The notes under the pieces were generated by a model. It was given only the letters and a program-made list of their open reading frames with translations, had not been told where the DNA came from and did not search any database. Of a DNA stretch of 64,000 bases, positions 1 to 64,000 are shown piece by piece. The position numbers and the translations under genes were made by a program. Position 1 is the stretch's first letter, and each line of letters begins with the position of its first letter. Origin of the DNA: Bartonella raoultii. Its GTDB lineage: Bacteria > Pseudomonadota > Alphaproteobacteria > Rhizobiales > Rhizobiaceae. The stretch covers positions 62,001 to 126,000 of the forward strand of contig NZ_JAIFRO010000002.1 in the NCBI RefSeq assembly GCF_019659805.1, in the 5' to 3' direction.

Positions 1-253
1 CAGCTGCTTTTTTTTGGGTTTGATATTTCAATTTTCCCAAATCGATAATTTTACACACCGGCGGATCAGCGTTTGGTACAATTTCAACCAAATCAAGCCC
101 CACATCTGCAGCCATAGCAAGAGCTTCTTGCGTTGTAACAATCCCCTGATGTTGTCCTTCGTCATTGATAAGTTGAACGCAAGGGACCCGAATATCTTGA
201 TTTGAACGTGGCCCATCTTTTTGGGTAGATGTCATTTTAAATGGTCTGCGAAT
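1..253 (-). CDS. infC: Translation initiation factor IF-3 (5' part, runs off window)
   Basis: IF-3 binds the 30S subunit, keeps it apart from 50S and proofreads start-codon selection. The visible N-terminal domain reads [18 protein letters not shown], then [17 protein letters not shown], the IF-3 signature. The first ATG is at 235, but I place the start at an ATT (codon 253-251). From there the frame gives (I/M)[14 protein letters not shown], which resembles the N-terminus of rhizobial IF-3. A strong AAGGAG lies 8 nt upstream (262-267), whereas the ATG has no Shine-Dalgarno. Non-AUG starts are the known basis of infC autoregulation in other bacteria. The rest of the gene lies beyond position 1. 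Confidence 0.93.
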
Positions 254-261
254 GGCTTATG

Positions 262-267
262 CTCCTT
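262..267 (-). promoter_or_regulatory. Shine-Dalgarno of infC, decides the ATT start
   Basis: On the minus strand AAGGAG is followed by 8 nt and then ATT CGC AGA CCA TTT AAA ATG. The spacing suits the ATT and is too long (26 nt) for the downstream ATG, so it selects the ATT codon. Confidence 0.7.
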
Positions 268-424
268 ATTTTGATTCACTAAAGAACTCATTAATATACA
301 ATTATGCACAGAAAAACAACTAGAATTCACGTTTTTCATAATTTGCTTTATAACTTTTGAAAGTGATTTGAAGTATAAAAGTTTTTATTTTATAAAAGAG
401 ATTATTTTATGAAGGAAAAGAAAA

Positions 425-1207
425 ATGGACTCAGATATTTCTTGTCAGTTTTTTTCTTTTGAGGATACCGCTCTTGCAGTACGTCATCGTAAAGGTCATT
501 GCTTTCCTGGTTTAGTATGGCTTTCTGGTTATCAATCTAATATGTTAGGAAACAAAGCGCTACTCGTTGATCATTTTGCTCAAAAAAATGATTTGTCTTG
601 TTTACGTTTTGATTACTCTGGCCATGGAGAATCGGGAGGTGATTTCTTCCAAGGAACGATTTCACGTTGGGTTAAGGAAAGTTTAGCAGTTTTTGAAACC
701 TATTGTGAAGGATCACAAGTTTTAATTGCTTCCTCTATGGGGGGGTGGATTGCTTTAAAGCTTGCTATGATGCTTGCACAGAAAAATAAGAAGCTTGCGG
801 GCATGATTTTAATTGCACCAGCTCCTGATTTTACACAAACATTAGTAGAACCACAGTTAAGGCCGGAAGAACGGAAAATTTTGGAAGAAAAAGGGCGTGT
901 TGAACGACTTATAGAGCATAATGATGATGAACCGATGCCCTTTACAAAAGCATTTATTGAAGATGGGAGAGATAACTGCGTGATGAAGGGATGCATTGAC
1001 GTTGGCTGTCCTATTCACATTCTCCAAGGGATGGAAGACAATAAGATACCCTATCAGCATACATTAACTTTATTGAATCATTTGCCTTTACATGATGTGA
1101 CATTGACACTCGTTCGTGACGCTGATCATCGTTTTTCGCGTCCACAAGATTTGGAGCTTCTTGAAATGGCTTTGCGGTCATTGATTGACCGAATCCGTGC
1201 AAAATAA
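425..1207 (+). CDS. Alpha/beta hydrolase (ABHD10/palmitoyl thioesterase-like)
   Basis: A 260-residue soluble serine hydrolase. The nucleophile elbow is ASSMGGW (serine near residue 103), preceded by the RFDYSGHGESGG strand-loop typical of the fold. The acid is probably Asp in LQGMEDNKIP and the histidine is in DADHRFS near the C-terminus. The best family match I can name is the alpha/beta hydrolase group containing ABHD10-type thioesterases, so a small ester or thioester substrate is likely but not knowable from sequence. AAGGA sits about 8 nt before the ATG. It lies 33 bp before the YgjP-like gene on the same strand, so the two may be cotranscribed. Confidence 0.85.
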   Translation: MDSDISCQFFSFEDTALAVRHRKGHCFPGLVWLSGYQSNMLGNKALLVDHFAQKNDLSCLRFDYSGHGESGGDFFQGTISRWVKESLAVFETYCEGSQVLIASSMGGWIALKLAMMLAQKNKKLAGMILIAPAPDFTQTLVEPQLRPEERKILEEKGRVERLIEHNDDEPMPFTKAFIEDGRDNCVMKGCIDVGCPIHILQGMEDNKIPYQHTLTLLNHLPLHDVTLTLVRDADHRFSRPQDLELLEMALRSLIDRIRAK

Positions 1208-1240
1208 AGATTAAATTTATAAAAAATAAAGACGTCATAT

Positions 1241-1987
1241 ATGACTGTTTATGAACAGCCTTTTATTTTCTCTAACCACGTTGTACCTTTACGGGTACGG
1301 GAACATAAAAATGCGCGTCGCCTTACATTACGTATTGATGCGCATAAAAGGGAAATTTGTGTAACAACGCCACCAGCAATAAGTTCTTGTTCTGTTCAAA
1401 ATTTTATTGAAAAGCACCGGTCTTGGATTGAGGCACGCCTTTCTCGTATCCAAATTTCTCATGAAGACTTGTATCTCAAAGAGGGAGCGACAATTCCTCT
1501 ATTGGGTGTTGCGCACACCATAAAACATAAAGCAGGACGTGGGATAACAGAAATCGTTGCAGAGAATGTAGGACAAGCGCCTCAAATTATTGTTTATGGT
1601 CAATTAGAATATTTACCAAGACGTGTTGCTGAGGTTTTAAAAAAACAGGCTGCACTCGTTATAACACCGTTGGTGGGATATTATGCAGATAAAGTAGAAC
1701 GTAAGGTAAAATCAATTTGTTATAAAGATACGAAAAGTCGTTGGGGTTCTTGTTCGATATGGGGGCGGCTTTCTTTTTCTTGGCGTCTTGTTATGGCACC
1801 AAAAGAAGTTGTTGAGTATGTTGTAGCACATGAAGTTGCCCACCTTATTGAAATGAATCATGGACCAAAATTTTGGGCTCTTTGTGAAAAACTTTACCCC
1901 AATAGTAAAATGCATCGCACTTGGTTGAAAGAAAATGGTTATAAGTTGCAAGCAATTAATTTTAGCACGTATAAGTTGGAGATATAA
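1241..1987 (+). CDS. YgjP/DUF45-family zinc metallohydrolase
   Basis: A 248-residue protein of the M48-like YgjP (DUF45, SprT-like) family. The zinc motif is HEVAH (197-201), with a third histidine in MNHGPKFW. The family signature DTKSRWGSCS precedes it and FSWRLVMAP follows that. E. coli YgjP has been described as a UTP pyrophosphatase-like or metal-dependent hydrolase, but the cellular role is unsettled. It follows the alpha/beta hydrolase closely. Length and motifs are complete. Confidence 0.88.
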   Translation: MTVYEQPFIFSNHVVPLRVREHKNARRLTLRIDAHKREICVTTPPAISSCSVQNFIEKHRSWIEARLSRIQISHEDLYLKEGATIPLLGVAHTIKHKAGRGITEIVAENVGQAPQIIVYGQLEYLPRRVAEVLKKQAALVITPLVGYYADKVERKVKSICYKDTKSRWGSCSIWGRLSFSWRLVMAPKEVVEYVVAHEVAHLIEMNHGPKFWALCEKLYPNSKMHRTWLKENGYKLQAINFSTYKLEI

Positions 1988-2209
1988 AAAGTTTACCATA
2001 AAGGCGATATTTAAGGGAACTCTTTGTTCAATATACCGTTATGGGTATGCTTTGTCATTTCTGATGAAGAAGCCATTGAAGCTCTCAGCACGATTGTCTT
2101 CCCCTGCTTGGTTTGCTGAGTGTCTTCAATGTTTTTCTTTATCTTTTTTGTACTGTAGCTTATAGTTTCCATTCCTGATAACTTTTAAATTCAGATGGAA
2201 AGAGTAGTG
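1988..2209. other. Intergenic spacer before dapE
   Basis: About 220 bases with no supported gene. A 76-codon frame overlaps the end of the YgjP-like gene but has no recognisable similarity and no ribosome binding site. Confidence 0.5.
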
Positions 2210-3382
2210 ATGTCTGTCCTTACAGATCCAATTCAGATATTACAGGATCTTATTCGTTGTCCTTCTGTGACACCTCATGAAGCGGGTGCTTTATCAACCT
2301 TGGAATATTTTTTGAAAAAGATGGATTTTGATGTTGAGCGTCCCATTTTTTCAGATACAAATACAGATAGTATTGAAAATCTTTATGCGAAATTAGGAAG
2401 TAAAGGGCCTCATCTTATGTTTGCGGGCCATACGGATGTTGTGCCGCCAGGTGCATTGGAAAGCTGGACCTATCCTCCTTTTGAAGCTGTCATAGATCAA
2501 GGAAAATTATACGGGCGGGGTGCTGTTGATATGAAGGGCGGAATCGCTTGTTTTATTGCAGCATTGGCTCGCGTTCTTGAAAAATGCTTTATCAAAGGAA
2601 CAATTAGCCTTCTCATTACAGGAGATGAAGAAGGGCCTGCGCTTAATGGTACAGTAAAACTTCTCAAATGGGCAGAAAAAAAAGGTGAAAAATGGACAGC
2701 AGCTCTTGTAGGAGAACCAACAAGTGTAAAGGCTGTTGGTGATATAATCAAAATTGGCCGTCGAGGATCAATTTCTGGTATTATTACTGTAAAAGGTCGT
2801 CAAGGTCATGTAGCTTTTCCGGAGCGAGCAGCCAATCCTTTGCCTTTAGCAAGTAAGTTTATTCAGGCTTTAACACAAACTGCTTTAGATAAAGGAACAG
2901 AGAATTTCCAACCTAGTAATTTGGAATTGACAACCATTGATACGGGTAATCCTGCGGTGAATATGATTCCAGAGCAGACAATAATTCGCTTTAATATACG
3001 TTATAATGATCTTTGGACAAAAGAGACATTGATGAAAGAAATAGAAAAGCGTCTTGCTTGTGTACAATCAAAAAACAATAAAGATCAAAACCCTTATTAT
3101 CAGCTTGAATGGATTCCAAGTTTAGGGGATGTTTTTTTAACCAAAAATGATAAACTTATTAACACTTTATTGAAAGCTATTGAAAGTGTAACAGGAAATA
3201 GACCAGAATGTTCTACTTCTGGAGGAACTTCTGATGCACGATTTATTAAAGATTATTGTCCAGTGATTGAATGTGGTCTACCTGGGCAAACGATGCATAT
3301 GGTGGATGAGTGTGTTTCTCTTGATGCAATGGAAACCCTTACTTCTATTTATGAGCGCTTCATTATTGATTTTTTTGCGTAA
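2210..3382 (+). CDS. dapE: Succinyl-diaminopimelate desuccinylase
   Basis: Hydrolyses N-succinyl-LL-2,6-diaminopimelate to LL-diaminopimelate and succinate, feeding peptidoglycan and lysine synthesis. It is an M20 di-zinc enzyme. Ligand motifs are seen in order: [31 protein letters not shown] and, near the C-terminus, [23 protein letters not shown] is also typical. I start at the second ATG (2210), giving [22 protein letters not shown], because GGAAAGAG sits just upstream; an in-frame ATG at 2195 would add five residues. dapD is about 20 kb downstream in this window. The usual neighbours in relatives (truA, fmt, def) are not next to it here. Confidence 0.95.
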
Positions 3383-3482
3383 AGAAATATTGATTTTTTA
3401 GAAAATTCTTTTACTCGATGATGCACATTATAAAGTGTTGCATTGTAGTTTGTATGTGTAAAAGATAAGAGTGATGGAAATA

Positions 3483-4682
3483 TTAGTTTGCCAGTTGGTT
3501 TATGATGTAGTCAAGAAGGATTCGTCCCTTACTTGTCGCTTTTAGGCGTTGGTTTCCTTTCATTTCTACTAGCCCTTTTTGTTGTAAATCGATAATTTTT
3601 TCTACTGGTAGGCCTTTAGGGCTTAAGGTTTCATAACGCGCAAGATCCAATCCTTCTGAAAGGCGCAATCCCATAAGAAGCATTTCATCTGCCTGTTCTA
3701 GGGTGGTCAATTGCTCTGTTTCAATGCAGCCATGTCCCGTAGTTTCTACCAAATTGAGCCAATGTTCAGGATATTTTTCATTTATTGTAACATAACGTTT
3801 ACGGGGTTCATTTTGGGAGGGAGATTCTTGTGAATAGATCGAAAAATTCTCTGGTGAATACTCCATAAAACGCCCATGTGCTCCTGGACCAAAGCCGGCA
3901 TATTCGTGATAACGCCAATAAAGAAGATTATGTGCTGATTCAGCACCAGGAATTGCATGGTTTGAGATTTCGTAAGCTGGTAGTCCATGTTGTGAGGTGA
4001 TTTCTTGGGTAAGATGATACAGATCTGCTGCAAGCTCTGAAGCAGGAAGGATGAGTTTTCCTGCGGTATGAAGTCGTTGAAAGGCTGTTCCTTCTTCAAT
4101 TGTTAGTTGATAAAGAGAAAGATGATCTACGGCAAAATCAATAGCTTGAACAAGTTCATATTTCCATTGCTCAAGTGTTTGTTCAGGGCGTGCATAAATG
4201 AGATCAAAGGATAAACGTGGAAAGATTTCGCGTGCTAAAGCAATAGCGTGAAGAGCTTGTTTTACATCATGGAGTCTGCCAAGTTTTCGCAGCGCTTTAT
4301 CATTGAGTGCTTGTACACCTAGAGATAAGCGATTAACACCTGCAGCGCGATATCCACGAAAGCGCTCTGCTTCTACACTGGATGGGTTGGCTTCTAGTGT
4401 AATTTCAACTTTATTATCGATTGTCCATTTTTTTGCAATTGCTTGCAATAAATTGTCAACAGTCTGAGGTTCCATAAGAGAGGGGGTTCCGCCACCGATA
4501 AAAATGCTTGTAACATGACGTGGACCTATTTTATGATATTGCGTTTTTATTTCACGTTCAAAGGCATTTACAAAACGGGGTTGATCAACACCGTGAATAC
4601 GAACATGTGAATTAAAATCACAATAAGGACATTTGGCAGCACAGAAGGGCCAATGAACGTAAATTCCAAAAGTTTCATTCAT
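3483..4682 (-). CDS. hemW: Radical SAM heme chaperone HemW
   Basis: A 399-residue radical SAM protein with the cluster motif CAAKCPYC at residues 14-21 (C-x3-C-x2-C) directly after [17 protein letters not shown] and LEANPSS follow, and there is a C-terminal winged-helix part. It resembles oxygen-independent coproporphyrinogen oxidase HemN, but the short length and N-terminus fit HemW, which inserts heme rather than making it. That suits Bartonella, which takes heme from the host. Its start overlaps the stop of rdgB by 4 bases (ATGA), so the pair is translationally coupled. Confidence 0.93.
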
Positions 4683-5326
4683 GAGAGAGCCAAAAGGTTT
4701 TCTGCAAAAAGTTTAAAAGCGCGTGCACGATGTGAGAGGGGGGTTTTATCACCGAGTTTCCAGTCATGTTTTTGCTCTGTTGACATTTCTCCAAAGGTCT
4801 TTTCATAGCCATCTGGTAGAAAAATAGCATCAAAGCCAAAGCCTTTATCTCCACGCGGAGGCCAGATGAGTGATCCTTCAACCTGTCCGCGAAAATATTC
4901 TGCATGAGCATCAGGCCATGCAATGCAAATAACGGATATAAAACGGCCTTTTCGTTGGCTTTTTTTATGCGCTCCAATTTTTTGAAATTCATCTTCTATT
5001 TTTTGCATAGCTTTGGAAAAATTACGGGTACCATCAGGCTGAAGAGCAAGATCCGCTGTATAAACACCTGGTGCACCTCCAAAAGCATCGACCTCCAAGC
5101 CTGAATCATCAGAAAGGGCAGGAATCCCTGTACTTTTTGCAGCTGCAAAAGCCTTGATATAGGCATTTTCTTCAAATGTTGTTCCTGTTTCTTGTGGTTC
5201 AGGCAATCCTAGCTTTTTTGCAGATTGTATGGTTAAGCCGAAGGGCGTCACTAAAGTGGTAATTTCGTGCAATTTACCTGTATTATGTGTAGCAATGACG
5301 AGTTGTTTGTTGTCTATACTTCTCAT
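4679..5326 (-). CDS. rdgB: Non-canonical purine NTP (dITP/XTP) pyrophosphatase
   Basis: Ham1/RdgB family, 215 residues. It hydrolyses dITP, ITP and XTP to monophosphates and so cleans the nucleotide pool. Motifs: [15 protein letters not shown] at the N-terminus (substrate loop), [48 protein letters not shown] and the C-terminal [17 protein letters not shown] start at 5326 because GGAG lies 8 nt upstream; the frame is open farther to 5398, but that extension is not family-like. It overlaps hemW by 4 bases. Confidence 0.95.
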
Positions 5327-5561
5327 ATACATTTCTCCAAAAATAAAAGGAAATAGCTTTTTATACACGAAAACTCCATTCAAAGAATTTTTTTGCATTG
5401 AACAATGATGGGAAAGACATCTAAAAGGCTCTTCCTTTTTAAGGATAGCATTTTTTATTATAAATATGTAAAATGTATTTTCACTGCTTTAGATTATTTG
5501 ACCAAACCTTGGCAAAACTTATATAAGAAGAAAGTGTTTTTAAGGTAGTAAATTAATTGTG

Positions 5562-6632
5562 ATGAAGCACAAACCTATTGATAATGAGCTAAAATATCTT
5601 GATGAGCGTTCGCGTGATATTTTTCGTCATATTGTTGAAACTTATCTTAATGATGGCGAGCCTGTAGGGTCTCGTAATCTTTCACGGCTTTTGCGACAGA
5701 CATTATCGCCTGCAACGATTCGCAATGTGATGAGTGATCTTGAACATCTTGGTTTGATTTATGCACCGCATGTATCGGCAGGGCGAATGCCGACGCAATC
5801 AGGTTTACGTTTTTTTGTTGATGCATTTATGGAAGCAGGTGATTTACCAGACGAGGAGCGTGAAAATATTGAATCTCAAGTCAAGGAAGCGGGTCATGCA
5901 CAATCTGTTGAACATTTTCTCATCCAAGCAAGTCGTGTTCTTTCAGATCTTTCACGTGGGGCAGGGCTTGTTTTGGCAACAAAACATGAGGGGACATTGA
6001 AACATATTGAGTTTGTACGTCTTGATGGGGAACATGCTCTTGCTGTTTTAGTAACTCAACAAGGTGAGGTTGAAAATCGTATTGTTCATTTACCAGAAGG
6101 GGTAACCCATGCACAATTGACGGAAGCAACCAATTTTCTCAATGCCCATATTCAGGGGCGCACATTGAGTGAAGCAAAAGAAGAAATTGCACGTTTATGC
6201 CTAGAAACACGAGCTGCGCTGGATCATTTGTCCCATCATCTTGTTGAAACGGGTCTTGCTGTATGGGGAGGTGAGGACTCTGATCATAAAATACATCTTA
6301 TTGTTCGTGGGAGGAGTAATTTGCTTGAAGATGTAAAAGCAGAAGAAGATTTAGAGCGATTACGACACTTGTTTGATGATCTTGAAACACGTGAAAGCAT
6401 GGCGCAGTTGCTCGATTTAACGGATGAAGGTTCAGGGGTTCGTATTTTTATTGGTTCAGAGAATAAGTTGTTTTCGCTTTCTGGCTCCTCTTTAGTTGTG
6501 GCACCTTATCGTGATTCACAACAAAGAGTCATTGGTGCTTTAGGCGTTATTGGACCCACACGGCTTAATTATGCAAGGATTGTACCCATGGTTGATTACA
6601 CAGCGCAACTCGTCTCACAATTATTGCGTTAA
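5562..6632 (+). CDS. hrcA: Heat-inducible transcription repressor HrcA
   Basis: HrcA represses groESL-type operons by binding the CIRCE inverted repeat and is released when GroE is busy with misfolded protein. The protein has 356 residues. The N-terminal winged helix includes LDERSRDIFRHIVETYL, EPVGSRNLSRLL and LSPATIRNVMSDLEHLG, followed by a GAF-like domain and dimerisation region ending GPTRLNYARIVPMVDYTA. A GTG directly precedes the ATG and could be used instead (5559); the only Shine-Dalgarno candidate (AAGG) is rather far upstream. grpE follows 124 bases downstream on the same strand, the common hrcA-grpE pair. I find no CIRCE element in this window, so the target is elsewhere. Confidence 0.96.
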   Translation: MKHKPIDNELKYLDERSRDIFRHIVETYLNDGEPVGSRNLSRLLRQTLSPATIRNVMSDLEHLGLIYAPHVSAGRMPTQSGLRFFVDAFMEAGDLPDEERENIESQVKEAGHAQSVEHFLIQASRVLSDLSRGAGLVLATKHEGTLKHIEFVRLDGEHALAVLVTQQGEVENRIVHLPEGVTHAQLTEATNFLNAHIQGRTLSEAKEEIARLCLETRAALDHLSHHLVETGLAVWGGEDSDHKIHLIVRGRSNLLEDVKAEEDLERLRHLFDDLETRESMAQLLDLTDEGSGVRIFIGSENKLFSLSGSSLVVAPYRDSQQRVIGALGVIGPTRLNYARIVPMVDYTAQLVSQLLR

Positions 6633-6691
6633 AATGAGCAGATGAATATTTGTACTGTAAATGCGCATTGTATTAAGATACAAAAACACCT

Positions 6692-6721
6692 CTTGATTTT
6701 TGTTTGTAAAACTTTGATATC
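6692..6721 (+). promoter_or_regulatory. Candidate heat-shock (sigma-32) promoter of grpE
   Basis: CTTGAT at 6692-6697 is separated by about 17 bases from TTGATATC, close to alphaproteobacterial RpoH promoters (CTTGA, then a TATNT-like box). Read by eye only; position relative to the grpE start (6757) is suitable. Confidence 0.3.
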
Positions 6722-6756
6722 GAGAATAACAAATCTTATGAAGGAATGGAATTTTT

Positions 6757-7431
6757 ATGTCTGATGAAAAAAACAAATTTACTGACGCTTCATTGGAAAA
6801 TTGCGATTTAAAAAAACCATCTGATCGCGATACACTTAAAAAAGCTGCTGATGAACTTTTAAAAACACATGAAGAAGAAGTTCACGCAGACCTTGAAGAA
6901 GAAGAAAGTGAGGCTATTGATCCCTTAGTGGCTTTGCAAGATGAAAACAAGGAACTAAAAAGTCAACTTTTACGTCTTGCCGCCGATATGGAAAATCTTC
7001 GACGTCGTACTGCGCGTGATGTTGCGGATGCGAAGGCTTATTCAATTGCTAATTTTGCGCGTGATATGTTATCTGTTTCTGATAATCTTAATCGTGCATT
7101 GGAGGCTATTCCAGAAGGTGCGCGTGAAAATGATGCCGGTTTGAAAACATTAGCTGAGGGCGTTGAAATGACAGAACGTGCAATGATAGCAGCATTAGAA
7201 CGTCATGGTGTGCAGAAAATTCATCCAGAGGGACAAAAATTTGATCCTCACTTTCATCAAGCAATGTTTGAGATTCCTAATTCCGATGTTCCTGAAAACA
7301 CTGTGCAGCAAGTTGTTCAAGCAGGTTACATTATTGGTGAACGTGTTTTGCGTCCAGCGATAGTGGGTGTGGCCAAAGGAGGAGCAAAAGAAGCTCCTAA
7401 AGAATCTCCAGTTGAATCTAAGCCCGCATAA
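6757..7431 (+). CDS. grpE: Nucleotide exchange factor GrpE
   Basis: Releases ADP from DnaK and so resets the Hsp70 cycle; dnaK and dnaJ lie 7 kb downstream. The 224-residue protein has an acidic, charged N-terminal tail, a long coiled-coil helix (residues about 65-110, [20 protein letters not shown]), the conserved [10 protein letters not shown], and the C-terminal beta domain with [17 protein letters not shown] and [24 protein letters not shown] sits 11-12 bases before the ATG. A hairpin terminator follows. Confidence 0.97.
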
Positions 7432-7511
7432 TACTTTTATAAAAAGGGCTTAAAATAGCGATCTTTATTGTAGTTTATCCTTATATTTTGCAAAAAACAT
7501 ATTATCAATCT

Positions 7512-7538
7512 AAGGGTGTCTTTACACCCTTTTATTTT
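7512..7538 (+). terminator. Rho-independent terminator after grpE
   Basis: AAGGGTGT, loop CTTT, ACACCCTT, then TTATTTT. The 8-bp stem is perfect. It overlaps the last codons of the convergent thpR gene. Confidence 0.75.
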
Positions 7539-8070
7539 GAAGCATCCAGCTTCCTTTTACTTTATAAAGGGTATCGCTTGAGGGAGAGGGCGATAACAGT
7601 AAAACAAAATGATTAATCTCAAAGGGAGCAAACGAAAAATCCCCCCGTGAAGATAGATAAAAAGGAAGATCTTTTGGATTTATATCAAGTAGCCGCGCAA
7701 GAGTGATATGGGGTATGAATTGCCTTTCCTCAGCAGGAAAGCCTAAGCGGTTCCGGATGGTTTGCATCTGCTCATGTAAAAGATTGAGAGCTTCACAAGG
7801 GGCAATACGTACAACAAGAGAATGTGGAGCATTTTTTGAACCAAAAACTTCAAAACCCTTTGTTTGTAGTATAAAAGAAGAAAGTTTTATTGTCTCAAAG
7901 GCACGCATAAGTTCATTTTCTAGGAAATTTTCAACTTCACCAAAAAAAGACAATGTGACATGAAAATTCTGTGGATTAATCCATTGTGCTTTTGGTAAAC
8001 CATCTTGTAGCGATATAAGTGCTTGTGTTGTTTGTTGAGGAATTTGAAGAGCACTAAATAAACGAGACAT
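7522..8070 (-). CDS. thpR: RNA 2',3'-cyclic phosphodiesterase (LigT family)
   Basis: The 182-residue protein is a 2H phosphoesterase that opens 2',3'-cyclic phosphates (and ligates 2'-5' RNA ends in vitro). Both catalytic HxT motifs are visible: FHVTLSFFG (His37) and PHITLARL (His121), at the normal separation. The N-terminus MSRLFSALQIP is typical. It converges with grpE and overlaps its terminator. The substrate in the cell is unknown. Confidence 0.9.
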   Translation of the reverse strand: MSRLFSALQIPQQTTQALISLQDGLPKAQWINPQNFHVTLSFFGEVENFLENELMRAFETIKLSSFILQTKGFEVFGSKNAPHSLVVRIAPCEALNLLHEQMQTIRNRLGFPAEERQFIPHITLARLLDINPKDLPFYLSSRGDFSFAPFEINHFVLLLSPSPSSDTLYKVKGSWMLQNKRV

Positions 8071-8541
8071 GGGTGTTTTCTTATAATAAAAAATGTCACT
8101 GTCAGTAAAACAGTAGATTAATTAAGAGTTCAGTATAACATGAAAGATAAGGCAATTATTTAGAAAAATTATGTCTAAAAAATATTTTCTGTTATGATGC
8201 GTTAAATGCATAAAATATATTTATCATTCAGAGAATGATTATCATAACGATAAAACTATATTGCTATATGTTTCATCACAAAGATACGTCGCAAAGGTTT
8301 AATTGTGATAACAGTTGAAATAGGGAATAAATATTTAAACTGACTGGGTAGAGTTTGAAACAAAAACAAACATAAATATTGTGTACAATACAATCGCTAG
8401 TAAATATTTATGCGGGCGATCACTGTAACGTCTCTTAATTGATGATATCAATGCCGGTAAAGAAAAGAATAAAAAATCGAGAACAATAATAAGCAGCTTT
8501 CTTTATTTTAAGGATAAGCATGGATCTGCATACAATGAATT
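8071..8541. other. Intergenic region with Fur-like palindrome and a startless open frame
   Basis: About 470 bases between thpR and HPr. It holds a perfect palindrome ATCATTC-AGA-GAATGAT (8223-8239) inside a TTATC-rich Fur-like sequence. On the minus strand, a 50-60 codon open frame ending at 8335 (LPALISSIKRRYSDRPHKYL, then hydrophobic) has no ATG or GTG start near its head. It may be a membrane-protein remnant. I cannot name it. Confidence 0.4.
8221..8252. promoter_or_regulatory. Fur-like palindromic site
   Basis: TTATCATTCAGAGAATGATT then ATCATAACGATAA. The core 7-3-7 palindrome is exact and the bases resemble the GATAATGATAATCATTATC Fur consensus. No iron gene adjoins it, so the target is unclear. 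Confidence 0.35.
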
Positions 8542-8838
8542 TTAATTTTCTTCTCCAAATTTATTATTGATGAGTTTTTCAAGAGCATTAAGAACATCAG
8601 TTGCTTCTGGTCCCCAAACACGAATCGTGAGATTGCAACCAGAAGAAGCTGCTAACATCATAAGTCCCATAATCGATGAACCGCCCACGATTTTTCCATC
8701 TTTTTCAACTTCAACAATAGCGTTGAAATTTTCAACAGTTTGAACAAATTTTGCAGAAGCACGTGCATGCAGCCCACGTTTATTGCAGATATTGAAATGA
8801 CGACTTAGTTTAAATGGAAGAGGGTTTTTGGAAAGCAT
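8542..8838 (-). CDS. HPr-family phosphocarrier protein
   Basis: A small phosphocarrier of the regulatory phosphotransferase system. RGLHARASAKFV carries the His phosphorylated from EI, and GGSSIMGLMMLAAS carries the regulatory Ser (Ser46 equivalent) that HPr kinase would modify. With the start at 8838 it has 98 residues, a normal size. An upstream in-frame ATG at 8877 would add 13 residues and overlap the EIIA gene by 14 bases; both starts lack a clear Shine-Dalgarno. It is the last gene of a minus-strand run BatR, BatS, HprK, EIIA-Man, HPr. No sugar permease (EIIB/C) is nearby, so the role is regulatory rather than sugar uptake. Confidence 0.93.
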   Translation of the reverse strand: MLSKNPLPFKLSRHFNICNKRGLHARASAKFVQTVENFNAIVEVEKDGKIVGGSSIMGLMMLAASSGCNLTIRVWGPEATDVLNALEKLINNKFGEEN

Positions 8839-8863
8839 CGGTGTTTCATTATCCGCTATAAAA

Positions 8864-9253
8864 TTATACTGGTACATTAATATATTTACGTCCTGCTTCT
8901 TGTGCTATTCTTAAAGCCTTTGATAATGAAATATCAGGACATTGGCGAATAGAAATGAGTTTAATGAGCATAGGTAAATTAACACCCGCAATCATTTCAA
9001 TACGTCCTTTTTCAATAACAGAAATTGCTATATTTGAAGGTGTTCCACCAAACACATCTGTTAATATAATCACGCCATGATTTGTATTTGTAGAGGAAAC
9101 TGCAGCGATAATATCATTTCGACGCTGATCTATATCATCATCGGGATAGATGCATATTGTTGCAAACTTTTCTTGTGTTCCAAGAACATGTTCTACAGCG
9201 CGTAGAAATTCAACAGCCAATTCACCGTGCGTTACAAGCACGAGTCCAATCAT
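8864..9253 (-). CDS. PTS EIIA-Man family regulatory protein
   Basis: 129 residues, ManX/EIIA-mannose fold. MIGLVLVTHGELAVEF contains the phosphorylated His9; TDVFGGTPSNIA is the conserved substrate-loop motif of the family. The protein stands alone, without EIIB, C or D domains. In alphaproteobacteria such lone EIIA-Man proteins sit beside HprK and HPr and are thought to report phosphoenolpyruvate or nitrogen state. It is placed between hprK and the HPr gene. Confidence 0.92.
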   Translation of the reverse strand: MIGLVLVTHGELAVEFLRAVEHVLGTQEKFATICIYPDDDIDQRRNDIIAAVSSTNTNHGVIILTDVFGGTPSNIAISVIEKGRIEMIAGVNLPMLIKLISIRQCPDISLSKALRIAQEAGRKYINVPV

Positions 9254-9384
9254 TTATGCAAACTCCTGTTAACTAAAGGATCTGATCATATGGTAGGAAA
9301 TGTATTTTACAAAGCTTTGTTCTTCTGCCAAGCAAAATTTGCAAAAAAAAGTAAAAAATGTGATTTTTTATATTTAGAAAAAAA

Positions 9385-9849
9385 TTAGACTGATTTACGC
9401 CATATTTTTCTAAAAAAGAATGCCTCAATGGCTTGACAAATGGCTGTGCAATCTGCTTCACGAAGACTAGGAAGCTTTAAAAGAGGAATGTGTAGATCTG
9501 CAAATTGAAAAGTTTGATTTGTAAAAAAGCGTTCATATTCTGGACCGAGAAGAATAACGCAGTTAATCGCTGTCTGTTTTTTAAACTCTATTGTATAAAG
9601 TCCAGCACCACGAATTTCGATTCCTCCCTGTAAGCCTTCTGGAGTGTATCCATAAAGTTTTCCATTTTTTACACAAAGCACGGTATAATCATCACTGATA
9701 AGTTTTGCTTTACGGTTTGACCATTCAGCACGCTCGAGTAAAGCAAGGGTAAGGGTTGATTTTCCTGAACCAGAAGGACCTATAATTAACAGCCCTTTTC
9801 CTCCTAGTTGGAGGCAATTTGCATGGAGTATTTCATTTTTTGTTTTCAT
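9385..9849 (-). CDS. hprK: HPr kinase/phosphorylase, short alphaproteobacterial form
   Basis: Phosphorylates or dephosphorylates the regulatory serine of HPr. At 154 residues it holds only the catalytic domain; Firmicute HprK is about twice as long. The P-loop GPSGSGKS is at residues 24-31 and the HprK signature appears as GGIEIRGAGLYTIE. The missing N-terminal domain is the normal state in rhizobia and their relatives, not a truncation. It is only about 24 bases downstream of batS on the same strand, which suggests shared transcription with the two-component genes. Confidence 0.92.
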   Translation of the reverse strand: MKTKNEILHANCLQLGGKGLLIIGPSGSGKSTLTLALLERAEWSNRKAKLISDDYTVLCVKNGKLYGYTPEGLQGGIEIRGAGLYTIEFKKQTAINCVILLGPEYERFFTNQTFQFADLHIPLLKLPSLREADCTAICQAIEAFFFRKIWRKSV

Positions 9850-9872
9850 GCCTTTTTCTTTGAGTAAAAGGT

Positions 9873-11657
9873 TTATTTAGCAAGAGGAAGGACAATGGTA
9901 AAACGAGCACCAATTTTACTATCTTGAAGCTTAGGGTCAATAATATTTTCAGCGGTAATTGTTCCATTATGCGCTTCAATGATTTGTCGACTAATAGAAA
10001 GTCCAAGTCCTGAATTTTGTCCAAATGTATCTTCATTTGGTCGATCTGTATAAAAACGTTCAAAAATGCGTTCAATATTTTCTGAACGAATACCAGGGCC
10101 ATTATCTTCAATGGTTAAAATGATAGTTGAAGCGTAACTCTTCATAGTGATACAAATTTTACCATTATCTCGAGGAATGAAAGAACGTGCATTGTCAATG
10201 AGATTGGTAATAACTTGGCCCAAACGCAGTTCATGTCCTAACACAAGATACGCTTTTCCATGAGGACGTGGAATAACATTAAGACTTATATCAATGGTTT
10301 GTGTACTCCGATATATTTCTTGAGCGGCATTAACAAGATTTTCCAAAAGTGGTATCATATCAACGATTTCTGCAGTTTCACGTGCAAGTTCTGCATCAAG
10401 CCTAGAAGCATCAGAAATATCAGTAATGAGACGATCAAGACGACGCACATCATGTTGAATAATTTCAAGTAACTTTTCTTGTGCCTCTTCATTTTTTGCT
10501 AAGGGAAGTGTCTCGACAGCACTGCGTAGCGAAGTAAGAGGATTCTTTAATTCATGACTTACATCAGCAGCAAAACGTTCAATGGCTTCAATACGCATAT
10601 AAAGAGCATTTGTCATATCACGAATAGAAGTCGAAAGATGTCCAATTTCATCTTCACGCATTGAAAAATCAGGAATTTCTACGCGCTTATTATTGCCATT
10701 ACGCACACGATTGGCAGAGGCAGACAATTTGCTTAAAGGATAAGCAATGGTATGGGCTAAAAAAAGGGAAAGAACCAAAAGCACACTGCCTACAACAGCA
10801 AAGACTTTAAAAATAACCAATCTTTCACCTTTTACGATATTATCAATATCTGATCCAGTGGTTGAAAGTAGTAGCGCTCCCACTACTGCACGATAGCGCT
10901 GAACAGGCACAGCCACAGAAACAATAAGTTGGCCTTGTCGATTACGTCGTTTGGCGGTTGCAAGAGAACCATTTAATGCACGGTAAACCTCTGGATAAGC
11001 AATACCAACATTTTTTGTTTGCTCTCTATCAATGGCAAGACCTTTGCCATAAAACGTATTTGAAAACCATGAAGAGAATTTCTCCCACCAGCTTTGTTCC
11101 GTTTTAAGTGGAGGCAAATCATAACGGAAAACTTCACCACTAGAATAGAGAACCCGTGAATCAAGAAGCAAAGTTGCATCACGATCATAGATGCGTGCTC
11201 TTGTCGTTTTAGGCGTAAGAAGACGTCTTAAAAGAGGACCAATTTGTTCAGGGTTAATGGGGAAGTCCCAAGAATCAGTTGATTGAGGTGCGGGTGTAAC
11301 GCTTTCTCCGGCTTGTAATTCTAAAAGTTTTTGAGGATCAATGAGGATAGAATTTGTATCCACTGTTGCAGAGGCTGCAATAGCGCCTGCGATAATTTTT
11401 CCTTGGATGCATAAACTTTTAATTTTTGCTTCAATCAAACCATCACGAAACTGATTAAGATATAAAATACCTGTCACAAGAATGGCAAGAGCTGCAATAT
11501 TTAAAATGACAATGCGACGTGTAAGGCTGGAAAAAAGCAATTGTCTAAGAAGTCGTTGTGCTCGAAAATGGAAATGTGCAAACATAAGCAATGGTATTGA
11601 GAAAATGCTGCTGGGTACCTTTTTTTGCAGTGTTTCCAGTTGAGAGTTTTTTGTCAT
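9873..11657 (-). CDS. batS: Two-component sensor histidine kinase (ChvG/BvrS/BatS)
   Basis: A 594-residue inner-membrane kinase. A cytoplasmic N-terminal tail is followed by TM1 (about 41-68), a large periplasmic sensor loop (about 70-275), TM2 (about 281-303), HAMP, the dimerisation helix RFAADVSHELKNPLTSLRSA with phospho-accepting His368, then the ATPase with NLIDNARSF, DNGPGI and GLGLSISRQI. This is the family of Sinorhizobium ExoS, Agrobacterium ChvG and Brucella BvrS. In Bartonella, BatS responds to host-like pH and, with BatR, activates the VirB system. The response regulator lies 39 bases upstream on the same strand. Confidence 0.96.
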   Translation of the reverse strand: MTKNSQLETLQKKVPSSIFSIPLLMFAHFHFRAQRLLRQLLFSSLTRRIVILNIAALAILVTGILYLNQFRDGLIEAKIKSLCIQGKIIAGAIAASATVDTNSILIDPQKLLELQAGESVTPAPQSTDSWDFPINPEQIGPLLRRLLTPKTTRARIYDRDATLLLDSRVLYSSGEVFRYDLPPLKTEQSWWEKFSSWFSNTFYGKGLAIDREQTKNVGIAYPEVYRALNGSLATAKRRNRQGQLIVSVAVPVQRYRAVVGALLLSTTGSDIDNIVKGERLVIFKVFAVVGSVLLVLSLFLAHTIAYPLSKLSASANRVRNGNNKRVEIPDFSMREDEIGHLSTSIRDMTNALYMRIEAIERFAADVSHELKNPLTSLRSAVETLPLAKNEEAQEKLLEIIQHDVRRLDRLITDISDASRLDAELARETAEIVDMIPLLENLVNAAQEIYRSTQTIDISLNVIPRPHGKAYLVLGHELRLGQVITNLIDNARSFIPRDNGKICITMKSYASTIILTIEDNGPGIRSENIERIFERFYTDRPNEDTFGQNSGLGLSISRQIIEAHNGTITAENIIDPKLQDSKIGARFTIVLPLAK

Positions 11658-11696
11658 TTATTTAATCGCCATTTAAACTTTTGCGACAAAAAAGTT

Positions 11697-12419
11697 TTAT
11701 ACCTCATGAAAACGATAACCTACACCATAAAGTGTTTCAATCATTGCAAAATCATCATCCACTTGTTTAAACTTTTTACGCAAACGTTTAATGTGACTAT
11801 CGATGGTGCGGTCATCGACATAGACTTGATCACTATAAGCAGCATCCATTAACGCATCACGACTTTTCACAACCCCTGGCCTTTGTGCTAAAGTTTGTAG
11901 AATCAAAAACTCCGTAACGGTTAAAATAACAGGTTTATCTTTCCAAGTACAGGTGTGACGTTCTTGATCCATTACAAGATCCCCACGTTTCAGAGAAGAA
12001 GTAGGTGAGCTTCCTACTGCAAGAGGCTGATTACGCGCATTAGAACGGCGTAGAATAGCTTTCACACGTTCAATGAGAAGGCGTTGAGAAAAAGGTTTGG
12101 TAATAAAATCGTCAGCACCCATTTTAAGACCAAATAATTCATCAATTTCATCATCTTTAGAAGTTAAAAAAATAACTGGAATATCAGATTTTTGACGCAA
12201 GCGGCGCAAAAGTTCCATCCCATCCATTCGGGGCATTTTAATGTCAAAAATAGCTAAATGTGGAGGATGTAGTGTGAGACCTTTAAGTGCAGATGCTCCA
12301 TCTGTATAGCTTTCAACCCGATAGCCTTCTGTTTCAAGCGCAAAAGATAAAGATGTCAAAATATTGCGGTCGTCATCAACAAGTACAATTGTTTGTGTGA
12401 CTGTTGGCGTATCTTTCAT
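11697..12419 (-). CDS. batR: Two-component response regulator (ChvI/BvrR/BatR)
   Basis: OmpR-type regulator of 240 residues. The receiver domain has acidic DDD (15-17), phospho-acceptor Asp59 in [12 protein letters not shown], and Lys108 in ITKPF. The C-terminal winged helix contains [13 protein letters not shown] and [16 protein letters not shown] and ends with [12 protein letters not shown]. It is the cognate partner of the kinase encoded next to it and the first gene of the run continuing into HprK, EIIA and HPr. In Bartonella this regulator controls host-interaction genes. Confidence 0.97.
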
Positions 12420-12830
12420 GGCTTCTTATACCTTTCTATTGCCTCTATTGCTTTAGCAGCAAGTTACCTATTACCCACGTATTTATATGGGAGTTCACAT
12501 TTTTTTTGCAAAACAAAAGTGCTGTGAACTTTAGCAGAGTAAAAAACCTTTTTTCTTGAGAATAAAAGCTTGTTTTACCTCTACAATTTTATAATGCTTT
12601 TGTTTGTATTAAGATCCCTTTGCTTGAGAGAAATTTTTCACGAAAATGTTTTTTTTAAAGTTTATTGTCGTCTCCGTTTCAGATTATTATTTTTTCTGTC
12701 TCAGAATTGAACAAGTCTTTTTTTCTGGTTGAAGTTTAGAAAATCTGCCTATCTGTTTTAAGAGCAAAGAAAACAGAGTGTAGTGTTATATGTGCAAAAA
12801 ACTGTTGCCACTATACAAAAGGAGGCTACA
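12420..12830. other. Divergent intergenic region between batR and the LysM protein
   Basis: About 410 AT-rich bases that must contain promoters for both directions. I see no gene and no clear regulator site. The open frame of the LysM protein extends back to 12783 through a GTG, but its strong ribosome binding site lies inside that stretch. Confidence 0.5.
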
Positions 12831-13286
12831 ATGGGATTTTTTAATTTTGTTAAAGCAGTTGGCGAAAAGCTTGGTATTGGGGATCATGCACCAGAAGAAA
12901 AAGATTTTAAAGCTGCATTTGATCGTTTTCAACTTGACACAGAAAAAGTGAATATTCAGGTTGAAAATGATAAAGCTGTTTTGAGTGGTGAGGTTCCAGA
13001 TAGGGAAACATTGGAAAAAGCACTTTTAGTAGTTGGTAATGCGCAGGGTATTTCTTCTGTTGATATTGACCAATTAAAAATTACAGATACTGCAGCTGAG
13101 AAAGCTTCTCGTTTTTATGAAGTTAAATCGGGTGATAATCTTTGGAAAATTGCTGAAGAAGTTTATGGGAAGGGGCAAGGCCATAAAAACACATTCATTT
13201 TTGAAGCCAACAAACCGATGTTAAAATCGCCTGATAAAATTTATTCTGGACAAATTTTACGTATTCCTGAAATTGAGCACGCTTAA
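12831..13286 (+). CDS. BON-LysM domain protein (Kbp/YgaU family)
   Basis: 151 residues. It begins MGFFNFVKAVGEKLG, has a BON domain (about 20-88, FQLDTEKVNIQVENDKAVLS and VPDRETLEKALLVVGN) and a C-terminal LysM domain (about 100-150, FYEVKSGDNLWKIAEEVYG to IYSGQILRIPE). E. coli YgaU/Kbp of the same layout binds potassium, and the LysM part often binds peptidoglycan. There is no signal peptide, so it is cytoplasmic in the family. AGGAGG lies 6 bases before this ATG, which fixes the start. Confidence 0.9.
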   Translation: MGFFNFVKAVGEKLGIGDHAPEEKDFKAAFDRFQLDTEKVNIQVENDKAVLSGEVPDRETLEKALLVVGNAQGISSVDIDQLKITDTAAEKASRFYEVKSGDNLWKIAEEVYGKGQGHKNTFIFEANKPMLKSPDKIYSGQILRIPEIEHA

Positions 13287-13331
13287 TTAAAAAAGGATAA
13301 ATTTTTTTACATTCCATTTTTGTTACACTAA

Positions 13332-13366
13332 AATGAAGAAGTGTGATTTTTTTTACACCTCTTCAT
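13332..13366. terminator. Hairpin between convergent LysM and copper-chaperone genes
   Basis: AATGAAGAAGTGT, a T-rich 9-10 base loop, then ACACCTCTTCATT: a 13-bp stem with one mismatch. No long T-run follows on the plus side. It is probably a shared terminator for the two convergent genes. Confidence 0.5.
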
Positions 13367-13403
13367 TGATGTTAAAACGTTGATTAAATGGTTATGCAAG
13401 AAT

Positions 13404-13982
13404 TTATTGAACAGGTGTTGATTTTACAGGTGATGCATCTCCTATAGCTTTCACAGAGAAATTAATATCAACAGTTCCTGCTTTTTCAAATGTTAATTTC
13501 GCGTTGATTTTATCACCCGGCTTGAATGGTTGTGAAAGCCCCATGAACATGATGTGATTACCACCAGGTTTCAGTGTAACTTCGCCATTTCCAGGAATTT
13601 CAACGCCGTTGTGCATTTTTTCCATTTTCATAATATCATTAACAACAGACATAGAATGAATTTCTGTTGTTTGTACTCCATCGGTTGATACAGAAACCAA
13701 TCGATCTGGAGTGCTGCTATGGTTAATTATATAAAGATAACCACTACTAACTTTGATGCCTTGGGGTGTTGCACGCATCCAAGGATGAAGAATTTCTATA
13801 TCTCCAATTTTATATTGTTGATCGTTGAGTTTATGTTGTTGAGCAGCTGCAGGTAAGGCTATAATACAAGAAAAAATAAGAGCACATGCAATATTTGTGA
13901 CAATCTTTTTTAAAAAAGATTGTGCGTGAGCTGTATTGTTATATATACAGTTCCTTAGGCTCTTAACAATACATGTTATCAT
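13404..13982 (-). CDS. Periplasmic copper chaperone PCu(A)C family
   Basis: 192 residues. An N-terminal signal (hydrophobic IVTNIACALIFSCIIALP, then AAAQQ cleavage region near residue 50) directs export. The mature part has the copper-binding H/M pattern: HPWMRATPQ, EIHSMSVVND, MEKMHNG and the GGNHIMFMGL motif. The family hands Cu(I) to the CuA site of cytochrome c oxidase. I start at 13982 because AAAGGAGGG lies just upstream; the frame is open to 14030, but the extension precedes that site. It stands alone, with dnaK divergent and 840 bases away. Confidence 0.9.
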   Translation of the reverse strand: MITCIVKSLRNCIYNNTAHAQSFLKKIVTNIACALIFSCIIALPAAAQQHKLNDQQYKIGDIEILHPWMRATPQGIKVSSGYLYIINHSSTPDRLVSVSTDGVQTTEIHSMSVVNDIMKMEKMHNGVEIPGNGEVTLKPGGNHIMFMGLSQPFKPGDKINAKLTFEKAGTVDINFSVKAIGDASPVKSTPVQ

Positions 13983-14820
13983 TGATTTACCCTCCTTTGT
14001 TAGATACATTTTTAAACGCTCTCTTTTCATATTTAGCAGAGTTTTTGTTTAAAAGAAAAGAAAGAATTTCTAAAGTTTCATTGTTGTTGCTCCGAAGAGG
14101 AAAAACATTGGATAGTTGCATTTTTAAGAAGGCGATAGGGCTTAAGAAGACAATATACTTAAAAGCGAAGAAATGGTCTTACAAATTTAAGAAATATATA
14201 GCTAAGAAAGGGAATATATTGGTTCTCTTCAAAGGCTAGTTAAAAAAATATTAAACAATAAAGCTGTTAGGAATAAAGGTGTGTAGAAGATATGACAGAT
14301 ACTATCCTTACAAATTAAGAATCTTTAGTAAAAGATTTTAGTATTATGGGAATGAATATGAAAAATGCTTTCTCATTATGAGTGTAGGGATATAATCTTC
14401 ATAAGCGATAGAGTGAAGAAAAGCTTATAATATTTATAATATAAATCTTTAGCGCTTGAGAAATCCTTTCATAAGATGACTTCTTGTAGCTATGAGAAGT
14501 TTATTGTCCTTATGTTTTAATTTTTATAGAATATATTTTGATAAGAGATAAGATATGTTACTATGTCCACGTTTTTAATAAATTATGGTATTTACACGTA
14601 AGTAGAATGCCTCTTTTAGAAGAAAAATTTTATTTTAGGAATGTTTCTCTCATTGTTCTCTTGTAGCGATAAGAGCCTGTTCTTATATACGAACCAGCAA
14701 GGCTGTTGCAGCTTGCGATTTTAATTATGTAATTTGAAGTGAAATGCAGGCTTTATTAAGGAGCTGTCTTAGGAAGATGCTTGATGAAGGTTGAGGTAGC
14801 TTGCTGAATGGAGATAAAAT
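13983..14820. other. Long intergenic region upstream of dnaK
   Basis: About 840 bases without a supported gene. An 88-codon plus-strand frame (13973-14239) is Lys/Leu-rich, has no similarity I know and overlaps the start of the copper-chaperone gene, so I do not call it. The region has three stem-loops of similar sequence (14397-14418, 14479-14498, 14658-14675) and a candidate RpoH promoter. I see no CIRCE element. Confidence 0.5.
14660..14688 (+). promoter_or_regulatory. Candidate heat-shock (sigma-32) promoter of dnaK
   Basis: CTTGTA (14660-14665), 16 bases, CTTATAT (14682-14688). This is close to the alphaproteobacterial RpoH pattern and is about 130 bases before the dnaK ATG. It overlaps a stem-loop. 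Read by eye only. Confidence 0.35.
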
Positions 14821-16716
14821 ATGGCAAAAGTAATTGGTATTGATTTGGGGACGACTAACTCTTGTGTTGCTGTTATGGATGGCAAAAACGCAAAGGTTAT
14901 TGAAAATTCAGAAGGGGCGCGAACGACGCCTTCTATTGTTGCCTTTACTGATGGAGGAGAGCGGCTTGTCGGACAGCCTGCTAAACGGCAAGCAGTTACG
15001 AATCCTGAAGGAACAGTTTTTGCAGTTAAACGTCTTATTGGACGCCGCTTTGATGATCCTATGGTTGAAAAAGATAAAGCGCTTGTTCCTTATAAAATTG
15101 TTAAAGGTGACAATGGCGATGCATGGGTTGAAGAAACGGGTAAAAAATATTCTCCGTCACAAATTTCGGCAATGATTTTACAAAAGATGAAAGAAACTGC
15201 TGAATCTTATCTTGGTGAAAAGGTTGAACAAGCAGTTATTACTGTTCCTGCTTATTTCAATGATGCACAACGTCAAGCGACTAAAGATGCGGGTAAAATT
15301 GCGGGGCTTGAGGTTTTGCGCATTATAAATGAACCGACAGCAGCAGCGTTAGCGTATGGTTTAGATAAAAAAGATGGAAAAACGATTGCTGTTTATGACC
15401 TTGGTGGTGGTACATTTGATATTTCTGTACTTGAAATTGGGGATGGCGTTTTTGAAGTAAAGTCAACCAATGGGGATACATTTTTGGGTGGTGAAGACTT
15501 TGATATGCGTCTGGTTGGTTATTTTGCTGATGAATTTAAGAAAGAACAAGGGATTGATCTGAAAAATGATAAACTGGCATTGCAACGCTTAAAAGAAGCT
15601 GCAGAAAAAGCAAAGATTGAACTTTCTTCTTCACAGCAAACTGAAATCAACTTACCATTTATTACAGCAGATCAATCTGGTCCGAAACACTTAACGATGA
15701 AATTGACTCGGGCAAAATTTGAAGCGCTTGTTGATGATTTAGTTCAGCGCACTATCGAACCTTGTAAAGCAGCATTGAAAGATGCAGGACTAAAAGCTGG
15801 TGAGATTGATGAAGTTGTTTTAGTGGGCGGTATGACACGTATGCCCAAAATTCAGGAAGTTGTAAAAAGTTTCTTTGGCAAAGATCCACATAAAGGTGTT
15901 AACCCTGATGAAGTGGTGGCGATGGGTGCTGCTATTCAAGGGGGCGTATTACAGGGTGATGTAAAAGATGTATTGTTGCTAGATGTAACGCCTTTATCTT
16001 TGGGAATTGAAACATTGGGCGGGGTTTTTACACGTCTTATTGAGCGTAATACCACTATTCCCACAAAGAAATCGCAAGTTTTTTCAACTGCTGATGATAA
16101 TCAGAATGCTGTGACTATTCGTGTTTTCCAAGGCGAACGCGAAATGGCTCATGATAACAAATTACTCGCTCAGTTTGATCTGGTTGGTATTCCACCAGCA
16201 CCACGTGGTGTACCGCAAATTGAGGTCACTTTTGATATTGATGCGAATGGTATTGTCAATGTTTCAGCGAAGGATAAAGGAACCGGTAAAGAACATCAAA
16301 TTCGTATTCAAGCATCAGGTGGTTTAAGTGATGCTGATATTGAAAAAATGGTCAAAGATGCAGAAGAGCATGCGGCTGAAGATAAAAAGCGTCGTGAGGG
16401 GGTTGAGGCTAAAAATCAAGCGGAAGCTCTTATCCATTCAACAGAAAAATCGCTTACAGAATATGGTGATAAAGTATCAGCTGAAGAGAAAGAGCAGATT
16501 GAAACGGCAATATCTGATTTAAAATCTGCGCTTGAGGGTACTGATACTGGAGAAGTAACAACAAAAATGCAAAAATTAGCAGAAGTTAGTATGAAGCTTG
16601 GACAAGCTATGTATGAAGCGTCTCAAGCAGCAACGTCCGATACTGAAACAGATACAAAGAATAACGATGATGTTGTTGATGCTGATTTTGAAGAAGTTAA
16701 TGATAAAAAGAAGTAG
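14821..16716 (+). CDS. dnaK: Chaperone DnaK (Hsp70)
   Basis: 631 residues, the standard DnaK length. The ATPase domain starts [19 protein letters not shown] and includes [11 protein letters not shown] and [18 protein letters not shown], with the linker [16 protein letters not shown] substrate-binding domain and helical lid follow, and the acidic C-terminal tail ends [16 protein letters not shown]. With DnaJ (downstream) and GrpE (upstream in the window) it forms the complete Hsp70 machine. GGAG sits about 8 bases before the ATG. Confidence 0.99.
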
Positions 16717-16745
16717 TACAGGACAATGTATTGATCAATAAATAA

Positions 16746-16780
16746 CCCCAGCCTTTGAAATATAAGGCGGGGCTTTATTA
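16746..16780 (+). terminator. Hairpin between dnaK and dnaJ
   Basis: CCCC-A-GCCTT, loop TGAAATAT, AAGGC-GGGG, then CTTTATTA. Nine base pairs with one bulge and a weak T-run. It is a partial terminator or mRNA-stabilising hairpin inside the dnaKJ operon, which would let dnaK be made in excess. Confidence 0.55.
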
Positions 16781-16874
16781 TTTAAGATAAGTTGCAAGTT
16801 TGTTATTAAAAATATAAATTGAAAGTGAAAATTATCCATGAAAATGGATGACACAAAATTATCAGGAATACATG

Positions 16875-18017
16875 ATGAAAATTGATTATTATGAAGTTCT
16901 TGGCGTAACTCGTGAGTGTGATGATAAGAAGTTAAAGTCTGCTTTTCGTAAGTTAGCAATGCAGTATCATCCAGATCGCAACGCGGGGGATAAAGAAGCA
17001 GAGCGGAAATTTAAAGAAATTGGTGAAGCTTATGAAGTTCTGAAAGATCCTCAAAAACGTGCCGCCTATGATCGATTTGGTCACGCAGCTTTTGAAAATA
17101 GCGGCCGCGAAGGAGGAAATCCCTTTGGAGGGTTTGCTGCAAGTGGCGGATTTGCTGATATTTTTGAAGATTTTTTTGGCGAAATTATGGGAGGAATGCA
17201 GCGTAAGCGCAGTGATGGTCGTGAACGTGGTGCAGATTTAAGTTATAATATGGAAGTAACCTTGGAAGAGGCCTTTTCAGGAAAAACTGCACAAATTAAT
17301 ATTCCCAGTTCCGTTACTTGTGATATGTGTGAAGGCTCAGGTGCAAAAAAGGGCTCTAAACCACAAGTTTGTGGAACTTGTCATGGTTCTGGTCGTGTGC
17401 GTGCTGCACAAGGTTTCTTCTCCATTGAAAGAACATGTCACGTGTGTCATGGGCGGGGTGAAACCATTACTGATCCATGTCCAAAGTGCCAAGGAACCAG
17501 AAGAATAGAAAAAAAGCGCTCATTGAGTGTGAATATTCCTGTTGGTATTGAAGATGGTACGCGTATTCGTCTTTCTGGTGAGGGAGACGCTGGTATTCGT
17601 GGTGGTCCTAGTGGTGATCTTTATATTTTTCTTTCTGTTAAACCGCATGAATTTTTTCAACGTGAAGGAGCAGATTTACATTGTCGTGTTCCTATTTCAA
17701 TGGTTACAGCAGCTTTAGGAGGAGAATTTGAAATTTCTGATCTTGAAGGTGTTAAAGCGCGTGTAAAGATTCCAGAAGGAACACAACATGGACGTCAATT
17801 CCGCCTTAAAGGTAAAGGAATGCCAATGTTACGTCGCCAGCAAGCAAGGGGTGATCTTTATATTCATATCACGATTGAAACACCACAGAAACTAACGCAA
17901 GAGCAACGTGATTTGTTGCAAAAATTTGAAAAAATTTCAAACCATGATAATTCACCGCAATCGCATGGTTTTTTTGCACGTATGAAAGAATTTTTTGAGA
18001 GTATTTCTGGTGTTTAA
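16875..18017 (+). CDS. dnaJ: Chaperone DnaJ (Hsp40)
   Basis: 380 residues, full length. The J domain has [11 protein letters not shown] and the HPD motif at 32-34 (QYHPDRNAG). A Gly/Phe-rich stretch follows, then four zinc motifs: [24 protein letters not shown] and CPKCQGTR. The substrate-binding and dimer domains complete the protein. I start at the third in-frame ATG (16875), which gives the conserved [14 protein letters not shown] lies 7 bases upstream. It lies 158 bases after dnaK. Confidence 0.98.
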
Positions 18018-18917
18018 GTGCAAACTGTAAAATTGTTCAGTAAGCGACGAGAAATGATAAGCTATAAAAATAAAATTTGCGTGCTCTTTAAGTGAAAGAT
18101 TGTATATTTTTGCTACCGTAAATTGATGTTTTTTTGAGAGAAAGAACAAATAATCTCTCAGGAGAGAAGAGAAAAGTTTGATCTTACTCTAAGATGTTTT
18201 ACACAACGATTTTCATGTTGTGATGAGATGAATTGAGTGGTTATTTGTTTTTCTTTTAGAATGTTTTTTGTGTTTTTGGATGATATAGAACCCCGTAAGG
18301 TAAAAATGCACTGAAATGATTTTGCGGGCTTTGCAAGAAGATTGGTTAGGATTAAAATAGTGGATTATGCCACAAGTTTTAGAAAAACCGCTTTTCCTAT
18401 AACATATATGGGAGCAAGAATTCTCAATTACTGTTTTTGATTCCAATAATTTAAAAAGAAGACGAATTTTGTAGTAAAAATTTTTGCTTATTGGATGTGG
18501 ATATTTTGATAACTCCCTTACTTTTTATATGCGCTAATTTGACAGTTCATACCATCATAATCAAAAATTTTATATTCTTCTTAAAAATCAAGAGTTGGGT
18601 ATCTCTAGATTCATTGTTAAACATTCTATAATAGGATAAAAGGGAAGTTTAAATATACACTTGGTGTAGATTCAAAATTTTTCTTTCAAACTTTATACAT
18701 AAGGTCATAAAGCAATGGCATGTTGTACATCTATGGTATTTTTTTCTGTCAATTCTTTTGAAGGAAATTGTTTTTGTGGTATCTCATGCTTATTCCACTC
18801 GTAATTTAAAGAGAAGTTAATGATTTTTAGGGGAGACAACAGATAAAACAAAATATGTTTTCACTTTTCCTAAATTCTACTTAAGAAATGGTAAAAAGTG
18901 ATGAGGAGGCTCTTTTT
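18018..18917. other. 900-base region without a recognisable gene
   Basis: All six frames are broken by frequent stops. A 77-codon minus-strand frame (18213-18446) is open but has no known motif. Base composition is AT-rich and looks like decayed coding DNA. I found no tRNA and no clear structured RNA. Confidence 0.5.
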
Positions 18918-19823
18918 ATGAATGATGTTGAAAGCAATATTGCTGATGCTTTTGAAATACAAGCAGCGTTTTTGTCGTCTGCTTTACCTTATATGCAAAA
19001 ATACGAGAATGAAACAGTTGTAGTAAAATATGGCGGTCACGCTATGGGTGATGCTACTTTAGGGCAAGCATTTGCGCGTGATATTGCTTTGTTGAAGCAA
19101 TCAGGTATTAACCCTGTTGTTGTTCATGGTGGTGGTCCTCAAATCGCTAAAATTTTGATGAAAATGGGAATTGAGTCACGGTTTGAAAATGGTTTACGCG
19201 TGACCGATGAACGGATCGTTGAAGTTGTTGAAATGGTTTTGGCGGGGTCTATAAACAAGGAAATAGTTGCTCTTATCAATGCTGAAGGTGAATGGGCAAT
19301 AGGGCTGTGCGGTAAAGATGGCAATATGGTTTTTGCTAAAAAGGCTTATAAAACTGTGATTGATCCCGATTCGCATATTGAACGTGTTTTAGATTTAGGG
19401 TTTGTTGGGGAACCTGTTGAAGTTGATCGCACGTTGCTAGATCTTTTGGCATGTTCTGAAATGATTCCAGTTCTTGCCCCTGTCGCTCCAGGCCGTGATG
19501 GAAAAACCTATAATATTAATGCTGATATTTTTGCGGGAGCCATTGCTGGTGCATTAAAGGCCAAACGTCTTTTGTTTTTGACTGATGTTCCTGGTGTATT
19601 AGATAAACAGGGAAAGCTTTTAAAGGAATTGACAGCTTCAGAAGCTGAAAATCTCATTAAGAATGGAACTATTTCGGGGGGAATGATTCCAAAAGTAGAG
19701 ACTTGTATAAAAGCCCTTCAAAATGGTGTTGAAGGTGTTGTCATTTTAAATGGTAAAACGCCCCATTCTGTTTTGTTAGAACTGTTTACTGAACGAGGAG
19801 TCGGAACACTTATTGTTTCATAA
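18918..19823 (+). CDS. argB: Acetylglutamate kinase
   Basis: 301 residues, amino-acid kinase fold. It phosphorylates N-acetyl-L-glutamate, the second step of arginine synthesis. Motifs: [11 protein letters not shown] (phosphate loop), [31 protein letters not shown] (glutamate binding) and DVPGVLD. I start at 18918, since GGAGG lies 9-10 bases upstream; an earlier ATG at 18888 would place that site inside the gene. argF and argD are in the window 40 kb away, so the arg genes are dispersed. Whether the whole pathway exists cannot be judged here. Confidence 0.96.
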
Positions 19824-19854
19824 GGTGTACAAAAATTGAAGAATGAGGCTTTTC

Positions 19855-20769
19855 ATGGTGAATATACAAAAGTTCAAACGTCCCTTATGCAGCAAACAAG
19901 AATTTGTATTATTTGTTGCAACAATATTGTGGGGCATTACATTTTTAGCGATTCATATAGCGGTACGTTATAGTGGGCCTCTCTTTTTTGTTGGATTTCG
20001 TTTTTTTGTTGCATCACTTATATGTGGAGCTATTTTTTGGCGTTCTTTGAAAAGTATAACTGTATATGAAGTTTTTGCAGGGGGGGCTATTGGTTTAGGA
20101 ATGTTTTTGGGGTACGCTTTGCAGGCAGCGGGACTTCAAACTGTTATGAGTAGTCAAGTGGCTTTTATTACAGCACTTTATGTGCCGATGGTTCCGATAT
20201 TGCAATGGATTGTGTTTAAAAAGCCCCCTCGTTTTGCTTGTTGGATTGGCATTATTCTTGCTTTTATTGGGCTTGTGCTTGTTTCTGGACAAAAGTTGGA
20301 AAAGTTTGATGCTTCAAAAGGTGAAATTTTAACTTTATTAGGAGCTGTAGCAATTGCTGGAGAAGTTATACTCATTGGAATTTTTGCCAGCAAAGTTGAT
20401 AGCCGGCGTGTGACAATTGTACAGTTATTTTTTTGTGGTTTCTTTTCATTTTTGTCTATGCCTTTGATGGGTGAAACAATACCACAGTTTTCATGGATAT
20501 GGGTAAGTATTGGAATAGGCTTGGCATTAATGAGTGCTATCATTCAATTAGCTATGAATTGGGCGCAAAAATCTATTTCACCTACACGTGCAACACTCAT
20601 TTACGCAGGTGAACCTGTATGGGCTGGTATTGTTGGACGTTTAGCAGGTGAACGTTTGTCCTCTTCAGCTTTATTAGGGGGGATACTCATTTTAATTGGA
20701 ATCATTGTAGCTGAATTACAACCTTCACAATGGCGTAAAAAAGAAAAAATGGTTAAAAAGACGGATTAA
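19855..20769 (+). CDS. EamA/DMT-superfamily transporter
   Basis: 304 residues with about ten hydrophobic segments in two EamA repeats. The first begins FVLFVATILWGITFLAIHIAV and the second begins near GEILTLLGAVAIAGEVILIG. The conserved end-of-repeat pattern YAGEPVWAGIVG is present. Substrate unknown; members export amino acids or other metabolites. I start at 19855 because GAGG lies 6 bases before it; an ATG at 19843 is also in frame. It starts 31 bases after argB on the same strand and may be cotranscribed. Confidence 0.85.
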   Translation: MVNIQKFKRPLCSKQEFVLFVATILWGITFLAIHIAVRYSGPLFFVGFRFFVASLICGAIFWRSLKSITVYEVFAGGAIGLGMFLGYALQAAGLQTVMSSQVAFITALYVPMVPILQWIVFKKPPRFACWIGIILAFIGLVLVSGQKLEKFDASKGEILTLLGAVAIAGEVILIGIFASKVDSRRVTIVQLFFCGFFSFLSMPLMGETIPQFSWIWVSIGIGLALMSAIIQLAMNWAQKSISPTRATLIYAGEPVWAGIVGRLAGERLSSSALLGGILILIGIIVAELQPSQWRKKEKMVKKTD

Positions 20770-20985
20770 TTCTATCTCTCTCCTGTTATGACTTATTCTA
20801 TGGCGTTTTTATTTCGAGCGTCCTGTTTCATTATTCGTTTTTTATTTTGCTCATAAAAGTCTTATTTTTTAGGCTATAAAGCGTTATATTTTTAGAAGCT
20901 TTTTTCGTTTATATTCTTTTAAATGTGTTCAATAAGACGTAATTGGTCTTTGCGTTTTATATTATTCTTTGCTAAATCGCCTTAT

Positions 20986-22791
20986 ATGACAGTAGATCGT
21001 AATCATATCCGTAATTTTTCCATTGTGGCACATATTGACCATGGAAAGTCAACTTTAGCTGATCGTTTGATTCAAATGACAGGAGGGCTTGAGACACGTG
21101 AAATGAAAGAACAAGTGCTCGATTCGATGGATATTGAGCGCGAACGTGGAATTACTATTAAAGCACAAACGGTGCGTTTACACTATAAAGCAAGGGATGG
21201 TAAAATTTATATTTTAAATCTTATTGATACACCAGGTCATGTGGATTTTGCTTATGAAGTTTCACGGTCATTAGCAGCTTGTGAAGGATCGCTGTTGGTG
21301 GTGGATGCTAGCCAAGGTGTAGAAGCGCAAACGTTAGCAAATGTTTACCAGGCTATTGATAATTCTCATGAGTTGGTTGTTGTTCTCAATAAGGTAGATC
21401 TTCCAGCTGCAGAGCCTGAGCGCATTAAGGAACAAATTGAAGATGTGATAGGCATTGATGCATCTGAGGCTATAGAAATATCGGCAAAAACAGGTTTGGG
21501 TGTTCCAGATGTGTTAGAAGCGATCGTTACACAATTACCTTCTCCGCATACCGGCGATGTGAAGAAACCTTTAAAGGCAATGTTGGTTGATAGTTGGTAT
21601 GATAGTTATCTTGGGGTTATTGTGTTAGTACGGGTGGTAGATGGTACCTTAAAAAAAGGTCAAATCATTCGCATGATGGGAACAGGCGTTAAATATCCTG
21701 TTGAACGCGTTGGTGTGTTTACGCCTAAAATGGTGCCGGTTGATGAATTAGGACCAGGAGAGATTGGTTTTATTACTGCTTCTATCAAAGAGGTTGCAGA
21801 TACGCGGGTTGGGGATACGATTACCGAAGAACGTCGTCCTTGTGAAAATGCTTTGCCTGGTTTTAAACCTGCGCAACCAGTTGTCTTTTGTGGACTTTTT
21901 CCCATTGATGCGGCTGATTTTGATGATTTACGTGCAGCCATGGGAAAATTGCGCTTAAATGATGCAAGCTTTTCTTTTGAAATGGAAACATCAGCAGCTT
22001 TAGGATTTGGCTTTCGTTGTGGTTTTTTAGGGCTTCTTCATCTTGAAATTATTCAAGAACGATTGGAGCGCGAATTTAATTTAGATTTAATTGCAACAGC
22101 ACCTTCCGTTGTTTATCGTATGAATATGAATGATGGTTCTGTCAAGGAACTCCATAATCCAGCAGATATGCCTGATGTTATTAAAATTTCTTCCATTGAA
22201 GAACCGTGGATTCGGGCAACAATAATGACGCCTGATAACTATCTTGGTTCAATTTTAGAGCTTTGCCAAGAGCGGCGAGGGATACAGGTTGATTTGTCCT
22301 ATGTTGGGACACGTGCTATGGTGACATATGATTTACCATTAAATGAAGTTGTTTTTGATTTTTATGACCGTTTAAAATCAATTTCAAAAGGTTATGCTTC
22401 CTTTGATTATCAGATGAAAGATTATTCGGAGGGAGATTTAGTGAAAATGTCTATTTTAGTAAATGGCGAGCCTATCGATGCATTATCGATGCTTGTACAC
22501 CGCACTATTGCCGAAAAGCGTGGGCGTTCATTATGCGAAAAACTGAAGGATCTTATTCCTCAACATATGTTTCAGATTCCAATTCAAGCTGCAATTGGCG
22601 GTAAAATCATTGCACGTGAAACAATTCGCGCTTTACGTAAAGATGTAACGGCTAAATGTTATGGGGGTGATGTGACGCGAAAACGCAAACTTTTAGAAAA
22701 ACAAAAAGAAGGTAAAAAACGAATGCGTCAATTCGGAAAAGTAGAAATTCCACAATCAGCTTTTATTCAAGCACTTAAAATGAGTAAGTAA
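20986..22791 (+). CDS. lepA: Elongation factor 4 (LepA)
   Basis: 601 residues. A translational GTPase that acts on stalled or misaligned ribosomes at the membrane. G motifs: AHIDHGKST (G1), RGITIKAQT (G2), DTPGHVDF (G3), NKVDLPAA (G4) and SAKTG (G5). EF-G-like domains follow, with the LepA-specific C-terminal part ([20 protein letters not shown]). The start at 20986 gives [13 protein letters not shown] as in relatives. The frame is open 21 codons farther upstream, but no Shine-Dalgarno is obvious at either place. Confidence 0.98.
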
Positions 22792-22869
22792 TGAAGAAAG
22801 GAGACTTATTCCTTTATCAGAATTTTTTGCATTTTTTGTTTATGCGTTAGCGTTTTTAAAAAGTGTGTT

Positions 22870-23718
22870 CTAGTCACGCAAAAGATCATTAATGGATGTT
22901 TTTTCTCGTGTTTTTTGATCAACACGTTTTACTATAACAGCACAGTAAAGGCTTGGTCCTACTAAACCGTTTGGGAGTGGTTTTCCAGGAAGTGAACCCG
23001 GTACAACAACACTATAGGCGGGAACTTCTCCTATAAAAATCTCTCCTGTTGTACGATCAATGATCTTTGTCGATTTTCCAATAAAAACCCCCATCCCTAA
23101 GACAGCACCTTCACGAATAATACAGCCTTCAACGATTTCAGATCGCGCTCCGATAAAGCAATGATCTTCAATAATTGTTGGGTTTGCTTGTAATGGTTCT
23201 AAAACACCTCCAATGCCAACGCCACCAGAAAGATGAACATGTTTACCAATTTGTGCACAGGAGCCAACAGTTGTCCATGTATCCACCATTGTTCCCTCAT
23301 CGATAAAGGCACCAAGATTTACAAAGGATGGCATTAAGATAACGTTGGGTGCAATATAGGCAGAATGACGCACAATTGCTCCAGGAACGGAACGAAAATT
23401 TGTTTTTTTAAAATCAGTTTCTTGCCAACCAGAAAATTTTGGAGGAACTTTATCCCACCAATATGTTCCATTAATTCCACCAGTAATCATTTGCATAGGG
23501 TTGAGTCGAAAAGAGAGTAGAACAGCTTTTTTCAACCACTGATGAACATACCATTGTCCATTTTTTTTACGTTCCGCTACACGGATTTCACCTTTATCAA
23601 GAAGATTTAATATATGTTCAACACTGTCACGAATTTCACCTTTTGTGCTAGTATTGATAGAATCGCGGTCATCAAATGCTTTTTCAATAATGATTTCGAA
23701 TTGTGAAAGATTGGTCAT
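22870..23718 (-). CDS. dapD: 2,3,4,5-tetrahydropyridine-2,6-dicarboxylate N-succinyltransferase
   Basis: 282 residues. It transfers succinyl from succinyl-CoA to tetrahydrodipicolinate, in the same diaminopimelate pathway as dapE. The left-handed beta-helix is visible as imperfect hexapeptide repeats from about residue 105 to 220 ([52 protein letters not shown]). The N-terminal helical domain precedes it. It stands alone on the minus strand, convergent with lepA. Confidence 0.97.
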
Positions 23719-23823
23719 AACAAGAATTCCGTTAAATAAGTTGAAAGCTTCAAGATTTATTCTTTATGACCTACGCGAAGAAATATCTCCAGTCAATAAA
23801 ACGATGAGAAAGTAGGATACTGT

Positions 23824-24687
23824 ATGAAAAAAGGCTATAAAGTAAAAAAAGAAGAAGAACAAAAGAATTGGACACCATTTTTTCAGGTAAAAGATACTTT
23901 AAAACAGGGATATAAAGTTTCTGATTCAGCCCAGATACATTCGTCCGCTTATCGTTTGGCTTATATGGATCAAGAGTTTATGATGCGTCCAGAGCTACGC
24001 TCACAACGTATAGGTCTTGAATTTTTAAAGCCAGAAATAATACTTAAAGAATATGATATCCAATCAACAGTTGTTTTATTTGGTGGTGCACGTATTCCTG
24101 AATCTGGGCAAGTAGCGTGGGCAGCAAAAAATGAAATACAAAAGAAAAATTTGCAGGCTATGTCACCTTATTATGATATGGCAAGAGAATTTGCACGTTT
24201 ATGTTCATGCTATTCTGCTACGACTGAATATCGTGAATTTGTTGTTGTCACAGGGGGAGGGCCGGGGATAATGGAAGCAGGAAATCGTGGTGCTTGTGAT
24301 GTTGGAGCGCCCACGATTGGTTTGAATATTATTTTACCCCATGAGCAAGAGCCTAATTCTTATGTAACACCACATTTATGCTTTAATTTTCATTATTTAG
24401 GAATGCGCAAAATGCATTTTCTTATGCGCGCGAAGGCATTAGCTGTTTTTCCTGGAGGGTTTGGAACTCTTGATGAATTATTTGAAGCATTAACGTTAAT
24501 GCAAACGGAGCGTATAAAACAGATTCCGATCTTACTATTTGGCAAAGAGTTTTGGAACAATGCCATCAATTTTGAGCATCTGTCTGCACAAGGTACAATT
24601 TCTCCCTCAGATATTGATTTGATAAAATTTGTTAATACAGCAGCAGAAGCTTTTGAAGAAATTCGTTCTTTTTATGGGCTTCCTTAG
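23824..24687 (+). CDS. LOG-family protein (TIGR00730-like nucleotide hydrolase)
   Basis: 287 residues of the LOG / lysine-decarboxylase-like Rossmann family. Motifs: TVVLFGGARIPESGQ, VVTGGGPGIMEAGNRGA and AVFPGGFGTLDELFEALTLMQT, which are the PGGxGTxxE active-site loop and GGGxGxM motif. Family members cleave nucleotide monophosphates at the N-glycosidic bond (PpnN, LOG cytokinin activator); the name lysine decarboxylase in databases is misleading. The 80-residue N-terminal extension fits the larger bacterial subgroup. AGGA lies 7 bases before the ATG. It is divergent from dapD and convergent with truA. Confidence 0.88.
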   Translation: MKKGYKVKKEEEQKNWTPFFQVKDTLKQGYKVSDSAQIHSSAYRLAYMDQEFMMRPELRSQRIGLEFLKPEIILKEYDIQSTVVLFGGARIPESGQVAWAAKNEIQKKNLQAMSPYYDMAREFARLCSCYSATTEYREFVVVTGGGPGIMEAGNRGACDVGAPTIGLNIILPHEQEPNSYVTPHLCFNFHYLGMRKMHFLMRAKALAVFPGGFGTLDELFEALTLMQTERIKQIPILLFGKEFWNNAINFEHLSAQGTISPSDIDLIKFVNTAAEAFEEIRSFYGLP

Positions 24688-24718
24688 TGTTTTTGAAGAA
24701 TGTATTTGTGTGAATGCG

Positions 24719-25462
24719 TTAATATTCCACTTTGGTTAAATAAAGTCCTGAAGATGGTGCAACAACACCGCAACGTGTACGATCTTTAGCATGAAGAGCG
24801 GCTTCAAGATCTTGCGCTGTCCAGCGCCCGATGCCAACTTCCATGAGGCTCCCCGCAAATGAACGAATTTGACGGTGAAGAAAAGAGCGTGCTTGCGCAT
24901 AGAGAAAAATTTCTTCTCCTTCCCTTTTCACATCAAGGCGTTCAAGAGTACGAATAGGGCTTTTGGCTTGGCAATGGACTGAGCGAAAAGTGGTAAAATC
25001 ATGTTTTCCTACAAGTTTTTGCGCTGCTTCATGCATAGCTTCGGCATTGAGGAGTTTTGGTATCCACCATACACGTTTAGCATTTAGGGCTGGTGGAGAG
25101 CGACGATTGAGAATTTTAAAGAGATAATGACGTCTTATAGCAGAAAATCGCGCATCAAAGTCATCTGAAACGTTTTCCACATTTAAGATAGAAATATCTT
25201 CCTTCTGTTTGCGTAAATAAGCATTAAGCGCATCGCATACCGTATGCGTGTGCCAGTTTTTTATAAAATCGACATGCGCTACTTGTCCAGTAGCATGTAC
25301 ACCTGCATCTGTTCGGCCAGCTGTCGTGATGGTCAATTGTTGTCCAGTAAAATGAAAAATTGCCTGTTCAAGCGCTCCTTGTATGGTATGAAGCTTTGTT
25401 TGGCGTTGCCAGCCAGCATAATTTGAGCCATCATATTCGAGGGTAAGTTTAAACCGCGGCAT
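24719..25462 (-). CDS. truA: tRNA pseudouridine synthase A
   Basis: 247 residues. It makes pseudouridine at tRNA positions 38-40. The catalytic Asp52 is in [17 protein letters not shown], the N-terminus reads [19 protein letters not shown], and [19 protein letters not shown] is conserved. I start at 25462, one base after the fmt stop codon (TGATATG); the frame is open to 25513 inside fmt. It is the last gene of a def-fmt-truA operon. Confidence 0.97.
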
Positions 25463-25463
25463 A

Positions 25464-26393
25464 TCAAAAAACAGCAGAAATACGGGCGCCTCGCAAAAAT
25501 GTTGCGCACTCAAGAGCTTTACCGCCAGATCTTTGCAGATGCGTTATTTCAAGACGCCCTTGTCCACAATGAATAATTAAAGAATCTGGTTCTATGTGAC
25601 CAATTTCAAGAGAAGGACCCGCTTTTAAACAACTTCCAAGAATTTTGACGCGTTCTTCTTTATCCGCAATCTTCATGTTACACCAACAACCAGGAGAGGG
25701 AGAAAGCGCACAGATATGCCTGTGAATCAGTTCTGCAGGCATTGTCCAATCAATACGGGTTTCTTCTTTTGTAATTTTGGCTGCATAGGTTACGCCTTGT
25801 TCTGATTGTGGGATAAATTTTAGTTGTCCTTTTTCAAGAGCTGATAGAGCTTCTATTATAAGTTCCGCACCGATATGTGAAAGTTTGTTTGAAAGCGCAG
25901 CAGTAGAGGTGTTATTTGTGATAGGAATGGAGCGAGAAAAAGCAATAGGTCCTGTATCAAGTCCTTCATCCATTTTCATAATCGTCATTCCAGTTTCTTT
26001 ATCACCTGCCATAATTGCACGTTGAATAGGTGCAGCACCACGCCAACGTGGCAAGAGTGAAGCATGGGCATTAAAGCAACCAAAGCGTGGTGTTTCAAGA
26101 ATAGTTTTTGGTAAGAGAAGCCCATAGGCAACAACAACAGCGGCATCAATAGAAAGTGCTGCAAATTGCTCTTGCTGTTCGGCTGTTTTAAGTGTTTGGG
26201 GTGTGAATATAGGAAGAGATTTTTCTTGCGCTGCATTTTGAACAGGTGAAGGAACCAATTTAAGTCCACGACGCCCTGCAGGACGAGGAGGTTGGCTATA
26301 AACAGCAACGATATCATGCCCTGCTTCCAATAAAGCATGTAAAATGGGAACAGAAAAATCAGGCGTTCCCATAAAACTTAATCGTAATGCCAT
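25464..26393 (-). CDS. fmt: Methionyl-tRNA formyltransferase
   Basis: 309 residues. It formylates Met-tRNAfMet with 10-formyltetrahydrofolate. Motifs: [14 protein letters not shown] at the N-terminus, [21 protein letters not shown] (catalytic Asn/His and the SLLP loop), [11 protein letters not shown], and a C-terminal OB-like domain. The start overlaps the def stop by one base (TAATG), so translation is coupled to deformylase, its functional partner. Confidence 0.98.
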
Positions 26394-26923
26394 TACAAAA
26401 TTGCTTCCTGTACTTTTTTTTCTTTTGCACGTTTTTTAAATTTCCGTATCACCATATCACGTTTGACTTTTGAAATGTAATCAATAAAAAGGCGACCATT
26501 TAAATGATCGATTTCATGTTGTAAGCAAGTAGCTAGAAGATCATCTGCTTCAATTTCTATCTGTTTTCCTTCGCGATCTTGATAGCGGACACGAAGGCTT
26601 TTAGGGCGTTCAACTTCCGCATAATATTCAGGAATAGACAGACAACCTTCTTTATAAATACTGTGTTCATCTGAAAGCGACAAAATCTCTGGATTGATAA
26701 TAACAAATGGATCTTTTTTTGTGTCATTTTGAGAGACATCTATAACCAACATACGTATTGGTACACCAATTTGAATAGCGGCAAGACCAATGCCTTTGGC
26801 ATGGTACATAGTCTCCAGCATATCATCAATGAGCTTTTGGAGCGCTGAATCAATATGCTCGATAGGTTTGGATATTTCCCGTAAAATTGGATCAGGTAAA
26901 ATAACTAAGGGTCTCATTGACAT
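26393..26923 (-). CDS. def: Peptide deformylase
   Basis: 176 residues. It removes the N-formyl group from new proteins. All three motifs are intact: GIGLAAIQ (44-51), EGCLS with metal ligand Cys94, and QHEIDHLNG with His136, Glu137 and His140. It is the first gene of the def-fmt-truA operon. rmuC diverges upstream. Confidence 0.98.
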
Positions 26924-27013
26924 ATGTACAGATTAATCAATAGTTTAATATCGGTCAATATTGAATAACGGATTCTTATACTTTTTTACGATAAGAGCGT
27001 TATATTACTTTTC

Positions 27014-28198
27014 ATGTTTGATTCGTTTTTTTCTTTTATGTTCATGGATGGGACTTTTGTGCAACCGATAGTTCTCCTTTTCCTTCTATTCATTTTTTTC
27101 GCATTTTTTATGTTGATATATTCTCATAGAAAAAAAGTCCTTTTAGAAAAGGAAACTGGTGAACGCGCCCGTGAAGTACAAATGCAAATGGCTACATTGC
27201 TAAAAACACAAGCTGAAATGCAAGGGCGGATGCAAACGATGGCAGAAATTTTTGGTCAAAGGCAGGCTGAATTGAATAAGTCACTCAGTGAGCAACTCAA
27301 TGGTATGACAACAAGTTTAGGCAAAACGCTTCAAGTACAGACAAAGTCTACATATGAAAATTTAAATCGTTTACAAGAACGTCTAGCGGTGATTGATGCG
27401 GCACAAAATAATATTCAATCGCTCACAGGGCAGGTTGTTCAGTTGCAGGCCATTTTAAACAATAAGCAAACACGTGGGACTTTTGGTCAAGGGCGCATGG
27501 AGGCAATTATTGCTGATGCTTTACCAGCAAATTCTTATGTTTTTCAGGCAGTTCTTTCAAATGGTAAGCGTCCAGATTGTCTCATTCATATGCCGAATAA
27601 AGCGCCTTCTCTTGTCATTGATGCTAAATTTCCTTTAGAAGCTTGGAATGCTATGCGTAAAGCAACAGCAGCACAAGAGCGTCAGGAAGCAGAACGTCAG
27701 TTTCGTACTGATATGGAAGTACATATTCGTGACATCGCACAAAAATATTTGATTGCTGGAGAAACGCATGACACTGCTTTTCTTTTTGTACCATCAGAAT
27801 CGATTTTTGCAACAATTTATGAAGATTTTGAACCTTTAGTCCAAAAAGCCAATCGGGCACATGTCATTATTGTTTCGCCATCTTTGTTAATGTTATCTGT
27901 TCAGGTTGTACAAACGATTATGAAAGATGCACGGATGCGTGAACAAGCGCATTTGATTCAGTCGGAAGTAGCAAAATTGATGGAAGATTTTGGGCGAATG
28001 GATACACGTGTTCGTGCATTACAAAAGCATTTTTATAAAGCTGGGGAAGATATAGAAGGGATTTTAATATCATCTTCTAAAATTATGAAAAGAGCTAATC
28101 GTATTGAAACTTTCGAATTAAAAGAGAAAAATTCTCATCCAGAAAAAATGACAACACCACTTCAATCACAAAAAATGCATTTGGTTGAGGAAGAATAA
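27014..28198 (+). CDS. rmuC: DNA recombination protein RmuC
   Basis: 394 residues. An N-terminal membrane segment (about 14-36, FVQPIVLLFLLFIFFAFFML) is followed by a long coiled coil (about 42-140) and then the nuclease-like RmuC domain with IIADALPANSYVFQ, SLVIDAKFPLEAW, DTAFLFVPSESIF and VIIVSPSLLMLSV. RmuC limits inversions at short inverted repeats. It is divergent from def, the usual arrangement in this order. Confidence 0.93.
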   Translation: MFDSFFSFMFMDGTFVQPIVLLFLLFIFFAFFMLIYSHRKKVLLEKETGERAREVQMQMATLLKTQAEMQGRMQTMAEIFGQRQAELNKSLSEQLNGMTTSLGKTLQVQTKSTYENLNRLQERLAVIDAAQNNIQSLTGQVVQLQAILNNKQTRGTFGQGRMEAIIADALPANSYVFQAVLSNGKRPDCLIHMPNKAPSLVIDAKFPLEAWNAMRKATAAQERQEAERQFRTDMEVHIRDIAQKYLIAGETHDTAFLFVPSESIFATIYEDFEPLVQKANRAHVIIVSPSLLMLSVQVVQTIMKDARMREQAHLIQSEVAKLMEDFGRMDTRVRALQKHFYKAGEDIEGILISSSKIMKRANRIETFELKEKNSHPEKMTTPLQSQKMHLVEEE

Positions 28199-28305
28199 AG
28201 TAAGTCTTTTAGTCGTCATAAGTTTTGTGTATATCCTTTATGGATTGGTAATAGTTTTTTATTATCTGTACTTTACTTTATTCTCTAATGAGAGGAAGAA
28301 AAGAT

Positions 28306-28893
28306 ATGCGGCACCTTTTGTTTTTAGGGGCAGTGGTGTTTCTGTTGGGGGGCTGTGCAACAAGCTCTCGTATCTATACGAACAATGCTTGCGTTATTTT
28401 GGCCCAAAAAAATGGTTTTTTTGATAATTGGGGAAAGGCTTCTAAAAGAGCAGAAATGCACTATGGAATTCCTATGTCTATTATTCTTGCAACCATTAAG
28501 TCGGAATCAGATTTTCGTTACAATGCACGTCCTCCACGAAAAAAATTGCTTGGTTTTATTCCATGGAAACGTCGGTCGACAGCCTATGGTTATTCCCAAG
28601 CACTTGACAGCACATGGGCAATGTATCTCCGCTCTACAGGAAAGACTTTTGCGCGGCGAACCAATTTTGCAGATGCCGCAGATTTTATTGGTTGGTACCA
28701 TCGCCAAACTGTGCAACGCAATGGTGTAAAATTTAATGATGCTTATAGACTGTATTTAAACTATCATATGGGGCATGGTGGTTATGCACGTAGTAAAGGA
28801 TATATAAACAATGCACTGGCACAAAAAGCGCAACGTATGGCAGATCTATCGAGACTTTATGAACAACAATTACAGACATGTGGATGGCGTTAA
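28306..28893 (+). CDS. Lipoprotein with lytic transglycosylase (SLT-like) domain
   Basis: 195 residues. The signal ends in a lipobox (LLGGC, Cys17), so it is likely anchored in a membrane facing the periplasm. The enzyme part has the SLT pattern: PMSIILATIKSESDFRYNA with probable catalytic Glu68, AYGYSQALDSTWAMY, and NYHMGHGGYAR. It would cleave peptidoglycan glycan strands. I start at 28306, since GAGGAAG lies about 9 bases upstream; an ATG at 28288 would give a weaker signal peptide. It stands alone. Confidence 0.85.
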   Translation: MRHLLFLGAVVFLLGGCATSSRIYTNNACVILAQKNGFFDNWGKASKRAEMHYGIPMSIILATIKSESDFRYNARPPRKKLLGFIPWKRRSTAYGYSQALDSTWAMYLRSTGKTFARRTNFADAADFIGWYHRQTVQRNGVKFNDAYRLYLNYHMGHGGYARSKGYINNALAQKAQRMADLSRLYEQQLQTCGWR

Positions 28894-29310
28894 AGAGACT
28901 TATCAAGATTTCTAATATAGAAATTGGATTGGTTATGAGATAAATTTAAATAGAGCATCTCATACAGTTTGAATGCGTAAGTCTGATTTTTGATTGCCTC
29001 ATTAAGGTCATGAGAGATAGAATTTTGGTATAGATTCGTATCACGTAAAGAATGTTTTATAACAGCTTTGATGAAAAAGAATGTTAAAGTTAAGAGATAC
29101 CAAATTTAAGATAAAAGCAAGATAAAGAAACAAATATTGTTCCCTAACAGATTCATGGCAATAAGAGTAAAGCCAAAGGCAACCGTATTTTTTTAATGGG
29201 AAACAGTTATAAAAATCTAAAAACGAAATTACTCCTCCTTCTTTTACCTAGAGAGGAAAATGCTAGATTATGCTTTTACAAAAAGGTTTTTGTCATTTTT
29301 AAAAAGCAAT
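28894..29310. other. Intergenic region with an open frame lacking a start
   Basis: About 420 bases. On the minus strand a stretch from about 29105 to 28890 stays open for some 72 codons (including LRDTNLYQNSISHDLNEAIK), but it begins at a stop and has no ATG, GTG or TTG near its head. A hydrophobic piece precedes it in another frame. It may be a frameshifted remnant. No family recognised. Confidence 0.4.
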
Positions 29311-29562
29311 TTAATGTAGAGTTACGATTTGTAGTTCATGTTCATTAGCTCCAGCAAGAGCGATAGAGCGCTCATCGGATAAAATAATAGGATAACCTGT
29401 CTCAGCAAAGAGGGCCCATATTGTAATGCCTGGGGTCATTGGCGGAAGATCTGGAAAATTTTTAGCCAAGTCATCTGTACAAACTTTTTTTAAATAAGCA
29501 ATTTGCCCCACATCAGAGGAGGATACATCTTGCAACGATAAGTTTTGTTTATGCTCTCCCAT
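29311..29562 (-). CDS. DUF1150 family protein
   Basis: 83 residues. Conserved features of DUF1150 are seen: VGQIAYLKKV near the middle, then ITIWALFAETGYPIILSDER and a closing ANEHELQIVTLH. Function unknown. In Hyphomicrobiales such proteins are regularly encoded right after a small heat-shock protein, as here (26 bases after the Hsp20 gene, same strand), so a role linked to the chaperone is possible. Confidence 0.82.
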   Translation of the reverse strand: MGEHKQNLSLQDVSSSDVGQIAYLKKVCTDDLAKNFPDLPPMTPGITIWALFAETGYPIILSDERSIALAGANEHELQIVTLH

Positions 29563-29588
29563 TTTACTGTTCCTTTACGCTTTAACTT

Positions 29589-30020
29589 TTATAACTCATC
29601 ACTACTTACATTGATAGGAATATGCTTTGTTTGTTTTTTTGATTTTGGTTGGTATAGATTAATAGATAAAAGACCATTTTTCAACTCAGCATTTGTAACA
29701 TGCATTCCCTCAGCAAGAACAAAAATACGTTGAAACTGACGTGCAGCTATACCGCGATATAAATATTGGTGGTTTTGATTGTCTGTTTGCTTACCATAAA
29801 TGATCAATTGATTATCATCTAGTAAAATACTGAGGTTATCAACTTTAAATCCAGCAACAGCCAAAGTTATGCGTATATGGTTTGCATCATCACTCTTATG
29901 TAAACGTTCAATATTATAAGCTGGATAAGCTTCATCAGCTTTACCAATACGTCGCAATGTTTTTTCTACTGTTTCAAATCCTAAAAGAAAAGGATTGGAG
30001 AAAGGCGTCGCATGTGTCAT
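29589..30020 (-). CDS. Small heat-shock protein Hsp20 (IbpA-like)
   Basis: 143 residues. The alpha-crystallin domain spans about 35-130: YPAYNIERLHKSDDANHIRI, VAGFKVDNLSILLDDNQLII, QYLYRGIAARQFQRIFVLAEG, and the GLLSINLY motif (GxLxI type). It binds unfolding proteins and passes them to DnaK. I start at 30020 because AGGA lies 8 bases upstream; the frame is open to 30038. It forms a unit with the DUF1150 gene. Confidence 0.94.
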   Translation of the reverse strand: MTHATPFSNPFLLGFETVEKTLRRIGKADEAYPAYNIERLHKSDDANHIRITLAVAGFKVDNLSILLDDNQLIIYGKQTDNQNHQYLYRGIAARQFQRIFVLAEGMHVTNAELKNGLLSINLYQPKSKKQTKHIPINVSSDEL

Positions 30021-30138
30021 TGTACATATCCTCTTCAAAGCGACTTGACTTGATCAAACTTAAAAAAGCGTCTGTTGTACTTCTCTCATATGGCAAGCGT
30101 GAATGATAACTTCAAGAGAGAAAATACAAGAGAGTTCA

Positions 30139-30879
30139 ATGGCTCAAAAAACAATAAAATTGTCAAAGGCGCAACAATCTTCAGAAACATTGTATAGCAA
30201 AAAGGAAATTGCGGAAATATTTCGCCGTTTTTCTGTTCAACGCCCAACACCTAAGAGTGATCTTATTTATACAAATGTTTTCACTCTTTTGATTGCTGTT
30301 GTTCTTTCGGCGCAAGCGACAGATACAAGCGTTAATAAAGCGACAAAAGAATTATTTCGCTTTGCTGATAATCCGGAAAAGATGGTTGCATTGGGGGAAG
30401 AAGAGATAGCACATCATATTCGTACGATTGGTCTTTGGCGTGCAAAAGCGCGTAATGTTTATGCACTTTGTAACTGTTTGATTGATCACTATGATGGTCA
30501 AGTTCCTAATAATCGTGAAGCTCTTATGGCACTTCCTGGTGTAGGACGTAAAACAGCTAATGTTATTTTGAATGTTGCTTTTGGACAGCCTACATTGGCG
30601 GTAGACACACATATTTTTCGTCTTGGTAACCGTCTTGGTTTAGCACCTGGCAAAACACCAGATATTGTTGAAGAAAAGTTGCTAAAGATTATACCTGTCC
30701 GTTATCTTCATCATGCGCATCATTGGCTTATTTTACATGGGCGTTATATTTGTCAAGCGCGTAAAGCACAATGTACACAATGTATCATTGCTGATTTATG
30801 TAAAGCAGCAATGAAAACAAATGCTATTCCAGCACCGTTGGTTGAAGTTCAAGGTAACGGTGCTCCGATATTTTTTTGA
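30139..30879 (+). CDS. nth: Endonuclease III (DNA glycosylase/AP lyase)
   Basis: 246 residues. It removes oxidised pyrimidines from DNA. The helix-hairpin-helix reads LPGVGRKTANVIL with catalytic Lys, and the catalytic Asp is in LAVDTHIFRLGNRLG. The [4Fe-4S] ligands are C-x6-C-x2-C-x5-C in CQARKAQCTQCIIADLC. I prefer the ATG at 30139, preceded by AAGAGAG; an ATG at 30103 would add 12 residues with no better site. Confidence 0.96.
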   Translation: MAQKTIKLSKAQQSSETLYSKKEIAEIFRRFSVQRPTPKSDLIYTNVFTLLIAVVLSAQATDTSVNKATKELFRFADNPEKMVALGEEEIAHHIRTIGLWRAKARNVYALCNCLIDHYDGQVPNNREALMALPGVGRKTANVILNVAFGQPTLAVDTHIFRLGNRLGLAPGKTPDIVEEKLLKIIPVRYLHHAHHWLILHGRYICQARKAQCTQCIIADLCKAAMKTNAIPAPLVEVQGNGAPIFF

Positions 30880-30905
30880 TATGGTCTTGCTATTTTGTGT
30901 ATACT
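30876..30905 (+). promoter_or_regulatory. Candidate promoter of rpmI-rplT
   Basis: TTGATA (30876-30881), 18 bases, TATACT (30900-30905). It overlaps the end of nth and precedes the structured leader of rpmI by a suitable distance. Confidence 0.5.
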
Positions 30906-30933
30906 AGCTTATGAAAGCGCTGTTGAACCGTCC

Positions 30934-30986
30934 GGCAGGGCATGCCGTGGCTGTTTAAATGCTTATTCAGGCATTGGTCCGCCTGA
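30934..30986 (+). promoter_or_regulatory. Structured leader upstream of rpmI
   Basis: Three short hairpins lie in the leader: GGCA-GGGCA-TGCC (30934-30946), AATGC-8 nt-GCATT (30958-30975) and TCAGGC-8 nt-GCCTGA (30967-30986). The last two share bases 30967-30975 and cannot form together. L35-L20 operons in other bacteria are autoregulated by L20 binding their leader; whether this leader works that way is inference. Confidence 0.4.
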
Positions 30987-31049
30987 GTGAAGAGGTTTTT
31001 ATACTGAATCGAAGGTCCATTTGAAAATATTAATGTATGGAGTAGCAAA

Positions 31050-31253
31050 ATGCCCAAGATGAAGACCAAATCATCCGCTAAGAAGCGTTTTAAAATCACT
31101 GCGTTAGGCAAAGTTAAAGTAGCAGCTGCAGGTAAGCGACACGGCATGATTAAACGTTCGAATAAATTTATTCGTGATGCGCGTGGAACAATGGTTTTGA
31201 GTGAACAAGATGCTAAGAAAGTTATTCAGCATTATTTGCCGAATGGTTCTTAA
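31050..31253 (+). CDS. rpmI: 50S ribosomal protein L35
   Basis: 67 residues, the normal length. [20 protein letters not shown] and [11 protein letters not shown] are typical of bL35. First gene of rpmI-rplT, 33 bases before rplT. In many bacteria infC precedes it, but infC is 31 kb away in this window. Confidence 0.98.
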
Positions 31254-31286
31254 ACCTTACGCTTTTGATTTTAAGGAGATTATTAT

Positions 31287-31688
31287 ATGGCACGTGTCAA
31301 AAGAGGTGTGACAGCGCACGCTAAACATAAAAAAGTTCTCAAACAGGCAGAAGGTTTTTACGGTCGGCGTAAGAATACCATTCGTACTGCTAAGATAGCG
31401 GTTGATCGTTCAAAGCAGTATGCTTATCGTGATCGCAAGAATAGGAAACGTACTTTCCGTGCTTTGTGGATTCAGAGAATTAATGCTGCTGTTCGTGCAG
31501 AAGGTTTAACCTATGGGCGCTTTATTGATGGCTTGTCAAAAGCAGGTATTGAGGTTGATCGTAAAGTTCTTTCAGATATAGCAATTCATGAGGCTGAAGC
31601 GTTTTCTGCTTTGGTTTCCTCTGCAAAGAAAGCTTTAGAGTATTTGAAGGATACAACGCCTAATGCTTTTGAAGGTGCTGTCAAATAA
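31287..31688 (+). CDS. rplT: 50S ribosomal protein L20
   Basis: 133 residues. It begins [20 protein letters not shown], with [13 protein letters not shown] and [20 protein letters not shown], all conserved in bL20. AAGGAG lies 9 bases upstream. Needed early in 50S assembly and, in other bacteria, represses its own operon. Confidence 0.98.
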
Positions 31689-31727
31689 GCCAGTCGTGTT
31701 CTCTTAAAATATTCATTGATTCGAGGT

Positions 31728-31760
31728 CCCGTGCTGGTTATGACGAGTGCGGGATTTTTG
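31728..31760 (+). terminator. Terminator after rplT
   Basis: CCCGTGCT, loop, AGTGCGGG, followed by ATTTTTG. The stem uses two G-T pairs. pheS follows 23 bases later, so it separates the ribosomal genes from pheST. Confidence 0.55.
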
Positions 31761-31782
31761 TATTAAAAAAATAGGCACAAAG

Positions 31783-32868
31783 ATGAGTGATATTGAGCGT
31801 CTGGAACAAGAAATTTGCTCGGCTTTAGAAGCAGCGAGTGATGAACAGGCACTTGAAACAGTGCGTATTGCGGCATTGGGCAAAAAAGGTAGTATTTCTG
31901 AAAAATTAAAAGCATTAGGGAATATGGACGCTGAAGAGCGGCAAAAAATTGGGCCTGTTCTTAATGGATTAAAAAATCGCATTTTAGAATTATGGGCACA
32001 AAAGCGTGACCTGCTAAAGCGCCAAGCAATGGATGCACGTCTTTCTCGTGAAAAAGTTGATATCACTTTACCTATTCGTTCTTCGCCTGTGGAACGGGGA
32101 CGTATTCATCCTATCTCACAGGTCATTGAGGAAATTATAGCCATTTATACAAAAATGGGTTTCACTCTTGCAGAGGGTCCAGATATCGAAACGGATTATT
32201 ATAATTTTACGGCATTGAACTTTCCTGAAGGGCATCCTGCGCGTGAAATGCATGATACTTTCTTTTTCGATGTTGATAAAACAGGAGAACGAAAGTTATT
32301 ACGTACCCATACATCTCCTGTGCAAATCCGTACGATGGAAAAGCAGAAAGCTCCGATACGTATCATTATTCCTGGAAAAACATATCGGATGGATTCGGAT
32401 TCAACACATTCGCCTATGTTTCATCAGGTAGAAGGTCTTGTTATTGATAAAACTTCCACCATTGCACATATGATGTGGCTTCATGAGACTTTTTGTAAAG
32501 CCTTTTTTGAAGTACCCTCTGTAAAGATGCGTTTTCGGCCTTCTTTCTTTCCTTTTACTGAACCCTCTATGGAAGTGGATATTCAATGTGATCGCTCTGG
32601 TTTAGAAGTTAAGTTTGGGGAAGGAAAGGATTGGCTGGAAATTTTAGGATGTGGAATGGTGCATCCTCATGTTTTGAAAAATGTTGGTTTAGATCCTGAT
32701 GAGTATCAGGGATTTGCATGGGGAATGGGCATTGATCGTATTGCTATGTTGAAATATGGGATGCCTGATTTACGGGCTTTTTTTGATGCTGATCTGCGTT
32801 GGTTGGACCATTATGGTTTTCGTTGTTTTGATATGCCTGCTTTTTTCTCTGATTTAAGAAATAGGTGA
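31783..32868 (+). CDS. pheS: Phenylalanyl-tRNA synthetase alpha chain
   Basis: 361 residues. An N-terminal coiled coil (about 1-90) contacts tRNA; the class II catalytic core follows, with [50 protein letters not shown] and the C-terminal [19 protein letters not shown] motif (seen as [18 protein letters not shown]). The ATG at 31783 gives [11 protein letters not shown]; an upstream GTG at 31747 lies in the terminator stem and is unlikely. Forms the alpha2-beta2 enzyme with pheT, 31 bases downstream. Confidence 0.98.
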
Positions 32869-32899
32869 TCTTATCATAGCTTTGATGTGAGGTTTTAAA

Positions 32900-35314
32900 A
32901 TGAAATTTACATTGTCTTGGTTAAAAGATCACCTAGAAACAGACGCGTCGTTGCAGGAAATTTGTGAAAAGCTAACGGCTATAGGTCTTGAGGTTGATCA
33001 TATTGATGACCGTTCTTCTTTAAAAGCTTTTGTCATTGCAAAAGTTTTAACAGCAAAAAAACATCCAGATGCAGATAAACTTCAGATTTTATCGATAGAT
33101 ACTGGAACTGGTACACCGGTACAAGTTATTTGTGGGGCTCCAAATGCGCGTGCTGGACTTGTTGGTGTTCTTGCTTTACCAGGCACCTATGTGCCAGGAC
33201 TTGATGTGACGCTATCAGTAGGTAAAATTCGTGGTGTTGAGAGTTTTGGAATGATGTGTTCATGGGGTGAGCTTGAATTATCAAATGAACATGATGGGAT
33301 TATCGAGCTTCCAGACAACGCACCTATTGGAGAGTCATTTGCGGTTTACGCTGGTTTAGATGATCCAGTTATTGATATTGGTTTGACTCCTAATCGTTCT
33401 GATTGCGCAGGTGTTCGTGGTATTGCCCGTGATCTTGCTGCTGCTGGAATGGGAAAATTCAAAGCGTTATCCTTACCACAATTGGAGACGAGCTTTGAAA
33501 CATCGCTAGATGTTTCTTTAAGCTTTTCGCAAAATACAGCCTTATGTTTAGGTTTTTCTTGGCGTGAAGTATGTAATGTTCAAAACAGTGCATCACCGCA
33601 ATGGATGCAACAGCGTTTGAATGCAATAGGTTTAAGACCGATTAATGCGCTGGTTGATATAACCAATTACATCAGTTTTGATCTTGGTCGTCCACTTCAT
33701 GTTTTTGATGCTGATAAGATTAAAGGCAATTTATGTGTACGTTGTGCTTATGAAGGTGAGCAGCTTCAGGCACTTAATGGTAAAACCTATAATTTGAGTG
33801 TTGAAGATTGTATCATTGCAGATGAAGAGGGGGTTGTTTCTATTGCTGGTATTATGGGGGGTGAAAGAACAAGCTGTGATGCGATGACACGACGTGTTAT
33901 TATTGAGTCAGCACTTTGGGATGCGCAAAGTATTGCGCAGACAGGACGTACATTAGGTCTTATTAGTGATGCACGCTATCGGTTTGAACGGGGTGTTGAC
34001 CCAGCTTTTATGGAAACGGGACTTGAAATTGCAACAGAATTAGCCTTACGTTTTTGTGGTGGTAAAGTATCTAAGAAGAGGGTTGTTGGTTATCAACAAC
34101 CAGAAATCAAACAAATTGCTTTTCCTTTTTCTGAAATTAAACGTTTAACTCATTTGCAAATAGAGCGTGAACAAATCATAACTATTTTAACAAAGCTTGG
34201 ATTTTGCGTTGAAGGAAAAGACGATGTGGTGATGGTTAAAGTTCCAACATGGCGCCCTGATATTTCTTATAAAACTGATTTAGTGGAAGAGGTGATGAGG
34301 ATTTACGGACTCGATAAAATTACACCCATGCCATTGGAAAATTTTACAGAGAACACAAGTCCAAATTTAACAGTTTTGCAATTTCGTGCGCGTATTGCAC
34401 GTTTGGCTTTAGCACATCGTGGTATGAAGGAAGCAGTGACTTGGTCTTTTATTTCTGAAAAACAAGCTCTGGCTTTTGGAGGTGGTCAAGCGCAACTTAA
34501 ATTAGTCAATCCTATAGCAGCGGATATGTCCGTTATGCGTCCTTCTCTTTTGCCTGGTTTATTAGCGGCAGCACAGCGAAATGCGGATCGTGGTTTTCCA
34601 GATCTTGCTTTGTTTGAAGTTGCCGATATCTATGAGGATGATACACCTGATAAGCAACACCGTGTTGCAAGTGGGATTCGCCGTGGAACAGAACGATTTG
34701 AAGGTGTGGGGCGTTTTTGGGATGGGAATACAAAAGAAGTTGATGTTTTTGATGCAAAGGCAGATGCTTTTGCTATTTTAGATGCATGCGGTATAGATAT
34801 TAGCAAGGTGCAAATTGAGATTGGAGCACCTAGTTGGTATCACCCTGGTCGTTCAGGGGTTATGAAGCTTGGATCAAAGATTATCCTTGGTTTTTTTGGC
34901 GTTCTTCATCCTGCTACATTAGAAAGGCTAGATGTCAGTGGCCCTTTATGCGGTTTTGAAGTGTTTTTAGATCAGATTCCAGTCTCCAAGAAAAAAATAA
35001 CCAAAAGCCGTTCTCCTTTAAAATTATCACCTTTTCAAATGGTCCGGCGTGATTTTGCATTTATCGTTGATAAAACGGTTGCGTCTTCTCTTATTGTTCG
35101 TGCTGCAAGTGGAGCAGATAAAAAGCTTATTCATTCCGTACAGGTTTTTGATATTTTTGAAGATTCAAACCTTGGAGAAGATAAAAAATCTATTGCAATT
35201 GAAATTGCTATTCAGCCTATTGAACGGACTTTAACAGATAAAGAGCTGGAAGAAATTTCTTCAAAGGTAGTCAAAAATGTTACGCAAACAACCGGTGCAT
35301 ATCTTCGTTGTTGA
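32900..35314 (+). CDS. pheT: Phenylalanyl-tRNA synthetase beta chain
   Basis: 804 residues. Domains in order: N-terminal [14 protein letters not shown], a tRNA-binding EMAP-like domain (about 40-150, [11 protein letters not shown]), the B3/B4 editing domain (about 210-385), B5, the catalytic-like core, and the C-terminal anticodon-binding FDX-ACB domain (about 710-804, [15 protein letters not shown]). Same operon as pheS. Confidence 0.98.
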
Positions 35315-35535
35315 GTGTATTTTGTCAAGTACTATGACTATTAAAAATTTAAATATATAAAGTTTAAGAGGAAGCAGTGTGGATTGCTTTTTTTAAAGCA
35401 TTTAAGATTTCTCATTTTTTAAAAAAGATGTTCATTTCAAAATGAGATTTTTTCTTAACACACCAGATCTTTCTTAGAGAGAGAAAGATTGTTTTGAAAT
35501 TACCTTTAAAATTTATTTTTTGTAAAAATCCTTCA

Positions 35536-35567
35536 TTGCAAATAAAAAAGATAACTGTTATTTGTAA
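35536..35567 (+). promoter_or_regulatory. Inverted repeat upstream of sitA
   Basis: TTGCAAATAA (35536-35545) is matched by TTATTTGTAA (35558-35567), nine of ten bases, with a small inner palindrome ATAACTGTTAT. It lies just upstream of a second, Mur-like site. Probably operator DNA for metal control. Confidence 0.4.
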
Positions 35568-35574
35568 GTGATAA

Positions 35575-35589
35575 TGCAAATCATTGGCA
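35575..35589 (+). promoter_or_regulatory. Mur/Fur-like box upstream of sitA
   Basis: TGCAAATCATTGGCA is a 7-1-7 palindrome with one mismatch and looks like the manganese-responsive (Mur) sites known upstream of rhizobial sitA and mntH. It ends 15 bases before the sitA ATG, so it may overlap the ribosome binding region or a leader start. Confidence 0.5.
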
Positions 35590-35604
35590 ATAAAGAGAGA
35601 GTTA

Positions 35605-36513
35605 ATGAACATAAAAAAATTGCTTATTATAGTCTTCACGAGTGTTATTTTTTTTACTCCAAATTTAGCTTTATGTGCTGGTAAATTTAAAGCTGTTACA
35701 ACATTCACAATTATTGCTGATATGGCGCGAAATGTTGCAGGTGATGCTGCTGATGTTGAATCCATTACAAAGCCGGGTGCAGAAATTCACGAATATCAGC
35801 CAACGCCTCGCGATCTTATGCGTGCACAAGGTGCAAATCTTGTATTATGGAATGGGTTAGGGTTAGAGCTTTGGTTTGAAAAGTTTTTTCAAACTATAAA
35901 AGATGTTCCAAGTGTTGTTGTTTCAAAAGGTGTTGTACCAATTACAATTGGTGAAGGCCCTTTTAGTGGTAAGCCCAATCCCCATGCGTGGATGTCACCA
36001 ACTTCTGCTTTAATTTACGTCGATAATATTCGCGATGCTTTTATAAAATACGATCCTGCAAACGCTAGCATTTATAAAGAAAATGCTGAAATTTATAAAC
36101 AAAAAATTCGTGCAACCATTGACCCTATTAGAGCTGAATTAGCGGCTGTACCGCAAGATAAGCGTTGGCTCGTAACCAGTGAAGGTGCATTCAGTTATTT
36201 GGCGCGTGATTTTGATCTGAAAGAACTTTATTTATGGCCAATTAATGCTGATCAACAAGGGACGCCGCAGCAGGTTAAACATGTTATTGATATGGTTCGT
36301 AAATACAATATCCAAGCCGTTTTTTCTGAGAGCACTATTTCTCCTGCACCTGCAAAACAGGTTGCTAGGGAAACAGGCGCTAAATATGGTGGTGTTCTTT
36401 ATGTGGATTCTCTAAGTGAGAAAAATGGTGAGGTACCAACCTACATTGATTTATTACGTGTCACAAGCAAACGTATTAGCGATGCCTTATTAGAGGGAGT
36501 AAAAAACCAATGA
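35605..36513 (+). CDS. sitA: Metal ABC transporter periplasmic binding protein (SitA/YfeA type)
   Basis: 302 residues, cluster A-I substrate-binding protein for Mn(II)/Fe(II). The signal peptide is [20 protein letters not shown], cut near CAGKFKA. Metal ligands are visible: EIHEYQPTP (His), NPHAWMSP (His), FSESTISP (Glu) and YVDSLS (Asp). It lacks the His-rich loop of zinc-binding ZnuA. The start at 35605 (MNIKKLL) is preceded by GAGAGAG; an ATG at 35584 would put a charged stretch before the signal. First gene of a four-gene operon with Mur-like boxes upstream. Confidence 0.93.
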
Positions 36514-37340
36514 TGGAATCTGGAATATTTGCCCAAGGGGTAACAGTAACATATCGTAATGGACATACAGCTTTACGTGAAGTGAACTTTGAAAGTCCAA
36601 CAGGTTCTATTACGGCATTGGTTGGTGTAAATGGATCAGGAAAGTCGACATTATTCAAAGCAATTATGGGATTTGTACGCCCCTCAAAAGGAAAAATTCG
36701 CATATTTAATTTACCTGTTGAAGTCGCCTTGAAACAAAATCTCATTGCTTATGTTCCTCAAAGTGAAGAGGTTGATTGGAATTTTCCTGTTCTGGTTGAA
36801 GATGTTGTTTTAATGGGGCGTTATGGCCACATGAATTTTTTTCGCTATGCGCGAACACGAGATTATGAAGCTGTTCGTGTTGCATTAGAACGTGTTGATA
36901 TGCTGGCGTTTGCTAAGCGCCAAATTGGTGAACTTTCTGGTGGCCAGAAAAAGCGCGTTTTTTTAGCACGTGCTCTTGCACAGCAGGCAAAAGCTATTTT
37001 ACTAGATGAGCCGTTTACAGGTGTTGATGTGACAACAGAAGATAAAATCATCGCTTTGTTGCAAGATTTGCGTAAAGAGGGTGCTGTGATTTTAGTTTCT
37101 ACACACAATTTAGGCTCTATTCGTGAATTTTGTGATCACACAGTTTTAATAAAGGGGACAGTTTTAGCTTCTGGATTAACAGAAACAGTCTTTACAAAGA
37201 AAAATCTTGAAAAAACTTTTGGTGGTGCTTTGCACCATCATATTTTTGATCTTCAAGGTATACAAAAGAATACTCTTTTCACACAAAATGAGCCATCTTC
37301 CATGCGTGAAAATATCCAAAAAGTGGAGCATGTTGCATGA
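36510..37340 (+). CDS. sitB: Metal ABC transporter ATP-binding protein
   Basis: 276 residues. Walker [11 protein letters not shown]-loop [10 protein letters not shown], signature [15 protein letters not shown], Walker B AILLDEPF and the H-loop VSTHN are all present, so it is a functional ATPase on paper. It overlaps sitA by four bases and sitC by four (ATGA), so subunits are made together. Substrate Mn/Fe by operon context. Confidence 0.94.
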
Positions 37341-38203
37341 TTGATTGGCTGCTTGAACCATTAAGTTACCAATATATGGTAAATGCGATGTGGGTTTCCG
37401 GACTAGTTGGGTGTGTTTGTGCCTTTCTTTCTGCTTTCTTGATGTTAAAAGGGTGGTCATTGATTGGTGATGCGCTTTCCCATTCAATTGTTCCTGGAGT
37501 AGCAGGGGCTTATCTTTTGGAATTACCTTTTTCTCTTGGAGCTTTTTTTTCTGGTGGGCTTGCAGCAGCAGCAATGCTCTTTTTAAATCATCGGACAAAG
37601 CTGAAAGAAGATACCATTATTGGCCTCATTTTTTCTTCTTTTTTTGCTTTTGGATTGTTTCTAAAATCATTAAAACCGATGGCTGTTAATATTGATACTA
37701 TTGTTTTGGGAAATATTTTAGCAGTCAGTTCATCAGATATTATACAATTGGCTTTTATTGGTTTTGTTTCTTTGTTCATATTGTTATTAAAATGGAAAGA
37801 TCTTCTTGTTTCTTTATTTGATGAAACGCATGCACGTGCTATTGGATTAAACGTAAAGTTCTTGAAGGTTCTCTTTTTCACATTACTTGCTGCTTGTACT
37901 GTTGCTGCTATGCAAACAGTTGGAGCATTTTTGGTTATTTGTCTTGTCGTAACGCCAGGAGCAACAGCTTATCTTTTAAGTGATCGTTTTGTAAATGTTT
38001 TAATTATTGCTATTATAATTGGAACATTTACGAGCATATTCGGTGTTTATGTAAGTTACTTTTTGAATGCGCAGACGGGTGGTGTCGTGGTGCTTTTTCA
38101 AGCATTTTTGTTTATTCTAGCATTTATTTTTGCCCCTAAGCATGGTTTTATTGCGGCGCGTTTACGTATAAAAGCAGCAAAAAAAGGTATGGTAATATCA
38201 TGA
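37337..38203 (+). CDS. sitC: Metal ABC transporter permease, first subunit
   Basis: 288 residues, about eight membrane segments, ABC-3 family. [18 protein letters not shown] and the cytoplasmic coupling stretch [16 protein letters not shown] are typical of ZnuB/SitC permeases. Overlaps both neighbours by four bases. Confidence 0.93.
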
Positions 38204-39105
38204 TTGACCAATTACTTCTTCCTTTTCAATTTTCTTTTATGTTGAAAGGTATGCTTATTGTCATGATCCTTTCTATTCCAATGGCGATGCTTTCTTGTTT
38301 TCTCATTTTAAAAGGATGGGCCTTGTTAGGTGATGCCATTTCTCATGCGGTGTTTCCTGGTGTTGTTGTGGGCTATATGACAACGCCGTGGGTGATAGCA
38401 TTTTTGACTTCTTTGCCATTTGCTTGGTTTCAAAATATGCGCTCGGCTAATATTACTATGGCTTTAATTACTTGCGGCGCTTTTGTTGCCGGTATGGTTT
38501 GCGCCCTTGCAACAGGTTTTTTAGGGAGCAATAGCCGGATTAAACAGGATACGGTGATGGGAGTTGTTTTTTCATCTATGTTTGGCTTAGGGCTTGTATT
38601 AGCAACATCTATTTATAGTAGCTTAGATTTGAACCATATCCTTTTCGGTAATCTTTTGGGTGTGAACTGGCTTGATATTACGCAAACTGCAATCATTTCT
38701 TGCATTGTCACTTTTATTTTAGGGGCAAAATGGCGCGATTTTATGTTGTATATTTTTGATTCTGTTCAAGGTCGTGCAATGGGATTACGAATCTCGATGC
38801 TTCATTACATCCTTTTAACGATGATTTCTCTTACAATTGTTGCAGCTTTAAAAGCTATTGGTATTGTTTTAGTGATTTCTTTGTTAATCGCACCGGGAGC
38901 AATTGCTTATCTTATAACGAAACGATTTTCTTTTATGTTGGTGATTGCTATGCTTGTTGCAGCTCTTTCTGGTTTTTTAGGAATTTATTTAAGCTTATTT
39001 ATAGGATCTGATTCTGCTTCTACGATTGTATTAATTCTAACATTAATCTTTATAACCATTTTTTTATTGATGTTTTTTCGTCGACCAACGATGCAGGAAA
39101 TTTAA
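38200..39105 (+). CDS. sitD: Metal ABC transporter permease, second subunit
   Basis: 301 residues, ABC-3 permease homologous to sitC. GDAISHAVFPGVVVGYMT and the coupling loop DSVQGRAMGLRISML are present. Two different permeases, as in sitABCD/yfeABCD systems, make the membrane channel. A good terminator follows. Confidence 0.93.
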   Translation: MIDQLLLPFQFSFMLKGMLIVMILSIPMAMLSCFLILKGWALLGDAISHAVFPGVVVGYMTTPWVIAFLTSLPFAWFQNMRSANITMALITCGAFVAGMVCALATGFLGSNSRIKQDTVMGVVFSSMFGLGLVLATSIYSSLDLNHILFGNLLGVNWLDITQTAIISCIVTFILGAKWRDFMLYIFDSVQGRAMGLRISMLHYILLTMISLTIVAALKAIGIVLVISLLIAPGAIAYLITKRFSFMLVIAMLVAALSGFLGIYLSLFIGSDSASTIVLILTLIFITIFLLMFFRRPTMQEI

Positions 39106-39261
39106 GCATAGTTCATTTCTGCATATCAGCCATGCATTTTTGTGTATTGTCTCTTATTCCTGTTTTAATTAAAAAATAAAGCGCTAGATTGTTTTTCCTC
39201 CTAATATCTAGCAAGTGGATGCAGTGTGTATTCTCCCCCCAGAGCTGCATTCGTAACTAAG

Positions 39262-39298
39262 AGGCTGCATTGATTCAGTTCTGCAGCCTTTTTATTTT
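39262..39298 (+). terminator. Terminator of the sitABCD operon
   Basis: AGGCTGCA, 12-base loop, TGCAGCCT, then TTTTATTTTTT. Perfect 8-bp GC-rich stem with a T-tract. Confidence 0.8.
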
Positions 39299-39340
39299 TT
39301 ATATTCTAAAAAGTTTATTCTGATTTCTTGAAAACTTTGA

Positions 39341-39399
39341 GATAATTATCATATTCCATAGGCTGTTTTGTATTTTAGCAGAGATTATCACAGGATAAT
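39341..39399. promoter_or_regulatory. Two Fur-like palindromes upstream of the YbaN-type gene
   Basis: GATAATTATC (39341-39350) is an exact palindrome, and ATTATC-ACAG-GATAAT (39384-39399) is a second. Both resemble iron-regulator half-sites and lie within 145 bases of the start of the next gene. Confidence 0.35.
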
Positions 39400-39482
39400 A
39401 TATTTATGAATAGAGTGATTGTGCACTAAAACAGTATAAGAAGAAAAAATGTCGTTTTCATAAAGGAAAATAGTACGAACAA

Positions 39483-39869
39483 ATGCAAAAAGACTTTAAA
39501 ACATATTACCCTTTACGTGTTTTTACTTCTATAGTGGGATGGGTAATGATTATATTGGCTATTATCGGTATCGTATTACCTATTATGCCAACAGTGCCTT
39601 TTTTGTTAGTTGCTTCATGGTGTTTTACACGTTCTTCACCACGTTTTCATCGTTGGTTGCATAATCATCGCGTTTTTGGTCCCCCTATTAAACAGTGGGA
39701 AGAAAAGAGAGCTATTTCCACATTTGTTAAAGTTTTTGCAGTGATGAGTATGGCAGGTGGTTTTTTATCTTTTTGGGTAATGTTACATCCTACTTTGTGG
39801 CTATCTTTATCAGTGATGATGATTTTGCTTTTGATTGCTCTTTATATTGTGACGCGTCCATCTGCATAA
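39483..39869 (+). CDS. YbaN-type inner membrane protein (DUF454)
   Basis: 128 residues. Three hydrophobic stretches, with the DUF454 core IIGIVLPIMPTVPFLLVASWCFTRS (seen across residues about 25-52), then SSPRFHRWLHNHRVFGPPIKQWEE. Function unknown. E. coli ybaN and Haemophilus relatives have sometimes been linked to iron or heme genes; here it follows the sit operon with Fur-like sites between them. Confidence 0.85.
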   Translation: MQKDFKTYYPLRVFTSIVGWVMIILAIIGIVLPIMPTVPFLLVASWCFTRSSPRFHRWLHNHRVFGPPIKQWEEKRAISTFVKVFAVMSMAGGFLSFWVMLHPTLWLSLSVMMILLLIALYIVTRPSA

Positions 39870-40196
39870 TGATAGAAATAAAAGGTTTATGAGCCAAATA
39901 TGTTAGTGTTTTAAAATTGTTTACAAAGATTTTTCTCTCTCATGTTGAGAGATAAGAGAGACTCACTAAAAGAATAATTTTTTTGAAAGCACTTGATTGT
40001 GTAGAAGAATATATTGATAAAATCATTTTATATGCAAAGAAAATTGTATAGGAATCCTTTAATAAAAAGTGCATAAAGTCGCTTTGGAGAGCGATGTAAA
40101 GCGCTTTCAGAAAAAAATTATTATATTAACTTATTGATAGCTGATAATGCGTTCTATAGCCGTTTGTTTTTAATTTTAGACAGATGAATTTAGAAT
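39870..40196. other. Intergenic spacer, nothing seen
   Basis: About 330 AT-rich bases between convergent genes, without an open frame of note or a good terminator hairpin. Confidence 0.5.
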
Positions 40197-41507
40197 TTAG
40201 GTTTTTATAGATCTAGCTATCTGTTTTTCATTTTTATTGCCAAAGAAATTGAGATAACGTTGTATTTCTTGCGGATCACCGATAGTTTTTTCAGGATTAT
40301 CAGAAAGTTTTACGGCAGGTCTACCATTGGCATGCGTTACTTTACAAACAAGGGAAAGCGCATCAAAAGATATCATTTCTTGGGGAGAACAGCCTGCAAA
40401 GTCATTTGTTAAATCTGTTCCCCAGCCAAATCCCATACGCACTTTCCCATGGAAATGGTGATAGGTTTTTTCAATGGTATTAACATCAAGTGCATCAGAA
40501 AAAATCAATAATTTCTCATGTGGATCTTTTCCTTTTTCTTTCCACCATTCTATAATACGTTCGCCACCTTCAATAGGTGGAGCACTATCGGGCCTGAAAC
40601 CCGTCCAATCAGCCACCCAATCTGGTGCGCTATGTAAGAATGCTTCTGTGCCAAAGGTATCAGGCAAGACAATGAGAAGATTTCCACCATAATAACGGTT
40701 CCAGTCTTGCAAGACTTTATAGGGTGCTCTACGTAAATCGTCATCGTTTTCGGCAAGAGCAGCAATGACCATAGGCAGTTCATGAGCATTGGTTCCAAGA
40801 GCTTCTAAATCTGTATCCATGGCAAGAAGAACATTGGAAGTCCCAGTAAAAGAATCACCAATGCCTTCTTTTAATGCTTCAACACACCAGCGCTGCCATA
40901 AAAAAGAATGACGGCGTCTTGTGCCAAAGTCAGATATTTTAATATCAGATAATTTTTTAAGGCGTTCCACTTTACTCCACATTTTTGCTTTAGCACGTGC
41001 ATAGAGTATATCAAGAGCAAAGCGATCTAATTTTTTCATAGCAGCACGTGAGCGTAATTCACTAATAATGGCAAGGACAGGAATTTCCCACATAGAGCTA
41101 TTAGCCCATGGACCATGGAAATGAAGAATATATTGACCATCTTTGCGGGTGAGTTCATATTCTGGTAATTGAAAATTCTCAAGCCAATGAAGAAAATCTG
41201 GTTCGAAAATTTGTTTACGTCCATAAAATGTATTACCAGCCAGCCAGATCATTTCCTTTTTTGTAAAGCGCAAACTGAGGGTGTGATCAAGTTGAGCACG
41301 CAACTCGCCTTCATCAATCTCATCGGCAAGACGTATTGTTTTGGTACGGTTTATAAGGGAAAAAGTAACATTGACATCAGGGTAAAGTCCCCAAATCATC
41401 TGCACCATAAGAAGTTTGTAAAAATCCGTATCGAGAAGTGAACGAATAATGGGATCAAGTTTCCAGGTATGGTTGTAAACACGTCTTGCAATATCTGGGT
41501 GATTCAT
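40197..41507 (-). CDS. pncB: Nicotinate phosphoribosyltransferase
   Basis: 436 residues. It joins nicotinate and PRPP in the salvage route to NAD. Motifs: [19 protein letters not shown] near the N-terminus, [53 protein letters not shown] and [16 protein letters not shown] start at 41507 with AAGGGAT just upstream; the frame is open to 41555. Salvage fits a host-dependent life, but other NAD genes are not in view. Confidence 0.96.
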
Positions 41508-41741
41508 GATCCCTTTTCTTTCAGTTTTATAAAATTTAAAATGATTGTATAGCAAAATAAATCCATATAGGAACTATAACAACTCTAAGGTTTTGGGCAA
41601 GAATAAAAAACCTTTTATTGTTCTGCGTGTTTAAGATTTCAGTATCTGTATGATTTTATGGTGACTTGTTTTTTCTAGCTTTATTCCTGCATGAATATCG
41701 ACATATTTTTTACCATTAACACAGAGTATATTTTCATTTCC

Positions 41742-42893
41742 TCATTTCATTTTAATAGTATAAATAGCATTAGAATATTTTATTTTCGCTTCATATTGGG
41801 GACAAAAGGAAGGCAAATTGGGATATAAAAATAATTGGTTAGCTTGAAGATAAATTTCAAGAAGAGTTTTTATTGTAGTACGGTAAAACCAACCCGCTAA
41901 GCCTCGTATACCATGTCCAACCACCTTGTCTACAGTGCGGTTGAACGGCATAAATATCTACTGCCATGACATAAGATTCAACACGATAAGTTGTGGGGTT
42001 TTGTCCCTGTATAATTGGGTTAATCATAGAAAACAAAAGCGCAAGCGTTAAAAAAGAGACGGGAATTGCAATGCTTCTTATTTTTGAACAACAGAAATAT
42101 CGTATCCATTTGATAAATAAAGGTGGGGTATAATTATAGGCTTTTTCAAAATTATAACGTCCATCATTGATAAGATACTACTCAACAGAGGATTAGTTGT
42201 AATGATCAGTCTCTTTAGGGGTTGCATTTGCCATTTCTGTAGCTTTGCATGCAACTTCTAATTCATTTTTTTCGATTACTTGTCGATAGATATTACGTGA
42301 TTGAGAATCAATTTTGGAAAAATCACTTTTTGCACGTAAGATAGTATCGACAGAACTGACAGTTTTAAACCATGCTGTCCAATCAATATCATCTACAGCC
42401 TTAAGAGCAATGTATAATATTATCCGTGGTCACATCATCTGCTGCTTGGCGTGTATGTTCATCAGCTGTTGCAATTTCTAGACCACTGCCTTGGCTTTTT
42501 AATTGTTTTTCAAGTCAGTTTAATGCTGTTGTTGAATCGATAGATGCACAGCATAAACGATAGAATAAATATGCTGAAAAAGTTGAATCAATAGTGAAGG
42601 GTTCGTATCGTGCAAAAAGAGAGTGTAATTTTGTTTCATTTTCTGCAAGGAAAATTTTATGAGCAAGATGATGCATATACCGTACTTTTTCAAGATGTAC
42701 TGAAAGACGACGAATATTTTCAATAAAGAAGCATTTATAGAACAGAAGATGGTGCTCATAACGCACCGATTTTAAAAGCACATACTTTTTGAAATTCATT
42801 GATAATGGCAGTGAGTGTGCTTCTATTTGTATGTGCAATATAAAGCCAAGCTAAAACAAAATACGTGGTATATCTGCTTTTCGTTGATAAAGG
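41742..42893 (-). pseudogene. ndvB: Remnant of cyclic beta-1,2-glucan synthase (ndvB/chvB/cgs)
   Basis: Read on the minus strand from high to low coordinates, several frames give pieces I recognise from NdvB/Cgs, a membrane protein of about 2,800 residues. FVLAWLYIAHTNRSTLTA to KIGAL-stop-APSS lies at 42893-42750. FFIENIRRLSVHLEKVR, then AYLFYRL, then ALN-stop-LEKQLKSQG and DEHTRQAADDVTTDNII lie at about 42730-42401. DDIDWTAWFKTVSSVDTILR, SQSRNIYRQVIEK and YLINDGRYNFEKAYNYTPP follow in a third frame to about 42050. The same frame then jumps to the C-terminal end (MINPI, TYRVESYVMAVDIYAVQPH, GGWTWYT), and a last frameshift gives AGWFYRTTIKTLLEIYL to the end at 41742. Trp codons have become TGA at 42756-42758 and 42515-42517. 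About 2,000 residues of the middle are gone. A weak extension may reach 43010. Confidence 0.72.
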
Positions 42894-43379
42894 GGGAGTT
42901 GTTTTATGAAGGAGTGAGATAAGCTGTGCTATAACTGTTGTATGGTTTTATCGTTGTGAATAGCCATATCACTGGTATGAAAGGCACGAAGGATAAGCTT
43001 AGCATTTTCGTTTAATCTTCTGTAAAAATTATTTTCTCCTTTATATTTAGGAAGGAAGATTTATTTTTGAGAGGCTATCTCATAACCCAATTTATAAAGA
43101 TCTTCCTGTAGCTTATAAATTGAACGCATTGGAAAATCAGTTTTATTGAGATGATGATTTCCTATTCGCTTTGAAAAAAAATACGTTATGAAAGATATTG
43201 TGAATGCCATAATATTTTATACGATTCAAAGTATGTCACTTTTTCTCTTTGAGAGAGTATGAGTATTTTATTATAATCATTAATATGAACAGTTTATAAA
43301 AAATAACAAATTTTTTGTTTTACTGTAAGAATAGTTGCAATTTTTGATGAGACAATAGAAAAAGCAAGTATATAACGTC
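42894..43379. other. Decayed region between the ndvB remnant and rpsA
   Basis: About 490 bases with no supported gene. A short minus-strand frame (MRSIYKLQEDLYKLGYEIAS) lies near 43080-43150 and is not recognised. Very AT-rich near 43200-43350. Confidence 0.4.
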
Positions 43380-43418
43380 CTTTAAAACAAAAAAGGTCGC
43401 TCGAATATGAGCGACCTT
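43380..43418 (-). terminator. Terminator of rpsA
   Basis: On the minus strand AAGGTCGCTC, loop ATATTC, GAGCGACCTT, then TTTTGTTTTAAA. A perfect 10-bp stem with a T-tract, about 30 bases after the rpsA stop. Confidence 0.88.
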
Positions 43419-43448
43419 CTATGAAACAATTGTTGTAACAAGAGTATA

Positions 43449-45149
43449 TTAATCTTGTTCTTGCTTTTTCAAAGCTGCGCCGAGAATATCACCAAGAGAA
43501 GCACCTGAATCTGTAGAACCATACTGTGCAACAGCTTCTTTTTCTTCTGCGATTTCTAAGGCTTTGATAGACACTGAAATTTTACGTGTTTTCTTGTCAA
43601 ATGCTGTGATACGGGCATCAACTTTTTGACCAATTGCAAAACGTTCAGGACGCTGCTCATCACGATCACGCGCAAGATCAGCACGACGAATGGTTGTTTC
43701 AAGATTATGATCAATTAATTTCACATCAATGTCATTATCATTCACAGCAGTTACTTCACATGTTACGACAGCGCCTTTACGAAGCTCACCTGAAGCTGCT
43801 GCTTCTCCAACTTTATCACTGGAAAGTTGCTTAATCCCAAGAGAGATACGCTCTTTTTCAACATCAACATCAAGAACTATGGCTTTAACAATATCTCCTT
43901 TATTATAAGTATCAATGACTTGTTCACCAGGACGATTCCAATCAAGATCAGAAAGATGGACCATACCGTCTACATCGCCTTCAAGTCCAATAAAGAGACC
44001 AAATTCCGTTTTATTTTTGACTTCTCCTTCAATTTGTGAATTGACAGGATATTTATTGGCAAAAGCAATCCATGGGTTTTCAAATGTCTGCTTTAAGCCA
44101 AGAGAGATCCGTCGTTTAGAAGGATCAATTTCAAGAACAACCACTTCCACTTCTTGTGATGTAGATAAAATTTTTCCTGGATGAACATTTTTCTTTGTCC
44201 AACTCATTTCAGAAACGTGGATAAGTCCTTCGATTCCTGGTTCAATTTCCACAAAACCACCGTAATCAGTAATGTTGGTAACAGCTCCAGTAATTTTTTT
44301 ACCTATTGGATATTTAGCACTAATGCTTTCCCAAGGGTCATTTTCAAGTTGCTTCATTCCAAGAGAGATACGGTGTGTATCTTGATTAATGCGAATAATT
44401 TGTACTTTAATCGGTTGACCAATTGTAAGGATTTCAGATGGATGGTTAACACGCCGCCAAGCAATATCTGTAACGTGTAAGAGACCATCAATTCCACCAA
44501 GATCAACAAAGGCGCCATAATCCGTAATATTTTTAACAACACCCTCAACAATTTGGTTTTCTTCAAGATTTTGAACAATTTCTGAACGTTGTTCAGCACG
44601 ACTTTCTTCTAATACAGTACGACGAGAGACAACAATATTGCCACGACGGCGATCCATTTTTAGAATTTCAAAGGATTGTGCGTTATGCATAAGAGGTGAA
44701 ACATCACGAATAGGACGAATATCGACTTGGCTGCGAGGTAAGAAAGCGACAGCGCCATCGAGATCAACTGTAAATCCTCCTTTTACTTGGCTGAAGATAA
44801 TCCCATCAACACGTGCACCTGCATTAAATTTTTCCTCCAAACGGATCCAACTTTCTTCACGGCGTGCTTTTTCACGCGATAGAACGGCTTCACCCATCGC
44901 ATTTTCAATGCGCTCGATATAAACTTCAACTTCATCACCAGCTCGCAAGGAACCGTCTTTTCCTTTTGCTCCAAATTCTTTGAGTGGAATACGTCCTTCG
45001 ACTTTTAGTCCAGCATCAATAATAGCCATGTCTTTTTCGATTGCAATGACACGACCTTTAACAACGGATCCTTCATTAAGATCATTTGTTTGGAAGGATT
45101 CTGCCAAAAGGGCTTCGAAATCCGCTGTTGTGGGATTGTATTGTGACAT
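43449..45149 (-). CDS. rpsA: 30S ribosomal protein S1
   Basis: 566 residues with six S1 (OB-fold) repeats. Repeats start near VVKGRVIAIEKDMAIIDAGL, RVDGIIFSQVKGGFTVDL, IVEGVVKNITDYGAFVDLGG, KITGAVTNITDYGGFVEIEP, QIEGEVKNKTEFGLFIGLEG and AVVTCEVTAVNDNDIDVKLI. S1 brings mRNA to the 30S subunit, mainly those with weak Shine-Dalgarno sites, which are common in this window. It follows cmk, with two leader hairpins in between. Confidence 0.98.
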   Translation of the reverse strand: MSQYNPTTADFEALLAESFQTNDLNEGSVVKGRVIAIEKDMAIIDAGLKVEGRIPLKEFGAKGKDGSLRAGDEVEVYIERIENAMGEAVLSREKARREESWIRLEEKFNAGARVDGIIFSQVKGGFTVDLDGAVAFLPRSQVDIRPIRDVSPLMHNAQSFEILKMDRRRGNIVVSRRTVLEESRAEQRSEIVQNLEENQIVEGVVKNITDYGAFVDLGGIDGLLHVTDIAWRRVNHPSEILTIGQPIKVQIIRINQDTHRISLGMKQLENDPWESISAKYPIGKKITGAVTNITDYGGFVEIEPGIEGLIHVSEMSWTKKNVHPGKILSTSQEVEVVVLEIDPSKRRISLGLKQTFENPWIAFANKYPVNSQIEGEVKNKTEFGLFIGLEGDVDGMVHLSDLDWNRPGEQVIDTYNKGDIVKAIVLDVDVEKERISLGIKQLSSDKVGEAAASGELRKGAVVTCEVTAVNDNDIDVKLIDHNLETTIRRADLARDRDEQRPERFAIGQKVDARITAFDKKTRKISVSIKALEIAEEKEAVAQYGSTDSGASLGDILGAALKKQEQD

Positions 45150-45164
45150 AAGAACTCCTAATAC

Positions 45165-45247
45165 ATACCTTATATGATAAAAGGTATTAGCGCTAGGTTA
45201 GTGTTAACTTTGGGCAACTTCCTGCCTTTTTCCTTGAATACAGGAAG
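45165..45247 (-). promoter_or_regulatory. Leader hairpins of rpsA
   Basis: Two perfect 7-bp inverted repeats lie in the cmk-rpsA gap: CTTCCTG/CAGGAAG (45218-45247, 16-base loop) and ATACCTT/AAGGTAT (45165-45187, 9-base loop). The second ends 8 bases before the rpsA Shine-Dalgarno (TAGGAG). S1 represses its own translation in E. coli through leader hairpins; the same role here is inference. Confidence 0.4.
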
Positions 45248-45284
45248 AAAAATTAGCGCATGGCCGGAAATCACCTTCACGATT

Positions 45285-47275
<1,991 letters not shown>

Positions 47276-47433
47276 TTACGAAATTAAATGTCTTTTAGCA
47301 CATGCTGTAAAAGCCGTCATGAGGAAATCTGCGCAGAACGATGTATTTATCTTTGACAAAGACATTATTTTTCGATTAAGCACCATAAAATTTATTTTTT
47401 AATGGAATGATAGTAATCAAAGGGGCATGGTCC

Positions 47434-47817
47434 ATGGCAAAACAAGAACTTGGAACGAAGCGTATTGATCCGGAAACGGGAAAGAAGTTTTATGATCTTA
47501 ATCGCGACCCTATTGTGTCGCCTTATACAGGAATTTCTTATCCGCGTTCTTACTTTGAGGTTGCGGCAGCTGAAGCAAATAATGAAGAAGAAATTGATAC
47601 TGAAGAGCTTGATACAGCACTTGAAAAATCTGCTTTTATGCTTCTTGAAGATGATGATGACGATTCTAAGGATGATGATGATCTGCCTGATTTGGAAGAT
47701 AGTGATGTGGATCTTGGTGATGATGATGACACGTTTTTATCTCATGATGAAGACGATGAGGATGATGACGTTACCGATATTCTTGGAAGTGGTGTTTCTA
47801 ATGATGATGATGTTTAA
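47434..47817 (+). CDS. TIGR02300-family protein with acidic tail
   Basis: 127 residues. The first 45 residues (KQELGTKRIDPETGKKFYDL, NRDPIVSPYTGISYP) are conserved across Hyphomicrobiales under TIGR02300; function unknown. The C-terminal half is an Asp/Glu-rich disordered tail with runs of Asp (DDDDDSKDDDD), encoded by repeated GAT triplets. I start at 47434; the frame is open to 47407. It lies between aroA (divergent) and tRNA-Ala. Confidence 0.88.
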   Translation: MAKQELGTKRIDPETGKKFYDLNRDPIVSPYTGISYPRSYFEVAAAEANNEEEIDTEELDTALEKSAFMLLEDDDDDSKDDDDLPDLEDSDVDLGDDDDTFLSHDEDDEDDDVTDILGSGVSNDDDV

Positions 47818-47940
47818 AAGCTGTAAAAGAAGTATTCTTTTATTAAATATAAATTCTTCTTGATATTCAGATTTTCTCGTCCTAAAAATCCACTTAAGGC
47901 TATTGATTTGTCCTTTTAGGAAAAAGAAGGTCTTTGAATA

Positions 47941-48016
<76 letters not shown>

Positions 48017-48116
48017 AAAAATAAAAATATTTTTTAAAAAGTACTCAAATCCTATTAGAATAAATAGTTACTATTAAATGTAATGGATATAAAGCTTCAA
48101 ATTTTGTGTTTCAAAT

Positions 48117-48138
48117 GCCTCAGCATGAGGCTTTTTTT
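48117..48138 (+). terminator. Terminator after tRNA-Ala
   Basis: GCCTC, loop AGCAT, GAGGC, then seven T. About 100 bases after the tRNA and 80 before ilvD. Confidence 0.72.
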
Positions 48139-48219
48139 ATTTCTTGTGTGAAAGCTCTTGTTTTTAAGCAAAGATTGCAGCACAAAAGAACAAATGGAAT
48201 TATTTGAGGGGAAAAAATA

Positions 48220-50058
48220 ATGCCTTCTTACCGTTCAAGAATATCAACGCATGGGCGCAATATGGCAGGAGCCCGTGGCCTTTGGCGTGCAACAGGGATG
48301 AAAGATACTGATTTTGATAAGCCCATTATTGCGATTGCAAATTCTTTTACACAATTTGTACCAGGACATGTTCACTTAAAAGATCTAGGGCAATTGGTTG
48401 CAAAACAAATAGCAGTGGCTGGCGGTGTTGCGAAGGAGTTTAATACCATTGCGGTAGATGATGGAATTGCTATGGGGCATGATGGAATGCTTTATTCTTT
48501 GCCTTCACGTGAAATTATTGCTGATTCTGTTGAATATATGGTCAATGCCCATTGTGCTGATGCACTCGTTTGTATTTCCAATTGTGACAAAATTACGCCT
48601 GGCATGTTAATGGCTGCTTTGCGCTTGAATATTCCTACAATTTTTGTTTCAGGCGGCCCTATGGAAGCAGGAAAAATTAAATGGAAAGGCCAAGATCTTA
48701 CTGTTGATTTGGTTGATGCTATGGTTGCTGCTGCTTCTGAACATAATTCAGAAGAAGAAGTTGCTGAAATGGAGCGGGTTGCTTGTCCAACATGTGGTTC
48801 TTGTTCAGGAATGTTTACTGCAAATTCAATGAATTGTTTAACTGAGGCATTGGGGCTTTCTCTTCCTGGAAATGGATCAGTGCTCGCAACACATGCAGAT
48901 CGTCAAATGCTTTTTGAAGAAGCTGGACGACAGATTGTCGCATTAGCTAAACGCTATTATGAAAAAAATGATAAGACAGTTTTACCGCGTTCTATTGCAT
49001 CCCGCAAGGCTTTTGAAAATGCAATGACCGTTGATATTGCCATGGGGGGATCAACCAATACAGTGCTTCATCTGTTAGCAGCAGCACAAGAAGGTGAGGT
49101 AGATTTTACCATGTCGGATATTGATCATCTTTCACGTCGTGTTCCTGTTTTATGTAAGGTTGCACCTGCTGTTGCGAATGTGCATATGGAAGATGTGCAT
49201 CGCGCTGGTGGCATTATGGGTCTTTTAGGGGAGCTTGCTGCTGCTGAGCTCATTGATACATCCGTTTATACAGTTCATGCAAAGACAATGAAAGAAGCTC
49301 TTTATCATTGGGATATAAAACAAACCAAAGAACCAAATATTCATGAATTTTATCGTGCAGCTCCAGGCGGGATTCCAACACAAATAGCTTTTAGCCAGAG
49401 ATGTCGTTATGATACTCTTGATCTTGATCGTGAAAAAGGTGTGATCCGTGAGAAAAAATATGCCTATTCGCAAGATGGGGGATTGGCAGTTCTGTACGGA
49501 AATCTTGCAAAAGATGGCTGTATTGTAAAAACAGCAGGTGTTGATCAATCAATTTTAACTTTTAAAGGTCCAGCAAGAATTTTTGAAAGCCAAGATGCTG
49601 CTGTTTCAGCGATTTTAACCAATAAAATTCAATCAGGTGATATTGTTTTAATTCGTTATGAAGGTCCACGTGGTGGTCCTGGCATGCAGGAAATGCTTTA
49701 TCCAACGAGTTATCTCAAATCTAAAGGGTTAGGAAAAGCTTGTGCACTTATAACAGATGGCCGTTTTTCAGGGGGAACTTCAGGGCTTTCTATAGGGCAT
49801 ATTTCACCAGAGGCTGCTGAAGGAGGAGAAATTGCTTTGGTAGAAGAAGGTGATATCATAGAGATTAATATTCCTAACCGTACAATTCATATGTTGGTTG
49901 ATGATGTTGAAATAATGCATCGTCGTACGCAAATGGAAGCAAAAGGAAAACAAGCTTGGCAACCGGTAGAAGAGCGTAAGCGTAAAGTTTCAAAAGCTCT
50001 CAAAGCCTATGCTGCTATGACAACTTCTGCTGCAAAAGGAGCAGTTCGTCATGTTTGA
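48220..50058 (+). CDS. ilvD: Dihydroxy-acid dehydratase
   Basis: 612 residues. It dehydrates dihydroxy-isovalerate and dihydroxy-methylvalerate in valine, isoleucine and pantothenate-precursor synthesis. Iron-sulfur Cys motifs: [12 protein letters not shown] (about 118-122) and [18 protein letters not shown] (about 190-207); [20 protein letters not shown] near the C-terminus is also typical. GAGGGG lies about 8 bases before the ATG. No other ilv gene is in the window. Confidence 0.98.
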
Positions 50059-50330
50059 TGATAATACAAATTTATTTTCTTTAAAAGAAACACATTTTTG
50101 AGAGATTTTTGATGTCTTTTATATAATTTGGAAGCAAGATATTCTCTCGGCTGAAAAGAAGAATATCAATTATTGCAAATAACGCTTGAAGAAGGGCAGA
50201 GGATTTTGTTCTTTGTTGTATGAGTGCTCAATTTATCGGGCACAACATGCTTTTTTATGAAGCGCAAAATGCATTTAGGGAAAAGCAATACTCTATGCTA
50301 AAGGTTATCGCTAAAAAAGCACTGTATTTT
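50059..50330. other. Spacer between ilvD and mutS, nothing seen
   Basis: About 270 bases between convergent genes without a clear gene or strong hairpin. Confidence 0.5.
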
Positions 50331-53078
50331 TTATTTGTCTAGAGAGGCATTATTTTTTTCAAGTTTTTTGAGATGATAAAGTGCATCTAAAGCTTGTTTA
50401 GGAGACAGTTCATCAGGATGAATATCTTTTAAAGCTTCATGAAGTATACATGGTTTATTTATTTCTTCATTTTTAGAAGATGTTTCTTTAAGGGAAAAAA
50501 GCGGTAAATCATCGATGAGCTTATGTCCTTTTCCGGCCATTTCACCTTGTTCTAATTGGTGTAAAACATCTGTAGCGCGGCTAATAACTGCTGAAGGTAG
50601 TCCAGCAAGCTTTGCAACTTGTACACCATAGGATCTATCAGCAGCTCCAGGTGTAACTTCATGAAGAAAAACCACATCACCATTCCAGTTTTTAACTTTC
50701 ATTGTCACATTGTGGAGGCGTTCTAATTTTTCAGTGAGTGCTGTCATTTCATGAAAATGCGTAGCAAGAATAGCACGACAGTGGTTAACTTCATGAAGAT
50801 ATTCAACGGTTGCCCAAGCAATAGAAAGGCCATCAAAGGTTGAAGTTCCTCGTCCAATTTCATCAAGAATAACAAGAGAGTGACTGCTGGCGTGATTAAG
50901 GATCGTTGCGGTTTCAACCATTTCCATCATAAAGGTTGAGCGTCCCCGTGCAAGATCATCAGAAGCACCAACACGACTAAATAAACGGTCAACAACACCA
51001 ATATGTGCGGAAGTTGCTGGAACAAAGGATCCCATTTGCGCCATAATAGCAATAAGAGCATTTTGTCGTAAAAAAGTTGATTTTCCTCCCATATTAGGAC
51101 CTGTGAGAAGCCAGATTGCTGCATATTGGTGATTTTCTTGCACAGAAAGATTGCAGTTATTGGCAACAAAGGGTTCTGCTGCCTGTTTTCGTAATGCTTG
51201 CTCTACGACAGGATGGCGTCCTGCGGTAATTTCGAAGGTTAAGGAATGATCAACTTGGGGACGACAATACCCTTGTTCCTCAGCCAAATGTGCTAAAGCA
51301 ACAGATACATCTAAAATGGCAAGTGCTTCAGAGGCTTTACGGATAAAGTCAACCTGTTGGGTAATTTCATTTACAAGAGTATCAAAGATTTCTAATTCAA
51401 GCATAATGGCGTGGTTGGCTGCATGCGCAATACGGCTTTCAAGATCAGCAAGTTCTGTTGTGGTAAAACGCATAGCATTTGCCATTGTCTGTCGATGAAT
51501 AAAACGTGCTTTTGCTTGCGGACTATTTGTAAGAGCTGATGCTTGTGTACTCGTAACTTCAATAAAATAGCCTAGAATATTATTATGCTTGATTTTAAGA
51601 TTTTTAATATCTGTTTCTTGGGCGTATTGTGTTTGAAGCTCTGCAATGATACGGCGAGATTCATCGCGTAAAGCACGCATTTCATCTAACTCTTCATGGT
51701 AATGAGGGCGAATAAAACCACCATCACGCTTAAGTAATGGGAGATCATCGGCTAATGCTTTTTCTAAATGAAAATGTAAAGCTGTTGGTAAATTTGAGAA
51801 AATTTGTTGTACATCGTTTATTTCTTGAGGAAGCAGCTCCTTATCAAAAAGCTGGTGGAGCTCTTGAACAATTTCAAAGCCACGCTGAATGGCAGCCATA
51901 TCACGGGGTCCTCCTCGACCAAGAGCCAAACGTGAAACGGCACGAGGCATATCTGGCCCTCCTTTTAAAATGAGCTTTGTGGCTTCTGCAAGGGATGTAT
52001 TGCGCAGAAAAAAAGCAATAGAATCTAAACGTTGGTCAATAGCTGAAGGGGTTGTAAGAGGAGCAATAAGGCGGTCAACGAGAAGACGTGAACCTCCTCC
52101 TGTTACAGTACGATCAATAGCTTTTAGTAAACTTCCATCACGTTGACCTGATGTGGTTCGAACAAGCTCAAGGCTTAATCTTGTTGCTGCATCAATGAAA
52201 AGGGTTGCACTTTCATTTTGGCGTTCAGGGCGCATGAGAGGGGGGCGATGCGTAATTTGTGTTTTTTCGATATAACGTATAGCAGCAGCGATTGCTGAGA
52301 GTTCGGGGCGTGAATAATCGGCAACACCTTCAAGGGTGGAGAGTTTAAAATAATTGCAAATATCACGTTCAGCAGTGATTGAGTCAAACAAATTAGCAGG
52401 CTGAGGTGAAACAATACGATCAAGAACATTAAAAAGTGCTTTGTGGGATTTATCGTGGAAAAAAGAATCAGCAACAATGATTTCTTGCGGATCTACACGC
52501 ATAATATCTGCTAAAAGCTTTTCATGGTGGCTTTCTGTGACGCGAAATATGCCTGTTGAGATATCAATCCATGAAAGAGCAAATTCTTCTGTATCACTTG
52601 TTTTGATGCGGGCAAGTGTCATAAGATAATTTGCACGCGTTGGATCAAGAAGCTTTTCTTCTGTTATAGTTCCAGGTGTTACAAGGCGGATAACATCACG
52701 CCGGACGACGGATTTTGACCCACGTTTTTTAGCTTCTGCGGGATCTTCTGTTTGTTCACAAACAGCAACACGATAACCACAAGCGATTAATTTTTGCAAG
52801 TAATCATCTGCAGCATGAACAGGAACACCACACATAGGAATATCCTGCCCTAAATGTTTGCCACGTGTTGTGAGTGTGATTCCTAAAGCTTGAGCAGCTT
52901 CAATTGCATCATTAAAAAAGAGTTCATAGAAGTCACCCATTCGGTAAAAAAGTAAGGAATCGTTATTAACGGCTTTGATTTCTATATATTGCTCCATCAT
53001 AGGGGTGAGGCGTTCTTGTTGGGGAGCAGATGCGGGTGTAGATTGTAAATTATCTTTACGTTCGATTTTCTTATCCAT
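50331..53078 (-). CDS. mutS: DNA mismatch repair protein MutS
   Basis: 915 residues. The mismatch-wedging motif is in [10 protein letters not shown] (about 46-55). The connector, core and clamp domains follow, and the ATPase carries Walker [12 protein letters not shown] (about 660), [19 protein letters not shown] and [11 protein letters not shown]-terminal helices complete the dimer region. mutL is not in the window. It is divergent from maeB. Confidence 0.98.
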
Positions 53079-53280
53079 TTGTACTTGCGTGTTTCCTTCA
53101 AGTGAGGCTTTTATATTTTTTACTTCAATATTTGTCTTTATTATCTCTTAATTGAAAGGCATAATCAGATCTGTTAAAGCAAGAATAACGATTTCTAATA
53201 TATGAATCAAATTTTAAAATTGGATAATGGTATACATTACCAAAAAGGATTTACACTGTTTTTGGAGAAAGTGAAGTAAG

Positions 53281-55581
53281 ATGAAAAAAGGTGAGCAGTA
53301 TCCGAAAACATCTCAAACAATTTACAGCGCTAGTGAACGAGAAGCTTTAGACTTTCATAGCCGTGGTCGTCCTGGAAAGTTGGAAATTGTTGCAACAAAA
53401 TCTATGGCAACACAGCATGATTTATCACTCGCGTATTCACCAGGTGTTGCTGTTCCGGTGAAAGCAATTTCTCAACATCCAGCCTGCGCTTATGATTATA
53501 CGGCAAAAGGTAATCTTGTCGCTGTTATTTCAAATGGTACTGCTATTTTGGGTTTAGGTAATTTAGGTGCATTGGCATCTAAGCCGGTGATGGAAGGAAA
53601 AGCTGTACTTTTTAAGCGCTTTGCGGATATTGATTCGATTGATCTAGAAATTGATACGAATGATACAGAAAGTTTTATTAATCTTGTACGTCATTTAGAG
53701 CCTTCTTTTGGTGGTATCAATCTTGAAGATATTAAAGCGCCTGAGTGTTTTGTAATTGAAAGCCGTTTGCGTGAAGTCATGAACATTCCTGTTTTTCATG
53801 ATGATCAACATGGTACGGCAATTATTGTAGCTGCTGGTGTGCTCAATGCTTTGTCTTTAACGGGGCGTGATATGCAAAATACGCGGTTGGTTTGTAATGG
53901 AGCTGGTTCTGCAGGTATTGCTTGTATTGAGTTGATTAAAGCAATGGGATTTCGTTCTGAGAATATTATATTGTGTGATACAAAAGGCGTTGTCTATGAA
54001 GGTCGCAAAGAGGGCATGAATCAGTGGAAGTCTGCGCATGCTGTTCAAACGGATAAGCGTACGCTTGCACAAGCAATGGAAGGTGCTGATATGTTTTTCG
54101 GTGTCTCTGCTAAAGGTGCTATTACCCCAGAAATGGTAAAAACTATGGCACCTCAGCCGATTATTTTTGCGATGGCTAATCCTGATCCGGAAATTACACC
54201 AGAAGAAATTAGGCAAGTGCGCAATGATGCTATTATAGCGACAGGCCGTTCGGATTATCCAAATCAGATTAATAATGTTCTTTGTTTTCCTTATATATTT
54301 CGCGGTGCGCTTGATGTACGTGCAACCGTCATTAATGAACAGATGAAAATTGCTGCGGCAAGAGCTCTTGCTGATTTAGCACATGAGGATGTTCCCGATA
54401 GCGTTGCAGAAGCATATCGTGGAAAGCGGTTAAAGTTTGGTCCAGATTATATCATTCCTGTTCCTTTTGATCCACGTTTATTTACTGTTGTTTCAATTGC
54501 GGTTGCAAAAGCGGCCATGGAAAGCGGTGTTGCACAAAAAAATATTGATGATTTAGCGGCTTATGAACGTGATTTGAAGGCAAGACGTGATCCCATTTCT
54601 TCTGTGATGCGTGGTGTCTATAATCATGTTTGTCAAGCACCAAAAAAAATTGTTTTTGCAGAAGGTGAAGAAGAGCAAGTTATACGGGCCGCTGTTTCCT
54701 ATGCTCATCAAAAAATGGGAAAAGCGATTTTAATTGGTCGTGAAAGACAAGTAAGAGAAACGGCTGCTATTGCTGGAATTGATCTTGAGCGTGAAGGTAT
54801 TTCTGTAATGAATGCTAAGCTTTCTGATCGCGTCGATGCTTATGCAAATTATCTTTATAAAAAGATGCAACGCCAAGGCTGGCTTTTGCGTGATTGTCAT
54901 CGTCGTATCAATAATGATCGCAATTACTTTGCTGCATGTATGGTGGCATTAGAAGATGCTGATGCAATGGTTACAGGGGTGACACGTAATTATGAAACAG
55001 CGTTGATTGATATACGCCGAGTAATTGATGAGAAACCAAAAGAACGGTTAATTGGTATTTCAATGGCTATTTGTCGTGGAAGAACTGTATTTATTGCGGA
55101 TACTGCTGTTTACGAGAATCCTAATGCTGAAGAACTTGCGGATATAGCAGAACAGACAGCCTCGTTTGTTCATGGGATTGGATATCAGCCACGGGTAGCA
55201 TTTGTAGCATTTTCTACTTTTGGCTATATGAAAGGATATGTTACACAACAAATTCAGGATGCTGTTAGTATTTTGCATGAGCGCAAGGTTGATTTTGAAT
55301 TTGATGGAGAAATGAGTGCTGATGTGGCCCTTAATGCAAAATTGATGCAGCAATATCCCTTTATGGGATTAACAGGGACTGCTAATATTTTGGTAATGCC
55401 TGGATATCATGCCTCTTCTATAGCAAGTAAAATGTTGCAAGAGCTTGGAGAAGCAACTATCATTGGACCTATTTTAATTGGATTGGAAAAGTCTGTTCAA
55501 ATTGTACCTTTTAGCGGAAGCGATACAGATGTTGTTAATATAGCAATGCTTGCTGCTTACCATGCAGAAAAAATTATTTAA
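53281..55581 (+). CDS. maeB: NADP-dependent malic enzyme with phosphotransacetylase-like domain
   Basis: 766 residues. The malic enzyme part (about 1-430) has [57 protein letters not shown] and [10 protein letters not shown]. The C-terminal part (about 440-766) is like phosphate acetyltransferase ([16 protein letters not shown]) and is usually regulatory. It converts malate to pyruvate and makes NADPH, useful for an organism living on amino acids and TCA intermediates. Fusion is the normal state in this order. GAGAAAG lies upstream. Confidence 0.97.
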
Positions 55582-55583
55582 AA

Positions 55584-55617
55584 AAGCCCTTGAAATATTG
55601 AAAAATATCAAGGGCTT
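55584..55617. terminator. Terminator between maeB and secB
   Basis: AAGCCCTTGA, 14-base loop that can extend the stem, TCAAGGGCTT: a perfect 10-bp stem. On the minus strand it runs into six T, so it mainly serves secB, but it also lies two bases after the maeB stop. Confidence 0.82.
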
Positions 55618-55642
55618 CATGGTTTTGAAAAAGAATAAATCC

Positions 55643-56119
55643 TTAAGATGGTTGTGTTTGATTTTTGTTTTGTTCTTCAGCAACACGCTTTTGGAAAAGA
55701 GCAGCAAAATCAATTGGATCAATCCATAAAGGTGGAAAACCACCGTTTTGGGTTGCATCAGATATAATTTGCCGTGCAAATGGAAATAAAAGACGTGGGC
55801 ATTCAATAAAAACGAGTGGCATAACATGCTCTTGGGGGATATCTTTTATATGGAAAACACCACCGTAAATGAGTTCTACGTGAAACAATGTTTCTGTGTC
55901 ATCATTAGCTTTTACAGAAAGAGATAGGACGACATCATAATTGTCGTCACCGATAGGATTCGCATTGACATTAATATTGATATCGATTTGTGGTGCTTTT
56001 TCACGCGGACGCAGAGAACGAGGAGCACTTGGGTTCTCGAATGAAAAGTCTTTTAAATATTGCGTTAATACAGCAAAAACTGGTTCTCCACTACTGTTGT
56101 TCATTTCACCTTCAGCCAT
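55643..56119 (-). CDS. secB: Protein-export chaperone SecB
   Basis: 158 residues. It holds precursor proteins unfolded and hands them to SecA. Motifs: [51 protein letters not shown] and the C-terminal [42 protein letters not shown] lies 8 bases upstream. It starts the conserved order secB / fxsA / tim44. Confidence 0.97.
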
Positions 56120-56254
56120 ACTATGAACCTCTCATTATGATATGTATATTTTAATCTCAAGATCAAGCTGGTTATCATGCCTTGCACAAGGTTGCAAGGA
56201 ACGCTCTCTTTGTCTTCATAATTTTTTAAGTAGGTTAGAGATTTTTCTAGCACT

Positions 56255-56743
56255 TTAATGATTATCATCATTTTTACGCCATGGAGATTCTGTTGCATCG
56301 TAAGTTTTGTAGTCTTCAGCTTTAAGGTCAATGATTTTTTCAGAGTCATTTTGCGCAGTAGTATTCATTTTATTTCGTAACGATGAAAAGAAATGCCAAG
56401 CAATAGAACGGATTGGTTTAATAAGAAGTAAGATCCCTAAAATATCGCTTACAAAGCCGGGAAGAATAAGCAAAATTGCACTTATAATAATAAGAGCATC
56501 GTTGGAAATTTTGTCTTCCAGAGAATGCTCCTGAATAAATCCACGTTGTATATTTTTTAAAAGACTAATACCTTGAATTCGTAACAAAAGACTTCCTGCA
56601 AGTGTTGTTAAGACAACTAAACCCAAAGTGGCTAAAATTCCAATTTCCTTTCCAACAAAGATAAAGCCAGCGATTTCGATTAAGAGAGCGCAGAGAAAAA
56701 TAATAACAAAAAAACGAGGATTTATAGAATAAAACTTAATCAC
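56255..56743 (-). CDS. fxsA: FxsA-family membrane protein
   Basis: 162 residues. Membrane segments are at about 10-30 and 33-52, with a further hydrophobic region at about 83-110 (ALIIISAILLILPGFVSDIL). The FxsA pattern LLLRIQGISLL and LPGFVSDILG is clear. The family relieves exclusion of phage T7 in E. coli when overproduced; its real job is unknown. The tail is charged and soluble. Confidence 0.9.
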   Translation of the reverse strand: MIKFYSINPRFFVIIFLCALLIEIAGFIFVGKEIGILATLGLVVLTTLAGSLLLRIQGISLLKNIQRGFIQEHSLEDKISNDALIIISAILLILPGFVSDILGILLLIKPIRSIAWHFFSSLRNKMNTTAQNDSEKIIDLKAEDYKTYDATESPWRKNDDNH

Positions 56744-56946
56744 ATAAAAATTCCCTTCACAATGTTTCGGATGGAAAATATAAGATACCCTCTTTTAAAC
56801 ATAGACAAATAAAGCCTATAAAATAGATGAGGGACTATTAAAAATATTTAAATGGTAAAATTCCCTATTTTACATATTTATTGATAAATGATATTGACTG
56901 CAATATTTATTATAGATCATTGTAGGTTAGGAGATGAGCAGCACAC

Positions 56947-57639
56947 ATGGAATTTGACGTTGTACTTGTCATAGCTCTTATTATTATGGTTGTCGTTTTT
57001 ATACAACTACGTAATGTATTAGGAAAACGGATTGGTTTTGAAAAACCTCCCTTTGATTCTTCTTCAAATTATTCTAAAAAACAAACTGAAACAGAAACGA
57101 CGGATAGTCTTGTTTCGCTCCCTCATCATAGCAATACAAAAAAGGGTGATTTTAGCGAAATTGATGCAATTGCACCAGAAGGAAGTGTATTAAATGAAGG
57201 TTTAAGGGCACTGCGCAAAATTGATCCTCAATTTTCTCCTCAATTCTTTATAAAGGGTGCCCAAGTTGCTTACGAAATGATTGTAACAGCCTTTGCTAAA
57301 GGAGAGAGAGACCAACTTAAAAGATTGCTGTCACAAGATGTTTTTGAGAGCTTTTGCGCTGCTCTTGAAAAAAGGGAAAAAAATAAAGAAAATGTTCAGT
57401 TTACTTTTGTTGGGATTAATAAAATTGAGTTTGTTGCAGCAGCAATACAAGACAAGGAAGAATTTATAACTGTACGAATTATCAGTGAAATAATTTCTGT
57501 AACTTATAATGAGCAAGAAGAGCGTATAGACGGTGATCCTGATACTATTGTAGAAATTCGCGATGTTTGGACTTTTGTACGCAATAGCTTATCATCCGAT
57601 CCAAACTGGAAGCTTTTTGCAACAGAAGATGAAAATTAA
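56947..57639 (+). CDS. Tim44-like domain protein
   Basis: 230 residues. One N-terminal membrane segment (about 4-20, VVLVIALIIMVVVFIQLR), a polar linker, then a Tim44-like domain (about 80-228: FSPQFFIKGAQVAYEMIVTA, LKRLLSQDVFESFCAAL, VEIRDVWTFVRN). Alphaproteobacterial Tim44-like proteins are thought to act near the inner membrane or translocon. Divergent from fxsA. Confidence 0.88.
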   Translation: MEFDVVLVIALIIMVVVFIQLRNVLGKRIGFEKPPFDSSSNYSKKQTETETTDSLVSLPHHSNTKKGDFSEIDAIAPEGSVLNEGLRALRKIDPQFSPQFFIKGAQVAYEMIVTAFAKGERDQLKRLLSQDVFESFCAALEKREKNKENVQFTFVGINKIEFVAAAIQDKEEFITVRIISEIISVTYNEQEERIDGDPDTIVEIRDVWTFVRNSLSSDPNWKLFATEDEN

Positions 57640-57701
57640 GCTCTTTTTTATTTATACATAAGATTGCGTAATCAAAGATTTATAAGAGATTGAAAAGTGT
57701 A

Positions 57702-58292
57702 ATGTCCACCGTTGAATGGAGACAAAAAAGAAGTTTATTAACTCCACAAGATCGTCTTTTATGGGAGATGGTGTGTCGTACGACAAAACCACTGCATGAT
57801 AATCGCTATTCTTCTTTGATAAAAGATGCTACTAAGCATGACAATAAGAGACAGTGTATAAAACAAATCTTTCCGTTATCTCAGGAAAAACAACAGAGCC
57901 CAACAGTTATTAAAAGGGAAAAGGAGACAGTTGTACAAGTACAAAAGATCCATTTTTTTGATCGTGTTGCACATCGTAAAATTGCAAAAGGTCATTATCC
58001 GATTGAGGCTCGTCTCGATCTTCATGGATATGTTCAGGAAGAAGCTTATTATTTCTTAAAAAAGTTTTTACAGTCCTCTCAACAAAATGGATTACGTTAT
58101 GTGTTGGTTATCACAGGAAAAGGCCGATCGTATGGAAGTGATGGTGCTCTGTATAAATTTGTTCCTCACTGGTTATCAACACCGGCTTTTCGATATTATG
58201 TTCATGCATTTGAAAAAGCTGCTCATCAACATGGCGGTGAGGGAGCGCTTTATGTGTGGTTGCGTCGTTTTCTGTCGAGAAAAGAAATATGA
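57702..58292 (+). CDS. Smr-domain protein
   Basis: 196 residues. The C-terminal Smr domain (about 100-190) has ARLDLHGYVQEEAYYFLKKF (LDLHG motif), YVLVITGKGR and a closing GGEGALYVWLRR (GGxGAxxVxL type). Smr domains cut DNA or RNA or assist mismatch repair and ribosome rescue. I start at the ATG 57702; a TTG at 57690 is in frame. It follows the Tim44-like gene after 62 bases. In relatives an mltA gene lies between the two; here there is no room for it. Confidence 0.9.
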   Translation: MSTVEWRQKRSLLTPQDRLLWEMVCRTTKPLHDNRYSSLIKDATKHDNKRQCIKQIFPLSQEKQQSPTVIKREKETVVQVQKIHFFDRVAHRKIAKGHYPIEARLDLHGYVQEEAYYFLKKFLQSSQQNGLRYVLVITGKGRSYGSDGALYKFVPHWLSTPAFRYYVHAFEKAAHQHGGEGALYVWLRRFLSRKEI

Positions 58293-58349
58293 TATTGTGA
58301 GAGGAAGCGTTCATATTGTTTGTATCAAATTTTCAGAGCATTCAAGAAC

Positions 58350-58387
58350 CTAATTACAATAGGCTTTGGTTGTAATTAGCATTTTTT
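58350..58387 (+). terminator. Terminator after the Smr gene
   Basis: CTAATTACAA, 10-base loop, TTGTAATTAG, then CATTTTTT. Perfect 10-bp stem between convergent genes. Confidence 0.82.
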
Positions 58388-58402
58388 CGAAAAGAATATT
58401 TG

Positions 58403-59404
58403 TTATGCTTTTTCTTGAGAAAATTCTTGCAGCTTAAAACGATAAGTTGTTGAACAAAACTCACATACAACTGAAATATATTGATTTTCAACCATTTTGG
58501 TGCGTTCACTATCAGGAAAACCTTCAAGGATTTTTTTAATTTTTTCACGCGAACAAGAGCATTTATCTACAAGAGAAAGAGGATTAAAAACTCTAACCCC
58601 TTGTTCGTGAAAAAGACGGAATAATAACTGTTTACTGCCAACTTGGGGGTCCGTCAATTCTGCACTTTCAATAGTTGCTGTTAGAGCTTTGGCTTCTTGC
58701 CATTGGTTCTTAAGTTGGGTACGGGTTTTTGTTTTTTCTTGTTTTTGATGAGGTTCATATATTTTCTGGTGAGGTGATGCTTGAGGTAAAAGTTGGGTTA
58801 AAAGCCCCCCAGCGCGCCAATTTTTTTGTGTTTTTCCTTGTTTGTCTCGATTGATTAATATAGCAACGGCTAGGTGGATATCGGTAGGAATTTGCTCTGA
58901 TTGATCAAAATAAGTAAGGGAAGCTTCTTGCAAGCTTGATCCCTCTAATGCAACTATTCCTTGATAATCTTGGGCATGGGGACCTTGGCGGATGGTAAAG
59001 GCCAAAGTACCTTTTCCTAAAAGTGTTTCTGAAGATATTTGATTATTGGCTATTGCTTGTTTGAGCAGTTCTTTATCAAAACGAGCATATCCCCGTAGAT
59101 TAGAAGGAGGAGAGAAATCACATACCAACATATTAACAGGCCCATTGGAATGCGTTTGTAAAATAAATTTTTCCTTAAGCTTTAAAGAGCTTCCAAGCAA
59201 AACGGTTAAAACCAAAGCCTCTGCTAAAAGATAAGAAACAGGTTCAGGATATTGATGCCTTGCAAGAATAGAATTTAAAGTTTTTTCAAGCTGTACGGCA
59301 CGTCCACGGATATCAAGTTCTTCAACTTGAAAAGGGATAACAGTATCATCTTCATTCAAGTAAATGTTGTTAAGAGAGGCATCATCTTTAGCTTGTTTGC
59401 TCAT
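58403..59404 (-). CDS. hslO: Redox-regulated chaperone Hsp33
   Basis: 333 residues. Holdase activated by oxidative unfolding. The N-terminal substrate domain has LTVLLGSSLKLKEKFILQT and GPVNMLVCDF. The C-terminal zinc switch shows Cys-x-Cys (KCSCSREK) and Cys-x2-Cys (VVCEFCSTTY), all four zinc ligands intact. It sits downstream of argF and argD on the same strand, the usual order in Hyphomicrobiales. Confidence 0.95.
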   Translation of the reverse strand: MSKQAKDDASLNNIYLNEDDTVIPFQVEELDIRGRAVQLEKTLNSILARHQYPEPVSYLLAEALVLTVLLGSSLKLKEKFILQTHSNGPVNMLVCDFSPPSNLRGYARFDKELLKQAIANNQISSETLLGKGTLAFTIRQGPHAQDYQGIVALEGSSLQEASLTYFDQSEQIPTDIHLAVAILINRDKQGKTQKNWRAGGLLTQLLPQASPHQKIYEPHQKQEKTKTRTQLKNQWQEAKALTATIESAELTDPQVGSKQLLFRLFHEQGVRVFNPLSLVDKCSCSREKIKKILEGFPDSERTKMVENQYISVVCEFCSTTYRFKLQEFSQEKA

Positions 59405-59441
59405 ATTACAGCCTTTTATATATATGCGTTATTTCGATGTG

Positions 59442-60377
59442 TTATTGTGAAGAGAAAAACGGATCTTGTAAACACCATGCAAGAATTGCCTTTTGGGTAT
59501 GAAGACGGTTTTCTGCTTCATCAAATACAACAGAGTGCTGTCCATCAATTATGGTGTCCACAACTTCTTCACCACGATGGGCAGGAAGGCAATGCATGAA
59601 AAGAGCATTGGGTTTTGCTAATTCCATTAAAGATTCATTGACTTGATAAGGGAGAAAAATAGAATGATTGCGGGCATGAGACTCTTGTCCCATAGACACC
59701 CATGTGTCGGTAATAATACAATCGGCATCTTTAGCTGCTTTTCGAGGATTATGAGTCAGTGTAATATGAGCTCCTCTTTCACGTGCCCAATGAATAAATC
59801 TTTTTTGTGGTTCTCTGCCTTTTGGAGTGGCAATACGTAAATGAAAATTAAAAAGAGCAGCAGCTTCAATCAATGAATGAAGTACATTATTGCCATCTCC
59901 CATCCATGCAAATATTTTTTTTGCAATTGGTCCGCGATGTTCTTCATAGGTCAGGACATCTGCTAAAATTTGGCAAGGATGTGTGTCATCTGTAAGAGCA
60001 TTAATGACAGGAATCTGTGCATATTGTGTCAATTCGAGCATCCGATGATGTATTGTCGTTCGTAATGTAATGATATCCACAAAACGTGATAAGACACGTG
60101 CTGTATCAGCGATAGTTTCACAATAACCAAGCTGCATCTCTGAGCTTGTTAATGTAATCGTATCTCCTCCAAGTTGACGCATGGCGATATCAAATGAAAT
60201 ACGGGTTCGTGTGGATGGTTTTTCAAAAATCATCGCCAGTGTTTTACCTACAAAAGGTTTTGAGCCTTTTCCTGCTTTGAAAGATGCCTTAAGGCTTTTC
60301 GAATAATCGATAAGAGCACGTGCTATTTGTGGGGTTAAGACAGATAAATCAGTAAAGTGACGGTGAACATTTGTCAT
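59442..60377 (-). CDS. argF: Ornithine carbamoyltransferase
   Basis: 311 residues. It joins ornithine and carbamoyl phosphate to give citrulline. Motifs: carbamoyl-phosphate loop STRTR (55-59), HPCQ (DDTHPCQILADVLT), and ornithine loop HCLPAHRGEEV. Its start lies inside the last codons of argD (29-base overlap), so translation is probably coupled. Confidence 0.96.
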   Translation of the reverse strand: MTNVHRHFTDLSVLTPQIARALIDYSKSLKASFKAGKGSKPFVGKTLAMIFEKPSTRTRISFDIAMRQLGGDTITLTSSEMQLGYCETIADTARVLSRFVDIITLRTTIHHRMLELTQYAQIPVINALTDDTHPCQILADVLTYEEHRGPIAKKIFAWMGDGNNVLHSLIEAAALFNFHLRIATPKGREPQKRFIHWARERGAHITLTHNPRKAAKDADCIITDTWVSMGQESHARNHSIFLPYQVNESLMELAKPNALFMHCLPAHRGEEVVDTIIDGQHSVVFDEAENRLHTQKAILAWCLQDPFFSSQ

Positions 60378-61587
60378 ATTGATAATATTTACCTTTTGCG
60401 TTTATTTGTGAAAGATGAGCGATTGCTTTTTCAATACGACGCAAGCTTTCATCAATTTCTTCTTCCATGATGATAAGGGGAGGTAAGAAGCGTACTACGT
60501 TATTGTTAGCACTAACAGTAAGAATATATTCCTTTTCCAATGCATCGACGATAACATTGGAGGGAAGAACGCCCTGAATACCTAGCATAAGGCCCATTCC
60601 TTGAATATTACAGAGCACATCAGGATAGATATTAAGAATGCTTGAAAGTCCACTTTTTAGTTTATTCCCCATACGCTGTACATGGTGAAGAAAGTCAGGT
60701 TCTAAGATGATATCAAGAACACTGTTTCCTACTGCCATTCCGAGAAGATTTCCTCCGAAAGTTGATCCGTGGGTCCCTAGTATCATACTTTTAGCAGCAT
60801 TTTCTGTTGCAAGACAAGCTCCCAATGGAAATCCACCTCCCAAACCTTTTGCGAGAGTCAAAATATCAGGTGTGATGTTACTCCATTCATAAGCAAAAAG
60901 TTTTCCGGTTCGTCCAATACCTGTTTGAACCTCATCAAAAATTAAAAGCAGGTCATGATCATCACATATTTTGCGTAAAAATCTTAAAGTCTCGTGAGGA
61001 ACTGTTCGTATTCCTCCTTCTCCTTGAATAGGTTCAATAAGAATAGCAGCGGTATTTTTATTGATAGCATTACATAAAGCTTTTTCATCACCAAAAGGAA
61101 CTTGAAGAAATCCATCCACTTTTGGACCAAATCCTTCCAAATATTTTTCGTGCCCAGTAGCTGCAAGTGTTGCAAGTGTGCGTCCATGAAATGCACCCTC
61201 AAAGGTAATAATTTCAACGCGGGTTGGATGACCAGATGTATAGTGATAGTGACGCGCAGTTTTGAATGCGCATTCAAGCGCTTCAGCGCCGGAGTTACAG
61301 AAAAAAACCTTATCAGCAAAGCTATTTACACAAAGCCGTGTAGCAAGAGATTCTTGTTCAGGCGATTGAAAAAGATTGGAAATATGCCAAAGTTTTTCTG
61401 CTTGTATTTTAAGTGTATCAACGAGTTTTGGATGCGCATACCCTAATGCATTAACAGCAATGCCAGATGTAAAATCGAGATAACGCTTTCCTTCATCAGA
61501 AATAAGCCATATACCATTGCCTTGTTTAAAATGCAAATTACGCCGAGCAAAGCACGTGTAAAGTGGCTGTAGAGCGCGTGCATCCAT
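60349..61587 (-). CDS. argD: Acetylornithine / succinyl-DAP aminotransferase
   Basis: 412 residues, class III PLP enzyme. PLP lysine in LTLAKGLGGGFPLGA (about 247), LLIFDEVQTGIGRTGKLFAYE, FCNSGAEALECAFKTARHYH and FHGRTLATLAATG are present. ArgD is commonly also DapC, making N-succinyl-diaminopimelate for the DapD-DapE route encoded in this window, which gives a reason to keep it. I take the second ATG (61587), 7 bases after AGGA; the first is at 61590. The last residues (after LSQINAKGKYYQ) overlap argF. Confidence 0.96.
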   Translation of the reverse strand: MDARALQPLYTCFARRNLHFKQGNGIWLISDEGKRYLDFTSGIAVNALGYAHPKLVDTLKIQAEKLWHISNLFQSPEQESLATRLCVNSFADKVFFCNSGAEALECAFKTARHYHYTSGHPTRVEIITFEGAFHGRTLATLAATGHEKYLEGFGPKVDGFLQVPFGDEKALCNAINKNTAAILIEPIQGEGGIRTVPHETLRFLRKICDDHDLLLIFDEVQTGIGRTGKLFAYEWSNITPDILTLAKGLGGGFPLGACLATENAAKSMILGTHGSTFGGNLLGMAVGNSVLDIILEPDFLHHVQRMGNKLKSGLSSILNIYPDVLCNIQGMGLMLGIQGVLPSNVIVDALEKEYILTVSANNNVVRFLPPLIIMEEEIDESLRRIEKAIAHLSQINAKGKYYQYDKCSPSLY

Positions 61588-61590
61588 CAT

Positions 61591-62052
61591 GACTTCCTTT
61601 ATATTTTAAGTTTTGCAATATAAATAAAATAATGCCATCAATAAAACAACATTACATATTTTTTTGTAGAACAATTAAGCTTTTATTACAATTAGTTATC
61701 TAATAATATCAATCATTACATCGATTTAAAAAAGCAATAAAGGCTCTGCAAAGATATGCATTAGGAAAAACTCTTAAGTAAATACAGAGTTTGATATATG
61801 ATTGATTCGCAAGTTGGGGAAAACATTCTAAATAATCCCTTAAAAGAAGGAAAGACTCTTGTCATGGAGTCAATGCGTATTGTAATTTAAGTCAACAAGC
61901 AAAATTATATTTTGGTTTATAAATTTCATGAGTTAAATGATTTTTATGCGTGGGGAAAGCGGAAAATTGTTTATTTGGTTCATTGAAAATACAACCTTTT
62001 AAGGATGCAAAAGGGGTGCGTCTTAATGAAGTGATGAGAATGGAGTGCTGAT
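61591..62052. other. Divergent intergenic region between argD and gcrA
   Basis: About 460 bases. It contains a 30-codon plus-strand frame (61798-61890) with no known similarity, and GANTC sites, for instance GATTC at 61804-61808 and GAGTC at 61866-61870, the CcrM methylation target linked to GcrA-type control. GANTC is short, so this could be chance. Confidence 0.4.
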
Positions 62053-62583
62053 ATGAGTTGGACATGTGAACGTGTTGAGCTTCTGAAGAAGTTTTGGAGT
62101 GAGGGGTTAAGTGCAAGTCAAATTGCAGCTCAGTTAGGGGGAGTCAGCAGGAATGCCGTAATTGGTAAAGTACATCGATTAAAATTACCAGGTCGTGGTA
62201 AAACAGCACAAGGGAATACGCGTGCACAAAAAGTATCTGTAGGGGAAAATCTATCGTCTCCACGTGGGCGCCGTGCTTCATCAACGGTATCGCCAATAGA
62301 AGCTGTTAATATTGAAGCACCGGCTTTAAAGGTGGAGTTTGTAGCAGAAGAAGATGTGGCTGAAATTGATACATCTGCGAAATCAAATGTTGTCGTGCCT
62401 ATATCACGCCAACTTAATCTTTTGCAATTGAGTGAAAATACATGTAGATGGCCGGTTGGAGATCCTTTATCATCAGATTTTCATTTTTGTGGTGCTGATT
62501 CCGGTGAAAATAGTCCTTATTGTGCTTTTCATGCTAAGATAGCGTTTCAGCCAGTATCTGAAAGACGGCGGATAAGGGTATAA
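62053..62583 (+). CDS. gcrA: Cell cycle regulator GcrA
   Basis: 176 residues. It begins MSWTCERVELLKKFWSEGLS, followed by the helix-turn-helix ASQIAAQLGGVSRNAVIGKVHRLKL, the defining GcrA sequence. A variable linker follows, then the C-terminal conserved region CRWPVGDPLSSDFHFCG and SPYCAFHAKIAFQP (sigma-70 contact). GcrA activates cell-cycle genes with CcrM methylation in alphaproteobacteria. Confidence 0.96.
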   Translation: MSWTCERVELLKKFWSEGLSASQIAAQLGGVSRNAVIGKVHRLKLPGRGKTAQGNTRAQKVSVGENLSSPRGRRASSTVSPIEAVNIEAPALKVEFVAEEDVAEIDTSAKSNVVVPISRQLNLLQLSENTCRWPVGDPLSSDFHFCGADSGENSPYCAFHAKIAFQPVSERRRIRV

Positions 62584-63085
62584 TATCTGCTGTGTAATCG
62601 CTATTGTATTCTATGTTCCATTGTTAAATTTTAGTTTCAATATAGAATTGGCTATGAAAGAAGGCTTTTCAAAAGCAGGACTTTTAATAGAGGGAGAGGT
62701 TTTCTTCATCAAGAAATGCATTTAAGCTTTCCCTTTTTGTGTTTTTTAATAGCAAGAAAACAGCCTATCATTGTGTTGTTTCATTTGCATATTTTTTAAA
62801 AAAGGTATTTCTTCTTGCTGCCAATGACATGGCTCATAAAAATGATGTAATAGAACTTCTTTCCAATACCACAGATTTTATGTGTATGAAGGTATAACTA
62901 GCCCCTTCTTTTCATGAATATAATTCATAGTATGTTAAGTTTTTTATAAAATACTTGTTGTATTTCTTTTATAATATGCAGCCAAGCCTTTATAATTTCT
63001 TTTCAAGAATTTTGCGATGAGAATATTTGACTGTATTTGCCTTTTTTATTTAGCGGAACTCTCTTCATAAATTGATATTTGTCCT
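62584..63085. other. Intergenic region, no gene recognised
   Basis: About 500 AT-rich bases between convergent gcrA and ccmG. Only tiny frames (under 30 codons) start with ATG. No clear terminator hairpin. Confidence 0.5.
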
Positions 63086-63673
63086 TTATTTTATCATTAT
63101 AGCTTTTTCAATTTTGGGTAAGATTTCTTTTTGGTAAATTTTCCATGTTAAGGGGCCAACATGTTTTGCAATAATGATATTTTCTTGATTTAAAAGAAAG
63201 GTTTCCGGTGGTCCATATACACCCCAGTTAATAGCCGTATGACCTGAAATATCAAAGCCAATAAATTTAAAAGGATTACCAAAATTGCTCAGAAAGCGTT
63301 GGGCATTTTCTTTGCTGTCTTTATAATTAATACCAACAAGATCAAAACGTTTATCTTGCGCAATTTTCATCAAGATAAGATGCTCATTGCGACAAGATAA
63401 GCACCAAGATCCCCAAAAATTGACCAATGTTATACGTCCTTTAAATTGCTCGAAATTAAGATGAGCGTCCTTATTAAGTAAAGGAAGATTGGTTTCAGGA
63501 GCAGGTTTTCCAGCTAATGTATTTGGGAGGAAAAAAGGATCATTGGGACGTTTGTTGTGTATAAAATCAAAGAAAAGTATCATGAGAAAAAGAAAAAGTA
63601 TTAATGGCCCAAACAATCCCAACATAACAGGTAAGGAGATATCTTTTTTAGGTTTTTGAGGAGGGGTTTTCAT
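63086..63673 (-). CDS. ccmG: Thiol:disulfide interchange protein CcmG/DsbE
   Basis: 195 residues. One N-terminal membrane segment (about 16-38) anchors a periplasmic thioredoxin fold. The redox motif is WCLSCRNEH, with VNFWGSWC before it and the cis-Pro region YGPPETFLL after. It reduces apocytochrome c cysteines for heme attachment. I start at the ATG 63673; an upstream TTG at 63691 is less likely. The start lies inside ccmD (26-base overlap). Confidence 0.92.
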   Translation of the reverse strand: MKTPPQKPKKDISLPVMLGLFGPLILFLFLMILFFDFIHNKRPNDPFFLPNTLAGKPAPETNLPLLNKDAHLNFEQFKGRITLVNFWGSWCLSCRNEHLILMKIAQDKRFDLVGINYKDSKENAQRFLSNFGNPFKFIGFDISGHTAINWGVYGPPETFLLNQENIIIAKHVGPLTWKIYQKEILPKIEKAIMIK

Positions 63674-63899
63674 TATATTTTTCTTTCTCAAATAGCTTTT
63701 TTTTATTTAGCTTATGGAGCATTTTTTTTTGATAGAGTCCTTTGCAAAGAATGTAGCCAATAAGACTAAGGAGTGAGATCGCGGATAACGTATAGCTCAA
63801 AATAACAATTTGCTTTTGATGAAGAGTTCCAAGAAAGAAATCAACTTGCTGAGAAAAATTTCCTGAAAATCTGCTGTGAATACTGTTTAAGTCGAGCAT
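63648..63899 (-). CDS. ccmD: Heme exporter protein CcmD
   Basis: 83 residues, small membrane protein with one hydrophobic helix (about 30-52, QIVILSYTLSAISLLSLIGYIL) and a Lys-rich tail, as in CcmD. It stabilises the CcmABC heme-release complex. Assigned mainly from position between ccmC and ccmG. The C-terminal tail is longer than usual and runs into ccmG. Confidence 0.8.
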   Translation of the reverse strand: MLDLNSIHSRFSGNFSQQVDFFLGTLHQKQIVILSYTLSAISLLSLIGYILCKGLYQKKMLHKLNKKKLFEKEKYNENPSSKT

Positions 63900-64000
63900 G
63901 ATGAAGAGTCCTGATGGTGTGCATGACGAGCTTTTTTGATCTGCAGCATTTTAATATAACGACTATTAATTTCATTTCGCATAGCCATCAAATAGAGCAG
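63887..64000 (-). CDS. ccmC: Heme exporter protein CcmC (3' end, runs off window)
   Basis: The last 37 residues only: LLYLMAMRNEINSRYIKMLQ, then IKKARHAHH and a Ser-rich end, stop at 63887-63889. The arginine-asparagine pattern after the last membrane helix is like CcmC, and ccmD and ccmG follow with overlaps. The overlap with ccmD is 13 bases. Confidence 0.75.
   Translation of the reverse strand: MLYLMAMRNEINSRYIKMLQIKKARHAHHQDSSSCST

What the first reader, a model, noticed from the sequence alone, without database searches (positions are those of the whole stretch)
41742..42893. Decayed, internally deleted cyclic beta-1,2-glucan synthase gene
Six-frame reading of a stretch that looks empty gives ordered matches to NdvB/ChvB/Cgs across at least three frames. 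They cover part of the N-terminal region (FFIENIRRL, DEHTRQAADDV, DDIDWTAWFKTVSSVD, SRNIYRQVIEK, INDGRYNFEKAY) joined directly to the C-terminal glycoside-phosphorylase end (TYRVESYVMAVDIYAVQPH, GGWTWYT, AGWFYRTTIKTLLEIYL). Two Trp codons are now TGA. Relatives such as Brucella and Agrobacterium need this polymer for host interaction, so the loss is biologically meaningful. The deletion junction lies near 42040.
Basis: partly seen in the sequence, partly recalled or inferred. Interest (0 to 1): 0.75.

Follow-up and report, generated by a model that had tools for sequence, protein, structure and literature searches.

The report
Dead cyclic-glucan pathway in a Bartonella
A Bartonella genome carries the shrunken wreck of the gene for a ring-shaped sugar that related bacteria use in their hosts, and the likely exporter and modifier genes for the same sugar are wrecked too, as has apparently happened several times over in this genus.

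Summary
The finding is confirmed, and it is larger than stated. [quoted passage not shown] It holds 7 premature stops, four one-base frameshifts and one roughly 6.9-kb interior deletion (about residues 434-2728 of 2862) near 42027-42036, which removes every catalytic region. The genome has no other match to the GH94 domain. Of 71 Bartonella genomes, 62 keep an open cgs at that place; seven have deeply decayed copies with different lesions; an eighth (a draft) probably does; a ninth has one base missing in a poly-A run. New: the unlinked exporter gene (chvA/ndvA/cgt) is broken in the same eight and in none of the 61 open-cgs genomes where it is fully seen. The OpgC-type modifier gene is broken in five of the eight and in none of 61. 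In this genome all three are wrecked, while 19 of 19 other frames tested around them are whole. So a whole pathway was lost, 5-8 times in the genus. Eight searches of one library listed no paper reporting it. Relaxed need is the likeliest cause; selected loss is not excluded.

The parts
42413..43210 (-). 5' part of the cgs remnant (about residues 6-297 of intact Cgs, N-terminal domain), from the ATG; stops, frameshifts and small losses inside
   Evidence: tblastn 56% to B. taylorii Cgs, E 1e-119; start codon and stops; indels
42027..42408 (-). second N-terminal segment (residues about 299-433); by inference it ends in what would be the first membrane helix
   Evidence: tblastn 64%; alignment to solved A. 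tumefaciens Cgs
42027..42036 (-). junction of the interior deletion (about 6.9 kb, residues about 434-2728 lost); the two sides meet in one reading frame; only a short T/G-rich overlap is shared
41893..42036 (-). start of the retained C-terminal part (residues 2729-2776)
   Evidence: tblastn 73%
41631..41903 (-). end of the C-terminal part in another frame (residues 2773-2862) with the ancestral stop codon at 41631-41633
   Evidence: tblastn 61%; stop check
40197..41507 (-). pncB, intact flanking gene, next to cgs or its remnant in 71 of 71 Bartonella genomes
43449..45149 (-). rpsA, intact flanking gene; found upstream in 57 of 71 genomes

Best explanation
[quoted passage not shown] The ancestor made the polymer with Cgs, moved it to the periplasm with a ChvA/NdvA-type ABC exporter and modified it with an OpgC/Cgm-type membrane enzyme. 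In the window's lineage the polymer became dispensable. Cgs was inactivated and shrank by small lesions and one interior deletion bounded by the needed neighbours rpsA and pncB. With no substrate left, exporter and modifier lost constraint and decayed at their own loci. The same happened separately in several other Bartonella lineages. Shown: the three wrecks, their differing lesions, and the match between them across genomes. Inferred: that OpgC acts on this polymer in Bartonella, the order of events, and relaxed need rather than selection as the cause.
For: Remnant with ancestral start and stop, 7 stops, frameshifts and deletion. No GH94-domain match in the genome. Open gene at the same place in 62 of 71 genomes. 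Exporter remnant of 710 bp between rluC and alaS, where 13 intact relatives have 2.07-2.72 kb; interior lost, stops. OpgC remnant with 5 stops and a frame change. chvA broken in the same 8 genomes as cgs and in none of 61 open-cgs genomes fully seen. opgC broken in 5 of the 8 and in none of 61. Private changes in the remnant spread over codon positions (pos2/pos3 rate 0.58 against 0.18 summed over intact copies). Neighbours whole.
Against: Function was not measured. The link of Bartonella OpgC to this polymer rests on co-decay and on Brucella Cgm. Nothing shows which gene fell first. opgC is still open in 3 of the 8 (G009, G013, G069). The remnant of G001 does not show the relaxed codon pattern (0.15, on 12 private changes), while G022, whose cgs has only one indel, does (0.55 on 26 changes), so small counts make this measure noisy. 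The eighth case, G031, is a 600-contig draft, and its chvA shows one frame change only.
Confidence: 0.9

Rival explanations
1. Selected loss: getting rid of the polymer was favoured in some blood-stage Bartonella, for instance because cyclic glucan alarms dendritic cells or is costly in an osmotically constant niche.
For: Repeated loss, 5-8 times, each time of synthase and exporter together. Brucella cyclic glucan activates dendritic cells through TLR4 (PMC3499565, passages), and Brucella cgs/cgt mutants provoke less spleen enlargement in mice (PMC4077732, passages). All losses lie in the 57 genomes outside the bee/B. tamiae group.
Against: 8 of 57 against 0 of 14 is not a strong contrast. 48 of those 57 genomes keep an open cgs. 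Slow piecemeal decay in G009, G013 and G016 looks like drift after loss of need.
Confidence: 0.2
2. The remnant keeps a residual role: a short peptide, an RNA, or the promoter and terminator of pncB/rpsA.
For: Parts of both gene ends, next to rpsA and pncB, survive in 4 of 4 lineages with large interior deletions (G000, G001, G006, G069). ORFs of 107 and 69 aa exist.
Against: No Pfam match above cut-off and no Rfam match; the pieces lie in different frames; keeping the ends is expected if deletions into rpsA or pncB are costly.
Confidence: 0.05
3. Sequencing or assembly artefact.
For: The genome is a 30-contig draft; in other genomes single indels (G022, poly-A run) may be errors.
Against: Seven stops plus frameshifts plus a 6.9-kb loss in one gene; the same pathway broken at two further loci; genome called 99.99% complete; 19 of 19 other frames tested around the three loci are whole.
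Confidence: 0.02

Closest known systems
[quoted passage not shown] solved A. tumefaciens enzyme, PDB 8rf0)
   Same: Sequence of N-terminal domain and C-terminal end; position upstream of pncB as in Brucella/Ochrobactrum loci
   Different: Glycosyltransferase, cyclase and phosphorylase regions deleted; reading frame broken many times
Brucella cgs-cgt-cgm pathway (PMC4077732, passages)
   Same: The three genes that decay together here match synthase, exporter and modifier
   Different: In this genome all three are wrecked; in B. abortus synthesis and export matter for host interaction and the modifier for low-osmolarity growth
Parallel gene loss in host-restricted bacteria
   Same: Same pathway lost separately in related lineages, with graded stages of decay
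   Different: Concerns a polymer regarded as a host-interaction factor in relatives; no report for Bartonella in the searches made

Membership tests
Cgs/NdvB (working enzyme) | Homology to Cgs at the ancestral place | tested here: met
Cgs/NdvB (working enzyme) | GT84 glycosyltransferase, cyclase and GH94 active sites (A. tumefaciens D624/D739, D1104/E1300, D2393/D2528 per PMC10901819 passages) | tested here: not met
   Deletion spans query 434-2728, roughly 427-2707 in the solved chain, the second figure by offset; PF06165 absent from the genome
Cgs/NdvB (working enzyme) | One open reading frame of about 2800-2900 residues | tested here: not met
Pseudogene | Several disabling lesions with intact orthologues in relatives | tested here: met
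Pseudogene | Relaxed codon-position pattern | tested here: met
   G000 0.58 against 0.18 in intact copies, on 45 private changes; noisy in other genomes
Pathway loss | Exporter and modifier of the same polymer also disabled | tested here: met
   that OpgC modifies this polymer in Bartonella is inferred
Pathway loss | Polymer absent from cells | not testable with these tools
   needs chemistry
Replacement by another periplasmic glucan system (OpgG/MdoG type) | MdoG (PF04349) in the genome | tested here: not met
   0 of 11 Bartonella genomes searched (8 with broken cgs, 3 intact); control rings in E. coli

The most novel reading that the evidence does not exclude
Loss of periplasmic cyclic glucan is a recurrent, selected step in the adaptation of Bartonella lineages to particular mammals, shedding an immune-visible polymer. 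Species at different stages of decay then form a natural experiment on whether this 'required' factor is needed in the blood niche.
Probability: 0.2. Interest if true: 0.75.

Novelty: new member of a known kind. Interest (0 to 1): 0.55.

Why it matters
Cyclic beta-1,2-glucan is treated as a host-interaction factor of Brucella and Agrobacterium (PMC10901819, start of abstract in a search listing) and of rhizobia (recalled). Close mammal-infecting relatives that dropped synthase and exporter, and often the modifier, several times over suggest that life in a mammalian host is possible without it. They also give a ready set of loss and intact species to compare. The co-decay links the Bartonella OpgC homologue to this polymer.

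Tried and rejected
Tried without result: a name for the window's species. On the tree its nearest rows by path are G050 (strain ML69XJBT) and G052 (ML70XJBT.G), with weak support (90/61); its highest identity is to G064, 89%. Species names for G handles come only from identical pncB DNA in named records. 'B. australis' for G006 is recalled from its contig length and comes from no call.

Shared stop positions as evidence of common descent: they also occur between clearly unrelated lineages (positions 472, 1214, 2506 and others), so the one shared by G013 and G016 (1585) decides nothing. Some near 2860-2870 are probably just the normal stops.

Junction mechanism: only a short T/G-rich overlap at the breakpoints, which could be chance.

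Window 31708-32862 first looked like a second broken gene (2 stops against a relative's frame). Reading it showed that the stops lie before the start of an open frame that I take from recall to be pheS.

Two 'broken' neighbours are artefacts of stop-to-stop reference frames: an antisense frame inside rpsA, and the 5' extension of pncB (flagged in G001, G006 and also in intact G023). pncB of G001 and G006 is open to its end.

Clade tests: holding G000+G001 together is rejected (p 0.019); G009+G069 (p 0.241) and G013+G016 (p 0.111) are not, so each of those pairs could be one event. The seven deep cases are thus 5-7 events, and G031 adds one if real.

The independent-pairs sign test gives p 0.0625 with the seven deep cases (5 pairs) and 0.031 with G031 added (6 pairs). 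In both runs I entered the chvA state as equal to the cgs state because the genomes were the same, so the p only reflects the number of pairs. For opgC the tests are not significant (median p 0.25 and 0.125).

Full report
What was checked. Nine intact Cgs proteins from fetched loci were compared with the window. Nine of nine gave four ordered minus-strand segments between about 43216 and 41634. The best E-values with the B. taylorii protein are 1e-119 and 4e-45; one reversed and one shuffled window gave no hit under E=1. The remnant begins at the ancestral ATG (43210) and ends at the ancestral TAA (41631). Inside are 7 premature stops. Against the intact copies of the clade there are four one-base indels in the coding part, in-frame losses of 54, 12, 12 and 21 bases, and the large deletion (as placed by the alignment). 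The deletion takes about residues 434-2728, roughly 6.9 kb, and its two sides meet in the same frame. The rpsA-pncB distance is 1944 bp, against about 8.8-9.2 kb in relatives with a full-length gene. By alignment to the solved A. tumefaciens enzyme and the active-site positions given in PMC10901819 (passages), all catalytic regions are gone. What is left is most of the N-terminal domain and the C-terminal end. Three short ORFs in the remnant match no Pfam family above cut-off, and 41400-43500 matches no Rfam family at gathering score. The GH94 domain family PF06165 is not found in the 30-contig genome.

The same place in the genus. pncB was found in 71 of 71 Bartonella genomes, and the stretch beside it was fetched for the 70 others (71 loci, since G052 has two copies); with the window that makes 72 loci. 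An open frame over 2700 residues lies there in 63 of 72 loci, that is 62 of 71 genomes. The other nine are as follows. G000 (this genome), G001 and G006 have large interior deletions. G069 (B. vinsonii subsp. vinsonii by identical pncB) has a loss of about 2.9 kb. G009 (B. vinsonii subsp. berkhoffii), G013 and G016 (B. doshiae) are full length with many stops and frame changes. G031 (B. queenslandensis AUST/NH15, a 600-contig draft) has stops and frame changes. G022 has one base missing in a poly-A run and is not counted as a loss. The end points differ in the four copies with large deletions.

The rest of the pathway. The exporter family model (TIGR01192) was searched in the 71 genomes. No true copy scores in G000 and G006, where only paralogues appear, and it is broken in G001, G009, G013, G016 and G069. 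G031 has one frame change near the start. In G062 the gene is cut by a contig end. The other 62 genomes have it without stops. The model's cut-off alone would have missed part of this, since three broken copies (G001, G016, G069) still pass it. Locus comparison finds remnants between rluC and alaS in all seven deep cases: 710 bp are left in G000 and 885 bp in G006, against 2.07-2.72 kb in 13 intact relatives. The OpgC model (PF10129) finds one locus per genome. It is broken in G000, G001, G006, G016 and G031, cut by a contig end in G062, and without stops in the other 65, which include G009, G013, G069 and G022. Locus comparison agrees for the 15 genomes fetched. In Brucella abortus the three genes are synthase, transporter and succinyl modifier of one polymer (PMC4077732, passages). 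That Bartonella OpgC is the modifier is my inference.

Is the decay specific to this pathway? Reading frames of 150 residues or more around the three loci of G064 were used as reference: 30 frames, of which 7 were dropped before the count because fewer than four of the compared genomes had them whole, leaving 23. In G000 all 23 were scored and 4 flagged: cgs, chvA, opgC and an antisense frame inside rpsA that is no gene. The other 19 are whole. In the other seven broken-cgs genomes the only further flag is the 5' extension of pncB in G001 and G006, an artefact. chvA of G031 passed this coarse test. The loci hold largely housekeeping genes, so this is a control for sequence quality more than for dispensability.

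How many losses. On a tree of rpsA plus pncB for 71 genomes (14 rows bear pncB only), the seven deep cases need seven changes, and eight with G031. G005, with an open gene, falls between the two B. vinsonii subspecies. Holding G000 with G001 is rejected (p 0.019), but G009 with G069 (p 0.241) and G013 with G016 (p 0.111) are not. So the range is 5-7 for the deep cases and up to 8 with G031.

Relaxed constraint. At sites that never vary among 34 intact copies of the large clade of 42 genomes, changes private to G000 occur at rates 0.064, 0.070 and 0.120 at codon positions 1, 2 and 3. The sum over the intact controls is 0.0079, 0.0037 and 0.0207. The pos2/pos3 ratio is 0.58 in G000, between about 0.6 and 0.75 in G009, G013, G016 and G069, 0.38 in G031 and 0.18 in intact copies. 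Against the pattern: G001 gives 0.15 on 12 changes, and G022, which has one indel only, gives 0.55 on 26 changes. G006 lies outside that clade and was not in this test.

No replacement of the MdoG type was found in 8 broken and 3 intact genomes.

Literature. Eight searches of one open-access library listed no paper on loss of this pathway in Bartonella. Five of these lists were capped (15 of 57, 15 of 154, 10 of 25, 15 of 57 and 10 of 242), and most subscription papers are not in the library. I saw passages only of PMC4077732, PMC10901819, PMC3499565, PMC2691993, PMC4726272, PMC10684924, PMC3610622 and PMC12661939; the last three have no occurrence of 'glucan' in the main text held. The rest I saw as search listings.

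Conclusion. Each part is of a known kind; the pattern in this genus is what deserves follow-up.

Noticed in passing
L130 (G040): pncB itself is split over two overlapping matches in different frames with stops; either a frameshift or a draft error in that genome.
   Followed up: no
L112 (G022): cgs is open except for one base missing in a poly-A run, and its private changes show a relaxed pattern; early decay, phase variation or sequencing error. chvA and opgC are open.
   Followed up: partly
14 bee-associated/B. tamiae-type genomes (G003, G004, G014, G043-G045, G056-G063): cgs and pncB stay adjacent but rpsA was not found in the fetched stretch upstream, so the rpsA-cgs neighbourhood may be younger than cgs-pncB.
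   Followed up: no
L142, L143 (G052): The cgs-pncB locus occurs on two contigs with identical pncB; the assembly is flagged 10% contaminated, so a duplicated assembly is likely.
   Followed up: no
L056 (Brucella oryzae): Upstream of pncB the longest forward frames are only 1452 and 774 residues where the other Brucella/Ochrobactrum loci have about 2870-2930; possibly a broken cgs or a draft error.
   Followed up: no
window 8122-9387, 14049-14817, 18015-18884, 28891-29591, 30877-31743, 39103-40199, 47276-48207: Other stretches over 700 bases without a reading frame of 150 residues; not examined for further gene remnants.
   Followed up: no
G000, G006 chvA; G000, G001, G006, G069 cgs: The large deletions take the interior and spare parts of both gene ends; probably because neighbours are needed, but regulatory signals at the ends were not tested.
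   Followed up: partly
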